From assembly GCF_010183535.1 (NCBI RefSeq), contig NC_071331.1, positions 22,878,001 to 22,942,000 on the forward strand: DNA of 64,000 bases, read 5' to 3'. This DNA comes from Caenorhabditis remanei. Lineage: Eukaryota; Nematoda; Chromadorea; Rhabditida; Rhabditidae. Below the pieces are notes generated by a model. It ran no database searches. It was not told where the DNA came from and worked only from the letters and a program-made list of their open reading frames with translations. Shown piece by piece: positions 1 to 64,000 of the stretch. The stretch's first letter is position 1. Each line of letters begins with the position of its first letter. The position numbers and the translations under genes are program-made.

Positions 1-74
1 CTGAGATATGTGAGGTTTTTTTTAAATCGAAGTGATTTAAGCAAGATTTTCAAATTTGTATTTTTATTTTAGAT

Positions 75-1550
75 TAAAAAAGTATTAGAAATCTAATTTT
101 TCATAAAAATATCACAAAAACTGCTCACAAAAATGTCGAAAACAGAGTTTATTTAATTCACAATAGGAAATTCAGACTTTTTAGACTGATCAATTCCAGA
201 ATCCCGCCAAAAAGCTTGGAAAAATTCTGAAAATACGTTTTTTTGAACAATATTTCATACCACAAAAAACCACAAAAAACCATCAAAATCGGTTCGAAGA
301 GACGTAGAGAAGCTAGAGCGTCTTGTTGTCTGCGTCTCTCCAAAATTTCAAGCGGCGATATCTCAAAAAGGGGCGGAGTTATCGAAAATGTGTCAACTAA
401 AAAAATGTTTGGAATTTAATGATGAATATTTTTGTAGTTGACAACTTTTTGATAACTCCACCCCTTTTTGAGATAGAGCGATTTGAAGCGGAGAAGAGAC
501 GCAGACAGCCAGGCACTCTCTCTTCTCTGCGTCTCTTCTTAACTTCAGTTCGCTTTATCTCAGAAAATAAAGGAGTATTTGAGGTTTAGTAAACGGGTGG
601 AATCAAGGGAAGCGATTTTTGATAGGGTTTCAGAAATTTCAGAGGGCTGATGGGTGTCTTCTGATTCTTTTTCCGAAAATTCCGGATCCTTTTGGGTCTC
701 CAAGATATCCGACCATGACTGGGTGTCTTCTGAATCCGTTTCTTCCAAAATCTCCAGATTTTCCAGCTCGTGATCCTTAGACGCCTTCTCCAGGGCTTCT
801 GCCTCCTCTAGCGCCTTCAAAACCAATGCACTCGATTGTCGAGGCAAAACTTTGTTGGGTACCATATTCACCATTTGTGGTCGAAGGCCTAAAAATGTGA
901 AAAATTACAAATGAAAGGGGGGGTTTAAGTGCCATAACATGGAAAGGAGCGGAGCTATCAAAAAGTTGTCAACTACAAAAATAATCATCATTAAATTTGG
1001 CATATTTTATTAGTTGACCACTTTTCGATAGCTCCGCCCCTTTTTGAGATAGAGCGAACTGAAGTTGAGAAGAGACGCAGAGAAGAGAGAGTGTCTGGCT
1101 GTCTGCGTTTCTTCAAGCAGCTGTATCTCAAAAAGGGGCGGAGCTATCAAAAAGTTGTCAACTACAAAAATAATCAGCATTAAATTCGAAACATTTTGTT
1201 AGTTAACAACTTTTTGATGGCTCCGCCCCTTTTTGAGATAAAGCGATTTGAAGCGCAGAAGAGACGCAGACAAGAAGACGCTCTAGCTTCTCTACGTCTC
1301 TTCGAATCGATATATTTCAAAATGAGACCAATTTTTATGGTTTTTCGTGGTTTTTGAATAAAATCTTGATCGAAAAACGTTTTTTTTTCAGAATTTGTCC
1401 AAGTTTTTGGCGGGATTCTGGAGCGCTTCTGTCTAAAAATAAAACATTTCTATTGCGAATTGAAACTTATACCAAATTTCACTGTTTTTGACATTTTTGT
1501 GACCAGTTTTAGTGATATTTTCATGAAAATAGATTTTTTATACGTTTTCA
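75..1550. repeat. Long inverted repeat enclosing a gene's last exon
   Basis: The stretch of roughly 75-545 is matched in reverse complement by roughly 945-1550. Landmarks on the left are a run with ACCACAAAAAACC, AGAGACGTAGAGAAGC and GGGGCGGAGTTATC; on the right they reappear inverted as GCTTCTCTACGTCTCT and GGTTTTTCGTGGTTTTTG. The arms contain copies of the GGCGGAGC foldback family described elsewhere. The terminal exon of the minus-strand gene 560-2885 lies between the arms, and its stop codon falls inside the left arm. Arm limits are approximate because no alignment was run. Confidence 0.7.
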
Positions 1551-2885
1551 AGCTAAAACAATGTAAAAATTTCAAAAATTTTGCTTAAAATCACCCAAAA
1601 ATTGACCAAAAGTTACTAACCTAAGGTTTGGTAGAGTCCATTCATCGTGATGGGAGCCAGATACATCATTTGGGCCTCTGACGTCTTCTGGGTGTCTTCT
1701 GAATCCTCTTGAGGCGTCAAATTTATTGGAGTCGCTTCAGGAATCTGAAAAATACATAATTTTTTTTCGTTTTTGACCAGTAAAACCCGTTCAAAACCAA
1801 AAAAATCAGTTTAAACTGTTTAGACCGTTCAAAAACCGTTTAAACCGGTTGAAACTGCTGAAAACCGTTTTAAAACCGTTCTTAATACAGTAATGATTTC
1901 AAAACGCGTCAAAGGCACGCCAGACAAATTGAACAACCCCTTGAAATAGGTCTGTCCGTTTATCTATATGTCTGTATGTCCGGATGTCTCAAAACAAAAA
2001 ATCAAAAACACGTCTGAGGTGCGCTAGACGATTAGAGCATTCTCTGTGTATGTGAGTTCTAAACGCGTCAAAGGTGCGCCAGTCAGACAAAATGTCGTAA
2101 TGTCTGTGTGTCCAGATGTCCGCCTCTCACCTCTTTTAACTGCTCCTGGAGTTTCTTCACGTGCCTTCTACACGGCTTCTTTTTCTTTTTTGATGCAGAT
2201 AATTTGAGTTTTTCAATTTCAGCTAGCAGACGTTGATTTTCCAATTCCTTCTCGAGCAGTTGAGATTTTCTGAAAATGAGTGCATCTCAAAAATGGGGGG
2301 GGGGGCTAACAAAAAGTTGTTAACAACAAAAATGATCAGCATAAAATTCTGCACATTTTGTTAGTTGACATTTTTCTTCTAGCTCCGCCCCTTTTTGAGA
2401 TATAGCAGCTTCAAGAGGAGGGGAGACGCAGAGAAGGTAGAGAGTCTGTGTCTCTCCCCAAACTTCAAACCGCTATAACTCAAAAGTGGGCAGAGCTAAC
2501 AAAAAATTGTCAACTACAAAAATGATCAGTATAAAATTCTGCACATTTTGTTAGTTGACAACTTTTTTCTAGCTCCGCCCACTTTGGAGATATAGCGGCT
2601 TGAAGAGACGCAGAGAGGTCAGAGTGTCTTGTTGTCTCCGTCTCTCTCATCAACTTCAAACCGTTATATCTCAAAAGTGGGCGGAGCTTACAAAAAGTTG
2701 TCAACTTCAAAAATGACCGCCCATTCGTCCTCTATCTATTCATATAAAATTTTTTGCATTTACAGTACTCCTTTCAAGCCTACAGTACACTTTACTTACG
2801 TCTCCTCATGCTGATTCCTCTCAAATTCCAACTCCGCCTCCAACTTCTCGATTCTCTCTTTCGGTGTCCAAGGTCCGAGACACAT
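560..2885 (-). CDS. Coiled-coil protein with repeat-derived exons
   Basis: Four exons on the minus strand: 2800-2885, 2131-2269, 1621-1744 and 560-888. They join in frame to 225 residues. The start ATG (2885) lies 19 bases after a GTTTCAG acceptor, probably the trans-splice site. Exon 1 encodes a short coiled coil ending HEET. Exon 2 starts KSQLLEKELENQ, continues the heptads and carries a basic patch with KKKKK (about residues 53-58). Exon 3 is acidic and then reads QMMYLAPITMNGLYQTL; exon 4 begins RPQMVNMVPNKV and turns acidic, with several SEDTQ-like motifs. Parts of exons 3 and 4 match the nucleotide sequence of the 63-nt repeat exons in the homeobox gene at 9265-14247, read in a different frame. 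The final 12 or so residues come from the inverted repeat, so the true C terminus could differ. Function is not recognised; dimerisation through the coiled coil is the only supported inference. Confidence 0.7.
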
Positions 2886-4502
2886 TGTACAGTCTAGAAC
2901 TGATCTGAAACAAAAAATTGGGGGTATTCGGGGTAAAAATTTGATAAAAAATGCGAAAAATCGATAAAAATTGGTCAGAAACGGCTAAAAACGATCAAAA
3001 TCAGCGTTCAAAGTAGTTGTAACTCGCTTCAAAATAACAATTGTGTAAAGAAATCTATACCAAAATGTAGATCACGACGTGATCTACATTTTGGTAAAAG
3101 TTCCCTATCATAATGTTTATTTTGAAGCGAGTTATGGGGTCTAGAAAGATGAAAAGTGTGTAGAAAAGGTAAATGTCTCGTGGAAACGAGAGGCATTACA
3201 ATATTTGATGAGTGTTGGGGGGTCAAATGGCCATCCGAACGGGGGGTCACTCGTTTCTCTGCGTCTCTCTATCTCTCTTCCAAATGGACCACGGAAGAGT
3301 CCAAATTATTGATTCTCTGAATGAGCGGTCGAAGCCTTCGGACATCCGGACAGACAGACAGAGAGACAGTCAGACGTAGGATCAGTAGGATCTTCCTACA
3401 GTACCCTTATTACTTGCATAGGGTCAGAATGTAAAATTCAATAAAATTTAGGTACAGTAACCCAGAGGATCAATGGGATCAAATTTTGAAGGAAAAACGT
3501 GCAAAATTGTCGAAATTTATTGGGTTTTATGGAAAAAAAGGTAAAAAATTGCAAAAAAAGAAATAAAAATGAGAATTTATCAGTTTACAGAAGAAAAGAT
3601 GTCGGAAGGTCATTATCGAATCAGGTAATTAGAGATAATTAGGTATAAATTAGGAATGGATAACAAAATGTAAGAAAATGATACAGAAATAGATTTTTTA
3701 AAGACACGTTTAAAATGGTGGAAATCAGGGAAGACAAATTGATACAAGCCGAAATTTTGTCAAGAAAGTGAAATTTGGGGCGGAAATGATTAAATATAGG
3801 ATAATTGAGGTGAAAATGCGCCAGAAATGGCAAAAAAAATGGTCAAAATTAGTTGAAAATTGGGAAAAACTGGTTAAAATAGTGAAAAGTGGGTCAAAAA
3901 TGGGTCAAAAACGACGAAAATAAGCCAATTTTACCAATTTTCTGACTATTTTTCAAACATTTTCACATGAAAAATTGGATATATGTCAAGGCAATTAGGT
4001 GAAAATGAGCATAAATTGGTAAAAACTGCTCAAAAATGTGGGAAAATCGGTCAAAAATTAGTCAAAAACGAGTGAAATAGGTCTATTTCGAACAATTCAG
4101 ACCTATTTTTACCTTGATTTTCGACTTTTTTAAATCAAAAACTGAATAAATAAAGAAAAATTTGGTAAAAATGGGACAAATCGGTGGAAATATAGCCGAA
4201 ATAGCTTAATATTTCCTATTTTCTGACCATTTTTGACCAATTTCGACCATTTTTGCACGAAAAGTTGGGATAAATAACAAAAGAATTGGGTGAAAATGAT
4301 GAAAAAATTCGTCAGAATGAAGAAAATCGGTCAAAAACGACTGAAATAGGCTAATTGTTCCAATTTTCTGACTGATTTTTGCTAAATTTTCAACCATTTT
4401 TACACCAAAAATAGGATAAATGACAAGAAAAAACGGTCAAAAATAGCCGAAATTGCCCAATTTCACCTATTTTTTGCCGAATTTTCGACCATTTTTACCC
4501 AA
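2886..4502. other. Intergenic DNA with one palindrome
   Basis: No gene seen. At 3058-3096 there is a palindrome built on ACCAAAATGTAGATCACG and its complement. It sits inside a looser inverted repeat (3021-3136) with AACTCGCTTCAAAATAA ends, related to the larger foldback at 33034-33306. From 3480 to 4500 the DNA is AT-rich with diffuse AAAATTGGTCAAAAA-type iterations and no ORF with splice support. Confidence 0.6.
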
Positions 4503-6837
4503 TTATTGATCCCACAGATAACCCCATCGATTTCCAGTCTGTGGATCATACTCATATCCCCATCGATCATCCAGTTCCTCTTGTTCCGTCATAATTTGCA
4601 CAATTTCCTGATTCAACTCCTCGATCCGTCGATCCCGTGAGTCCGCGTAGTCCTTAAAATGCTGAACTTCTTGCTCCAAACAACCAATTTTTTGATTCAA
4701 CTTCTCGATTTTCTTCTTTTGTTGCGTCACAATTCTCTGCGCCGCCTGGTAATTCTTTTCGGTTTTCAGGAGTGCTTGAGTCTCCAGGCTCAATTGGGAT
4801 TTGTAGTCTTCCAAGTGCTCATTGTGCTCTTTTTGGAGCTCCTGACTTTGTGCAAATTGTCTTGACAACGATTTCTTTGTCTCTGCCAATTCTTCGTACA
4901 TTGACTGTAACAGTTGTGTCTTCTGAATCTGGACCTGAAGTTTCTGATCGACATCTTTTAAGAATTGGATCTCTTGATTCTTCTCAACCAATTTCTCAGT
5001 CATCTTCTCCGATTCCTGCTGAAACTCCTGATTTGCAATGTCCATCTCAAAGAACTCGCTCTTCAACTCTTCAATTTTCTCCTCTTGTTTCCGAATCACT
5101 TCATCCTTCTTTTTCATCTCCTCCTCCATCTTCTGCATCTTCTGATTGTTCTCCAGAATCTCCAGATCCCGATCGTTGACTCTCAACTCGAGCTCCCGAA
5201 TCTTCGCCATAGCCAAGTCGTTTGTCTCCACAAGGCTCCAATATTTCTGATGGATCAAGGTGTCATTTTGCTTCTGGAGCACCTTGGCCGTAAGATTCTG
5301 GAGGTCCTCGGAGTGTTGTTGCTTGAATCCGTTGAGTAGGTCAGTGAGGGTTTGGAGATTGTTGTGAATCGATGACATGTCTGGTGCTGGTGGGGAAGGT
5401 CTGGAACATAAAGTAATTAAATATTCGGAAGGCGGGGCGAAAATATGTATTTTGAGCTTAAAATATAGCGGTCAGGAGCGGTTTAGCTCTAGCGCAGTGA
5501 GGCGTTCTCAAAACAGTACTAATTGTATTCGAGCTCAAATTGAAAATTGTGCGAGCAAACACGATTAGGCACAGTCAGACAAGCTACAATTAGTGGCCGA
5601 GCTCAAAATCTAGAGGTCACGCAGTCAAGAGTGTTGCCTGACGATTCAAATATATTGGTTCAAAGCTTCTATATTCATCAAATAGCTCTTTTCATACTCT
5701 ACATTTTTTTTGTTGACCGTTTTTTGATATCTCCCTTCCCCGCTGAGTTACACATCTTTGAAGGTGAGAAGAGCGCGCAGACAACCAGACATTCTGACCT
5801 CTCTGCGTCTCTTCTCAACTTCAATCGCTTATATCTCAAAAGTGGGCGGAGCTAACAAAAAATTGTCAACTACAAAAATGATCAGCATAAAATTTTGAAT
5901 ATTTTTGTAATTGACAACTTTTTGATAGCTACACCTCTTTTTTGAGATATGCCGGTTTGAAGTTTGGAGAGAGACGCAGACAATTTAGAGTGTCTCGTTG
6001 TCTGCGTCTCTCCTCGACTTCAAACCGCTCTGTCTCAAAAAGGGGCGGAGCTATCAAAAAGTTGTCAACTACAAAAATGATTAAAATTTTATGCTGATCA
6101 TTTTTGTAGTTAACAACTTTTTGATAGCTCCTCCCCTTTTTGAGAAATGACGTTTAGAAGTTTGGGGAGAGACGCAGACAAGGTAGAGAGTCTCGTTGTC
6201 GGCGTCTCTCCTCGACTTCAAACCGCTGTGTCTCAAAAGAGGGCGGAGCTATCAAAATTGTCAACTACAAAAATGCTCAAAAATTTAAGCGCTACATTTT
6301 GTTAGTTAACAACTTTTTGATAGCTTCGCCTCTTTTTCAGTTATGATGGTTCCCTTAGATCCGTTCCTTACCTCTTATCTTCTTCCTTGTTCTTGCCATA
6401 CATATCGTAGAATCTTTTCAATCTTTCCTGAATACTCATTTCATATGGAACAAATCCTACGTTATGAATCGGTTCAGCTTCCTCCCGCTCGGCTTCCTCA
6501 CTGAAATAATTATTTTAATTAGTCTAATTCACACTTTTCATCCTTACAAGCTATCCGCCTCTTCTTCTGGATCGGATTCGGAAATCACATCATTAAGGTC
6601 ATCTGAATCGTCGGAATCGTCTTCTTCAGAATCCCAGTCCTCCGGACCATCCGACACCACCTGACTCCCAGACGGTCCTGGCTCCGTGACATGCTCCTTC
6701 TCCATCGGAAACATTGGAATCGGTTCGCCACTTAGAAACATCGGGTAGTAATATCCTGGGAACATCTGGTTACTAGCTACAAAATGAAGTGCCTTCTGTT
6801 GGTCGGCTTGGAGCTTGTCGGCAACTTGGTCAGCCAT
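4503..6837 (-). CDS. Acidic N-terminus plus long coiled-coil protein
   Basis: Three exons: 6548-6837, 6372-6500 and 4503-5400, joining in phase to 438 residues. I chose the ATG at 6837 (MADQVADKLQ) because a TTCCAG acceptor lies at 6877-6878, 39 bases upstream, and a longer ORF would start beyond it. Residues about 20-45 are rich in Pro, Met, Tyr and Phe (MFPGYYYPMFLSGEPIPMFP); residues 60-100 are a very acidic Ser/Asp/Glu run; from about residue 145 an almost uninterrupted coiled coil of about 280 residues follows (NQKMQKMEEEMKKKDEVIRK). The C terminus ends with two WGY motifs and WDQ. Intron 2 (5401-6371) is swollen by GGCGGAGC foldback repeats. The family is unknown to me. A structural or scaffold role is an inference from the coiled coil alone. 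Confidence 0.8.
5690..6345. repeat. Foldback repeat family (GGCGGAGC palindromes), intronic cluster
   Basis: Several consecutive copies of two alternating palindromes. One reads TATCTCAAAAAGGGGCGGAG, then CTATCAAAAAGTTGTCAACT, then ACAAAAAT, with its reverse complement after a short spacer. The other is an inverted pair around GAGACGCAGACAA and TTGTCTGCGTCTC. The cluster sits in intron 2 of the 4503-6837 gene. No transposase is present, so this is a non-autonomous element or satellite-like array. Confidence 0.85.
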
Positions 6838-6948
6838 GAGAGGCAGCGATTGGATAGGTGGAGAGAAGATTGTGTTCTGGAATGGGAGAGGATTGAGGAG
6901 TGCGAAAATTGGGGAAGACGGGGAAACGAAAGAGATCGAGAGCAAGGA

Positions 6949-7013
6949 ATAAGGGTCTAAGGGTCTAAGGGTCTAAGGGTCTAAGGGTCTAAGGGTCTAA
7001 GGGTCTAAGGGTC
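6949..7013. repeat. Microsatellite (TAAGGGTC)n
   Basis: About eight near-perfect copies of the octamer TAAGGGTC directly upstream of the 4503-6837 gene. The unit resembles telomeric repeats only superficially. Confidence 0.9.
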
Positions 7014-9264
7014 ATAACTGAAAAAGGAGCGGAGCTATGAAAAAGTTGTCAACTACAAAAATATTTATCATTAAATTCCGCACATTTTTGTAGTTGACCA
7101 CTTTTTGATAGCTCCGCCCCTTTTTGAGATATAACAGTTTTTCTGAAGGATGTGGGTTTTCGATTGCCTCTAGTAGAGAAGGTGCTCTGGGACTTCTAGG
7201 TGTGTCTGTCTGTGTGTTGAGGTGTCCAGATGACTGAAACCCTAAATGCGGTGAAAAATCGCATAAATAAGTCTAAACTAGTCTTAAGACACCAAAAATT
7301 TACTGGAAGTAGCTCAAAATACGCTCAAAACCTTTAAAACTCTAATGTTTTCACTGAAAACTTGTATTTTTCTACTCAAAATCGGCTAGTGAAAGTTTTC
7401 AGACATGAAAAATCGAAAAATTCTCAAAATTTCACTCTAGAAACGTGTAAAAATCAAGTTTCTAGCAGAAAATCCGCTTGACCCAGTAGTTAAATTAGAC
7501 AGTACCCACTGCACTGAGAGTGACCAGGGTTCGATCCCCACCCGAGGTCGACTGTTTTTTGTTTTTCGAATTGAGACTGGATTTAGACATCTGGGCGTCT
7601 GGACACCCAGACAGACAAAAATTGGACATTTGGGCACATTTGGAGCCTAAAAATCCCCAAAAACCCCGAGAACCTTATTGAAACACTATACAAAAAATTC
7701 AAAAGACAAAAAGAGGAATAGAGACAATGGCAAATACCTATGCATATGATGTACAATGCCTGTATGTCTATGGGGGAAAAGAGGTGTGTCCTAGAAAGGG
7801 ACCAAGAGGCCTGAGAGACGGTCTCTATGTGTGTGTGTGTGTGCTAATGAACAGGAGGAAGGGTGACCTCTAGGACCAAGCGGACACCGTTGGACTCTCC
7901 ACTGTGCGCGGGAAGAAACGGTCTAGACGTAGACGTAGACGTAGATAAGCTAATGAAGAGAAGGAGGAGACGTGACCCCCCACCAAATAGTGTGTGTGTG
8001 GTGAGCGGGCAACGGTGACGGCTCATATTGATTTGGGGGTCTAGGGTCCTAAGGTTGTGCACACACACACATCCATACCGCGCATTTTCCTGGTGCGGGA
8101 AGGGCGGAGAGGATTACTGACCTAGGACTAGTGATGAAGGAGTAAGATATACATATTAGGAGGCGTTTTAGGGTGACGGGACGGGAGGGAGGAGACGGGA
8201 GGGAGGGACTAGGAGGTGGTAATCCAGACGGTCCTGGGTATTTGCGGGATCTCAATTTACGCCGGCTCTCTACCGTACTTTACCCATAGAGAGTTTCAAA
8301 AGTACGGTAGTCGTAACAAGACGGGTCTAGAGGAAGGTGGTGGTGGTCCCTAGATCCGAGGGGACCCAGTGGATATAGACAATGACAAAAATAGGAAAGG
8401 GGGCAAATTATTGGTTACGGTGTAATTGGGAGTAATTAAGTGAGGGAGTATTATAATTAGAGTGATCAAGGGATAAGAGAAGGAGCGCCGGTGAAATGAA
8501 AAGAGTAAAGTTAGGAGATGATAATGGTAATGATCATTATATAATGGTTGGAAGTTGTAAGAATTTACACTTGGAAATAGACTTCAAATCCAATGAAAAG
8601 TTCTGAAATTTGGTCAAAATCCGGGTGAAAATACTCAAATCTGTGCAAAATGAGATGAGGATAACTGAATTCAAGCTGGAACGAGTCAAAAGAAGCGAAC
8701 AGCCTGCGGGGCTGAGGGGCTGAGGGTCTGAAGGTGTAAATGTGGATAGATCTGATCCTGGTGACGTGGCGGACAGGTAATTGCTTTTTTTGGGTGGAGA
8801 AGGGGTTCGACTGCCTCTAGGAAAGTCTATCTGGGTGTCCGAGGTGTCTGATGCCAAAAATCATCAAAAAACATTGAAATCCAACAAAGTTACAGATTTT
8901 CGAAACATTTCGAAAATCTAAGTTTCACAAAACTAGCTGTAACTTCCCCCAATCTCTTCCAACTTGAATTATATGCGTATTTTCAGATTCAGCTCACCAA
9001 GACGGTTCAAATGAGTATAATCATGCCTAGGTTCTGTTCACTTTGGGTCTCGCCACGAAAACTACAGTAACCCGGGACCGGTTTTCGTGGTGGGACCCAA
9101 AGTTGTCGGAACCTAGGCTTGTGGGTACTTTTTTGAAAGCTCTCGTCACGCTGAATCTGATGGTAACAGTCAAATCGATGTAGAAAATTGTTTATTGCGG
9201 TTAAAATGTGATTTTTTTAAAAAGACAAAATTTTTTGTTTGAAATTAAAAAAAAAAGAAATCGA
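7014..9264. other. Intergenic DNA with repeats, no supported gene
   Basis: Contains one GGCGGAGC foldback copy (about 7014-7135), a (GT)n run near 7829-7843, an ACGTAG hexamer run near 7923-7946, a tRNA-like B box (GGTTCGATCCC, about 7529) without a foldable tRNA, and the foldback at 8984-9159. A minus-strand ORF at 8537-8857 has a plausible first 35 residues but no supporting splice partner. Confidence 0.55.
8984..9159. repeat. Foldback element
   Basis: Outer ends CAGATTCAGC and GCTGAATCTG are inverted copies. Inner arms (GCCTAGGTTC with CTTTGGGTCTCGCCACGAAAAC against GTTTTCGTGGTGGGACCCAAAG with GGAACCTAGGC) face each other across a loop holding ACCCGGGACCGG. The structure would fold into one long hairpin. 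Confidence 0.8.
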
Positions 9265-12200
9265 TCACCACTCTGCGACCATCCAATCGGGTTCCTCTTC
9301 CTCTTCTTCTTCCACTTTTACATCTCTCACCACTACAGTATCATCGTCAAGCTCCGCCTCCTCCAATTTCTTCTCCAATTCCAAATTATTGATTTTCAGC
9401 GTCTCAACCTCATTTTTCAGCTTCTCAATTTTTTCAGCATTATCCGCCTGTCCGATTTCCAGTTCCCTGACTCGTTTTGTCAAATTTTTCAAATTTTTCG
9501 AATATTTCGACTGAATCTCCTGCAGATTCTCTCCATAATCCCGTCTCGCTTTTTTTTCCAAGCTCCGCCCACTCGATGGCCCCGCCTCCTGTCGTTTTGC
9601 GGCTCGACGCTTCTCGAGAATTCCATTTTTGATTTTTTGTTGATTCAGAGGGTCCTCGACGATTTTTGTGACGTTTTCCAGACCTAAAGCGGACATAAAG
9701 GAGGTGTTGTCTTTGAGGAAACTGAAATCCTTGGATTTCCGGTGGAAACGTTTGGGAGCGGTGCTGAAAATGTGGAAAAATTGATAAAAAAAGAGCTGAA
9801 AATAGTAAAAACAGGTTGAAACCCCCAAAAAATTGCCCAAAAAGTCACTAACCTGACTTCTGGAACAGTCGATGCACCATGTTGGGTACCAGATGCACCA
9901 TTTGTGGTCGAAAGACCAAAAAGGTGAGCTGGGGCCAAAAAGCTGAAAATTGGGAAAATTTTCATTAAAAATGATTAAAAATTTTGTAAAAAATGATAAA
10001 ATTTGAAAAAAAGTCACTTACATGCATTCTAGACGAGCCGATGGGTTATGTAGAAGGTTCATTAGATCGTTCGAAGGATACTCGCTGAAAATATAAAAAA
10101 TTGATGAAATTAAGATTAAAATGATCGAAATTCGGTCAAATTTAGGTTAAAAATATATAAAATCATATGGGAAATGATGAAAATTGGATAAAACAACAAA
10201 CTACCTGACATCTGGAACAATCGATGCACCATATGGAGGGATTGATGGACTGTATGGAGTATAGTCGCTGAAAATATCAAGAATTAATGAACATTAAATA
10301 AACATATTCAAATACATACAGAAAATCCTTAAAAATCACTTACTACAATTTCGGGACAGTCGATGTTGGGAGATCAGATGCACCATTTGTGGTCGAACGG
10401 CTAAAAATGCGAAAAATTGATGAAACTTTTGTTTAAATGTGAAAAATTACGTAGAAAATGGTTAAAACTGTCTAAAAACTAAAAAAAATTGTTCAAAAAA
10501 TTAGTAACCTGAGTTCTGGGACAGTCGATGCACCATGTTGGGTATCAGATGCACCATTTGGTGTTGAGAAGCTAAAAATGTGAAAAATTACGTTTTAAAA
10601 TAGTAAAAACTTGCTAAAAACACCAAAAAATGCTTGAACAGTGACTTACTCAGCTTGTGAAATAGTCGATGCACCATGTTTGGTACCAGATGCACTGTCT
10701 AGAGCCGAGAGCCTGAAAATGTAAAAAATTGATAAAATTCTAATTTAAGTTGTTAAAAATTACATGAAAATTAGTAAAAACAGGCTAAAAACACCAAAGA
10801 TTGAGCAAAAAGTTACTAACCTAAGTTTTGGAATAGTCGATGAACCAAATGGAAAGTTCGTCCGATCGTACGAAGTATATTGGCTGAAATTATCGAAAAT
10901 TGATGAAATTAAGATTAAAATGACTCAATTTTAGACAAATTTAGGTTAAAAATATAAAAAATTACATAGAAAATAGTAAAAACCAACTAAAACACCAAAA
11001 ATTGACCAAAAATCTACATTACCTAACATCTGGAACAATCGATGCACCATATGGAGGGTTTGATGGACTGTATGGAGTATAGTCGCTGAAAATATCAAGA
11101 ATTAATGAACATTAAATAAACATATTCAAATACATACAGAAAATCCTAAAAAATCACTTACTACAATTTCGAGACAGTCGATGTTGGGAGATCAGATGCA
11201 CCATTTGTGGTCGAACGGCTAAAAATGTGAAAAATTGATGAGATTTGAGTGAAAATCAATTAATATAGGTTAAAATGCCGAAAATTACATAAAAATTAGT
11301 AAAAATTGGCTGAAAACACCAAAAATTGATAAAAAAGTTACTAACCGAATTTCTGAGCCAGTCGATGCACCATGTTTAGCACCAGATGCACCATTTGGGG
11401 TTGAGAAGCTAAAAATGTGAAAAATTACCGGAATTTGCCAAAAAATCACATTTTAAAAAGTAAAAACTTGCTAAAAACACCAAAAATTGACCAAAAAGTC
11501 ACTAACCTGAGTTCTGAGCCAGTCGATGCACCATGTTTAGCACCAGATGCACTGTCTAGAGCCGAGAGCCTGAAAATGTAAAAAATTGATAAATTTTTAA
11601 TTTAAAATGTCAAAAATTACATGAAAAATACCAAAAATTGACCAAAAATTCACTTACATGTATTTTAGGTCAGCCGATGTTTTATTTAGACGGTTCATTA
11701 GATCGTTCGAAAGATAGTCGCTGAAAATATCAAAAATGTTAAAATTAAGATTAAAATAACTGAAATTTAGACAAATTTAGGTTAAAAATATAACAAATTA
11801 CGTTGGGAACGATGAAACCTGGTTAAAACAACAAAAATTGACCAAAAATCGACGTTACCTGACATCTAAGGCACCAAATGAAGAAAATTGACTGTATGGA
11901 TTGAATCCGCTGAAAGTATTAAAATTTATTGAAATTTAGGTTAAAAATATTAAAAAATCACGTAGAAAATAGTAAAAATCGGCTAAAAACACCAAAAATT
12001 GACCAAAAAATCACTTACTATTTGATTGGGGATGTCGATACAGCAGGTAAAGGGCTCGATTCATCGTTTGGAGTGAATGAGCTGTAAATTTAGGAAATTA
12101 GGATTAAAAATGTTGAAAAAATTGTTTAAAAAGTACGTTTCGAGGCAAAAAATGTCTAAAACTACTTACCCCTCAACGGAACGGGTCGATGCATCATGTT

Positions 12201-14247
12201 CCGGGTCCGATGAATCTGGGGAGGGACTAGATCGGAATAATGATCTGAAATCAGCAGAAATTTACTAATTATTTAATTGAAACCTTTAAAAAAGTTTCAA
12301 TTTTTTCTATAAAACCGAAAAAAATTTTTCGGCTTCGAAAAAAGTCGATGCACCATATTGAGCACTTTTGTTTTTGACGGTTAAAGTTAAATTTTTTATA
12401 CCAATTTTTAATACGGAAGTGCAAAAATCCTTAGAAAATATCAAAAAAGTCACTTACCCGAGTTTTAGAGGGCGCCATGCTCCATGTTCAGCACCAGATG
12501 CATCGTTGGTTGTAGTCAACCTAAATACGTTGTAAAATAAAAAAAAATCAATGAAAATGACCTAAAAATGGCAAAAATTACGTAGAAAATAATAAAAACT
12601 AGCTAAAAAGATCAAAAATTGACTAGAAAAATCACAAACCTGAGTTCTGGGACAGTCGATGCACCATGTTGGGCACCAGATGCACAATTTGAGCGGGAGA
12701 GCCTGAAAATAATAAAAACTTATGGAATTTGACTAAAAATAAGCTAAAAATGCCAAAAATCCCATAAAAATTAGTAAAAACTGGTAAAAAACATCAAAAA
12801 TTGACTAACCTGACTTCTGGGACAGTCGACGCACCATGTTGGGTATCAGATGCACAATTTGAGCGTGAGAGCCTGAAAATAATGAAAATTTATGGAATTC
12901 GACTGAAAATGAGCTGAAAATGGCAAAAAACCCATAAAAATTGATAGAAACTGGTTAAAAATCACTAAAAATTGACCAAAAAGTCACTAACCTGCATTCT
13001 GGAAATGGCGATGGACCAAAAGGGTTTTTTGGATCGAATGGTGTATGTTGTCTGAAAATATCAAAAATTGATAAAAGTTCGATGAAAGATATTGAACAAC
13101 AAAGTTATGCTAAAAATGTCAAAAATTATATAAGAAATGGTGAAAAACCCCAAAAATTGAACGATTCAACCGTTAGAGAGGGCTAAAATAAACAAAAATG
13201 TCTAAAATTCATGAAAAATCGATCAAAATTGCTTTCTGTACCTCTAAAACCAGAGAAAACTCAAATTCGAAAAAAAAAAGTCGATGCACCATATTGAGCA
13301 CTTCCGTTATTTCCCCTCATAACTCTTCAAGGACCGCCCGTAGCAAAAAAGTGATAAACTACAAAAATAATCCATAAGGTGTGATCTACTGAATAAACAT
13401 AATTTCATAGTAGTTATCTTGTTAGCTGGCGCGCGTTAGCCGTTTTTAATCTAGTTTTTAATCATAAAAACTCAAAAAAAAATTTGCTTTCTAAAATCTT
13501 TAAAATCTTTAAAAATCACCAAAAATGACTTACTTGTTTTCTGGAAGAATAATTACACAAGGTCGGGAACCAGATCCACTTTTTGGGGTCGAGAAGCTGA
13601 AAATGTTAAAAATTAATGAAAATTGAAAAAAAAAGTGAGCTAAAAATGTGATAGATTACGTGAAAATATTAAGAACTGGTTGAAAACACCAAAAAATGAC
13701 CAAAAAGTCACTAACCTGACTTCTGGGACAGTCGATGCACCATGTTGGGTACCAGATGCACCATTTGAACATGAGAATCTGGAAATAGTAAAAATTGATT
13801 GATTCGACACAAAAAATGAGCTAAAAATGTCAAAAATTACAAAGAAAATGGTAAAAACCGGCTAAAAACATCAAAAATTGTCTGAAAATCTACACTACCT
13901 GACTTCTGGGACAGTCGATGCATCAACTTTTCTCATCTCTGCTCGCCGACGGCGTGAAAACCAAACTTGCACCTGAAATTTCCTGTAACTTTCCCGAGAA
14001 AAAAGAATCGCCTTCTACCTCCCATGGCTCTTTTCCAATTATCGAAGCGATCCGCTCACGCTCGAAGACGTCCGGATAATTGGTGGTTTGAAACAGCTTT
14101 TCGAGCTCATCGGTTCTAGAAAAATGAGCAGTTTTATGGTTCAAAACGGTGTAAATCAAGAAAGAAAGAAAAACAAAAACCAACTCACCCATCTTCTACT
14201 TCCGTTTTGACCATTTCGAATTCTTGGTATGAATCCGGATACTCCAT
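9265..14247 (-). CDS. Homeobox gene with a 21-exon internal repeat array
   Basis: Twenty-five exons join in one frame to 687 residues: 14189-14247, 14019-14115, 13899-13972, 13716-13778, 13534-13596, 12992-13051, 12810-12872, 12640-12702, 12458-12520, 12170-12244, 12019-12081, 11859-11909, 11658-11720, 11507-11569, 11346-11408, 11162-11218, 11023-11085, 10821-10883, 10650-10712, 10509-10571, 10344-10400, 10205-10267, 10022-10084, 9853-9942, 9265-9763. The ATG follows a TTTTCAG acceptor at 14279. Residues 21-66 match the homeodomain from about position 13: L16, F20, Y25-P26, R31, V45, W48, F49, R52, R53. Helix 3 reads VQVWFSRRRAEMRK. Position 50 is Ser and the usually invariant Asn51 is Arg. 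The intron falls between homeodomain positions 44 and 45. Residues about 77-521 come from the repeat exons. Residues 523-687 have a basic patch (EKRRAAKRQ), a coiled coil and an acidic tail. Likely a nuclear, dimerising DNA-associated protein; altered specificity is inferred. AATAAA lies downstream near 9195. Confidence 0.85.
12290..12400 (-). repeat. Dispersed-repeat terminus resembling the repeat exon
   Basis: An intronic copy of a dispersed repeat whose sense (minus) strand reads GTGCTCAATATGGTGCATCG followed by ACTTTTTTC. It shares ATGGTGCATCGACT with the coding repeat but lacks splice signals. Other copies are at 13255-13310, near 14350-14375 and at 15590-15625. Confidence 0.7.
13255..13470 (-). 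repeat. Longer copy of the same dispersed repeat in an intron
   Basis: Reverse complement of this stretch matches 15530-15625: a TTGTAGTT...CACTTTTTT segment, an AGAGTTATG block, GAAGTGC, then CAATATGGTGCATCGACTTT. It enlarges intron 5 of the homeobox gene. Its shared core with the repeat exons suggests that one gave rise to the other. Confidence 0.65.
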
Positions 14248-15060
14248 TAAAGAACGTTGGAAAAAAACACAAAATTACCTGAAAATTAGCTCAGATTCAA
14301 TACAGAAGAAAAAGCAGCAAAGGAGCGCAAATTTGAAAAAAAAAACTCCGTTTTCAGAAAAAGTCGATGCACCATGAGCTGAAATAGGCAGAAACAATTT
14401 GGTTGATCGGTAATTAGTGAATTAGTGTTTTTCTAGCATTCAAAAACAATAAAATCGTTCAAAAATTGGTCAAAAATTAGTCGAAAATGCAAAAAATTAA
14501 GAAACTTTGAGAAAAAAACATCTTTCTTCAAAAATATGCAAATTTTCTTTTCAGTTAGAACACAAGAAAGATAGAAGAAAAAGAGCGCGAAGCGGTTAGT
14601 CACATGATTATTATGAATTGAAGAGAGAATACTTCCTGACTTAATTCCATACTTCCTGACTTAATTATCTTGCTTTCCACGTATTTCCCCTCCTACCAGG
14701 TCTTTAGCCTCGTGAGGGGCATGATCCGGTCTCCTGTATATTTTCATGATTTATATCCCAGTCAATAAATTAAATTAAATTAAATTAAATTAAATTAAAT
14801 TAAGAGAAAAAGAAGAGGGGAACACGGAGAGTGGTCAGTCGCTGCCAGAAGACCACGAGAGTATGGAGGAGCGAGGGGTGAAGAGGAGAAGAAAGCAACG
14901 TCCGTGCGGACGGACCTTCCCAGCGGTCCTAGTGGACAGAAAAGGGGGACGTTCTCACTGCCGTTCCATAAATTAGCCTAGGAGAGAGAGACAGCATTGT
15001 CTATATACCAGAGCCGCCGGCTTTATTAGAGATGAAATCGTGAAAACTGGCTAGAACACC
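14248..15060. other. Intergenic DNA with a possible non-LTR retroelement tail
   Basis: Near 14690-14770 a segment with GGTCTTTAGCCTCGTGAGGG is followed by AATAAA and a simple (AAATT)n tail (about 14766-14804), the look of a 3' end of a target-primed retroelement. At 14890-15030 and again at 15205-15340 a related segment recurs (GCGGACCxTCCCAGCGGT, CCGTTCCAT, AATTAGC). No reverse-transcriptase ORF is present. Confidence 0.4.
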
Positions 15061-15065
15061 AAAAA

Positions 15066-16178
15066 ATGGTCAAACAGTTGAATTCTCCAAAATTCTACAG
15101 TTCATATTTCAAAAATAGGCGGAGCTATCAAAAAGTGGTTAACTACACAAATGATCAACATAACATTTTGAATATTTTTGTAGTTGACAACTTTTTCATA
15201 GCTCCGCCCCCTCCGCGGACCCTCCCAGCGGTACTTGCGGACCGGAAGGGTCCGTTCCATGAATTAGCATGGAAGAGAGAGAGGGATTTCCTAATAATAT
15301 ACCAGATGGTGTATATGAAGCCGGCGGCAAGATTAGAAATAATTAGAGATGTGTAATTAGATATGAGAGATAATTAAAGACGGAGATAATTTAGAAATGA
15401 GTGTTCTATAACTCTAGAAGGCGCCGTTTTCAGTGGAAAATGTTAAACTTTGAGAGGGTGTTACGGTATCACTTATTGTCCCACCAAACAAAATTTTGTA
15501 TAGATCATACAAATCAGTTGTAATTCTACATTATTGTAGTTGACAATTTTTTTGTACGGACACTCCCTAGAGAGTTATGGGATGGATAAACAGAAGTGCG
15601 CAATATGGTGCATCGACTTTTTAGCGACACCTAAAGTGTTTTTGAGCGATTTTTTCATTATTTTAAGAATTTTCTTTGCTTTCAGCATGATACGGATCAT
15701 ACAAATCAGAAGTAGTTCTACATTATTGTGGTTGACAACTTTCTTGTACGGACACTCCCTAGCAAGTTAAGAATAAACAAAGTAATTTTTCCCTAAAATC
15801 GACCAATTCCAGTGCACCATAACTCTGTAGGAAGTAAGAGAGTAATCTGGAAATAAGCGAGGTGGTGGTGGTGAATGAGAAGGCTTCTATGTATGTGTGT
15901 GTCGGGGGATTCGTTTCCCCACCGACTTCATAGGCTCCGCCTCCTCGTTATCCCCCGTATTAGGCAGGTGTTGGCACGGGGAGAGAGAGCTGAAGAGAAA
16001 ATGTATATTAAGAATTGGAGAAAAGGAGAATGTAGTGGGGGATAAAGGAGATGGGAAGATTAATAAATGGATTATGAAAATCGAGCTAACTATTGAAGGT
16101 CATGGACTCGGTCTGGAGTTATGGGTCGTGACCTATATCATTGGAAAGCTGAGAAAACGCAGATTCCAAATATATATT
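15066..16178. repeat. Repeat-rich intergenic segment
   Basis: Holds one GGCGGAGC foldback copy (about 15100-15210) and two direct copies of a segment containing GATCATACAAATCAG and GTACGGACACTCCCTAG (about 15500-15580 and 15695-15775), the first of which runs into the ATGGTGCATCGACTTTTT repeat. From 16125 to 16178 lies a half copy of the internal sequence of the adjacent foldback element (GACCTATATCATTGGAAAGC). No gene seen. Confidence 0.6.
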
Positions 16179-17326
16179 CCCGTTGTCATGACAACGGAGA
16201 GAAGGAGAGATAGAGATGAGAGGAGACACGCAGAGATTTTTGGGGAGAGAGAGCTCTAGACATCGGGACACACAAATTCACCTGAAATCGATGAAAGAAT
16301 TTGAAAAAATGACTGGAAATCCATCGAAAATAGTCAAAAACTTAAATTGTCTGGCGCGCCTTAGGCGCGTTTTCCATTTATTTGCATTTTTCATGAAAAA
16401 ACCAGAAAAATGCATGATCTAGACAATCTTTTTCAGAATTGTTTTTCTTTTTTCACTTTCGGACAAGAAATTTCCATTTCCATGCAACTCTGGTGAGCAA
16501 GAACGCTCTAATTTACATGACAAAATCTGGAATTTTCAGGTTGTTCATAAATTCTTGTTAACTTTCACTTTAAAGGTCTCTCAAACGTGGTCGTGACCTA
16601 TATCATTGGAAAGCTGAGAAAACGCTGATTCCAAATATGTATTCAGTTTTTGCCCTCGAGGCCTGGTATTCGAGAAAAACGAGGTCAAAGTTCGGAAAAA
16701 TGATAAATTACTGCTTTTTTAACGCGCGAAAATCGCCAAAAATTTCAAACCGTTTTTCGCGTGTCAGAAACGCAATAATTTGTCATTTTTCGAAACTTTG
16801 ACTTCGTTTTTCTCGAATAATAGGGCTCGAGGGCAAAAACTGAATATATATTTGGAATCAGCGTTTTCTCAACTTTCAAGTGATATAGGTCACGACCTTC
16901 GCTAGTAAGGATTCTGACGTTTGAGAGAGCTTTAGAGTGAAAGTTAACAAGAATTTATGAACAAGCTGAAAATTCCAGATTTTGTCATGTAAATTAGAGC
17001 GTTCTTGCTCACCAGAGTTGCATGGAAATGGAAATTTCTTGTCCGAAAGTGAAAAAAGAAAAACAATTCTGAAAAAGATTGTCTAGATCATGCATTTTTC
17101 AGGTTTTTTCATGAAAAATGCATATAAATGGAAAACGCGCGTAAGGCGCGCCAGACAATTTAAGTTTTTGACTATTGTCGATGGATTTCCAGTCATTTTT
17201 TCAAATTCTTTCATCGATTTCAGGTGAATTTGTGTGTCCCGATGTCTAGAGCTCTCTCTCCCCAAAAATCTCTGCGTGTCTCCTCTCATCTCTATCTCTC
17301 CTTCTCTCCGTTGTCATGACAACGGG
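16179..17326. repeat. 1.15 kb foldback element, arms about 540 bp
   Basis: Both ends carry CCCGTTGTCATGACAACGG, itself a palindrome, in inverted orientation. The arms stay nearly identical to a centre near 16740: the two 68-residue frames at 16216-16422 (plus) and 17083-17289 (minus) differ at four residues. Internal landmarks such as GGCGCGCC, TCTAGACAAT and the pair GCCCTCGAGG/CTCGAGGGC are mirrored. There is no transposase, so it is non-autonomous. A truncated relative lies at 52190-52340. Confidence 0.9.
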
Positions 17327-17526
17327 TCCTCCAGAAGAATAGAAGGATGTTTGGACATCTGGACACACAGACAGACAGACGAATGTCTCTGCGTCTCTCT
17401 TCTGATTACACACTCTCTCGGTTGCTATGGCAAACCCTACGAATCGGAAATTTATTCTTTTTCGAAATTCGAATAATAAAATTTTAATGAATTTTTGGCA
17501 GTTTTAAAAGTTTTTTAGGTCAGCAG

Positions 17527-19136
17527 ATGTCCTCTGAAGTATCAAACCAATTATTTCGTGAATTGGAGAAAGCTTTCGGGCGGGGAGACCACCCGAATGC
17601 ATTCCAAACTATGACGAAGAAGGATGGGAAGTCGGTGAGTGGAATAAATATAAATTTGGTGCTGAAATTGACATTTTCAGACTGTTAGAATTGAAAAAAT
17701 TGAAGTTTTAACTCAAAAACTGGTCTTAAACTTTCAAAACCAGCAATCCAGACCGGTTTTAGACTGAAAATAGCATTTTGAGAATAAGAAGACTGGAAAA
17801 CTCAAGTCTGAAATCAATTTAGCAAAGCTCTGGCGCACATTTGACGTGTTTTGACAAAAATTTGGTAATTTTACTCAATTTATATGTTTTTTAACGCATT
17901 TAGGTTTGAAATGCTCAATTTTTAATATTTCAACAAAAAACCAGATTAAAAAAAAGAGTTTAAAAAAGTATGAAATATTGAATTTTTGAGTCAAAAGTTC
18001 TCCAAAATACTACACATTGTATCTCAAAAAGGGGCGGAGCTACAAAAAAGTTGTCAACTACAAAAATAATCAGCATAAAATTTTGTATATTTTTGTAGTT
18101 GACCACTTTTTCCTAGCTCCGCCCATTTTTGAGATATAACGGTTTGAAGTTTGGGGAGAGACGCAGACAACGAGACTCTCTAGCTTCTCTGCGTCTCTCC
18201 TTAACTTCAAACAGTTGTATCTCAAAAAAGGGCGGAGCTATCAAAAAGTGGTTAACTACAAAAATAGAACACTAAATTTGGTCTATATTGAGACATTTTC
18301 GAAAATTTGAGATTTTCGCTAAAAAACCAATTTTGAATCAAAAATTCAAATTTCTTCTATTTTCTGTTAAAATCTGGGTTTTTTGTTGCTGAAAATAATA
18401 TAAATTAATTACTTTAAATTTAGATGTGTCAAAAAATGATTAAAATTGAGTGATATTAGCTCGAAAACTAAGAAAAACAAAAATTTCAGTCAAAACGCGT
18501 CGAAGGCGCGCCAGACTCACATTTTCTCATATCTAGATACTTTTTGTGCAATTTTAGACTATTTTGAGCTGAAAAATAAATTTTTTTAGTGTTAACAACT
18601 TATAAATGTCAATTTCAGCGTAAAATCTGAACATTTAGAGCTAAAATTGTCTATTTCAGCTCCAAAACGAAGAGCAAGACCTCCGGAAAGTGATGCTCCG
18701 AATTGTTGAACTCCGTCGAGCCCAGATCAACGGAATGGTTGATCCGGCGGGAATTCAAAAATCTCAAAAATCTGAGAATCCAGAATTCGAGAAAAAAGTG
18801 GAGACGGCATGGGCCGCATATCAGAGATATCTCAATGGAGAAACACCAGAAGACGCGATTTCAGAGGAGGAAAAGCTGAAAATCGATCAATTTTTGGCGC
18901 GTTTTGTAGAGGAAATTGTACAGAAAGGGGCGGAGCCTCCAGAAGAGCTCACCGAAAAAATTTCCGTCCTAACCATTGCCAACAAGACATTGCTCAAGAG
19001 AAATGAGGAGCTTCATCGAGAAATTGAGACGCTGATCGATGAAAAAGAAGAATTGGAGGAGAAGATTCGAGAGATGAAGAGGCGATTGAGGGAGATGGAG
19101 AAGAGGCTGAAAGGGGCGGAGCCTCCTAAAATTTGA
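17527..19136 (+). CDS. Coiled-coil protein, possible degenerate homeodomain N-terminus
   Basis: Two exons, 17527-17634 and 18660-19136, join in phase 0 to 194 residues. The ATG is 9 bases after a TTTTTTAG acceptor. The N terminus QLFRELEKAF then HPNAF looks like homeodomain helix 1 with the position 25-26 turn, and exon 2 has VMLRIVELRRAQ where helix 3 would be, but Trp48 is missing and the spacing is about six residues long, so this is a weak suggestion only. Residues 115-190 form a clear coiled coil (LHREIETLIDEKEELEEKIR). The phrase KGAEPP occurs twice, both times encoded by GGGGCGGAGCCTCC, which contains the core of the local foldback repeats. The 1025-bp intron contains such repeats at about 17995-18262. 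Confidence 0.75.
17995..18262. repeat. GGCGGAGC foldback copies in an intron
   Basis: A left half (TATCTCAAAAAGGGGCGGAG) and right half (CTCCGCCCATTTTTGAGATA) face each other, followed by the GAGACGCAGACAA inverted pair and another left half. Same family as at 5690-6345. Confidence 0.85.
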
Positions 19137-19489
19137 ATTTATGTATTTATGTTTGATTATCTATCTGTATACATAGGTTTTGATTTAATGAAAATGAAAC
19201 ATTCTAAACCAAGAAATTATTTAAAAAATGATTAAAATTGAGTAAAACTACCTCCAAACACACAAAAAACAAAAATTTTGGTCAAAACGCGTCGAAGGTG
19301 CGCCAGAATTTTTATTTCAGATTCAACATTAAAAAATTTGGTTTTTGTGCAATTTTAGACCATTTTGAGCTTTAAATTCAGTTTATTCAGTGTTCAAAAG
19401 CTTTGAATGTCAATTTCGGTCTAAAATCTGAAAATTCTTGAAATTTTAAACTATTTTTGAGCTAAAAATTGTAACTTTTAGCTCCAAAT

Positions 19490-20460
19490 CGAGAGACGCA
19501 GACAAGCTAGAGAGTCTCTTTGTCTGCGTCTCTCTTAACTTCAAACCATTATATCTCAAAAAGTGGGCGGAGCTATCTAAGAGTTGTCAACTACAAAAAT
19601 GTGCAAAATTTTATGCTGGTCATTTTTGTAGTTGACCACTTTTTCATAGCTCCGCCTCTTTTTGAGATACAACGTTTAGAAGTTTGGGGAGAGACGCAGA
19701 CAAGCTAGAGTGTCTCGTTGTTTGCGTCTCTCCTCAACTTAACACCATTATATCTCAAAAAGGGAAGGAGCTATGAAAAAGTTGTCAACTACAAAAATGT
19801 GCAAAATTTTATGCTGATCATTTTTGTAGTTGACCACTTTTTCATAGCTCCGCCCCTTTTTGAGTTATAGCGATTTGAAGTTAAGGAGAGCTAGAGTGTC
19901 TCGTTATCTGCGTCTCTCCCTTAACTTCAAACCATTATATCTCAAAAAGGGGCGGAGCTAGGAAAAATAAGAAAAAGTTGTCAACTACAAAAATATGCAA
20001 AATATTATCAGATTTTACGCTGAAATTGACATTTATAAGTTGTTAACACTAAAAAAATTTATTTTTCTAGCTTAAAACGGTCTAAAATTGCACAAAAAGT
20101 ATCTAGATATGAAAAATGTGAGTCTGGCGCGCCTTAGACGCGTTTTGACTGAAATTTTTGTTTTTTCCCAGTTTTTGAGCTAATATTTTTCAATTTTAAT
20201 CATTTTTTAACACTTGTAAGTTTAAAATAATCAATGACCAAACTTACTGTTCTGTTTTTGTAGTTGACAACTTTTCAATTGCTCCGCCCCAACTGCAAAA
20301 ATATTCAAAATTTTATGCTGATCATTTTTGTAGTTGACCACTTCTTTCTAGCTCCGCCCACTTTTCAGTTATAGCGATTTGAAGTTGAGGAGAGGTGCAG
20401 ACAACTAGACTCTCTAGCTTCATACGCCTCTCCTCAATTTCAAATCGCCTGCAGATTTTC
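19490..20460. repeat. Cluster of GGCGGAGC foldback copies
   Basis: At least three full copies between 19490 and 19995 and a further one at 20265-20460, separated by an inverted stretch of the intronic sequence seen at 18480-18620 (AGTCTGGCGCGCC and GTCTAAAATTGCACAAAAAG). No gene seen. Confidence 0.8.
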
Positions 20461-20783
20461 GGATTTTTTTCAATGTGACACCTCTAATTATCTGTTCACT
20501 GATTGACACTTTCCATGATTTCCTTATCTTTCTGTGTCTGCGTTTCTCACTCTCTAATTTCCTCCAAATTTCTAAACTAAATACCTGTCAATCACTGTTA
20601 TCAGTTCCCTTTGTCCCTTTGTCTAAAATTTTTTTCCAATTCAGTCATTTTCATTTTCTCTTCCAGACACATAATGTAGATATTTTTCTAATTTTATTCT
20701 CCTATTCTATAATATATAAGTATTGGCGTCGTGTGTATGTAGATGCCTTTCTATTGTACATATTTTTTGATTTTTATTGAATT

Positions 20784-21098
20784 ATGAAAACAAAACGAAT
20801 ATTATATAAGGATAGTATTGTCAGGGTAAGGTACCAAGGGGTGTCAATTCAAAATTTGAAATAATAAATTCTTTTTTAGAACAAGCAGAACAATTACATT
20901 GTCAACCACTTATGCGCCGTAAGTAACATAGTTTTTTTCTTTAAAATCGCAAAAATCCAATTATTTTCAGTCTACATCTCCTTTATATGACATTTTCAGA
21001 AAAATCCCAATCTGTTACCGGTCAAAATTGCAGTCAATATGATTTATGACCCGTTCCCGAACTGCAACGACAGAAAGAAATATCCTGTGCTCATTTAA
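20784..21098 (+). CDS. Small three-exon candidate gene
   Basis: Exons 20784-20825, 20880-20918 and 21000-21098 are bounded by GTAAGG/TTTTTTAG and GTAAGT/TTTTCAG signals. All junctions are phase 0, giving 59 residues that end PFPNCNDRKKYPVLI. The last exon (LPVKIAVNMIYDPFPNC) looks protein-like, with hydrophobic and Cys residues. I do not recognise the family; there is no signal peptide, so it may be a remnant or the end of a longer gene. The stop is immediately followed by a foldback repeat at about 21110-21450. Confidence 0.35.
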
Positions 21099-21109
21099 TA
21101 AGGTTATGA

Positions 21110-21450
21110 TATGCAAAAAAGGGGCGGAGCTATCAAAAAGTGGTCAACTACAAAAATAATCTACATAAAACTTGCTACATTTTGTTAGTTGACCACTTTT
21201 TGATAGCTCCTCCCCTTTTTGAGATACAGCAATTTGAAGTTTGGGGAGAGACGCAGACAACGAGACTCTCCAGCTTCTCTGCGTCTCTCCTTAACTTCAA
21301 ACGGTTGTATCTCAAAAAGGGGCGGTGCTATCAAAAAGTTATCAACTACAAAAATAATCTACATAAAATTTGCGACATTTTGTTAGTCGACACTTTTTTT
21401 ATAGCTCCGCCCCTTTTTGGGATACAGCAATTTGAAGTTTGGGGAGAGAG
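21110..21450. repeat. GGCGGAGC foldback copies
   Basis: Two left/right pairs of the TATCTCAAAAAGGGGCGG palindrome with the GAGACGCAGACAACGAGACT inverted pair between them. The remainder to 21815 has no gene. Confidence 0.8.
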
Positions 21451-21824
21451 CGCAGAGAAACTTCCAGATTTTGAGATTTAATCAGAAACCTTCTGAGAAA
21501 TTTTGCGGGTTTTTGAACGTAACATAATTTTTTGCCGTTTTCAAAAAAAAAATCGGTAAATGCAACATATAGAATATTGTGGTAATACCGTCTAAATTAT
21601 CGAAATACATTAATTTGAGACAATTTTTTTTCGCAATGTTCCAAAGTGATGTATTTCGATAATTGATGACGTAATCACCAAGTAATAATGATTGAGTTTC
21701 AGAAAAACGAAAGACTTCCTGTTCGCACATATTGCAAATCTGCCCTTTTCTTAAAAGAAGAAGACAGCTACAGTAAGTAATTAAAATCCTTCAAACCAGT
21801 ATTTATCAATTTCAGTTGCAAAAA

Positions 21825-22094
21825 ATGTCCCAAAAGCTTAGCTGCTCCAGCGAATTTGACAAACCGAAGAAGCGCGACACAAGAATTACCGTCAGTGTTT
21901 TTTTCGGATTATTTTATTTTTGTCACAAATCCCAGTTTTTTCAGCCATCAATGCAACCCATCACTCGGGAACACTGGCTTGAAAAATTATTGGAAGATTT
22001 TGAAGTTTTTCAGTTGCGATTACGCACACTTCCTTGGAATTTGCCCAGTTTGGTTGGAAATCAACGACCATGCCATGGGAGGTGCATAACTTAA
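21825..22094 (+). CDS. Small two-exon candidate gene
   Basis: Exons 21825-21890 and 21945-22094 join in phase 0 to 71 residues. The ATG lies 9 bases after a CAATTTCAG acceptor (likely trans-splice site); the donor is the weaker GTCAGT and the acceptor TTTTTTCAG. The protein is basic in exon 1 (DKPKKRDTR) and begins exon 2 with PSMQPITREHWLEKLLEDF, a plausible amphipathic helix. No family recognised. An alternative is that GAAGTTTTTCAG inside exon 2 is a further acceptor. No coiled coil. Confidence 0.35.
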   Translation: MSQKLSCSSEFDKPKKRDTRITVSVFFGLFYFCHKSQFFQPSMQPITREHWLEKLLEDFEVFQLRLRTLPWNLPSLVGNQRPCHGRCIT

Positions 22095-22149
22095 CGTTTT
22101 TGTTGTTCCTATTAATAAATAATTCATACAGTTTACGCATGATGCGGTG

Positions 22150-22910
22150 TAAATCCACCCAACTCCACGAAAAATCCACACGAGCTCTCCGTAAATCTAC
22201 ACAGCACCTCGTAAATATACACAGCTTTCAGTAAATTATCACTGATTGTCGTAGATCTCCACAACTCCCCGTAAATCTCCACAACTCCCCGTAAATCTAC
22301 ACTTGATCCTGTAAATTGACATTACTATTGTTCTGAGGTGCCGTAAATCCACACAAAGCTCCTCGTAAATCTAAACGAGATCCTGTAAATCTAAATAGCT
22401 CCCACTAAAACAACACGATCACTTGAAAATCCATACAATACCTCATGAGGCGCGTCGTAAACCGCACATAAGCTCCCGTAAATCTACACTAGATCTTGTA
22501 AATCAATCGACATTACTCTTCATTCAGTTGTTCTGAGGTCGCGTAAATCCAGACAGGTCTCCGTAAATCTACACGAGCTTCCCGTAAATGCACGCAACAT
22601 CCCGTAAATCCACACAAGCTCCCGGTAAATCTACAAAAAGCCTAGTAAATCCACATGATCACTTTGTAAATGTACACGAGACCTCTTTACCCGATTTCAA
22701 CCGATTTCGACTCATTTTCAGCTGCTTTCCGATCTGTAGGACTCGGTTATCAAGATTAGTTCATGAAAAAACATTGATTTTAAGCAATTTGAGCCGATTT
22801 TAGATTATTTTCCTTGATTCTTGACCCTACCTAAAATCCCCCGTAAATTCGCCCGAACTGTCTGTAAATCTACACAAGATCTCGTAATTCTAGACGGATT
22901 CAAATCACAA
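22150..22910. repeat. Degenerate tandem array, CCGTAAATCTACAC-type unit
   Basis: A 14-to-30-nt unit built around CGTAAATC(T/C)ACAC recurs more than 20 times with variable spacers (AGCTCC, GATCCTGTAAATC). It separates the small gene ending at 22094 from the 3' end of the gene at 22979. No coding potential seen. Confidence 0.7.
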
Positions 22911-22978
22911 ACTTTATTATTTAAACTTTCCAATTAAAAAACAAAACCAATTAAAAAAAACAATTAAAACAGTAATAA

Positions 22979-25920
22979 TTAATACTTCCCATCCATAACC
23001 TTATCGGCGTTTGCTCTGAGGGTCTCCTCTTTCTCACGAATCCCGGTACCATCAGATCCCTTGGGCTCCAATCCATAATACTTTGGGAGGCGCCGGTTCC
23101 TTAGATTAATCACCGGCTTCGCTGGCACCAACTTCTTCTCAAGCTCCGCCTCCAAATCACAAATCTTCTGCTCCGACTCCTTCACGTGCTCAGTCATCGT
23201 CTCAACCAACAAGTTTTTCTGTTTAATTGTGTCATGAAGTTCGTAATTAATGTTTTGGATCATTTGAAGATTCTTTTTGAGCTCCTCAATCTCCTTATCC
23301 TTCTCCGCAACTGTCTCCAACGACTTTGAGAACTGAATTCGGTAAAAATTCTCCTTCTGAAGCTCCGCCTTCTTCTGCTTCTTCACCTCTTCAACCATAG
23401 AAGGCTCCGTCGCATATCTCTTGATCTCAGCCGCTATCAGACCCCGGAGAGAAGGTGAAGTTGTCCTGAGAGCCTCCATATCTTTGACCATCTGATCCAT
23501 TTGCTTCTCCAGATTGGTGACACGCGAGTCATCTGGAGATGAAGACTTCTGTCTTAAAGTGGCCACCCAGAAGTTGAGTTCACGGATGTCGGTGGCTTGG
23601 GAGGTGATGGTGTGGTTGGCGTGGGTGAGTTGGGATTTTCTGGAAAATTCTTTTTTAGCTACAGTAATACAGTATTCTCCTAAACTACAGTATTCCTAGA
23701 TTACGAAACGTGAAGTCGACAAGCTACAGTATCTTCAGCTAACTGAGTGTCTGGATTCTAAATCTTAGCTACAGTAGTCTACCCAGCTACAGTATCGGAT
23801 TTTGGACACTTTTTGAGTGAAAAATCAGGTTTTTTGGACTGAAAATTCTCAAAAACCCGCTTTTCCGCTCAAAAATTCGAATTTACTGATCAAAAACCAG
23901 TATTTCGACATGAAAAATGGAAAAATAGGACATTTTTCAATCAGAAAAACAAGTTTTTAAAGCCGTAAAGTCTCAAAAACCCGATTTTGCAGCTGAAAAT
24001 TTAAAATTGTTTGGACATTTTTCAGCAAAACAGGTATTTCAGACGATTTTTATATCAAAAAATGTCAAAAGTTGAACATTCGAACACTTTTCCAGCGGAA
24101 AATCAGGTTTTTTGAGCTGAAAAGTTTCAAAAATTCGAATTTTGACAATTTTTCAGCTAAAAAACCAAAACCCTTCACTACAGTATCCAGAGCTACAGTA
24201 CCTCTCTAGATTCAAAACTTGATTTTGAAGGATTACTGTATATATTTACAGTAACCTCTGTTTGTGACAAGATCGTCTACAGTAAGACTAGCTATACCTA
24301 CAGTATTCTTCACGAGCTACTGGGTTCTAAGCTTCAGCTACAATACCCGCTAAGCATCCTACGGTAACCACCACAATCATACCAGCTGGTTCTACTTACA
24401 GAGCCCCTACAGTACCCTTCCAATCATAACTTACGTCTCTTCATGCTCCTTTTTCTCCTGCTTCAATTGCTTTTTTAGCTCCGAAACGCTGAAGTTTCGA
24501 GCGGAGACAAAGATTTTGGCGCGAGATAGTTGAGACTTTCTGAAAATTGATTGTCTACAGAAAGACTATCTTGCGTTATTGTAAGATCGGGTACAGTACC
24601 TTTTCCTTAGCTACAGTACCCCTTTTTTATAACTTACGTCTCCTCATGCTCCATCCTCTCTTGCTCCAATTGCTTCTTCAGCTCCAGAATTTCTTCCGAC
24701 GGACTCTTCACTTTCTCATTACTATCCTCTCCGCGAGTCTCCTTGACAAGAACCTTCTGGGCTACAATATCCCGCTTCTTCATCTCTTCTTTCGGGGCCG
24801 GCAACCAATAAATATCAGCGTTCCTTCCAGTCCGCTTCTCCTCAAGCCACTCACGTCTTCTGAGCCATTCGTGAACCTCCGAGAGCTCTGCTTGAATCTC
24901 ACGAGCCTTCTTTTCTACCTCATCCGGTACAAAGTAGACACCACGGTTATAATACTCTTCAAGCGCGTAAAGTTGGGCGAAATTCAAGTCAAGTAGGCGG
25001 AGCCCAAAGGCATCCGGGATAATCTTTTTGGGTGTGTTGGGAACGGGCTTCTTATATGCCGCCAACATCTTTGACTTGCGCTCCAGGCGCTTATTAAACC
25101 AGTCATACACTTCATCAAGATCCGCTTGAATCGCACGAGCCAATATTTTATACGGCATTCCGCGTCCATCTCTTTGGAAGGCGTGCTCTAGACGGAGTTC
25201 CTGGTCGATTGTGAAGGAATATGGGGATTGAGGGAGAGGGCGTGGTGGAGTGACTTGTGGTGGTGGTGGAGGTGGAAGCGGGGCCAGGGGTCTTGGGCGA
25301 TCCTTACAGTTGTCATGGCTACGTAATGGCAGGTGGTCAAAATGCAAATCGTCAAAATCATCAAATGACGAATCGTCGCTACCGTAGTGCTCACGATTCT
25401 CGTGCTGAGTCTTGGAGTCCAGGACTCTAACTGGGAGTGGTCTGGCTTGAAGTGGAAGACGATCCTTAGAGTTGTCAAGGGTACGTGGTGGCAGGTGGTC
25501 AAAATGAACCTCACGTGATAAATAGCAACCGTAGTCCTCCGGCGCTTTGGCGTCCTGACTAGGTTTCACCACTTTCAACCGATCCTGTGAGATATCGTAT
25601 CCACCACATGGCGGCACGAAGCCGTAAGACCACTTGTTAGACGCCGGGATATCTCGCAGTGATGGTGCTTCATCGGTCTCAGAATCCAAATTCATGGCGT
25701 AGAGTGAGGAGATCTTCTTGTGATGAGCAATGGCGTCCTGAATCTCGGTATCCAATTCCAGATCACTACGGTAGTCCGGAAGCGGGAGCGGTTTTGGTGG
25801 CGTGACTTGAGGTGGCTCCTCGACACCACCAAGCTTCGATGTAGATCTTGGGCCAACTTGAAATCCTAGCAGTCTGAGATCATTCGAGACGTCCTTGAGA
25901 TGGCGTCTTGGAAGCGACAT
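22979..25920 (-). CDS. Proline-rich double-homeodomain coiled-coil protein
   Basis: Exons 24638-25920, 24435-24539 and 22979-23639 join in phase to 682 residues; the ATG lies 7 bases after a TATTCCAG acceptor. Residues 40-230 are Pro-rich, with an internal duplication (HFDHLPPR and HFDHLPLR, each followed by DN.KDR). Residues about 234-284 resemble a homeodomain (helix 1 LRLEHAF, helix 3 DEVYDWFNKRLERKSK). Residues 308-363 resemble a second with canonical spacing: L16, Y20, V45, W48, L49 and R52 in SEVHEWLRRREW. Both lack Asn51. Residues 405-600 are coiled coil. Exons 1 and 2 both end in HEET and exons 2 and 3 both begin KSQL, so this segment was itself duplicated. Likely nuclear and dimerising, by analogy with homeodomain proteins. 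AATAAA follows the stop. A block with a heat-shock-element-like site lies about 290 bp upstream. Confidence 0.85.
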
Positions 25921-25929
25921 GGTTGGTCT

Positions 25930-26300
25930 GGAATAGGGTGAAGATTGGTTAGGATTGGTTAAGATTAGTTGAGATTGGTTTAGATTAAAAGTTATGATTC
26001 TAAAGATTCATCTGGACACACCGACATACACACATAGGGGATGGTCGTGGAAAATCGATAACTAAGAAATAGGGAGAGAGAGGAGACGCCCGCACAACCT
26101 TGGAGGCTGACTGGAGGGAAGACTGAATGCAGGAGATGAGAATAGCGGAGTACGCGCGGAAATGGAGGGGTCCGCAAACATCGATCTACCCGCAAAACGT
26201 CCTGTATGGAACATTCTAGAAGACGTGGAAACGTCACGTCATCTGGGGGAATGAAAGGGAGAGGGAGAGCAGCTGTGGGGTGTCATTTAGTAAACGGGCT
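25930..26300 (-). promoter_or_regulatory. Promoter-like block with heat-shock element
   Basis: A perfect three-unit heat-shock element, GAACATTCTAGAA (26209-26221), is flanked by GGTCCGCAAACATCGATC, CGTCACGTCATCTGG and GCCCGCACAACC. The same set recurs at 26620-26980 and, in varied form, before most genes to the right. Orientation fits the gene 22979-25920. No TATA box was found here. Confidence 0.65.
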
Positions 26301-26619
26301 TTGGGAAGACAGTAAACATAGATTAAAATTGGTGAAAATTGAATAAGATTGCTTCTAGACGTTTACAATTGCTCAAGGTTATTTGAAATAGCTCAGAATC
26401 TTTCAAAATTGTTAAAAATTGACTAAGATTAGTTGAGATTGCTTGAGTTTGCTCCGGAACGCTTGAAACCGCGTATGAGCGGTTAAGCTTGCTTGGGATT
26501 CCTTTAGATTGCCTAAACTAGCTAAGGATCATTTAGAATCGCTAGATATTTACAGAAATGATCAAAGTTAAGCAAGATCTAGGAGTGCTAGGCTCAAAAG
26601 GATGTCTAGGATCACTACA
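26301..26619. other. Iterated AAGATTG(G/C)TTAAGAT-type sequence
   Basis: Diffuse repeats of about ten bases (GATTGGTTAAGATTGCTTGA and variants) without a gene. On the transcribed strand of the gene to the left it reads like CTTAACCAATCTTAACC, as seen beside several other promoter blocks. Confidence 0.5.
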
Positions 26620-26980
26620 CAACTTAGAAGGACATACACACAAAGCACAAGGGGATGGTAGAGGAAAATCAATAACTGAGAATAATAGGGGGAATAGTGA
26701 AGATGGGAGAGCCCCCGCACAACCTAGGAGGCTGACAGGAGAGAAGACTGAATAAGGGAGATGAGGCACTCGGAGAGCCCGCGGGAATGTTATGCGCGTC
26801 ATTCGTTGTCCCTGCGTTTTGCGGACCAAGAAGATCCACAAACATCGATCTTCCCGCAAGACGTCCTGTATGGAACATTCTAGAAGACGTGGAAATGTCA
26901 CGTCATCTCGGGGAATGGAAGGGGGAGGTGTCATCTGAGAAAAGGGCTCCGGGAAGGACTAAGGACTATGTAGTGTGACT
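26620..26980. promoter_or_regulatory. Second copy of promoter-like block with heat-shock element
   Basis: Duplicates 25930-26300: CTGCGTTTTGCGGACC, ATCGATCTTCCCGC, then the heat-shock element GAACATTCTAGAA (26873-26885), then GTCACGTCATCT. No gene starts within 1 kb on either side except the one at 25920, so this may be an orphan block. Confidence 0.6.
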
Positions 26981-28600
26981 GGATGACGCAATCGTTAAGA
27001 AGGAGTTGCTAACAAAGGGGGTAAGTTTAAAATCGTTCCAAATTACTAATTAAAGGCAGCTTGAATAGGAAAAACATTCGAAATTTTTTTGTGCCCGTCA
27101 CTTGAGAAAAATCGTCTCAAAGTGAAATGGGGTAAATCGGTTAAGAGCGATGAAGACTGGTTCCCAGCTGAAATTGGGATTGTGAATTGTTAAGGGTTGC
27201 CTAAAACCTACAATACGATGGAATGACACATACTCTGAGGCAGCGTGACTGGAAGGCAGACTGACTGATAGTGAAAAGAGACTAGATGATGGGAAAAAGG
27301 CTGTGTGACTTCATGATGAGGTAATGGATGCAATCGGTAAAGGGAAGTCTTAGGCCCTGTGACTGAATGACGGACTGACTGAATGAGAAAAGACTGTGAA
27401 TTCTCAGAAGATGATGGTGGGAAAACGCAGTTGGCTACCAACTGACTGCGTTCTTTAGTGTGGCAGGTTTAACGTCATCAAGAGAAAGAGGGGACTGTGG
27501 GAAATATTGATTTTTTGGGGGTACTGGACAGGGTCGACGGGATCAGGGTAAGGTAAAAAGGTCTATAGCGTTTATAGGATCGAGTTAATATTGATTGAGA
27601 TCGGTTCTCTCTCCAACCAATCCTAATCGCCGCGGGGAGATAGGTGTGTGTGTCTAGAACATTCTGTGTTCCTCGATGGACTGGACTCCCCTCTCCCAAA
27701 CATACGTAAGCGGGCGAATAGCCCCGGGAAGATTGGTGTGTGCAGACATTCTAGAACATTCTGTGGTCCGGAAGATGCAGGGACAGGTATTTACAGCTAT
27801 CTCTATCTTTGGGAATAGTCCCCCATCTCGTCTTATTCATTCGGGGCTCACTCCTTTCCTTGTTATTTCAGGAAAAAAACTAAAAAATAATGTGCAAACC
27901 ACGTTTTCTAGTAAATAAGAAGTCTTGTCAGCCAGATTTTTGAAAATTTCGTTAATGTCCCACGGGCCCGGATAAAGTCCTGTAGTTTTAACTGATTTAA
28001 ATAAATTTTAAGCAGAATTCCAGTCATTTGAACTCCAAACCAACTTTCTAGCACATTTTCAGCTTGAAATACGGTATTTCCGAAATGATGGCGGACATCT
28101 GATGGCGGATATTACCGTTAGTTGGTAGAGAAGCGGGTTTTGAGGTTTTTGGAGTGATTTTAGGGGATTTTAAGCGATTTCAGCCAATTTTATGTCCATC
28201 TAAAGGTCTAAAGGGTCCAGATTCATAGGATTCAACATGTTTTCAAAAGAAAACTATTGTAGCCCTGGCCGTGGTACAGTAACGAATAGCCATTTAATCC
28301 GTATTAGGTCACAGACATGAATATCGCCGAGATCTACATTTTGGTAATCTTTTCAGCTTATAAGATTGAGTTTGAAGGGAGTTACGAGTCGGCCCGTTTT
28401 TGTAACCCCGTTATCAATAGAGCGCGGATGCTACAGATGCGGATCGTTCCTGCTCCAAATGATTAGAACTCTTAGAAACCGGACTACTCATGTGCAGGAC
28501 TGTACAGAAGGGACTCAAAAAAATAAACGTTTAATTTCAAATTCATTAAAACATTAGAACATAATTATTAGAACATAATTATCAGATCATAATTAGAAAA
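26981..28600. promoter_or_regulatory. Intergenic stretch with a further heat-shock element
   Basis: The element TTCTAGAACATTC occurs at 27749-27761, next to CCCGGGAAGATTGGTGTGTGC, with a weaker half (TAGAACATTC) at 27656-27664. From 27940 to 28400 lie copies of two dispersed repeats (GAAGCGGGTTTTGAGGTTTTT and GATCTACATTTTGGTA). No gene is supported; ORFs over the block are by-products of its conserved sequence. Confidence 0.5.
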
Positions 28601-30332
28601 TTAGAACAACATAACATCTTCCAACTTCTTAATTCTCATAACAGCTCCCTTCCAGTTATTGGCCCACGCGACAATGTTTTTGTGCTTCATCTCAGCCTCA
28701 ATTTCGTCCATCACTTTCTTCCGGAGCTCTTGGAAGCTCATCTCCTTATTGTGCTCCGAGCGTTCCACTGGCTCATCGATGTCATCACAGAAATCATAAT
28801 CCTTCTTCACAGCACTTGACTCCCTAAGCTTCCGAACTTCCGCCTCCAAGTTCTTGACTTGATTTTCCAAATATTTGGCTTCATGGTTACTTAAATTCAA
28901 TAAATAGTCAGTGTCGCTCTCGAACTTTAATTTCTGATTCTGCATCTCCTTTTTCAGATTTTTGACGTCTTCACGGAGAGTCTTGATCTCCTCGTTTTGT
29001 TTCTTCAACTCAAGAATTTCCTGATCTCTCTGGGAAAGGCAAATGAGGACATCGGATAGTTGGTGGGTGCTGAAAAGAGGATATAGGTGAAAATATGTGT
29101 AAAAATGGTTTAGATCAGTCAAAATTGGTGAACGCTTATTTAAATCGGCTAGAATCGGATTTCACCAATTTAGAACGGTTTAGATTGATTTTTACTGTTT
29201 TTTTAAAACTAAGAAACGGATTTTTCCTGTTCAAAATGGATATGATCTGTTTTCATAATTTTAGACTGCTTGACAATTTTTTCGAAAATTCTTACATGAC
29301 CGTATTCCCCGTGTTCTCAGCTTTCTGGCAAACTAAAAACCATGCAAAACGGATCAATGTGATCCAAGTAACAAGCGTTTTAAGCTGCGACGATGAGAGA
29401 GTGAGAGAGCGCAGGCGACGAGAGTGGCTCGTCGTCTGCGCTCTATCGTTCTCTCGCCACCTCTTGTATCTCCGCGTAGAGTGATCCGATTTCAATGATT
29501 TTTAGTTTTTTGGAGAGCTGAGATCATGTGGAACAAAATGACATATCATTCGATAAAAAACCCATTTAAAACCGAAACCGATCCAAAGCCCCAAATGATG
29601 TATTCTCTCAACAGGTTACACCCGGTTCATACTGAAGCCCCTATATTATATTACTCATCCGCAAAAATCTCCCACCCGTTAAACTCACATCTCCTGTTTC
29701 TCCTGTTTCTCCTTCTTCAATTGCTCTTCCATTCTCTTCACAACCCGCTCAACACATTTGATCGCACTTTGCTTAACATCCACCTTCATTTGCATGCTGC
29801 AACAAAAAATTATTCGGGTTACTGTAACCTAGTGTAACTTACTGCTCAAGGGCGCCCTGCAAATTTCCTTGCTCTTTTTCAGCCTTTTCAGCTTTTTCGC
29901 CTAGCTTGGCGCTGGCCTCTCCCAGCAACTTAATAACTCCTTCTTTTTCTTCTAGCAATTTGTTCAATCTGAAACAACATGGATTACTGTATGTGGACAG
30001 TACGGTACTTACTTTTCAACCTTCTCCTTTGCTTCTTCATGATCCTTCAAAAGGTCTCTGAGCTTCTCAAGAGTCTCCTCCTTGGTCTCCTCGAACTGCG
30101 GGACCAAGTTCTCAATAAGACCTCTCTGCTGGTCTGGATCTGCCAAATGGATGTTCGCCAACTTCTCAACGATCCCCCATTTATCATGAATGTCCATGAA
30201 TTTGTTGACGATTTCATGATCTTCGGCTGCGAGAGGTTTCTCCGCCGTCACACAGATCACTGCTTGAGTGTTGACCAGCATCTCCATAAGATTCAGAGCG
30301 AGTTGTTTGTAAGCTTCAGCATCGGAGGTCAT
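28601..30332 (-). CDS. Coiled-coil protein, helical N-terminal domain
   Basis: Exons 30013-30332, 29843-29968, 29689-29796 and 28601-29069, all joined in phase 2, give 340 residues. The ATG is 4 bases after a TTTTCAG acceptor. Residues 1-75 are a predicted helical domain (YKQLALNLMEMLVNTQAVIC, then NKFMDIHDKWGIVEKLANIH) not recognised by me; the rest is coiled coil, with the acidic stretch CDDIDEPVERSE near the end. It is a paralogue of 33473-34738: both have a 108-nt exon in the same place and similar N termini, but the 126-nt exon (NKLLEEKEGVIKLLGEASAK) is absent there. A heat-shock-element-bearing block lies upstream at 30880-31300. Confidence 0.85.
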
Positions 30333-30339
30333 GATTCTG

Positions 30340-30870
30340 AAAATACTGTTAATTGGCTGAAATTGCTAGAGACACGTTTGATTGAGATTGCTTAGGATCG
30401 GTTGAGATCGATTGAGAGATAGAGGGGTAGAGGAATAGAGAAGAATAGAGGGATAGAGAAACGTTGAAATTGGTAAGGATTGGGTAGGATCGTTTAAGAT
30501 CGGTTGAGATCGGCAAAGATAATCATAGATGGATGAAGATGGTAAGGAATGTTACAATGTTTGGCAAGGGGTGATAAGGACTGAGCAATTCTGGCAAGAT
30601 TGGTTAAGCTCAGTTGGTTCATAACTGTTAAGAACAAATTGCGGCTGGTTTAAAACAGTAAGAATCGGTTAAGATTGGTTAAAATCTATTGAGCTACTTT
30701 GAGACTAGTTAAGAATGGTTGAGATTGGGTAAGATCGGGTGAATTGCTCAGGAACGCTCGGGACAGCGTAAGATTGGTTAAGATTGCTTGGGATCGTTTA
30801 GATGCGCTTGAGATTTGCAGACATGATTTACAAAGGCATGCAACATCTTGTACTGCTAGCCTGACTAGAA
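30340..30870 (-). other. Iterated AAGATCGGTTGAGATTGG-type leader region
   Basis: About 500 bp of approximately ten-base iterations (GATTGGTTAAGATCGG, TTGAGATCG) between the promoter block and the first acceptor of the gene ending at 30332. On the gene's strand these read as CTTAACC/CTCAACC repeats. The position would be transcribed as the outron if the block to the right is the promoter. Confidence 0.45.
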
Positions 30871-30879
30871 TGTGTAGGA

Positions 30880-31300
30880 TTAACTAGGCGATCTAGAAGG
30901 ACAAACATACAAAACACGCGGGAATAGTAGAAAAAAATTGATAATTAAGGAAACAAAGGGGAATAGGGAGATGGGAGAGCCCCCGCACAATCTAGGAGGC
31001 CGACGGGAGGGAAGACTGAATGAGGGAGATGAGAATAGACAGAGACGTGCGGGAATGTTATGCGCGTCATTTCCTGTCACTGCGTTTTGCGGACCTAGAT
31101 GACACGGGGTTCGCGGGAAACACCGATCTTCCCGCAGAACTTTCCCGCAGGAAGTTCTGTAGAACACTCTAGAAGACGTGTGAATGCCACGTCGTCTGGA
31201 GAGAGCAGCTGTGGGGTGTCATCTAGTGAAAGGGCTCCGGAATGTTTCCTCTTCCCAGATGACGTGAGAAGGCCGCGTCATCTGGAGACAAGTGCAGGGG
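30880..31300 (-). promoter_or_regulatory. Promoter-like block, heat-shock element
   Basis: Contains CCCCCGCACAATCTAGGAGG, CTGCGTTTTGCGGACC, CGATCTTCCCGC and a heat-shock-like element GAACACTCTAGAA (31162-31174, one unit imperfect), then CCACGTCGTCTGG. It faces the gene ending at 30332. Confidence 0.55.
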
Positions 31301-31369
31301 AGGACAGAGGCTAGGAGGAATGGAAAAACCGCACAACGTAGAAGACTGACGGAGAATACTGAATAAGGG

Positions 31370-31830
31370 AGATGGAGTGGTGGATGGGTAGCTCGAGACT
31401 ACTGCACATCTGTCATAGACGTGGCGCGGGAATCTTCGGGAAGATTGAGGTCTGCGGACTTTTTTCCCTATACATTGACGCGCACGGAGCCTTGGGGTGG
31501 TTCGAGTAGGACGATGAGAGCTAAAAAAAACTTGGTATCTGTTAATCGGTCTGCAATCTGACTACGAGTTCCAGCTTCCTTTATTTCCGCACAAATCAAA
31601 ATTTTGTCATATCTTGAACAATCTTGAGCGATCCTCAGCAATTTTAAGCGTTCATAAGCTATTTTTAAAGCATTGCGCGTCAAGTTCTGTTGCTGCGTTT
31701 TGCGGAATGTTCTAGAAGGTCCACAGACACCAATCTTCCCGGAGATTCTCGCGCCGCGTCTATGACAGATGTGCAGTAGTCTCGAGATACCCGTCCACCA
31801 CTCCATCTCCCTCTCTCATTCAGTTTTCTC
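31370..31830 (+). promoter_or_regulatory. Promoter-like block of the 32065-32752 gene
   Basis: A perfect heat-shock element GAATGTTCTAGAA (31705-31717) is embedded between TGCTGCGTTTTGCG and GGTCCACAGACACCAATCTT, followed by CCCGGAG and GACAGATGTGCAGTAGTCTC. That last string recurs inverted at 31388-31415, making the block an imperfect palindrome. Downstream, TATATTGACTCCATGG and TTTTGCGT are shared with the paralogues' leaders at 40340 and 45810. Confidence 0.6.
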
Positions 31831-32064
31831 TCTCAGTCCTCTACGGTGTGCGGTTTTTCCATCTCCTCTCGTCTCTAGTTATCTCGTTTTGTGCAGTCCA
31901 TATTGATTTTGGAGAATTGACTGATTCACCTTCTCAACTCATTTAGTTTTCCCTGACAGATATATTGACTCCATGGTTTTGCGTATCTTATGCGATATTA
32001 GTTATTCGTTATCATTCTCTATTATTCATCAATTTTCAGACATCCCCCCACTCACCAAGCAGCC

Positions 32065-32752
32065 ATGAACGCCCAACAACAACTCATCCAACACTTGGAG
32101 CAGCAAATCGTGGAGCTCCATCAGAAGCTTGAGAAGGAGAAAGATGATCATGAGCAGACGTAAGTGACAATAGCCAATAGAATTGTAGGAAACCGTAACT
32201 TTATCCCATTCCAGAAAAAGCCAAATCTCCTTCGAACAATCATTGGTTAGAAGATTGAGCAGTTTGGTCCCCAACTTGGAGGCCACCATTTCCAATCTCA
32301 CCAATGAAAACAACGAGTTGAAGCAGAAGCTCCAAAAAGAGGCGGTGTCACAAAAGAAACTAGATGCGAAAGCCATTAGAAGAAATGAGATGATTTTGAG
32401 GTTATTAAATGAGAAGAAGGCATCGGAGAAAAAGGGCCAGGAGCTCTCGAAGCTGCTTCAAGAGTTGGGAGCCGAGTTCCACCAAGTCAAGAAAGAAATC
32501 GCGATCGTGGATGCCGAGCTCCATCAAGCCAAGAAGGAAATCGAGCTGCTCCAAAAGACAATTGCCAGAAGAGACGCCAGAATCCGAACGACTAAAGAAG
32601 TGGTGTCAGGTGTCATTGCCAAACAGGAGGCGGACACTGATTCTCAGACTCTGAGCATGGTAATGAAGCTCAGTGAGGCAGAACACACGGCAGTGGTGAA
32701 GGATACAGAGGTGAAGATTCTCAAGGACATGATGGCTACTATCATTTGGTGA
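32065..32752 (+). CDS. Short coiled-coil protein, three-copy family
   Basis: Exons 32065-32159 and 32215-32752 join in phase 2 to 210 residues; the ATG is 25 bases after a TTTTCAG acceptor. Exon 1 encodes MNAQQQLIQHLEQQIVELHQ and ends DDHEQT; exon 2 begins KSQISFEQSLVRRL, matching the junction used by other genes here. The protein is one long coiled coil with the tail ILKDMMATIIW. Paralogues at 39619-40260 and 45062-45703 (196 residues each) are shorter by a 14-residue insertion here, where QVKKEIAIVDAELHQAKKEI partly repeats itself. AATAAA directly overlaps the 3' end. Role unknown. Confidence 0.9.
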
Positions 32753-33472
32753 ATAAAAATAATTTCTTTGTTGGTTTTGGATTTTGAATAAATAAATGTT
32801 TTTGAAATAGATCTGTTTATGTCTTAAAAACGTGAAAAAATGACAAGAAACGCATCAAAGGCACCCCAGAAAAACGTCAAAAAGCCAAACAAAGAGCAAC
32901 AATGCGACTTGGGTTTAGACATCTTGACGTCATGATTGGATTATATTGATTGAAATACACAGCTCGAGACTGTTTATAGCATACTTGCAAACCGGGCCGA
33001 AACGGGTCAACACGGGCCGGCGCGTAACTGGCTTCAAACTCAATATTAGGAGCTGAAAATTATACCAAAATGTAGGTCTCGACGAGTTCTACGTCCGCGA
33101 CCTACTACGGGCCGGATGGCCATTCGTTAATGTGCCGCGGGCCGGGAAAAAGTGCCAAAAAACGCGAAAATGACGAAAAAAACCCATTCTAGAAGGGCCC
33201 GCGGCACATTAACGAATAGCCATCCGGCCCGTAGTAGGTCGCGGACGTAGAACTCGTCGAGACCTACATTTTGGTATATTTTTCAGCTCATAATATTGAG
33301 TTTGAGATTGCTTGAGATTGGACAAATCCACTCAAAAATGTTATCCGCCATTTCCAAAACCGCATTCCGCTCAACTCTGGCACAAGATCGGTTAAAATAG
33401 CTTAAGATTGATTTTTTCATGTGGAAAACTTTATTTCAAGAAAAACCAACATGGAAACAACAATTACACGAA
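32753..33472. repeat. Intergenic DNA with a 270-bp foldback
   Basis: From 33034 to 33306 the sequence folds back: TCAAACTCAATATT at one end, AATATTGAGTTTGA at the other, with the arms CAAAATGTAGGTCTCGACGA and CGCGACCTACTACGGGCCGG mirrored up to GTGCCGCGGGCC. The central spacer is about 40 bp. The rest holds nothing recognisable. Confidence 0.85.
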
Positions 33473-34738
33473 TTAAAATCTTTCAGCCATCTGTCTCTTA
33501 TAAGTGATAAACTCCTTCATTTCCTTGATCTCCAACTCTTTCTTCTGCACGTCTTTCTGAGATTCTTTCAATTTCTTTTCGAGTTCCAGATTTTTCGCAA
33601 CTAGTAGATCATAATCAACTCCATCATTCTGCTCCAGAATCTCAAGTCTTGCCGGCTTCTTCTTCCCCGTAATCTTCATCTCCTTCATTTCCTTGTCCAA
33701 CAAATAATTGATTCTCTCCTGGTACTTTTTCTTTTCCAGACGCATCTCAGTTTTCAGATTCTTGATTTCCTTGGCACCGTCGAGCGCCTTCTTCTTCTGA
33801 ATCTGAGCCTCCGGTGTTGACTTCAGATCCTTTATATTATCCCTGAGTAATCCAATCACGTAGTCCTTATCAATGATGGAGTCGTTGGCTTTTTTCAATA
33901 GAGCTTGGCTGAAAGCATATCTGGTTACTGTAGTCTTGGTCCTACTGTAGTCTTAGTTCCCCTAGAATATACAACGTCAGCTGAAATCGGCTAAGATCGG
34001 CCTCAGATACCTTAACTAGGGCCACCCACGCAGGGTTTGCAGGAGTAAGTACTAAATTTCAACCGCATCCCGCTGGAATTTGAAGTTGCAAAGTTGAATT
34101 ATATCAAGCTCGCTGGTTTAACCTTCCCGTTTCAGCAACAACTTTTTTGCAATTTCAATAGTTACGGCACCTCAGAATCTCTGTATTCTTAGAGATCTTA
34201 ACCAATTTCAGTCGATCCTAGTCGATCTCAACCGATCTCCACCAATCTCAGCCAATCTTATATATTTTTAACCATTCTAACTGTAAGCCAACCCCTACAA
34301 AATTCAATTTTAGCCCCTCTTAGAACTTACAGTCTCCTTATCTCTTCCGCCTCGATATCCAACTTTTCCTCCATCGCCTCAACGGCACAATCACTGGACT
34401 TGATGAGATCCTTCTGACCAGCTATCTCCTCAGACATGCTTCAAAAACCAGAAATAACTGTATTCCCCATTATCATCCACTCACCATTCAACCTCCTGCT
34501 CAACGTCCTTATGCTCCTCCACCAAAAACTTTTCAACCAATTCCGTTTGTTCAGTGGGCGGAGCCTCGCGAATCGCTTTCAGTTTTTCAGGTACTCCCCA
34601 TATTTGGAGAGTGTTGGAAAGAGGCTCCTGAACGGCTTCCCCTCTATTCCATGCCACGTCATTCACCAATGCGAGTGTGTTGGCTAGACGCTCGAGAAGA
34701 GTGTAGACCAGTTGTTTGGTCGACTCATGGTTGTCCAT
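33473..34738 (-). CDS. Coiled-coil protein, paralogue of the 28601-30332 gene
   Basis: Exons 34485-34738, 34331-34438 and 33473-33908 join in phase 2 to 265 residues. The ATG lies 27 bases after a TTTCAG acceptor. The acceptor before exon 2 is the unusual TTTTTGAAG; I kept it because the 108-nt exon length and phase match the paralogue exactly. The N-terminal helical domain (KQLVYTLLERLANTLALVND, then TLQIWGVPEKLKAIREA) corresponds to that of the 28601 gene; the remainder is coiled coil ending YKRQMAERF. It lies upstream of, and divergent from, the 36604 gene, with two promoter blocks between. AATAAA is present at the 3' end. Confidence 0.85.
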
Positions 34739-35770
34739 GATGCCAGAGGGTTTGAGGTGTGTGGTCTGAAATTGAAATTGAATAAGTTGAAGAGATTGGG
34801 AATAGGTAAGGACGATTAGACCCTGACACACAGGCTTGGATATTTGAGTGAGGAGGAGACACTACAAATGACAAAGAACCAATAAGAAGGGGGGTAGAGG
34901 CTGACTGACTGCCGAATAAAAGAAATGAGGTGGTGGACTCTTCCCAGAGATAGAGATGGCTGTGCGCGTCAAATCCTGTCGCTGCGTATTGCGGACCACA
35001 GAATGTTCTAGAAAGTCCGCAGAGACACGGATCTTCCCGCGGCTATTTGTATGTAGTTGGGTCAGTGTGTGTTTGCGCGTTTATTGGTCTTCCCCGTTTC
35101 TCCGTATCTCCTGTTTCTCCCCATCTCCACAAACCAATCTTCGAGTTTCCCAGAAGCATTATACCGCCCGTCGTCAAGGACCCGTTCATTCCAATGGTCC
35201 GCTTACACCAATCTTCCCGTTGTTATTTGTATGTGGTAGAGGCCAGTCAGTCAATCGATCGACGAGTACTACCTACCCTTATAGTCTCATCCGATTTTTG
35301 TCCTTACGACGCCCTTACGACTGCCCTCCTTCAGCTAATCCACTACTAGGTGGAGCTGATTGGTTGAGATCGATTGAGATCGCTTTACATTGCCTTAGAT
35401 CATTCAATATCTGACAGATATGCGATTTTATTCGTTCTTCACCATTCGAAACCGATCTCAACCTAGCTTAACCACTCTTAGCCGATCTTAGCTTATCTTA
35501 ACCAACCTTAACCATTTCAAACCACTCCTAACCCAATACCAATGTCTTGCTGTCTAATTCTGAAGCTTCTTAACCCTTCCCACAGTCAATCTAAACCCCA
35601 ATTCCTGGTTTCGTTCTACCGCTACCTTCCCCCAACTTCTTGAAATCTCGATCATCTTGTTTCCTAAAATATCTCAATCAACTTGCTTTTACCTATCTCA
35701 ACATATCTTGAACAGTCTTGAGCGATCTCATACGATCCGAGTAACGTATATACAAAGCTGCTGTGGCTCT
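34739..35770 (-). promoter_or_regulatory. Promoter-like block with heat-shock element, then iterated DNA
   Basis: GCTGCGTATTGCGGACC is followed by the perfect element GAATGTTCTAGAA (35001-35013) and AGTCCGCAGAGACACGGATC, TTCCCGCGG. It faces the gene ending at 34738. From 35340 to 35770 lie TTAACCAATCTTAGCC-type iterations. ORFs here (35047-35349 and overlapping frames) have no splice support. Confidence 0.55.
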
Positions 35771-36603
35771 CATTGTCCTAACCATTTTAATCGATCTCAA
35801 AGATCTTGACCGATTTGTTTGCTCTCATCCCGGACCCTTTCACCAGATGACGTCACTCTCTTCCACCATTTCATCTCCCTCTCTCATTCAGTCTTCTCCC
35901 TCAGTCCTCTATGGTTTGCGGTTTCCTTATCCCTCCTTCCATACACTATAGTCCTTCCCGGAGCCCTTTCACCAGATGACACTCCACAGCTGCCCCCTTC
36001 CATTCCTCCAGATGACGTGACATTCTCACGTCTTCTAGAATGTTCTGGTGTTTCCCGCGGGCCCCTGTGTCTTCAAGGTCCGCAAAACGCAGTGACGAGA
36101 AATGACGCGCAAAACATTCCCGCGCGTCGTCCGCCATTCTCATCTCCCTCATTCAGTCTTTTCTCCCGTCGGCCTCCTAGGTTGTGCGGTGGCTCTCCTC
36201 TCTCATCTATTCCCCCTCCTCCACCACCTTTTCTTCCCTCGAATCTTCTGGACTGTGCTCTCTCTGTGTGTCGATTTGTCGAGATGGAGATTTAGAATCG
36301 ATTCAACAAATCCAAATCGCTGATCTAAGGAGCTCTGACAAGCAGTGTTCACATGTGAATTACGCCGTTCTAAACTGTTTTAAGCAATCATGACCATCAA
36401 TCTCCACCTGTCTGGTACCATCTAACGTTAATGTCATCCAGCTTCTCAATTCTTCTCAGCCAATCTCTAAATTTTGTTATTTTTCCATTCGCCATTTCAT
36501 CTCTTGGTTTCTCTTGCCGATTTTCAAGCTATCTTTAGCGATCTTGAACGTTCTTACCCGTTCTAAACTAATCTTCACCCTAACCTTTTTCCAGATACCG
36601 GCT
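35771..36603 (+). promoter_or_regulatory. Promoter-like block of the 36604-38949 gene
   Basis: Holds CAGATGACGTGACATTCTCA, the perfect heat-shock element TTCTAGAATGTTC (36033-36045), GTTTCCCGCGGGC, GGTCCGCAAAACGCAG and TTGTGCGGTGG, the inverse order of the block at 26620. From 36310 to 36594 the sequence leads to a CTTTTTCCAG acceptor 9 bases before the ATG. Confidence 0.6.
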
Positions 36604-38949
36604 ATGTCTAACGTAACCAACGATATCCCCGCTCGACCTGTCCAGCAGGACGATATCTTCCATCTCACCTTCTCGCAACTCCACCATATCGACCGTTTGT
36701 GTATCAAGTATTTATGTCGTTTGGACAGAGACGGCCGCGTTTTCATAAACGTTGCAAATATTACCAGTCAAACTGGAGTTCCCGGGGAGACTTTCATGCA
36801 GTTCAATACAGAACGTCGTAGGGCGTGGAGAAGTGCTCGATACTTGAAGGACAAGACAAATCCGGACTTGTTGTCGGGATCAATTTTGAAAATTTCGGGA
36901 AGCACCGATGATGAGTCTGTTACACTGACTTTCGACCAACTTCATCTATTGGGACTCATTTATGAAAATCGTTACGAAAAAGATAGAAAGTTTCCGTGTT
37001 GTGCGGAGAAGAAACAAATTGGAGACTCTATCCATCCAAGACTGAAGACTCTATCCTCCCAAGACATGGATACTTTCTTCTTGACACGTCGGGAGACATT
37101 CAAAAAGTTGGAGATAGATGAAGAGACATACATGGAGCCGGAGTCGGAGCTGAAGAAGCGATTGGAGGAACAGGAGAAAGAGCTCAATGAGACGTAAGTT
37201 GGTGGGATGGGGTACTGTAGACATATCTCCGATCCTAGAGCAGGATCCTAGGGGTACTGTGTCTAGATCAGAGAAATAGCGCTTACAAGGTAGTGTAGAT
37301 GAATTTGGTCAAGTCGGATCCTAGGGATACTGTAGTCGAGTCTAAGATCGGTGGTCAAGAGGATACGGTAACAGGATCCGGAAGAATGATATCATGGGTA
37401 TTGTAGACGATTTCTAAAGTTTTCTAAAATTAGGCCCTAGAAATAGATCCTGGAGTACTGTAATAGATCCTGGAGTACTGCGGGATCCTACAGGTACGAT
37501 AAATGAATCATACTGTAAGATCCTAGAAATGTTGTAGTCTAGTCTTAGAACAATATTCTGGGTGTACTGTAAATTGATTTCAGGTCATACTGTAAAAGAT
37601 TTTGAATTTGAATCCTAATAGGTCTTAGGGATACTGTGAATGGATTCTAGAGCCGATGTCTAGAGAATATGGTAGTTGAATTATAATCAATTATTTTCAG
37701 AAAAACTCAACTAAAACTCGCCAACGACTCTGTCAAAGCAAAGGAACAGGAAATCGAGTCGTTGACGACGACTATCAAAAAACTTCAAATCGAAAACAAT
37801 AAGGTTCATGATGTCTTGTTCCAAGAAAATGATTACCGTATGGAGACGTAAGTAGACAAGATTCTAGTGGTACTGTAGTTATCGAGCTCTTTTCAGAAAA
37901 TCACATCTAAAACTCGCCAACGACACTGTCAAAGCTAAGGACGAGGAAATCGAGTCGTTGAAGAAGGCTGTCAAAAAACTGCACATAGAGAGCTTTGATA
38001 TCTGTCAAATTTTGTGGACAGAAAAAATTGATCATACCAAGACGTAAGTAGTGGGGAACCTGGATTACTGTAGCTAACAAGGTTATTTCAGAGAGACTGA
38101 ACTAAAACTCGCAAGCGACTCTGCCAAAACCAAGGACCGAAAAATCGAGTCGTTGAAAAAGACAATCGAAAGAATTACAATCGAGAAAGATGCTTTGCAC
38201 GAAGACTTGTGCTCCGAGGAAGATAAACATGCTGAGACGTAAGTGAGAGGGGGTACTGTAAGTAGTATGGTGATACTGTACCAAGAATACGTTTTGTAGA
38301 AATAAGGAATACTGTAGTCGGATTCCATATTTGGATTCTAGGGGTACTGTAGTCGGGCCGTGTACCTATATCCTAATTAGAGAACTAGGACACTGGATAC
38401 TGTAGCAAGAAAGGAGGTACTGTAGAAACAGGGGTACCGTATTACTAAGGAGTACTCTTGCAAATAGGGAATACTGTAGGTGTTTGCTTACAGCACGTAG
38501 TATGGTGGTCGGATCCTATATTTCGATCCTAGAGGTACTGTAGGGATAATGAGTGTTTTAGTAATGAAATAGGGGGCACTGTAGTCGCGCTGTGTAGCTT
38601 CAAAAAACTAACCTTTTTCAGCCGGAAAGGACTGTGCAACGCCTATATTTTCAATGCTAAAATTTTGGAAAATCTCAAGAAAACCATCCAAAATATGAAG
38701 GATTCTGAGGAGAAGAAAGTCAACGACCTGGAATCTAAGCTCCAAGAGAAACAGGACGAGCTGAACAACACTGTGAAACTTTATTGGAATCTGGAGAAGA
38801 TTATTACGGAGAAACATTGTGAAGCTCTTATAGAGAAGAAGTATGGCGCTGAGAAGAAGGCGATGGAGAAGAAGATTCAGGAGTTCAAGGAGATGTTGAA
38901 GACACAGAAAACGATTTTCAAGAAGATGCAGGATGTTATTTATAATTGA
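36604..38949 (+). CDS. Double homeodomain-like coiled-coil protein with exon triplication
   Basis: Exons 36604-37193, 37701-37847, 37897-38043, 38092-38238 and 38622-38949, all phase 2, give 452 residues. Residues 21-77 look like a derived homeodomain: LTFSQLHHIDRL for helix 1 and ETFMQFNTERRRAW for helix 3, with Phe at position 48 and an enlarged middle. Residues 108-167 repeat the theme (LTFDQLHLLGLIYENRY, MDTFFLTRRETFKK). Exons 2, 3 and 4 are each exactly 147 nt and homologous (QLKLANDSVKAK, HLKLANDTVKAK, ELKLASDSAKTK, each followed by EIESL or KIESL), so the coiled coil was extended by exon duplication. Exon 5 is a further coiled coil ending KKMQDVIYN. Paralogue: 42218-44338. The long introns are studded with TACTGTAG. 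AATAAA follows. Nuclear localisation is an inference. Confidence 0.85.
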
Positions 38950-39618
38950 TGGAATGATGAATGTAATCTGGTTTCTTTGTTGTTGAACATGATTTTTTGG
39001 GTTTAAAAGATTCAATAAAATTTTCCAGTATATTCAGTGTTATGAGTGATAATATATTAATATTATATTTGGTTAAGATTGCTTTAACTCGCTTAAAACA
39101 TCTTAAGACTGCTTAAGACTGCTTAAAATCGGTTAAGATCGCTTGAGATCATTAGAGATTGCTGAAAATCGGTTAAAGAATATAGAAAATTCAGTTTTTA
39201 GCGTTTCCAGCGCCAATTCAAACCTGAATTTATTATTTTAGGCAATTTTAGATTCAAAATTTTGTGTTCAGCAGGGAAATCTTGGCTCCAGATGTCCACA
39301 GTCACATTGTGTTTCTCGTAGGACTCGTTTTGAGAGAACTTTCAGGATTTCTAGAATTTTCGCTGTAAAAAATTCAATTTTGTCAATTTTTTGGTGGCTG
39401 GCGTGCCTGTAACGCGTTCCAAACGGTTTTTACAGTCAGAAAGTCACATCTGGCATGTCTTTGGTGCATTTTGTGCTATTTTTCCCTAATTTGACTTTAT
39501 TTGGAGTGTCTTTTACATGTTTCTTGTCATTTTTTCCCGTTTTTAATGCGTAAACAGATCTATTTTAAAAACACTTATTTATTCAAGAACCAAAACCAAC
39601 AAAAATATTCATCTTTAA
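38950..39618. other. Convergent intergenic region
   Basis: Lies between the 3' ends of the 36604 and 39619 genes, each with AATAAA signals. It carries a few TTAAGACTGCTTAAGA iterations and two GCGTGCC/GGCATG-type segments; nothing else is recognised. Confidence 0.5.
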
Positions 39619-40260
39619 TCACCAAATGATAGTAGCCATCATGTCCTTTAGAATCGTCATCTCTTTGTCCTTGACCAATGCCGTGTGCTCCGCCTCACTA
39701 AGCTTCATTACCATATTCAAAGTGTGTGATTCAGTGTCCGAATCCTGTTTGGCAATGACACCTGACACCACTTCCTTCGTTGTTCGGATAGTGGCGTCTC
39801 TTCTGGCGATTGTCTTTTGGAGCATCTTGATTTCCTGCTTGGCTTGATGGAGCTCGGCATCCACGACGTGAAGTTGCTCCGAGAGCTCCTGGTCCTTCTC
39901 CTCCAACGCCTTCTTCTCTTCTTCCAACTTCAGAATCTTCTGATTTCTTCTGATGACCTTGCCCTCCAGCTTCTTCTTCGACTCCGCCTCTTTTTGGAGC
40001 TTCCGCTTCAACTCGTTGTTCTCATCGGTGAGAGTGGAGATTGTGCTTTCCAAGTCGGGGACCATACTGCTCAATCTCTGAACCAATGATTGCTCGAAAG
40101 AGATCTGGTTTTTCCTGGAACGGGATAAAATTATGATTTGTCTATTTATTACAATCTCAACTTACGTCTGCTGATGGTCGTCTTTCTCCTGCTCGAGCTT
40201 CTGGTTGAGCTCTACGATTTGCTGCTCCAAGTGTTGGATGAGTTGTTGTTGGGCGTCCAT
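39619..40260 (-). CDS. Short coiled-coil protein, three-copy family
   Basis: Exons 40166-40260 (95 nt) and 39619-40114 (496 nt) join in phase 2 to 196 residues. It begins MDAQQQLIQHLEQQIVELNQ; the junction reads HQQT|KNQISFEQ. Nearly identical to the 45062-45703 gene and similar to 32065-32752. It is convergent with the 36604 gene, a layout repeated by the 42218/45062 pair. A TATCTGAAAATT stretch gives the likely trans-splice acceptor at about 40290. Differences from 45062-45703 cluster in the middle (LHVVDAELHQ against LQDSAAELHQ). Confidence 0.9.
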
Positions 40261-40680
40261 AGTTACTTCGTAAGTGAGGTGATATCTGAAAATTGAAGGA
40301 TGATGAATAAGATAGCCTAAAATCGCATAAGACACGCAAAACCACGGAGTCAATATATTTGACAGGAAAAACTAAATGAGTTGAGAAGGTGAATGAGTCA
40401 ATTCTCCAAAATCAATATAGAATGCACAATCCCAGATGACGTGAGAAGGAATCGATGACTAGAGACGAGAGGAAATGTAAAAACCGCACAACGTAGAGGT
40501 CTGAGGGAGAAGACTGAATGAGAGAGATGGAATGGTAGATGGGTAGCTCGAGACTACTGCACATCTGTCCGCGGGTTTTGCACGCGTAATATTCTGGGAA
40601 GATAGGTGTCTGCAGACTTTTCTTCCCCATATCGACGCGCACGGAACACTGGAGTAGTTGGTGGGACAATGAGAGCCACA
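40261..40680 (-). promoter_or_regulatory. Degenerate promoter-like block
   Basis: Shares CATCCCAGATGACGTGAGAA-type sequence, CCGCACAACGTAGAGG, GGTAGCTCGAGACTACTGCA and GGGAAGATAGGTGTCTGCAG with the other blocks. In place of the heat-shock element only AATATTCTGGG remains, so this copy seems to have lost it. Confidence 0.45.
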
Positions 40681-41439
40681 ACAACTTGGTATAAGTTACT
40701 CGATGCAATCTGACCATATAAGACATATTATAACAGAATTTCAGTCATTTGAACTCAAAAACCAACTTTCTAGCCCATTTTCAGCGTGAGATACGGTATT
40801 TCCAAAGTTTGAAAACATTAACTGCTCGCTGTTAGTCTTTCCCCTCCCTCTGATCGCGGACATTGCCATCAATTGGAAGGGAAGCGGGTTTTGAGGTTTT
40901 TGGAGTGGTTTTAGGGGATTTGTCTGCGCGTGTTTATTGGTCTTCCCCGTTTCCCCGTATCTCCTGTTTCCCCTCATCTCCATAAACCAATTTTCCCGCG
41001 ACAATTTGAGTTTCACAGCAGCATCATACCGCCCGTCGTCAAGGATCAATTCATTCAGAAGGTCCACGAGTCAGTCGACCGTCGAATACTGTCTTTCCTT
41101 ATAACATAACGATCTTATGACTGCTCTCCAGCTAGTCCAGTTAACCTAATTGGTCGAGATCGCCAGAGTTTATCAAATTTGCTAAGCCGATCTGAACCAA
41201 GCTTAACCAATTTCCACCAATCTTTGCCACTCTTAGCCAATCTTAGCCGATTTTAATCAATCTTAACTATTATTTACCAATCTAAACAAATTTAACCAAT
41301 TCAAACCAATCCGAACTTAGTACCAATACCTAGGTGTCCACTACCTTTCCGAACTCCTTGAAGTCTGTTGCATTTTGTGTTTCTAAACTATCTCAACCAA
41401 TCTCAACGTGAACATCTTGAACAATATCAAGCGATCTTA
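40681..41439. repeat. Dispersed repeat and TTAACC iterations
   Basis: 40740-40925 is a copy of the repeat with GAGATACGGTATTTCCAAA, CTGTTAGTCTTTCCCCTCCC and GAAGCGGGTTTTGAGGTTTT, also found at 28030-28180 and, as a foldback, at 46490-46960. 41150-41420 holds CAATCTTAACC-type iterations. A long minus frame (40741-41067) crosses the repeat and is not accepted as a gene. Confidence 0.5.
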
Positions 41440-42217
41440 AACAGATTGCGCGTCAAATCGTGTCCCTGCGTTTTGCGGGATGTTCGAGAAGGTCCGCAGA
41501 CACCAATCTTCCCAGAGGTACGCGCCGCGTCTAGGACACATGTGCAGGAGTCTCGAGTTCGAGCTCATCCACCATTCCATTTCCCTCATTCAGTCTTCTC
41601 CGTCAGTCCTCTACGGTACGCGGTTTTCCCATCTCCTCTCTTCACTCCCGGTAGCCATCTTTAGATTCTTTCTCACTTCATCTGGAGTCTTCACTGCGCA
41701 ATCCTTCTTATCTCATTTAGTTTTCCCTGTATTCTCCCTCAATCCTCTACGGTGCGCGGTTTCCTCATCTCTCCTAGCCTTCCCCGTAGTCATCTCTAGA
41801 TTCCTTCTCACTTCATCTGGAGGGGAGTCCAGTCAGTCGACCGCTGTCAGTGTGTATGTCCCCTCCTCAATCACCAAAAATCAATACTTCCCACCGTCCC
41901 CAGTCTCTGTCAATTTGAATGTGGGGTTTCCATTGTCTCACCCGAGCCTTCTGCCTTCTCCACTTCAGCTAGGCCGGTCCGGAATTCCCCAACCCTGATC
42001 TTAACCCATCTTAACCGTTCTCACTCGTGCTTAGTCAGTCTGAACTTCTAAGCCTAAACTATCTTAAACGATTTCAAGCACTTTTAAGCAATCTTAACCA
42101 ATCCTAACCGATCCTAACCAATCTCAAGCGTCCCTAAACAATCTCAAGCATTCTTTACCAATCTTAACCGTTCTTATCCGTATGAAATCAATCTTCACCC
42201 CAATTTCTTTCCAGGCT
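41440..42217 (+). promoter_or_regulatory. Promoter-like block of the 42218-44338 gene
   Basis: Contains CCCTGCGTTTTGCGGG, a near-perfect heat-shock element GGATGTTCGAGAA (41478-41490), GGTCCGCAGACACCAATCTT and GGACACATGTGCAG. Two near copies of TCCTCTACGGTGCGCGG follow. 42000-42200 is dense with CTTAACCAATC-type iterations, ending at TTTCCAG 3 bases before the ATG. Confidence 0.55.
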
Positions 42218-44338
42218 ATGTCTATCGTTACCAACGATATCCCCGCTCAACCCATCCACCAGGACAAACTGATCTATCTCACCTTCTCGCAACTCCACCA
42301 TCTCGACCGTTTGTGTATCAAGTATTTATGTCGTTCGAAAAAAGACGACGTCATCGTTTCCATTCCAGTAGCAAGTATAATGAGAAAAACTAGAGTTCCC
42401 AGGGAGACTGTCATCAGGTTCTATCAGGAACGCCGTAGGGCATGGAGAAACGCTCTACACTTGAAGAAGGACGAGTCAAATTTGAATTTGTCATCGGGAC
42501 CAATTTTGAAAATTTCGGAAGGCACCGATGATGAGACTGTTACACTGACTTTTGATCAACTTCATCGATTGGGACACATCTATGAAGATAGTTACGAAAA
42601 AGGCAACAGAAAGTTCCAGTGTTCCGCGGAGGAGAAAGAAATCGTCGAGAGACTGGAAACTCTGAAACTATCCGTAGAAGACCTTTATACTTTCTTCTTG
42701 ACACGTCGGACATTCGAGAAATCGGAGGCACGTCAGACATTCGAGATATTGGAGGTAATTGAAGAGACTGACGAAAATGGAGATGTCACGGTGGCGGATC
42801 TGAAGAAGCAATTGGAGGAACAGGAGAAAGAGCTCAATGAGGCGTAAGTTGGTGGGGGTGGTGTAGAGGGGTACAGTAACCGAAAAGTCGCGTCTCAGAT
42901 CGTCGTAGGATACGGTAATAGGATCCGGTAGTGATTTCGTGGGTATTGTAGACGGATTCTAAAGTGATATCCCAGAAAAAGATCATGAAGTAATGTACTT
43001 GGATCATAAAGCGGGATCTTAGACATACTTTAGGTTGATCTTGCTCCTAAAGGTACTGTAGATGTATCTCAAGACATATTCTTAGGGGATACTGTATCAA
43101 GATTCTGAAACTGGATACTGAACGTATTTAATGTAATCTTAGAACTGTAGTCTAGGTGTACTGTAGGTAGGTCCAATTTAAATTTAATTACTTGTTTTTT
43201 TTACAGAAAAGCAAAACTGAAGCACTGCTATGTTTCTATAAAATCTAAAAAGCTGGAAATCGAGTCGTTAAAGAAGACTGTCGAAACAATTACCATCGAG
43301 AATAACGGTAACCACCAGGACTTGTGCTTCGAGAAATCTAGTCATGCTGAAACGTAAGTAGAGAGAATTCTAAGGGTACTGTAACTATTGATCTCTTTTC
43401 AGAAAAACTGAGCTAAAAGCAGCCAAGGACTCTGTCAAAGCCAAGGACCAGGAAATCGAGTCGTTGACGAGGACTGTCAAAAATATTACAATCGAGAAAG
43501 ATACCCTCTTGTGCACAGAGAAATCTAGGCATGCTGAGACGTAAGTGAGAGGGGGTACTGTGGGAAGAAGGGTTACTGTAGATGGATCAGGGGATGTGAG
43601 ATACTGTAACTATTGAGTTTATTTCAGAAAATCCACGGACCACGAAATCGAGTCGTTGAAAAAGAAAATCGGAAGAATTACAATTGAGAAAGATGCTCTC
43701 TACGAAAACTTGAGCTCTGAGGAAGAGAAGCATGCTGAGACGTAAGTGAGAGGGGGTACTGTAGGACAAAGGTTTGCTTACTGTAGCTTGGTGATACTGT
43801 ACCAAGAATACATTCTCTACAAATAAGGAATACTGTAGTCGAATCATATATTTGGATTCTAGGTGTACTGTAGGGATACTGTAGTAATAAACAAGGGGTA
43901 CTGTAGTCGCACCGTGTACCTAGATCCTAATTAGAGCAGCTCAAAAAGTGTAGCTTAAAAAGATACTGTAGCGAAGAAATATACTGTAGCTCTTAACAAT
44001 CCATTTTCAGCCGGAAAGGACTGTGCAACGCCTATATTTTCAATGCTAAAGTCTTGGAAAATCTCAAGGAAACAACCCAAAGTATGAAGGATTCTGAGGA
44101 GAAGAAAGTCAACGACCTGGAATCTAAGCTCCAAGAGAAACAGGACGAGCTGAACAACACTGTGAAACTTTATTGGAATCTGGAGAAGATTATTACGGGG
44201 CAGCATTGTGAAACTCTTATGGAGAAGAAGTATGGGGCGGAAAAAAAGGCGATGGAGAAGAAGATTCAGGAGTTGGAGGAGAAGTTGAAGACGCAGAATT
44301 CGATTTTCAAGAAGATGCAAGATGTTATTTATAATTGA
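42218..44338 (+). CDS. Double homeodomain-like coiled-coil protein, tandem paralogue
   Basis: Exons 42218-42843, 43207-43353, 43403-43540, 43628-43741 and 44011-44338 (phase 2 throughout) give 450 residues. Clear paralogue of 36604-38949: it shares LTFSQLHHLDRLCIKYLCR, then VIRFYQERRRAWRNA for helix 3, and a second unit LTFDQLHRLGHIYED with LYTFFLTRRTFEK. An extra short repeat (RRTFEKSEARQTFEILEV) lies after the second unit. The three coiled-coil exons that are 147 nt each in the paralogue measure 147, 138 and 114 nt here; both losses are multiples of three. Exon 5 is 328 nt in both. TACTGTAG octamers fill the introns. Confidence 0.85.
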
Positions 44339-45061
44339 TGGAATGGATTTGGTTTTCTTTTGTTGCAAAAGTTCTTTTTAAAAGATTCAATAAAGTTTTC
44401 CAGTATATTCATCTGTTGTTTGACAGCTAAAATTAAATCGGCCAGGATTGATTATAATTGCTTGAAATTGCTTCAGTCTATTTATGATCGTTTGAGATCA
44501 CATAAACTTTACAAAGATCACACAAGAACATTTCTAATTTCTGTAGACCATTGGTTGGAACTGCTTTTTTAAAATATGAATCAACTCAGAATTTTGGGAA
44601 AAAAGAAAATCCTCTTGGAGGTATGCCTGGAAATCAGTCTGAAACCAAGTTATGGTCTCTCAAAGTGCTAAGAATACATTTTCCTTCTTTCACTAATCTA
44701 TTCATTTTCATGAGCACCGCAAAAATTTTCACGCAGGAAAATGGGGCACTTTGAGAGACCATAACTTGGTTTCAGACTAGTTTTTTTTTCAGACCTACCT
44801 TCAAGAGGATTTTTCCTTTACCACGGAATTCTGAGTCGATTCATACAAAAATGCCTCCTTTTTTACTTCTCTGTCCCTTTTAACCGATTTAAAAGCAATC
44901 TCAAGCGATCTCTAACAACTTTAACCGATCTTAGTCTCCTGTAGCTTGAGTTTCATTACCATCGAAGCCTGTGAAAATATCGGACAACTACATATAACAC
45001 GATGTATTTTTAAAAGATTTATTATTTCAAAACTGAAACCAGCAAAAATATTCATTTTTTA
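44339..45061. repeat. Convergent region with a foldback element
   Basis: 44576-44844 is an inverted repeat: ATGAATCAACTCAGAATT at one end and its near complement at the other, with CCAAGTTATGGTCTCTCAAA and GTGC mirrored around a 70-bp centre. The rest links the two 3' ends, with AATAAA near 44388. Confidence 0.8.
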
Positions 45062-45703
45062 TCACCACATGATAGTAGCCATCATGTCCTTGAGAATCTT
45101 CATCTCTGTATCCTTCACCAATGCCGTGTGTTCCGCCTCGCTAAGCTTCATCACCATATTCAAAGTGTGTGATTCAGTGTCCGCCTCTTGTTTGGCAATG
45201 ACACCTGACACCACTTCCTTCGTTGTTCGGATAGTGGCGTCTCTTCTGGCAATTGTTTTCTGGAGCAGCTCGATTTCCTGCTTTGCTTGATGGAGTTCGG
45301 CTGCAGAATCTTGAAGTTGCTCCGAGAGCTCCTGGTCCTTCTCCTCCAACGCCTTCTTCTCTTCTTCCAACTTCAGAATCTTTTGGTTTCTTCTGATGAC
45401 TTTGCCCTCCAGTTTCTTCTTTGACTCCGCCTCTTTTTGGAGCTTCCGCTTCAACTCGTTGTTCTCATTGCGGAAAGTGGAGATTGTGCTTTCCAAGTCG
45501 GGAACCATAGTACTCAATTTCTGGACCAATGATTGCTCAAAAGAAATCTGATTTTTCCTGGAACGGGATAACATTATGATTCGTCTATTCATTGCAATAT
45601 TAACTTACGTCTGCTCATGGTCGTCTTTCTCCTTCTCGAGCTTCTGATGAAGCTCCACGATTTGCTGCTCCAGGTGTTGGATGAGTTGTTGTTGGGCGTT
45701 CAT
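45062..45703 (-). CDS. Short coiled-coil protein, three-copy family
   Basis: Exons 45609-45703 (95 nt) and 45062-45557 (496 nt) give 196 residues with the same structure as 39619-40260. It starts MNAQQQLIQHLEQQIVELHQ; the junction is DDHEQT|KNQISFEQ; the C terminus is DMMATIMW. It carries the NELKRKLQKEAESKKKLEGK and TIRTTKEVVSGVIAKQ blocks shared by all three copies. It is convergent with 42218-44338. The leader shares TATATTGAC and CATGGAG with its paralogues. Confidence 0.9.
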
Positions 45704-46489
45704 AGTAGTTTGGTGAGTGAAGTGTTGTCTGAAAATTGATGTAATAGAGAATGATAAAGAATAATAAAGAATAACTAAAGTCGCATAAGATATGCAAAAC
45801 CATGGAGTCAATATATTTGACAGGAAAAACTAAATGAGATGAGAAGGTGAGTGAGTCAATTCTCAAAAATCAATATAGAATGCACAAAACGCCGAGCGCG
45901 CGCACATCCCAGATGACGTGAGAAGGAATCGATGACTAGAGACGAGAGTAAATGGGAAAACCGCACACCAAAGAGGAGAAGACTGAATGAGGGAGATGGA
46001 ATGGTGGATGGGTAACTCGAGACTACTGCACATCTGTCCTAGACTCGGCGCGGGAATCTCCGGGAAGATTGGTGTTTGCGGACCTTCTAGAACATGCCGC
46101 AAAACGCAGGGACAGGATTTGACGCGCCATACATTTTAAATCTCACAGTCCAAATTGCAAAAGATTGCATAAGATTGTTCAAGATAGATAAAAGTAAGAA
46201 AAGATTGAATAAGATCGGTTTAGATAGGCTAAGAGCGTTTAGGATTGGTTTAGATGGCTTAAAATAGCTTAGAACCGTACTACTCTAAAAACGGCTCGAA
46301 GTGGATGAAAATATCTCAAATCAAATAAAATCGGTGTCACTTTGATCAGCAGGAAAAAAACTATACAAAATTTGCTTAACGATTTCAAACGGTTCAAAAT
46401 TGTGTAAAATTGATAAAAATTCTGCTAACATTGCTTGAGTTTGGTTTAGACTGCCTCAAATTGCCTGCCATCGGCTAAAAAGCAGAACA
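45704..46489 (-). promoter_or_regulatory. Promoter-like block, partial heat-shock element, iterations
   Basis: Around 45900-46130: CATCCCAGATGACGTGAGAA, CGGGAAGATTGGTGTTTGCG, then TTCTAGAACATGC (46085-46097, two good units and a weak third), then CCGCAAAACGCAGGGACAGG. 46140-46460 is AAGATTGnnTAAGAT-type iterated DNA. Confidence 0.5.
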
Positions 46490-47205
46490 GCTATAGAAAC
46501 TCGCCAAGATCTACATTTTGGTATATTTCTCGTGCCAAAATCGCTTTAAATCCCCTAAACCACGCTAAAAACCTCAAAACCCGCTTTTCTACCAATTGAC
46601 GGCAAAGTCCGCGATCAGTGGGAGGGGAAACTCTAACAGCGAGCACTAAATGTCTTGAACATTTTGAAATACTATATCTCAGGTTGTAAATGTGCTAGAA
46701 AGTTGGTTTTGGGTTCAAATCTTCCCCACATTTATTCGAATCCGTTAAAACTACCTCAAAAAGCTCAAAACCGCATTTTCTAACACATTTTCAGCGCGAG
46801 ATACGGTATTTCCAAAATTTTCAAAACATTAAGTGCTCGCTGTTAGTCTTTCCCCTCTCTTTGATCGCGGACATTGCCGTCAATTGGAAGTGAAGCGGGT
46901 TTTGAGGTTTTTGGAGTGGTTTTACGGGATTTTAAGCAATTTCAGTCACTTTTTTGTCTATCTGATGGCCGAAGGGGTCCAAATTAATAGGAAAGCTATT
47001 CTAGCCCAGCCCGCGTTACATTAACGACTAGCCATCCGGCCTGTAATATATCAGAGCAATAGATCTCGCGGAGATCTACATATTGGTATATTTTTCAGCT
47101 CACGAAACTCATTTTGAAGTGAGTTATACGTCCCGGTCTAGGAAACACTCTAATTTGAAATTCATTTATTATTCAACAACTTTACAATTACAATCACAAA
47201 AAGCT
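46490..47205. repeat. Foldback repeats
   Basis: 46540-46710 and 46780-46960 are inverted copies (AAAACCTCAAAACCCGCTTT against GAAGCGGGTTTTGAGGTTTT; GCGATCAGTGGGAGGGGAAA against TTTCCCCTCTCTTTGATCGC). Outer parts share TAGATCTC, GGAGATCTACAT and GGTATATTT with the 33034 foldback. No gene. Confidence 0.7.
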
Positions 47206-48410
47206 TCACAAATTATAACTCGAAATCTTTGCCTCCATCTCCCCAACAATCTGCTCCAACTCCCTGATTCTTTTCTCCTTTCTCTTCTCCTCACGTTCCT
47301 TCCGATCCAGATCCTCAGTAGCCCTCTTCAACTGACCATTCAGCTCCCAAATCTTCCTTTGTCTCTCCTGAATCATCCTCTCATATCTCGCAGTCTCATC
47401 GGCTCTCACTGTCAACTGCTCCTTCAGAATCTGGTCATCCTCCGCGCTCTCCTCTATCAGAAGTCTTGTCAACTCTTCTGATTCTTGAAGACGTTGCTGG
47501 AGGTCCTCGATTTCCTCATCCCTCGATTTCAACGCTCTCTTCACAATATCTCCAGACGCGATGTATTGTTGTTGGAGTACCTTGAAATTCTTCTGCTTTT
47601 TATGAAGTTTTGCCTCCAGTGCCTTATTCTTCTCCATCTCTCGCTTTGCCAGCTGCCAAGCCGCTTTTCCATCACGGAACAGGTCGGAGCACTGCTTCTG
47701 GAGCTTCTGATGGTCCTTCTGGTGAAGCTGGTTCTCGATTTCCTCGAATCTCTTGGCGGTGGAAATGGAAAATTCTTCGAAATTGCTGGTGACACGGTCT
47801 AGGTTGGCTTGGAGCGTGGCAATGATTGGGTCTTGGGGCCTGAAATGTATCATAGAGTCTCAGATATTAACAGACAAACTCACTTTTCCTCTTCCTTCTC
47901 AGAATCTTGGGTGGCATCTGAAAGCTCCTCGAACTCCCATGCATCGTGGGCCATCTCCAACTTCTTCTTGGATTCTGAAGGCTCTTCTTCAGAATCCACA
48001 AACTCAAAGGTATCAGGAGCTGGCCAGGCGTCGTCAGCTCGTCTCGCCATCTCCAACTTCTCCTTGGCTTTCATTTCTTCAGAATCCCAAGCTGGCCAGG
48101 CTTCATATAAAAGCTCCTCTCTTGGCCAAGCGTCGTCTACTCTATTCGCCATCTCCAACTTCTCCTTGGCTTCAAATTCCTCAATTTGATATGAAATCTC
48201 CTCTGAATTCCAAGCCGGCCAAGCATCGTGAGCCATTTTCTCCATCTCCGACTTTTTCTTCTCGGCTAATTCTTCTGAATCCCAAGCTGGCCAAGCATCG
48301 TGAGCTCTCCTCTCCTGCTCCGATTTCGAAAGCTCCCTTGGCCATGCTTCGTCTTGTCGCATTGCAGATCCATGAATCTTTGCGCTAGTTTTCTGCTGGG
48401 AAGCGTGCAT
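47206..48410 (-). CDS. Trp-rich repeat plus coiled-coil protein
   Basis: Exons 47884-48410 and 47206-47839 join in phase 2 to 386 residues. I chose the ATG at 48410 because an ATTCAG acceptor lies 7 bases upstream; a longer frame only reads through the promoter block. Residues 20-165 hold about six copies of a (H/D)DAWP(A)W.SEE unit: DEAWPREL, AHDAWPAWDSEE, AHDAWPAWNSEE, VDDAWPREEL, YEAWPAWDSEE, ADDAWPAP, AHDAWEFEE, interleaved with KEKLEMA. The remainder is coiled coil (IEEFEAKEKLEMANRVDDAW to the ELEQIVGEMEAK end). Trp at such regular spacing suggests a short-motif interaction array. The family is unknown to me. Confidence 0.8.
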
Positions 48411-49420
48411 GACGATTCTGAATAAGGAACGAATTTGGCTGAGGGAAGGAGAAACGGACGGACAGGTTAAAGAAGATGGAAAATCGATAGAGAGGGAGGG
48501 AAGAGGAGAGAAGGGATGAATGAATGAAAAGACTGACCCCATCACCATCTTGCTCGTCAAGTCCGCAATACGCAGGAGTGTACACGACGTGGTGTTTGCG
48601 GATTGCGCGCGAAATCCGAATCTTCCCGGAGCTACCCAAGGGGACCAAACATACCTAAGGGATACAAAGTGACGTGACAGACCTTCTGCGGCAATTAACA
48701 CCATAATCTGTCAGTTCATGATGATGGATTAGATCCACAAACATAATGAAACGTGTGAGTGGAAAAAAGGGTTATCTAATGAGAGCCTTGAAGAAAACAG
48801 CTAGGTCTTTTGGGAATAAGAATATAGAATCACTGAGATTCAGAAGCTAGAATCCAATTAAGGAATAAGGACCGGGGATCCAGGATCCATGAGTCTGAGG
48901 GTATGGGGTTTGAGATTCGGTAATTGGAATCTGAAATGCAAAATCAGGAACCGTGAATCGAAGGAATCTGGTCAGAAATCATAAGTTTTTGGGATGATTA
49001 GACGGATAGCTGGGACTGAAAGTCGAGGATCTAGGAAGCTTATGGGAAACATGTATAAGATCCTGCGAAACTTGATAAGAGTTAGCAACGGACTTGGTGG
49101 TCCGGGCCAGTCAGAGATGAGGGTTCTAAGATTTAGGACCGTATGGGTCTTGAAGTTAACAGACCGAATTGAAGTCAACAGTCTCAGAATCTCGTCTGAA
49201 TTTTAGAAACCTTAGAACCAGTACCAGAAACTCAGCATACATGAGCCCTGGCTACTGTAGGTTAGAGTTACTTACTTCAGGTGACACTAGGTTACGGTAG
49301 GTCACAGTAGAACCTCTGTAAATTATTCTGCATGATCTCAGCAACATTTTTGATGCAAAATACTTCATTCGGTAAAAAAGTATTAAAAAAAGTAATTCAA
49401 AGAAATCAATAAAACAATAA
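48411..49420 (-). promoter_or_regulatory. Promoter-like block and long leader region
   Basis: 48540-48700: CGTCAAGTCCGCAATACGCA, GGAGTGTACACGACGTGGTG, TTTGCGGATTGCGCGCG, GAATCTTCCCGGAG and GTGACGTGACAG, without a recognisable heat-shock element. 48710-49200 is related to 63360-63680 (GATTAGATC, AGAAGCTAG, GGGACCGTATGGG). Otherwise no gene. Confidence 0.5.
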
Positions 49421-50203
49421 TTAATCCAATTCCAACTCCTCCATCTTCTTCATCGCCTCCACCACTCTCTCCTTCTGAGTCTTCATCTCCTCTCTAGTCT
49501 CCTCCAATTCCTTCTCAATCTGCTCATCCCTCTCCATCGCAATCTTCCGGACCTCCTTCATCTCCTTCTTCATCTGATGGACCTCTCGTTCCCTCTTCTC
49601 AAACTTCTCCTTCAACTCCTGATTCTCCTTCAGCAATGTCTTATTCTCATCTTTCATCATCTTCATCGCACAGTCGTCATACTCGATCTCATTTCTCATC
49701 ATTGAGTGGAACTCGCTGAGCACTCGGTAGTTGTTGCGAAGATCCTTGTCCTCCTTCTTCTGCTTCTCGATGAGATCCTCTTTTTCAGAAATTGTGGCTT
49801 CACTTTTAGCCAAGCTGGCCTTCAACTCCTCCACCTGCTTCTTAAGCTCCTCCCCTTTCTTCACAACTTTCTTCACCTTTTCTTCCTTCTCATCGATGAT
49901 TTTCCGGATAGTCGTCATCTTCTTCAGCACTTCCTTTTGTTTTTTGTTTTGGCTCTCCTCTAGAGCTTCATATTTCCTTTGGGCCTCTCTAAGCTTCTCC
50001 TTCAGCTCCAGAATCTTCTGATCCTTTTTCTGCTCCACGATCTTTCTCTCCAATCGTTTGAATCTCTTGTCATTTTCGATTTTCATATTATCCAACGCTT
50101 TGCCGATTTGTTGAACGTTGTCCTGGAGGGCAGCGATGGAGGCTGCCTTGGGTGCTGGTGCCATAGAAGTCTTCCGACCAGTTACCATGACTTGTGGATC
50201 CAT
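49421..50203 (-). CDS. Single-exon coiled-coil protein
   Basis: One exon, 260 residues; a TTTTCAG acceptor lies 6 bases before the ATG. The start MDPQVMVTGRKTSMAPAPKA is flexible. From about residue 25 the protein is an unbroken coiled coil with conserved blocks KFKRLERKIVEQKKDQKILE-like, VKKGEELKKQVEELKASLAK and FHSMMRNEIEYDDCAMKMMK. Paralogue 58394-59179 (261 residues) is nearly colinear. It is head-to-head with the homeodomain gene 50758-51989 across a 554-bp shared promoter. AATAAA lies next to the 3' end on the coding strand. Confidence 0.9.
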   Translation of the reverse strand: MDPQVMVTGRKTSMAPAPKAASIAALQDNVQQIGKALDNMKIENDKRFKRLERKIVEQKKDQKILELKEKLREAQRKYEALEESQNKKQKEVLKKMTTIRKIIDEKEEKVKKVVKKGEELKKQVEELKASLAKSEATISEKEDLIEKQKKEDKDLRNNYRVLSEFHSMMRNEIEYDDCAMKMMKDENKTLLKENQELKEKFEKREREVHQMKKEMKEVRKIAMERDEQIEKELEETREEMKTQKERVVEAMKKMEELELD

Positions 50204-50757
50204 TTGTTTCTGAAAAGAGAGATAGTCTAGTGAGGGAGGAAGAAAGGAGGAGAATGGGGTAGTCAGTAAGAGGAGAGAAGGGATGAATGAATGGCAGGAC
50301 TGTCCTCATCCCCATCCTGCGCGTCAAGTCCGCAATACGCAGGAGTGTACATGACGGGGTGTTTGCGGACTGCGAATCTTCCCGCAACCGCCACCGGGGA
50401 CCACTATATAAGGTGGAGGTAGTGGCAGTGGAGACAGTCATTTATCCATTTCCTCCCATCGTAGTCATCGCGGCTCTCCCTTCTCCGGCACAGACTGCCT
50501 TCCCCGTCTGGTCGCGTTCTCTCTCTTAAGAACCTCTATCGATCTGATGCGATGTGAGGCTATCTAAGAGTTCTCGAACATTCTGTAGTCCAATCTTCTT
50601 GGAGTCTCTCGCCCGCTCATTTATTATCTCGAAGAATCGGTCCATTACACCCACTCATTCATTGTCTTCCTAGCTTTTACTCGTCGTGTTTCTTATATTT
50701 GTTTTTAGTAGAGGTTTCTACATTCCCTTTTTATTCTTTTTATTCAGGACACTCAAG
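50204..50757. promoter_or_regulatory. Bidirectional promoter of a divergent gene pair
   Basis: Contains, left to right: CGTCAAGTCCGCAATACGCA, TGTTTGCGGACTGCGAATCT, TCCCGCAACCGCC, a TATA-like core in near-palindrome CCACTATATAAGGTGG (about 50400-50416), the conserved stretch GTAGTCATCGCGGCTCTCCC, and a perfect heat-shock element TTCTCGAACATTC (50571-50583). The order recurs inverted at 58140-58310 and 61080-61390. The left half resembles leaders of the coiled-coil genes and the right half those of the homeodomain genes. Confidence 0.65.
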
Positions 50758-51989
50758 ATGGAAATAACTCTTCACCAGCATGAACAACTCGCGAAGTTCT
50801 ACAAGCAGAATCGGGCACCAAATGTGCTGCAGGAAACGGCCATGGGCGAATCGGTTGGATTGAATATTTGTGAAGTCCATTCTTGGTTTTGCAAATGCCG
50901 AGATATGGGTCCTGAAGCATTATGGGCGGAGATTTCTTTGAGGATGAAAAAATCGGAGGAACAGAGAAAGAAAAAAGAGCGGGAGGAAGAGATGAAGAAG
51001 GCGTAAGTATAGTTAGTTAGGGGTCAAATATGCTGTTTTTAATTTCCAGAATGACAAAGCTATCTCTAGCGGAAGCCAAAATCACCTCCCAAGCTGCCGA
51101 AATCCAGAAACTAGAGTCCTGGATCACTAACCTCACTACCATGGCCAATATTCAACAGTCAATTCCTGCTAGACTGCTCAATGTTGAGAAGGAGTTGAAA
51201 CGAGTTTCCTCAAAGCTTGAGGAGGCGGAGCTTAAGAAGGAGAATGAGCGGTTGAAGGAGCAAAAGAAGGAGTTGGAGGCGATGTTGCAGTCTAAGAAGA
51301 AACTTGAGGAGCAGGTGGAGAATGGAAAGAAAGAGAACGAGGAGCTGAACAAGATTATTGCGCGACAAGCATCGGAGCTCAGGCAATTCAAGCATCTCAA
51401 GAATGCAGAGATCCAAAATCTTATCAAGAATAGCGTCAAGGATCAAGTCAATGCTCAGCAGGACCAAGCTGCCAACCTCACTACAATGGCTAAAATTCAA
51501 CAGTCCCTCCCTGCTAGACTGCTCAATGTGGAAAACGTGTTGGTACGAGTTTGCACAAAGCTTGAGGAGGCGGAGCTAAAGAAGGATAATGAGGCGATGC
51601 TCCAGCTTGCACATTTAAAAAAAGAAAACAAATCCTTGAAAAATGCGAAAAAGGAGGCGGAGCGAAGAATCAAGGAGCTCCTCAGAGAAAACGAGATTCT
51701 CAACTATGACCTTTTCAGAACAGAGGGTAAAGTGGCAGATCTCCAAACTGTCATCCTGAAATCAAAAGAAGAAGACGATGCGAAGATTCAGAAGGTGGAG
51801 GAGCTTATGGCGGTGTTGGAGAAAGATGTTGAGAAGTTGAAGATGGTTCAGGAGCAGGATTTGGCAACTGATGACGAGGAATCGGAGGATGAAGAGGAGG
51901 AATTGGAAGAGGAGAAGAGTGCTAGAAGATTCATTGACATGAGACTCCCTTGCAATTTGATCAATAGTTTGCAATTGCGTGAAATTTGA
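50758..51989 (+). CDS. Divergent homeodomain plus coiled-coil protein
   Basis: Exons 50758-51002 and 51050-51989 join in phase 2 to 394 residues; ATTCAG lies 10 bases before the ATG. Residues 1-48 align to homeodomain positions 6-53 with exact spacing: L16, Y20, P26, L40, V45, W48, F49 (EVHSWFCKCR). Position 52 is Cys. It continues into the subfamily signature CRDMGPEALWAEI shared with 59735-60983 and 62057-62964. The rest is coiled coil with an internal duplication: NLTTMANIQQSIPARLLNVE and NLTTMAKIQQSLPARLLNVE, each followed by EEAELKK. The acidic tail (DDEESEDEEEELEEEKSA) ends FIDMRLPCNLINSLQLREI. Probable role: dimerising nuclear protein (inference). AATAAA follows the stop. Confidence 0.88.
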
Positions 51990-52518
51990 AAAATGATGAT
52001 AACTTTTTTTCTAAAAGAGATATCACTTTGTGCCAAGTTGATTCTAAATCAATTTTATTTCTTTTTGTGTTAAGACCGATCATCAATAAAGTTGAATTTG
52101 TTATATCGTGTTAGTTTTCCGTTTGGCCCACAATTAAAGATGGAGGGGTCTGTAGAAGGGTAAAATAAGATCGGCTGAGATAGCTATGTCAACTCAAATA
52201 GACTATCTAGGGAAAGTCACCGTAGAGATATGACACGTGACCTATATTGCTGAAAAGCTGAAATTATGCTGATTTCAAATATCTATCTAAATCTTGCCCT
52301 CGAAGCCTGGTATTCGAGAAAAGTGAGGTCAAAAATCGAAAAAAATAGACAAATGGAAAAAAAATGCTCAGATTACAACCATGGAAACGTTACACACTGG
52401 CACAAAAGCTATATAGCCGTCGTGACTGTAAAAAAGTGAAAAAATACAACTGTTTTTTTGAATTCATAGTTTATTAGAGTAGAGGCAGAACTAAATTATA
52501 AAAAATTGATGAACATCT
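51990..52518. other. Intergenic, with a fragment of the 16179 foldback family
   Basis: 52190-52340 matches the interior of the 1.15 kb foldback (GACCTATATTGCTGAAAAGC, TTGCCCTCGAAGCCTGGTAT, TCGAGAAAAGTGAGGTCAAA). Otherwise no feature. Confidence 0.55.
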
Positions 52519-53430
52519 TTAAAAAACACATTTTCCTAGAAAGCATCTTCTTGGAAGGCACCATTCCCGTCCCCATTCACATTTGATCTGCAATAAAAAG
52601 CGTGACGATAAGAGCAGAATCAGATAGAAAAATGATGCATTGCACTGGCTGCCTCCCCCGTTTTATGTTCACTCCCCCGCGTGGGAAACAGACCATAATC
52701 GAGGCGAATCATTCATTTTTCGATGACAAGGGAAGTCTCTAGGGACGCGGGTTTTGAACGATCTATAAATTTAGTCATATGTACTTTCGACTACAGCAAG
52801 TCCATTTCTGCAGTCAAAACTTGCTATGAGCACTCAAAATGAGCTCTCAAACGTTAGGAACGTATGACCACAGGTTAACCGCTGGGGAACACAAATGAAA
52901 CCAGCCTTACCATGTGAAAAGTTTGAGAGCTCATAACTTGGCTCGCAGAGACAGTTAGCCGATTTTAGGTGTAGAAATGGATTCTAGATTACAAGTAGTC
53001 GAAAGTATCTAAGACCAAATTTATGGAGCGTTCTCTCTGAAGACTTCCCTTGTAAGTGCTAACACCCAAAAATACACAAAATTCACTCATTTATACACTT
53101 ACCGAGGACACGGCTCCACTTTTACGAGCGAATTCTCCAGCAACACACAGATATTTGAGGGCGCACGGACGATAGGTGAGCACCTGCAAAATGCGATTTT
53201 TTATTGTTTTCTTATTTTCTAGATTCAATATATTCTTACCTCCGGACTGTCATCCTCCCAATCTTGAGCATCCAACTCCTCCGACAGCTTCCTCTCTTCC
53301 GTTCTCGCTTCTTCTGGGGCTTCTTCTCTTAAAAATCAACAGAAAAATCGGCTCAAGTTCCTAAAAAGAAGTGATTACTCAAAACATTATTACAGTAATA
53401 CTCACCTTCACCAAATCCCATTCGCAACAT
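52519..53430 (-). CDS. Small acidic candidate gene
   Basis: Exons 53406-53430, 53240-53325, 53103-53183 and 52519-52587 give 86 residues. It starts MLRMGFGE, then EEAPEEARTEERKLSEELDA, QDWEDDSPEVLTYRPCALKY, LCVAGEFARKSGAVSS and a Cys/Trp-rich end. The acceptor of exon 2 is ambiguous (AG/AGAG two bases apart): the alternative frame also stays open and would end NGDGNGAFQEDAF. Intron 3 holds a 326-bp foldback. The upstream region has a TATA-like GTATATATACG (about 53516) and is duplicated at 55385-55760, where the ATG is ATT. No family recognised. Confidence 0.35.
52727..53052. repeat. Foldback element in an intron
   Basis: CAAGGGAAGTCT at 52727 and AGACTTCCCTTG at 53041 are inverted ends; inner landmarks GTACTTTCGACTAC/GTAGTCGAAAGTA and GAGCTCTCAAAC/GTTTGAGAGCTC are mirrored. 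Confidence 0.8.
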
Positions 53431-53760
53431 AATTAGACTTCTATAAAAATAGTGAGAGACCGAAAATCCGAATATCGATCTAGAGAGAAAACTGAATGCC
53501 AAACACCAGCACGAGGTATATATACGCCATAAAACGGGGGTGGAGCTAGAGAGAAATAGAGAAAGAGAGTACATTTTCGAAATGTTTTGATGGTGAAGAG
53601 GCATTGTGACCAATGTGTTTGAGGGAGAGAGTGTACCTATTTGAGAGACGCCGTGTCCCATTTCGTAATGTGTTGATGGTGTAGCATGGGAATGGAAGGA
53701 CACATGTTTCGAACTTAAGAATAATATTGTTAGATTTGCAATGGCTTTCCATTCGAAATT
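53385..53760 (-). repeat. Duplicated promoter/first-exon segment, copy 1
   Basis: Matches 55385-55760 closely: TTCTATAAAAATAGT, GACCGAAAATCCGAATATCG, GCCAAACACCA, GAGGCATTGTGACCAATGTG, GAAAGAGAGTAC. Copy 2 has lost the ATG of the small gene (ATT instead). The CBP/p300 remnant lies between the copies. Confidence 0.75.
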
Positions 53761-54029
53761 TCATATTCAGCACATCACCACGATCTGGAAAAGTAAAAAC
53801 AAGCACTACCATGCATTTCCTATTGCACAGGTTGCTCGTTTTACAGAGAACGAAGGATAAAGTTATGTGGTAAATCCAATGTAGGGTAAGAACAACCAGA
53901 TATGTACACTTAATAACATTTTATTGAATCATAAAACATTTGGTCAAAAGTTCACTTGAATGATGGACACGGAAGAGTGAAGCTGATGAGGATGACAATG
54001 TTCTCACTGTCTTTAACATGATAAAACAT

Positions 54030-54910
54030 ACTAATTGTATAGCAGAGAATGAAGCGGAATCGGAAGAGGACCTTGGCACGGACGGAGCAGTTTGAAGGTC
54101 CGCCTGAAAATTTTCTTATTAAAAAAAAAAAAAAATTTTCTTACTATACGAATATTAAAGATTCTTACATTTTGACCAGTTGCGATCAGCTCTCTAATTA
54201 GCACCCAGAGGATGATTGATGTTGCATAAATGGCTGTTTCTTTGTAGGTGAAATCCAAGCCATGATTTTCCAAAAAATCTCCGAGCACTTCATTCCAATA
54301 TCCTCCATCGCTAATTCGGGTTTTGGTCGTTCGTTTTTTTGTGTGTAATTGATTATGCTCCCTCCTCTCGTCTTTCCAAGTTCCAAAAGTGTCGTGTACC
54401 ATTCAATCAACTCTTTCCGGTCAAGAACTCTCTGCCACGCGGGACGTCCACGGAACAAGAAGAATCCTCCGGGTTTAGTGGGCAGGGCCAGAAATGGATT
54501 TTCTTATACCCAATTGAGGTGGCGAAAGCCATGTAGCCAAAAATGATAGAGTCGTACACATTTTTACGTAAATCTCCATCATTTATATATAGCTGACAGT
54601 CTCAACGTAATCAGCTCGGCTTTTCGTTCCTTGTACTCGTTTGCGAGCATTGCGAAAAAAAAGTATTTCCTCTCCATCTATTTTTAGCACAGGGAAGTTA
54701 CTCTCCCTTTGTCGCAAAGAATGCTTCAAGCTTCTTACCATGCTCCGCCTCCGTATCGTCTGCGGTGAGCACACGAATACTGACCTTCTGCCATGCGGGA
54801 CGTCCGGGTCGGGTGGGTATGCCCAGAAATGGGAGAAACCTAAAATGACACAGTTGTACACTTTCGTAAGTAAATTTATGTTATTTGTTTTATGTCTAAA
54901 TCTCTCCATT
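54030..54910 (-). pseudogene. Frameshifted remnant of a CBP/p300 acetyltransferase domain
   Basis: Pieces in three frames along the minus strand line up in order with the CBP/p300 histone acetyltransferase core. About 54700-54600 encodes FPVLKIDGEEILFF, like the family's EIDG...FFGMH region. About 54600-54430 encodes LYINDGDLRKNVYDSIIFGY and SIGYKKIHFWPCPL, where CBP has YHEILIGYLE and GHIWACPP. About 54430-54330 encodes RKELIEWYTTLLELG, where CBP has LQEWYKKMLDKA. About 54310-54130 encodes GGYWNEVLGDFLENHG, where CBP has GDFWPNVLEESI. Frame changes lie near 54590, 54420 and in the A7 run near 54335. A further upstream piece (54900-54760, VYNCVILGFSHFWAYPP) looks like a second copy of the central part. 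The match is from memory of the family, not a search. A sequencing error cannot explain three shifts easily, so decay is likelier. Confidence 0.6.
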
Positions 54911-55977
54911 TTCTATGCTTTGAGATTCTGATCCGCTTTTTGTCAAAAATTGCAGAAATTTGAAGTAAATTCGTTGAAAATCGGTCAAAAATCACTGAAA
55001 ATTCGGAAATTTTGCGAAAAGTGTGTAATTTTTTGTGTCGGTGAACATTAGACACTAAGAAATTCCACATTGTCACAGGTTTTCACTGATTTTCAGCATT
55101 TTTGGACACAATATTTTGAAAATCTGTGCATTCTAATGTTCACCACGATGACAAAATACACAAATTTTGAAATTTCTGTGTTGTAACTCGAAAAATTTGA
55201 AAAATATGCATTTTGTCGTGGAATTTTCGATTTTGAGCGATTTTTCACAGATACTAATGTTCACCACGACGACAAAATGCACAATTTTCGAATTTTCACT
55301 GAAATTTCTCCAATTTCGACCGTTTTTGGTCAAATTTTTGCCAATAATCCAGAAATATCTCACTTATTATCAGTTAGTCAAATGATTACTCAAACTATCA
55401 TTACAGTACTACTCACTTTCACCAAAACCCAAACGCAAAATAATTAGACTTCTATAAAAATAGTAAAAGACCGAAAATCCGAATATCGATCTAGAGAGAA
55501 AACTGAATGCCAAACACCAACAGGACGTATATATACCCCTCATAAAACGAGGGCGGAGCTAGAGAAGTAGAGAAAGAGAGTACTTCTTTCGAAATGTGTC
55601 GATGGTGAAGAGGCATTGTGACCAATGTGTTTGAGAGAGAGTGTACCTGTTTGAGAGACGCCGTGTACCCTTTCGTAATGTGTCGATGGTGGATGGAGGG
55701 AATGGAAGGACACATGTTTCTAACTTCCAAATGATATTGTTAGATTTGCATTTAGCTATTCATGAATCCGTACGAAGAAGAAACTACAGTACCCAACTTT
55801 TTCCCAGGTTGGCAGGTTTAAAAATTTACAAATTGAAAGGTAACAAGATTTTATTCAATCACAAAACATTTGGTCAGTTATACACAACTTATCAACATTC
55901 ATAGCATAGCCTCCAACATCTCCCTCGAAACTTCGAAATCCTTAATGCCCATGTGGCTTCTGGCGTTGGCAATGAGC
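54911..55977. other. Intergenic, partial duplication and an orphan exon-like piece
   Basis: 55130-55290 has inverted and direct copies of ATGTTCACCACGA(C/T)GACAAA. 55385-55760 is copy 2 of the 53385 segment. On the minus strand, 55904-55978 reads LIANARSHMGIKDFEVSREM ending in a stop; it looks coding but is cut off at the GC-rich element, so it may be the last exon of a broken gene. Confidence 0.35.
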
Positions 55978-56086
55978 TAAGCGCCGAGCTCCCCGAGTTT
56001 TATGGGGCGACTAGCGTCCCCCGCCTCCCGGCGGGCTCCGCAAGACGGGGCATCGCCCCGTGCGCGGTGATTAGCAAGTTTTACAT
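55978..56086. mobile_element. GC-rich hairpin cluster, possible Helitron-type end
   Basis: A 110-bp island of high GC in AT-rich surroundings holds three short hairpins: CCCCGAGTTTTATGGGG followed by CGACTAG; CCGCCTCCCGGCGGG; and CGGGGCATCGCCCCG. A hairpin shortly before CTAG is the usual 3' terminus of Helitrons. No Rep/helicase ORF and no 5' end was located, so the assignment is tentative. Confidence 0.35.
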
Positions 56087-57321
56087 TCAAAAATTAGATT
56101 GCTCGATTTGAAGGAAAATGGAAGAACGACCAGCTTTTGAATTCAAAACAGACACACCGACTGATCCTATTTTCCCCGTATTCGTTCGAACTTTTTACAA
56201 TATTTCCTTTCATATTCATTTAGAAAGTTCATACAAAAAAAAACAACAAAAAAACGAATAAGAAGGTTTCGAACCCCCACCACACCGATTATCACCCCCG
56301 CCCTCTCCCACTGCGCCATTTGTGCACAGAAAACCGAGGTCATGGAGAGAATAGAAAAGAGGGGAGCTCCTCGCAGCTGTACAATGACACATACAATGAC
56401 AAAATGGTCAGTGTATTCGAAAAAATGTCAGTGTAGATTCAGGTTTCTCCACAGAATCGTCCGATATCAATATTTTTTGATCGGACTTTTTGGTTCCATT
56501 AGATCTCCAAAAGTTTAGATCGGTGTCAAAAATTCAGAGCGATTCAGTGGATCCAGTGCCCAGGACAGCGAATAGAAAAAATCCCAACATGACCGAAAAA
56601 CCACGAAAATCACAAAATTCGGTTTTCTGAATGGGTTTTCAGCTAAAAGTATATTGAATTTTACATGGATCGATAGAGATTTTTTTTCCACACATTTCCT
56701 TTTTTTCGGATCTTGAAATTTCTCAAAACTGAGCGAGTTACAGCCGGTCAAAGTTTTAGGCGAAAAAAGGGGGATCGATCGATAATCGCTCATTTTTTGA
56801 CTGTTTTTTGAGTATAACTCGATTGCATCACTTCCAAATTAAAATCTGTTTTTTTAGTCACCTTCCCCATGCCAAGTTTCATAACTGTACCAAATTTCAA
56901 AGCTTTCGGTTTAATACAACGCGAGATATCGAGAGGAAAGTAAAAAATTTGGAAAAAAAAGTAGTTCCCTTTCTTTTATGGCCATAAATCATATTTTTTT
57001 ATATTTCCAGATAATTTTTACATGTCTCGATAGCCAGATGTTCAGAGATCTTAAGTCCAGAATATCCCCCCGAAATGTTCAAAACTGGCGCCGTACGAAG
57101 CAAGAAAAGGCAAAAATCGTGAATTTCTCAAGCCATTTTTTTGAGTGAAAAAAGTTGCTCTTACTTTTGTGCTCATAACTTTTTCGCGAATGCTCCAAAC
57201 CCAACCCCTGGCGGTCGCCACCGGCGCCCCAAGTTTTTGTATCACCTCAAAAAAGAATTTTTTGAAAAAGTTGAGAACAAAGAGAGTTATTAAGAAAAAT
57301 GAGTGCGGACGTTTTTGTGGA
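56087..57321. other. Intergenic repeat-like DNA
   Basis: A tRNA-like segment on the minus strand (56257-56330) has A-box TGGCGCAGTGGGAGAGG and B-box GGTTCGAAACC but no complete cloverleaf. 56450-57300 contains frames without splice support and sentences typical of dispersed nematode repeats (GAGCGAGTTACAGCCGGTC). No gene called. Confidence 0.4.
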
Positions 57322-57484
57322 CATTTTTTTTACCACAAGCTCCGCCCACTCCAAATCGGCACGCCTGTCCATAGGCGATTTAAGAAGAGGGGCCGATTTT
57401 TGACATTTTTTTTACCACAAGCTCCGCCCACTCCAAATCGGCACGCCTGTCCATAGGCGATTTAAGAAGAGGGGCCGATTTTTG
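57322..57484. repeat. Two tandem 82-bp units
   Basis: The unit with ACCACAAGCTCCGCCCACTC, CGGCACGCCTGTCCATAGGC and GAAGAGGGGCCGATTTTTGA is repeated twice with no visible change. The second copy abuts and enters the 3' end of the gene starting at 57789. Confidence 0.9.
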
Positions 57485-57789
57485 ACAAGACGCGCCTTGA
57501 GCTCCAGATTCTCCGTCACACATTTTTCAAATGCTTTGTGGACGCCATCCATATCCCGGATAGCCTTAAGGAGTTGGCCCTGAAGTTCTAGAATCTGTTG
57601 GTCCTTGGCTTGAAGCAACTCTTTCTTATCGTTTTCTGCCTTCATCAACTTCTCCTTCAAATCCATTTCAGATTCCTTGAGTCTCAGAATCTTCTGATGC
57701 TTCCTGTCGACTTTCACCTTCAGATCTCCAATTTCTTTGGTTGCAGTCATGTGATTTTTCGTGTGGAGCTCGTCGATGACATTCATCAT
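57412..57789 (-). CDS. Coiled-coil gene, 3' end replaced by repeat
   Basis: A 125-residue frame starting MMNVIDELHTKNHM; a TTTTCCAG acceptor lies directly before the ATG, so this may be a first exon after trans-splicing or an internal exon. Residues 15-100 are coiled coil (KHQKILRLKESEMDLKEKLM, DKKELLQAKDQQILELQGQL). The last 25 or so residues (NRPLFLNRLWTGVPIWSGRS) are encoded by the tandem 82-bp unit and cannot be native, so the gene is probably truncated. It is head-to-head with 58394-59179 over a block with a perfect heat-shock element. Confidence 0.55.
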   Translation of the reverse strand: MMNVIDELHTKNHMTATKEIGDLKVKVDRKHQKILRLKESEMDLKEKLMKAENDKKELLQAKDQQILELQGQLLKAIRDMDGVHKAFEKCVTENLELKARLVKNRPLFLNRLWTGVPIWSGRSLW

Positions 57790-58393
57790 CTGGAAAATTG
57801 GGTAGATTTTATAGGGGAAATGGCAGCGAATGGTGGAGGAGTGAAACGCAGGAGTGATAAGGCGTTCGTTAGATCAATACAATGAGCGGAGAGGAGAAAA
57901 CGGGTGGTGCAAAGAGAGACGGACTCTGAAGGCGGAGGGACTGGTGTTTGCGGACCTGGGCAAGCCACGCCACCGAATCTTCACGATGAGTCTTCTCGAA
58001 GGTTCTCACGAGATAAGACCTTTTCCACTCACACTTTCCATTATGGTCTGTCACGTCACTTCATATTCCCTAGGTATGTTAAGGGCTGAGACTCCTGAAG
58101 GGTGTCTGCCAATTCACACTATGTCTTAGAGAAGAGAGAGCCGCGATGACTACGGTGGGAGGAAATGGACTGTCTCCACTGCCACTACCTCCACCTTATA
58201 TAGTGGTCTCCGGTGGCGGCTGCGGGAAGATTCGCAGTCCGCAAACACCTCGTCATGTACACTTCTGCGTATTGCGGACTTGACGAGCAAGATGAGGAAG
58301 AGGACTGTCTTGCCATTCATTCATCCCCCGCGCTCTCTTACTAACCACCCCACATCTTCCCTCCCTCAATCAATAACTCTTTTCAGAATACAA
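57790..58393. promoter_or_regulatory. Bidirectional promoter block
   Basis: TGTTTGCGGACCTGGGCAAG, a perfect heat-shock element TTCTCGAAGGTTC (57993-58005) and GTCTGTCACGTCAC lie toward the left gene. GCCGCGATGACTACGGTGGG, the TATA-like CCACCTTATATAGTGG (about 58190-58206), GGCTGCGGGAAGATTCGCAG, TCCGCAAACACC and GTATTGCGGACTTGACG lie toward 58394. This is the inverted counterpart of 50204-50757. Confidence 0.65.
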
Positions 58394-59179
58394 ATGGATC
58401 CACGAGTCATGGTCACTGGTCAGAGGACTTCTATGGCACCAGCACCCAAGGCAGTCTCCATCGCTGTCCTCCAAGACAACGTGCAACGTCTCAGCGAAGC
58501 GTTGGAGGATATGAAAATCGATAACGACAAGAAATTCAAACGATTGGAGAGGAAGATCGTGGAGCAGAAGAAGGATCAAAAGATTCTGGAGCTTAAGGAG
58601 AAGCTAAGTGAGGCCCAAAGGAAATATGAAGCTCTACAAGAAAGTCATCGAGAACACCAAAAGGTCGTGCGAAAAAATGCGGCAAATATCCGGAAGATCA
58701 TTAATGAGAAGGAAGAAAAAGCGAAGAAAGTTGTGAAAAAGGGGGAGGAGCTTAAGAAGCAGGTGGAGGAGTTGAAAGCCAGCTTGGCTAAAAGTGAAGC
58801 CACTATTTCTGAAAAACAGAATCTTATCGAGGAGCAGAAGAAGGAGATCAAGGAGCTCGGCAACAACTACCGAGGGCTCAGTGAGTTCCACTCAATGATG
58901 AGAAATGAGATCGAGTATGACGACTGTGCGATGAAGATGATGAAGGATGAGAATAAGAAATTGCTGAAGGAGAGTCAGGAGTTGAAGGAAAAGTTTCTGA
59001 AGAAAGAACGAGAGGTCCGTCAGATGAAGAAGGAGATGAAGGAGATCCGGAAGATTGCGATGGAGAGGGATGAGCAGATTTCGCAGGAGTTGGAGGAGAC
59101 TAGAGAGGAGGTGAAGATTCGGAAGGAGAAGGATGAGAAGGCTATGAAGAAGATGGAGGAGGAGCTGGAATTGGATTAA
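58394..59179 (+). CDS. Single-exon coiled-coil protein, paralogue of 49421-50203
   Basis: One exon, 261 residues; TTTTCAG lies 7 bases before the ATG. It begins MDPRVMVTGQRTSMAPAPKA and shares long identical coiled-coil blocks with its paralogue (KKGEELKKQVEELKASLAK, FHSMMRNEIEYDDCAMKMM). It lies in the opposite orientation on the chromosome, so the paralogue pair is an inverted duplication about 8 kb apart. AATAAA follows about 60 bases after the stop. Role unknown; likely an oligomerising partner within the family. Confidence 0.9.
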   Translation: MDPRVMVTGQRTSMAPAPKAVSIAVLQDNVQRLSEALEDMKIDNDKKFKRLERKIVEQKKDQKILELKEKLSEAQRKYEALQESHREHQKVVRKNAANIRKIINEKEEKAKKVVKKGEELKKQVEELKASLAKSEATISEKQNLIEEQKKEIKELGNNYRGLSEFHSMMRNEIEYDDCAMKMMKDENKKLLKESQELKEKFLKKEREVRQMKKEMKEIRKIAMERDEQISQELEETREEVKIRKEKDEKAMKKMEEELELD

Positions 59180-59734
59180 TTCTATATGTTTATTAATTTT
59201 TTGACCAAAATTTTGAAATATGTCTGTTATTCAAGCCGAATAAAGTATTTTGAATCGAACATGTTTTCTTCTTTTATATGATCAGTGTCATTGTGTTGGT
59301 TGACTTACACTCACTTACCGTAACCTACAGTAGTGTAGAGGCCACCTGACCTGAGCAACCGGTTGAGTTTACGGTATTTCTGTGCGATACTTATGGTAGT
59401 CTCATTGTGCTAGTCACGGTATTTCTGCCGTTGGTAGTTCCAAAACTCTCATTGTGTCATACTGTAACCTACCGTTGTCTTCGGTAGCCTATCCTGACCA
59501 ACTGCATAGTACCGAGTTATATGTCCTCATTCCATATAAAAAACGTAGCCCACCGTAACCCATCAAACCTGTTGGACCAAATTCCGTAGTTTTAGAATGT
59601 CTTAATTTCTAAAGAAGACTGGTTGCAAAACGATATACTTTATTGGTTTCATTTTAACACAACTTTTACAGCAAAACACAGATTTAATTAATCAATTAAA
59701 CAATTAATCATTATTTTTGAACATTTTCAACAAT
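59180..59734. other. Convergent intergenic region
   Basis: Between the 3' ends of 58394 and 59735. It contains several CTACAGTA/TACTGTAA-like octamers and no gene. 59600-59660 (AGAAGACTGGTTGCAAAACG) is nearly identical to 61915-61960, the 3' flank of the frameshifted relative. Confidence 0.6.
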
Positions 59735-60983
59735 TTAATCTGAATCTTCTGGAACGTTTATCGGGGGGTGGAGAGAACTACTCTCCGGAATATCTTCCAC
59801 AGACCAGCATGTCAGACCTGTAGAACAGTTTTCTTCGAAGGCGTTCAGCAGTTTTGTGATTTGTTCCTGCTGAGCATTGACTGCATCTTTGACACTATTC
59901 TGGATGCTAGTGAGATTTTGGATATCGGCTAGAAGATTCTTAGATTCCTTGAGCTCCAACGATTGCTGTGCAATTATCTTGTTCATCTCCTCGTTCTCTT
60001 TTTTTCCATTTTCCACTTGCTCCCTGAGCTCAGCAGATTGCTCTTCGTTTCTTTGGGTCATAGTCTCAATTTTATCATTCATTTCTTTCAGCAGCAATCT
60101 CAGCTCTTGAACTTGCTCCTCGAGCTTCTTCTTGGTCTGAAGCATTGCCTCCAATTCCTTCTTTTGTTCCTTCAATCTCTCATTCTCTTTCTTGAGCTCC
60201 GCCTCCTCAAAAGTCTTCAGCTGCAAGGAAACTCGTGTCAACACCTTCTCAATTGTAAAGAGTCTAACAGGATCTGATTGATTATGAGACATGGTAGTGA
60301 GATTGGTGATCCAGGAGTCCAGTTTCTGGATTTCGTCAGTTCGGTCCTTGGCGCTATTCTTGATCAGATTTTGAATCTCTGCATCCTTGTCGGCAATGAG
60401 ATTCTTAGATTCCGCGAGCTCCGCTGCTTGTTGCGCAATAATCTTTTTCAACTCCTCGTTTTCTTTCTTTTCATACACCTCATTAAGCTCCGCCTTTTCT
60501 CCGACCTCCGTCCACAATGCGTCAGGCCCCACAGTGCGGCATCTGAAGAACCAGCAATCCACGGCTACATTTGTCATCGCAACCGATTCGGCTATGATCT
60601 CCCTCTGATCATAATCTGGAATTGGATTCGTCTCGTAGAACTTTGTTAGCTTTTTATGCTGGTAGTGGGTGATCTTCTTCTTCTTCGCCCTGAAAAATAA
60701 AACGTTAGTCAAAATTTGAATACAGGATAGTTAATACTTACATCTCTTCCTTCCGCTCCTTTTTCCTCTTCTGTTCCTCCGATTTTTTCTTCTCCAAAGA
60801 AATCTCCGCCCACAATGCCCCAGGACCCATGGCTCGACATTTGGCAAACCAAACATCGACCTCGTTACTGCGATATCTAAATCCGATCGATTTTTTAATG
60901 ATTTCTTTTTGATTATCATCTGGAATCGGATTCATCTCGTAACACTTAGTAAGAATTTCATGCTGATGAAGAGTAATGGTCAT
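59735..60983 (-). CDS. Double-homeodomain coiled-coil protein
   Basis: Exons 60742-60983 and 59735-60689 join in phase 2 to 398 residues; TTTCAG lies 10 bases before the ATG. Homeodomain 1 (residues 2-52, TITLHQHEILTKCYEMNPIP to VDVWFAKCR) has about two extra residues before helix 3. Homeodomain 2 (residues 87-133, ITHYQHKKLTKFYETNPIPD to VDCWFFRCR) has canonical spacing with L16, Y20, P26, R31, V45, W48 and F49. Each runs into the signature CR.(M/V)GP.ALW. The intron sits between the two, so the second unit probably arose by duplication of an HD exon. The remainder is coiled coil, including LKKIIAQQAAELAESKNLIA, repeated later as MNKIIAQQSLELKESKNLLA. The tail ENCSTGLTCWSVEDIPES is Cys/Trp-containing. 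AATAAA is present. Confidence 0.88.
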
Positions 60984-61420
60984 CTTGGGTGTCCTGAAAT
61001 GTGAGCAAGGATAGAAAGGGAATGTAAAGATACCTACTAAAACAAATGAAAGAAACACGACAAGTAAGACCAATTAGGACAATGAATGAATGGGTCTGAT
61101 GAATGGTTCATTCGAGATAATGCGTGAGTCCCCGGGAAGATTGGTGTTTGCGGACTAGAGAATGTTTGAGAACTCTTAGAGAGAGAACGCGACCAGACGG
61201 GGAAGGCAGTCTGTGCCGGAGAAGGGAGAGCCGCGATGACTACGGTGGGAGAAAAGGGATGAACGACTGTCTCCACTGCCATCCCCCTTCCACCTTATAT
61301 AGTGGTCTCCGGTGGCGGGTGCGGGAAGATTCGCAGTCCGCAAACACCACGTCATGTACACTCCTGCGTATTGCGGACCTGTTCGTCAGTGAGCGAGGGT
61401 CTGTTTTTTTTCCTGGTTGT
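60984..61420 (-). promoter_or_regulatory. Promoter block with a divergent half lacking its gene
   Basis: Toward the gene ending at 60983: CCCGGGAAGATTGGTGTTTG, a heat-shock-like element GAATGTTTGAGAA (61160-61172), ACGCGACCAGACGGGGAAGG and GCCGCGATGACTACGGTGGG. The other half (CCACCTTATATAGTGG near 61288-61304, GCGGGTGCGGGAAGATTCGC, GTATTGCGGACC) matches the coiled-coil-gene side of 50204-50757, but no coiled-coil gene follows on the plus strand. Confidence 0.6.
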
Positions 61421-62056
61421 CCCGTATACTAGCTAGGGTTCATAGTTGGTCGATGATTGATAAAATTCCAAGTATAATGAGTTTGGGTTATTTCTGTAGT
61501 ACAAATACTATCTCATGGTGCCAGTTGTCATACTGTAACCCTACCGTAGTTTACAGTAACTTATCATTACCTCATACATCTACCGTATCATACCCCCTAC
61601 CGTAACTTAATGTAGATTTCTGTAGTCTACTGTAGTCACCCCTCATTCGTATTATACTAAAACAGGAAGCCTACCGTAACCACACCAATTTACTAATAGT
61701 AACAAGCTGTTTAAATGTCTCACATTTCAGCTTCAAAACGTCCTTACTATCAAAATTCTGCTTATACCTTCAGTCAGTTTGGACATCAAAAATCACACAT
61801 TTAACAGCCTTATAATGGGAGCTTGAACTCGGAAACTTACAGTAACCTAACGGAAATGATATTAGGAATGACTGAAAGACGAATTCAATAGTTTTCGAAT
61901 TTCTTAGTTTTCAGAGAAGACTGGTTGCAAAACGATATAATTTATTGGTCTCATTTCAACATAGGTTTTACAACAAAACACAGAATTATAATAATTATGT
62001 ATATCATTTTTGAACACTTCCAACAAGTCAACGGATCCAAGAGCAGCATATCAAAC
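61421..62056. other. Intergenic region
   Basis: Numerous TACTGTAACC / CTACCGTA octamer-like motifs near 61530-61700 and the 3' flank shared with 59600-59660. No gene. Confidence 0.55.
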
Positions 62057-62964
62057 CTATTGAACAGTTTCAGAACCTTTCAGCAGTTTTGCGATTTCCT
62101 CCTGCTGAGCTTCGATTTTATCCTTCTGAATGTCAATTAAACTCAGGGAGCAGCTCATAAGGTGACGGGCTTCTTTGAGGTTAGCAGATTGCTCTTGGAT
62201 TTTTTGGGTTATAGCCTCAATTTTATCGTTCTTTTCCTTCAGAAGCAAACTCAGCTCCTCGATCTTTTTGTTAGCCTCTTCCACTTGCTCCTCCAGTTTC
62301 TTCTTAGACTGGAGCATCGCCTCCAACAGCTCCTTTTGATCCTTCAACCTCTCATTCTCTTTTTTAAGCTCCGCCTCCTCGAAAGCCTTCAGTTCCGAAG
62401 AAACTCGTGCCAACTCCTTCTCAATCGTGAGGAATCTGACAGGATCTGATTGCACATGAGACATAGTGGTCAGGTTCGTGATCCAGGTTTCCAGTTTTTG
62501 AATTTCGGCAGCTTGGGAGATAATTTTAGATTCGGTTTGGTCCTCCTTGGCGCTATTCTTGATCAGATTTTGGATCTCTGCATTCTTGTCAGCAATGAGA
62601 TTCTTAGATTCAGTGAGCTCCGCTGCTTGTTGCGCAATAATCTTGTTCAGCTCCTCGTTTTTTTTTCTTTTTTTTTCCACCTGCTCCTCAAGCATCTTCT
62701 TTGATTCGAGGATCGCCTCCAACTGCTTCTTTTTCTTCTGCTCCTCCTTTTTCTTTTTTTGTTCCTCCTCATCTTCGTCTCGCAATTAAGCGACGCCCAC
62801 AACTCTTCTGGACCCAGTCTGCGGCATCTGATAAACCAGGAATTGACTTCATTAATTCTCAATCCAACCGATTCGGCTATGATCTCTAATTGATTATCAT
62901 CTGGAACCGGATTCTTCTCGTGGAATTTTGTGAGAGTTTTATGCTGGTGAAAAGTTGGCTTCAT
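62057..62964 (-). pseudogene. Homeodomain coiled-coil gene with a frameshift
   Basis: The start MKPTFHQHKTLTKFHEKNPV (ATG 62964, 10 bases after TCCTGAAAA-type acceptor on the opposite strand) and the homeodomain with L16, H20, P26, V45, W48, F49 (NEVNSWFIRCR) plus signature CRRLGPEELW are in one frame to about 62795. The coiled coil (EEEQKKKKEEQKKKKQLEAI onward, ending KLLKGSETVQ) is in another frame from about 62785. In the relatives both parts are in one frame. The intervening 40 bases have no room for an intron, and a TAA lies just upstream in the coiled-coil frame. Either an inactivating indel or a sequence error. The coiled coil retains ELNKIIAQQAAELTESKNLI and NLTTMSHVQSDPVR. Confidence 0.65.
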
Positions 62965-63960
62965 CTTGAGCGTCCTGAAAATATGAGTAAAGATAGAAAG
63001 GAAATAGAGAGTTCTACTAGAGACAGAAAAAAAGAAGAAACACGACGAGTAATTAAGACAAAGGAAGACAATGAATGAATGTGCCTGATGAACCGATCAT
63101 TCGAGATAATAAATGCGCGCGAGGGTCCCCGGGAAGATTGGTGTATGCGGACTAGAGAATGTTCGAGAACGTCTTCTGGTTCGCAAACACTGAGTACGTT
63201 CTTGCGGACATGTAAATAAGCTACAAATCTCAGGTCACAAGAAAGCCTTTGGGAAGGCAGTCCTGCACGGCAAACAGACATCCTTCAGGAGTCTCAGCCT
63301 CTAACATTCTGAGGGAATATGAAGTGACGTGACAGACCTTCTGCTGTCATTACCACCATAATCTGCCGATTTATGATGATGCATTAGATCAATTGTCAGC
63401 TGTCTTCTGTTGTTCAAGAGTATCTGGGAATCTAGAATTAAGGATCAGGGATCTAAGCACCAGAAGCTAGGATCCAACTGAAGAATGAGGATCGGAGGTT
63501 CCATAGGACATGATCTAAAGAAATAGAGGGATTTGGAACCGGCAGGATTTAGGATGGCACCAAAAGCTTAAGGGAAATAGGTCTAGGCAAAAGAATAGGA
63601 AGAAAAGAACTAGGAGGTTCAGCGATAAGGGTTCTAAGGTTTGGGACCGTATGGGAACAAAACTTCAATTAGAATCAGGCAGTGAAAACAGGGTAAATGG
63701 ATGGATTGTGTCCACAATATTTGCCGACCTGGGCCCTTAAGATTGATTGTCACGATTTTATCTCATGAGAACCTTCGGGAAGGCTCTTCAGGAAGATTCG
63801 ATGACGTGACATACCCAGGTCCCTCCTCCTGTTTGTCTTTTTATTCATTCAGACCCCACATACCCCGTTCCAACACAAACAGACATAAAATTTCGGTCAC
63901 AATTCATTTATTCGTTCAAAACATCCACAGTAAAACACACAATATCAATTAAACCGCTTT
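62965..63960 (-). promoter_or_regulatory. Promoter blocks with two heat-shock elements
   Basis: 63110-63340: CCCGGGAAGATTGGTGTATG, CGGACTAGA, the perfect element GAATGTTCGAGAA (63157-63169) and GAAGTGACGTGACAGACC. 63400-63680 resembles 48710-49160. 63700-63830: GCCGACCTGGGC, the perfect element GAACCTTCGGGAA (63769-63781), CGATGACGTGACATACCC. No gene between. Confidence 0.55.
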
Positions 63961-64000
63961 TCAGATTTTAAGAATCTCATCGTAGTCGGAACCAGAGTCC
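63961..64000 (-). CDS. 3' end of a gene running off the right edge
   Basis: On the minus strand the last 40 bases read DSGSDYDEILKI and a TGA stop (63961-63963). AATAAA on the same strand lies about 50 bases further on, as in neighbouring genes. Only 12 residues are visible, so the product cannot be named. Confidence 0.4.
   Translation of the reverse strand, partial: DSGSDYDEILKI

What the first reader, a model, noticed from the sequence alone, without database searches (positions are those of the whole stretch)
9853..13778. Homeobox gene whose middle is built from 21 copies of one small symmetric exon
Between a homeodomain and a coiled coil, 21 consecutive exons encode variants of one 21-residue motif (core NGAS.TQHGASTVPEV). 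All are phase 2 at both ends and divisible by three, so any number can be added, lost or skipped without breaking the frame. Recurrent order of variant types (10205-10883 against 11023-11569) shows block duplication of exons with introns. I know of no described homeobox gene with such an array. It could act as an alternatively spliced, length-variable linker.
Basis: partly seen in the sequence, partly recalled or inferred. Interest (0 to 1): 0.92.

Follow-up and report, generated by a model that had tools for sequence, protein, structure and literature searches.

The report
Homeobox gene with 21 repeated small exons
A roundworm homeobox gene carries, between its DNA-binding-type domain and a coiled coil, a probably floppy stretch built from 21 small interchangeable exons whose number differs between two records of the gene, a natural case of a regulatory-type protein whose linker can grow or shrink without breaking the reading frame.

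Summary
On the minus strand, 21 consecutive small exons (9853-13778) lie between a homeodomain and a coiled-coil exon. All 21 are phase 2 at both ends, divisible by three, open in one frame, with AG/GT borders. The duplicated unit is exon plus intron, with five-unit higher-order blocks. The 'one motif' claim is overstated: 8 of 21 units contain HGAST; 17 of 21 resemble a unit other than their block twin at protein level, 19 of 21 at DNA level. No other intact copy was found in the genome. C. remanei CRE_01280 has the same architecture with 15 units in nearly the same order. A 357-aa relative from a 1181-base contig joins homeodomain, three QHG motifs and coiled coil, as a spliced transcript would. 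No transcript of the window gene and no alternative splicing could be tested. Added here: the homeodomain is degenerate (no N-terminal arm; Asn51 lost), paralogous units show no excess of silent change, and the ATGGTGCATCGAC core is also a dispersed genomic motif. Best reading: a frame-locked, disordered, length-evolving tether, comparable to titin PEVK or schistosome micro-exon genes.

The parts
14189..14247 (-). exon 1, start codon and N-terminal leader (MEYPDSYQEFEMVKTEVEDG)
   Evidence: second Met region aligns with the start of P0002; the CRE_01280 model starts elsewhere, inside what is intron here
14019..14115 (-). exon 2, homeodomain helices 1 and 2
   Evidence: Pfam PF00046, E 8.8e-9, residues 21-62
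13899..13972 (-). exon 3, homeodomain helix 3, ending in a half unit (VDASTVPEVR)
   Evidence: 82% DNA match of its 3' end and following intron to the array unit
13716..13778 (-). array exon 1 FSCSNGASGTQHGASTVPEV
13534..13596 (-). array exon 2 FSTPKSGSGSRPCVIILPEN
12992..13051 (-). array exon 3 QHTPFDPKNPFGPSPFPEC
12810..12872 (-). array exon 4 LSRSNCASDTQHGASTVPEV
12640..12702 (-). array exon 5 LSRSNCASGAQHGASTVPEL
12458..12520 (-). array exon 6 LTTTNDASGAEHGAWRPLKL
12170..12244 (-). array exon 7 SLFRSSPSPDSSDPEHDASTRSVE (75 nt)
12019..12081 (-). array exon 8 SFTPNDESSPLPAVSTSPIK
11859..11909 (-). array exon 9 GFNPYSQFSSFGALDV (51 nt)
11658..11720 (-). array exon 10 DYLSNDLMNRLNKTSADLKY
11507..11569 (-). 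array exon 11 LSALDSASGAKHGASTGSEL
11346..11408 (-). array exon 12 FSTPNGASGAKHGASTGSEI
11162..11218 (-). array exon 13 RSTTNGASDLPTSTVSKL (57 nt)
11023..11085 (-). array exon 14 DYTPYSPSNPPYGASIVPDV
10821..10883 (-). array exon 15 QYTSYDRTNFPFGSSTIPKL
10650..10712 (-). array exon 16 LSALDSASGTKHGASTISQA
10509..10571 (-). array exon 17 FSTPNGASDTQHGASTVPEL
10344..10400 (-). array exon 18 RSTTNGASDLPTSTVPKL (57 nt)
10205..10267 (-). array exon 19 DYTPYSPSIPPYGASIVPDV
10022..10084 (-). array exon 20 EYPSNDLMNLLHNPSARLEC
9853..9942 (-). array exon 21 FLAPAHLFGLSTTNGASGTQHGASTVPEV (90 nt)
9265..9763 (-). last exon: basic region, coiled coil, acidic tail, stop codon
   Evidence: in the CRE_01280 model the matching region is one long helix (residues 491-564)

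Best explanation
This is a single-copy, fast-evolving nematode homeobox gene whose product has three parts: a truncated paired-like homeodomain, a disordered S/T/P/A/G-rich linker, and a basic and coiled-coil C-terminus. The linker is encoded by exons that are symmetric (phase 2-2), so every unequal exchange inside the array adds or removes whole units in frame. Shown: architecture, phases, exon-plus-intron block duplication with period five, 15 against 21 units in two records. Inferred: the coiled coil pairs the protein with itself or other coiled-coil proteins, and the linker is a flexible tether whose length, more than its exact sequence, matters; it sets the reach between the coiled-coil partner and a homeodomain that has lost the usual Asn51 contact and N-terminal arm. 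The odds given are for the tether mechanism; for the architecture alone I would say 0.9.
For: Frame and splice sites intact in 21 of 21 units while sequence drifts; the six exons that are not 63 nt all differ by multiples of three, introns do not follow such a rule. Among 105 pairs of 63-nt units pN 0.420 is about pS 0.389, and third codon positions differ least (721 of 2100, against 1033 and 844), so the array shows frame constraint without sign of protein-sequence constraint between units. Two relocated fragments outside the gene have lost frame, a stop-free frame or donor. CRE_01280: homeodomain 38 of 45 and C-terminal region 152 of 165 residues identical, 15 units. Model of CRE_01280: homeodomain blocks 76-85 pLDDT, residues 68-451 below 50, then helices. 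Composition S 17.5%, P 10.1%, T 9.2%.
Against: The low pLDDT rests on two aligned sequences, so disorder is not shown. Matched units of the two records are 237 of 289 identical (best-scoring unit), and some are nearly unchanged (RSTTNGASDLPTSTVPKL 18 of 18, QHTPFDPKNPFGPSPFPE 18 of 19, unit 7 23 of 24), which suggests that some unit sequences are conserved. Five close twin pairs give dN/dS 0.69 (9 silent, 17 replacement changes), compatible with weak purifying selection. No transcript of the window gene was available.
Confidence: 0.45

Rival explanations
1. Splice-variant generator: units are skipped in different combinations, giving many linker isoforms from one gene, as in schistosome micro-exon genes or titin PEVK.
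For: 21 of 21 units can be skipped singly or together without breaking the frame. Passages of PMC4350168 say that small symmetrical exons let micro-exon genes make pools of similar proteins, and that VAL-6 joins such exons to another gene; passages of PMC6469411 describe PEVK isoforms by splicing.
Against: Symmetry alone also follows from duplication of one symmetric exon. Donor and acceptor sites look ordinary for the species, with no obvious class of weak sites; this was judged by eye. No RNA data.
Confidence: 0.2
2. By-product: unequal exchange adds exons, the frame is kept because shifts are removed, and the linker has no role; the gene is losing homeodomain function.
For: No N-terminal arm, Asn51 replaced by Arg (window) or His (CRE_01280); pN about equal to pS between units; relocated dead fragments; only one second record with an array found in the protein database.
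Against: C-terminal region 152 of 165 identical between records and all exons open in both; P0002 suggests expression in a relative; several units nearly identical between the records.
Confidence: 0.25
3. Multivalent docking platform: repeated HGAST-like peptides bind one partner protein many times.
For: HGAST occurs in 8 of 21 units and GAS in 12 of 21; similar QHG motifs persist three times in P0002.
Against: 13 of 21 units lack HGAST; amino-acid change between units is as frequent as silent change; the same DNA word is a dispersed non-coding motif, which offers another reason for its recurrence.
Confidence: 0.1

Closest known systems
Schistosome micro-exon genes (MEGs) and the composite gene VAL-6 (passages of PMC4350168)
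   Same: Many very small symmetrical exons make up much of the coding region; VAL-6 joins such an array to another kind of gene.
   Different: MEG products are secreted or gland-associated; here the array joins a homeodomain to a coiled coil, units are clear duplicates, introns are mostly short (76-139 nt for 20 of 22), splicing variation is untested.
Titin PEVK region (passages of PMC6469411)
   Same: Repeated small exons for a disordered segment; exon number varies between species through duplication and loss; length thought to matter more than single exons in part of it.
   Different: Muscle spring in a giant protein; different sequence; alternative splicing is documented there and not here.
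Divergent Caenorhabditis homeobox genes (passages of PMC4448998): ceh-99, ceh-100, duxl-1, HOCHOB genes
   Same: Species-restricted, fast-evolving homeobox genes enlarged by internal duplication.
   Different: There the homeodomains themselves are multiplied; here the linker is.
Paired-like homeodomains (aristaless, Otx/CEH-37, DUX4 by sequence)
   Same: YPD..RE..A and QVWF signatures, full helices 1-3 region aligned from helix 1 on.
   Different: N-terminal arm absent, one extra residue in helix 3 region, Asn51 lost.

Membership tests
Homeobox gene (Pfam PF00046) | Homeodomain above the curated score | tested here: met
   35.5 bits against cut-off 22.9, residues 21-62, profile 12-53 of 57
Homeobox gene (Pfam PF00046) | Complete domain with N-terminal arm | tested here: not met
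   Match starts at profile position 12; P0002 also starts just before helix 1
Homeobox gene (Pfam PF00046) | Asn51 in helix 3 (its importance is recalled) | tested here: not met
   R here, H in CRE_01280, N kept in P0002
Schistosome-type micro-exon gene | Much of the coding region in very small symmetrical exons | tested here: met
   21 exons of 51-90 nt, all phase 2-2
Schistosome-type micro-exon gene | Alternative splicing of those exons | not testable with these tools
   No RNA reads at hand
Schistosome-type micro-exon gene | Secreted product | not tested
   No signal-peptide program was run; the leader MEYPDSYQEFEMVKTEVEDG is acidic and not hydrophobic by eye
HOCHOB double homeodomain | Two homeodomains with a cysteine-bearing linker | tested here: not met
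   Pfam finds one homeodomain stretch

The most novel reading that the evidence does not exclude
A homeobox protein whose linker length is a heritable, quantitatively variable trait: array unit number differs among wild alleles and, with exon skipping, tunes how far a coiled-coil-bound complex sits from a repurposed, non-canonical homeodomain; the unit core was recruited from a dispersed genomic sequence motif.
Probability: 0.15. Interest if true: 0.8.

Novelty: new variant of a known kind. Interest (0 to 1): 0.55.

Why it matters
It puts a symmetric-exon array, known from muscle and secreted parasite proteins, into a homeobox gene, with two records that differ in unit number. That makes it a direct test bed for whether disordered linker length in regulatory proteins is under selection, using natural alleles of an outcrossing worm.

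Tried and rejected
Assembly or chance artefact: rejected, because an independent protein record carries 15 units in nearly the same order. Array introns as a genome-wide repeat: a search with one 127-nt intron found 7 places, all in this gene, with the caveat that the tool skips very common words. Array elsewhere in the genome: the protein search found 32 matches; those outside this gene were six homeodomains (C1:6665972, two on C5, one each on C6, C3, C2) and one weak coiled coil (E 1.14); DNA search added two fragments, on C5 and C4, both broken. Whole-gene origin of the motif from a mobile element: not settled; the 15-mer CATGGTGCATCGACT is in 222 places with up to 1 mismatch (control 2), but flanks differ. 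Homeodomain search by Pfam in the genome did not list this gene's own split homeodomain, so it is not a full census. Literature: no paper on this gene or on a homeobox gene with such an array appeared in the listings (CRE_01280) found 0 papers. Subscription papers are mostly not held. PMC4448998, PMC6469411, PMC4350168 and PMC10015627 were seen as passages only. Structure search of the model against solved folds was not run.

Full report
Observation. The gene lies on the minus strand, 14247 to 9265. Exons 14247-14189, 14115-14019 and 13972-13899 encode a leader and a homeodomain; 21 small exons follow (13778-13716 to 9942-9853); exon 9763-9265 encodes a basic region, a coiled coil and an acidic tail. 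The joined frame is 687 aa. 21 of 21 small exons are phase 2 at both ends, a multiple of three, and open in the coding frame; only 7 and 14 of 21 are open in the two others. Fifteen are 63 nt, six deviate by -3, +12, -12, -6, -6 and +27.

How it grew. Exon and intron were duplicated together. Neighbouring intron ends are alike without gaps (63% for the last 30 nt and 60% for the first 30 nt, against 41% and 38% in shuffles), though these stretches include the splice signals. Over whole introns the gapped identity is 0.79 against 0.74 in shuffles, a small margin, since the introns are very AT-rich. Units 11-14 and 16-19 are a recent block copy (exons 84-98%, introns 79-99%), and similarity has a period of five units (24 of 10000 permutations by protein, 34 of 10000 by DNA). 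The homeodomain exon 13972-13899 itself ends in a half unit, VDASTVPEVR, and its end and following intron match the unit DNA at 82% over 61 bases. So the array may have begun at, or spread into, the homeodomain exon.

How uniform it is. With the block twin left out, 17 of 21 units exceed 99% of shuffles in similarity to another unit by protein and 19 of 21 by DNA. Units 7, 8, 10 and 20 fail by protein; 8 and 10 fail by DNA and belong by position, phase and flanks. HGAST is in 8 of 21, GAS in 12 of 21.

Relatives. Three protein searches gave two proteins of the same architecture. CRE_01280 of C. remanei (591 aa) has 15 units; the first 14 match window units, 13 of 14 in consistent order by best score, the eighth scoring best with units 14 and 19 instead of 9; the fifteenth has no counterpart in order. 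The window has an extra tandem copy (unit 4 or 5) and an extra block around units 11-19. Its model starts in what is intron here and reads through the last intron, so it is a prediction with errors, and skipped exons cannot be excluded. P0002 (357 aa, source label lgn, which I recall as an assembly of public reads, species not given, contig 1181 bases) holds homeodomain, three QHG motifs and the same C-terminus without room for introns, as expected of a transcript; its DNA was not seen. The profile search added four more homeodomain proteins that share little beyond that domain (14-24% of the query covered). Species: six chromosome-sized contigs and 130.5 Mb and the close match to CRE_01280 point to C. 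remanei or its sister C. latens; strain names are recalled. So 15 against 21 may be a difference between strains or between sister species.

Homeodomain. It is paired-like by sequence (best solved chains aristaless, E 7e-10; also DUX4, PAX6, CEH-37, OTX2). The match begins at profile position 12, and the residue aligned with Asn51 is Arg here, His in CRE_01280, Asn in P0002. That Asn51 and the arm are key DNA contacts is recalled knowledge. Normal DNA binding is therefore doubtful in the two array-rich records.

Selection. Between the 15 units of 63 nt, 105 pairs give pS 0.389 and pN 0.420, 56 of 105 with pN above pS, and codon positions 1, 2, 3 differ in 1033, 844 and 721 of 2100 comparisons. 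Five twin pairs pooled give dS 0.122, dN 0.084. Between units, then, frame is kept and sequence is free. Against that, between the two records some units are nearly unchanged; without the DNA of CRE_01280 this cannot be judged. Two fragments of the array outside the gene (C5:15483599-15483695 and C4:20861127-20861177) are decayed: an in-frame TGA and a 64-nt exon in one, no donor in the other.

Structure. A model of CRE_01280 with two aligned sequences gives three homeodomain helices (pLDDT 76-85 in blocks), residues 68-451 under 50, and a helix at 491-564. This fits a disordered linker but a two-row alignment is weak ground.

The dispersed word. CATGGTGCATCGACT, which encodes HGAST in the array, occurs 222 times with up to one mismatch against 2 for the reversed control. 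35 of these are exact by my count of the list: 7 in array exons, one upstream at 14362-14376, 27 elsewhere. ATGGTGCATC also occurs twice within 5-22 bases at 29 places, four in this array and one in the C4 fragment, and as an inverted pair at 9 places. Two introns of this gene (near 12340-12366 and 13270-13296) hold it too, the second inside a dispersed repeat found at 17 other places. The unit core may thus descend from such a motif; direction of descent is not shown.

Verdict. The array is real, coding by every indirect test, and of a kind known elsewhere, in a kind of gene where I found no report of it. The mechanism proposed, an evolving flexible tether, is inference.

Noticed in passing
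37701-38238: Neighbouring gene with two homeodomain-like stretches (judged by eye from the frame at 36514-37197): three tandem 147-nt exons (37701-37847, 37897-38043, 38092-38238), phase 2-2, each 49 codons (seven heptads long), encoding coiled-coil-like copies. A second symmetric exon expansion in the same window.
   Followed up: partly
genome C1-C6, e.g. C5:2545549-2545802 and C5:3702666-3821416: The word ATGGTGCATCGAC is dispersed through the genome, sometimes as inverted pairs or short tandem runs. Nature unknown.
   Followed up: partly
L057 (about 4787-4971) and L058: Decayed fragments of the exon array on other places of C5 and C4.
   Followed up: yes
50758-50901, 60539-60691 and C4:22943768-22953753 right of the window: Cluster of weak homeodomain matches, two in the window and nine within 12 kb beyond its right end; many long frames in the window look like coiled coils.
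   Followed up: no
57320-57487: Exact tandem duplication of 82 bases, two copies at 100%.
   Followed up: no
6950-7013: Eight perfect copies of TAAGGGTC.
   Followed up: no
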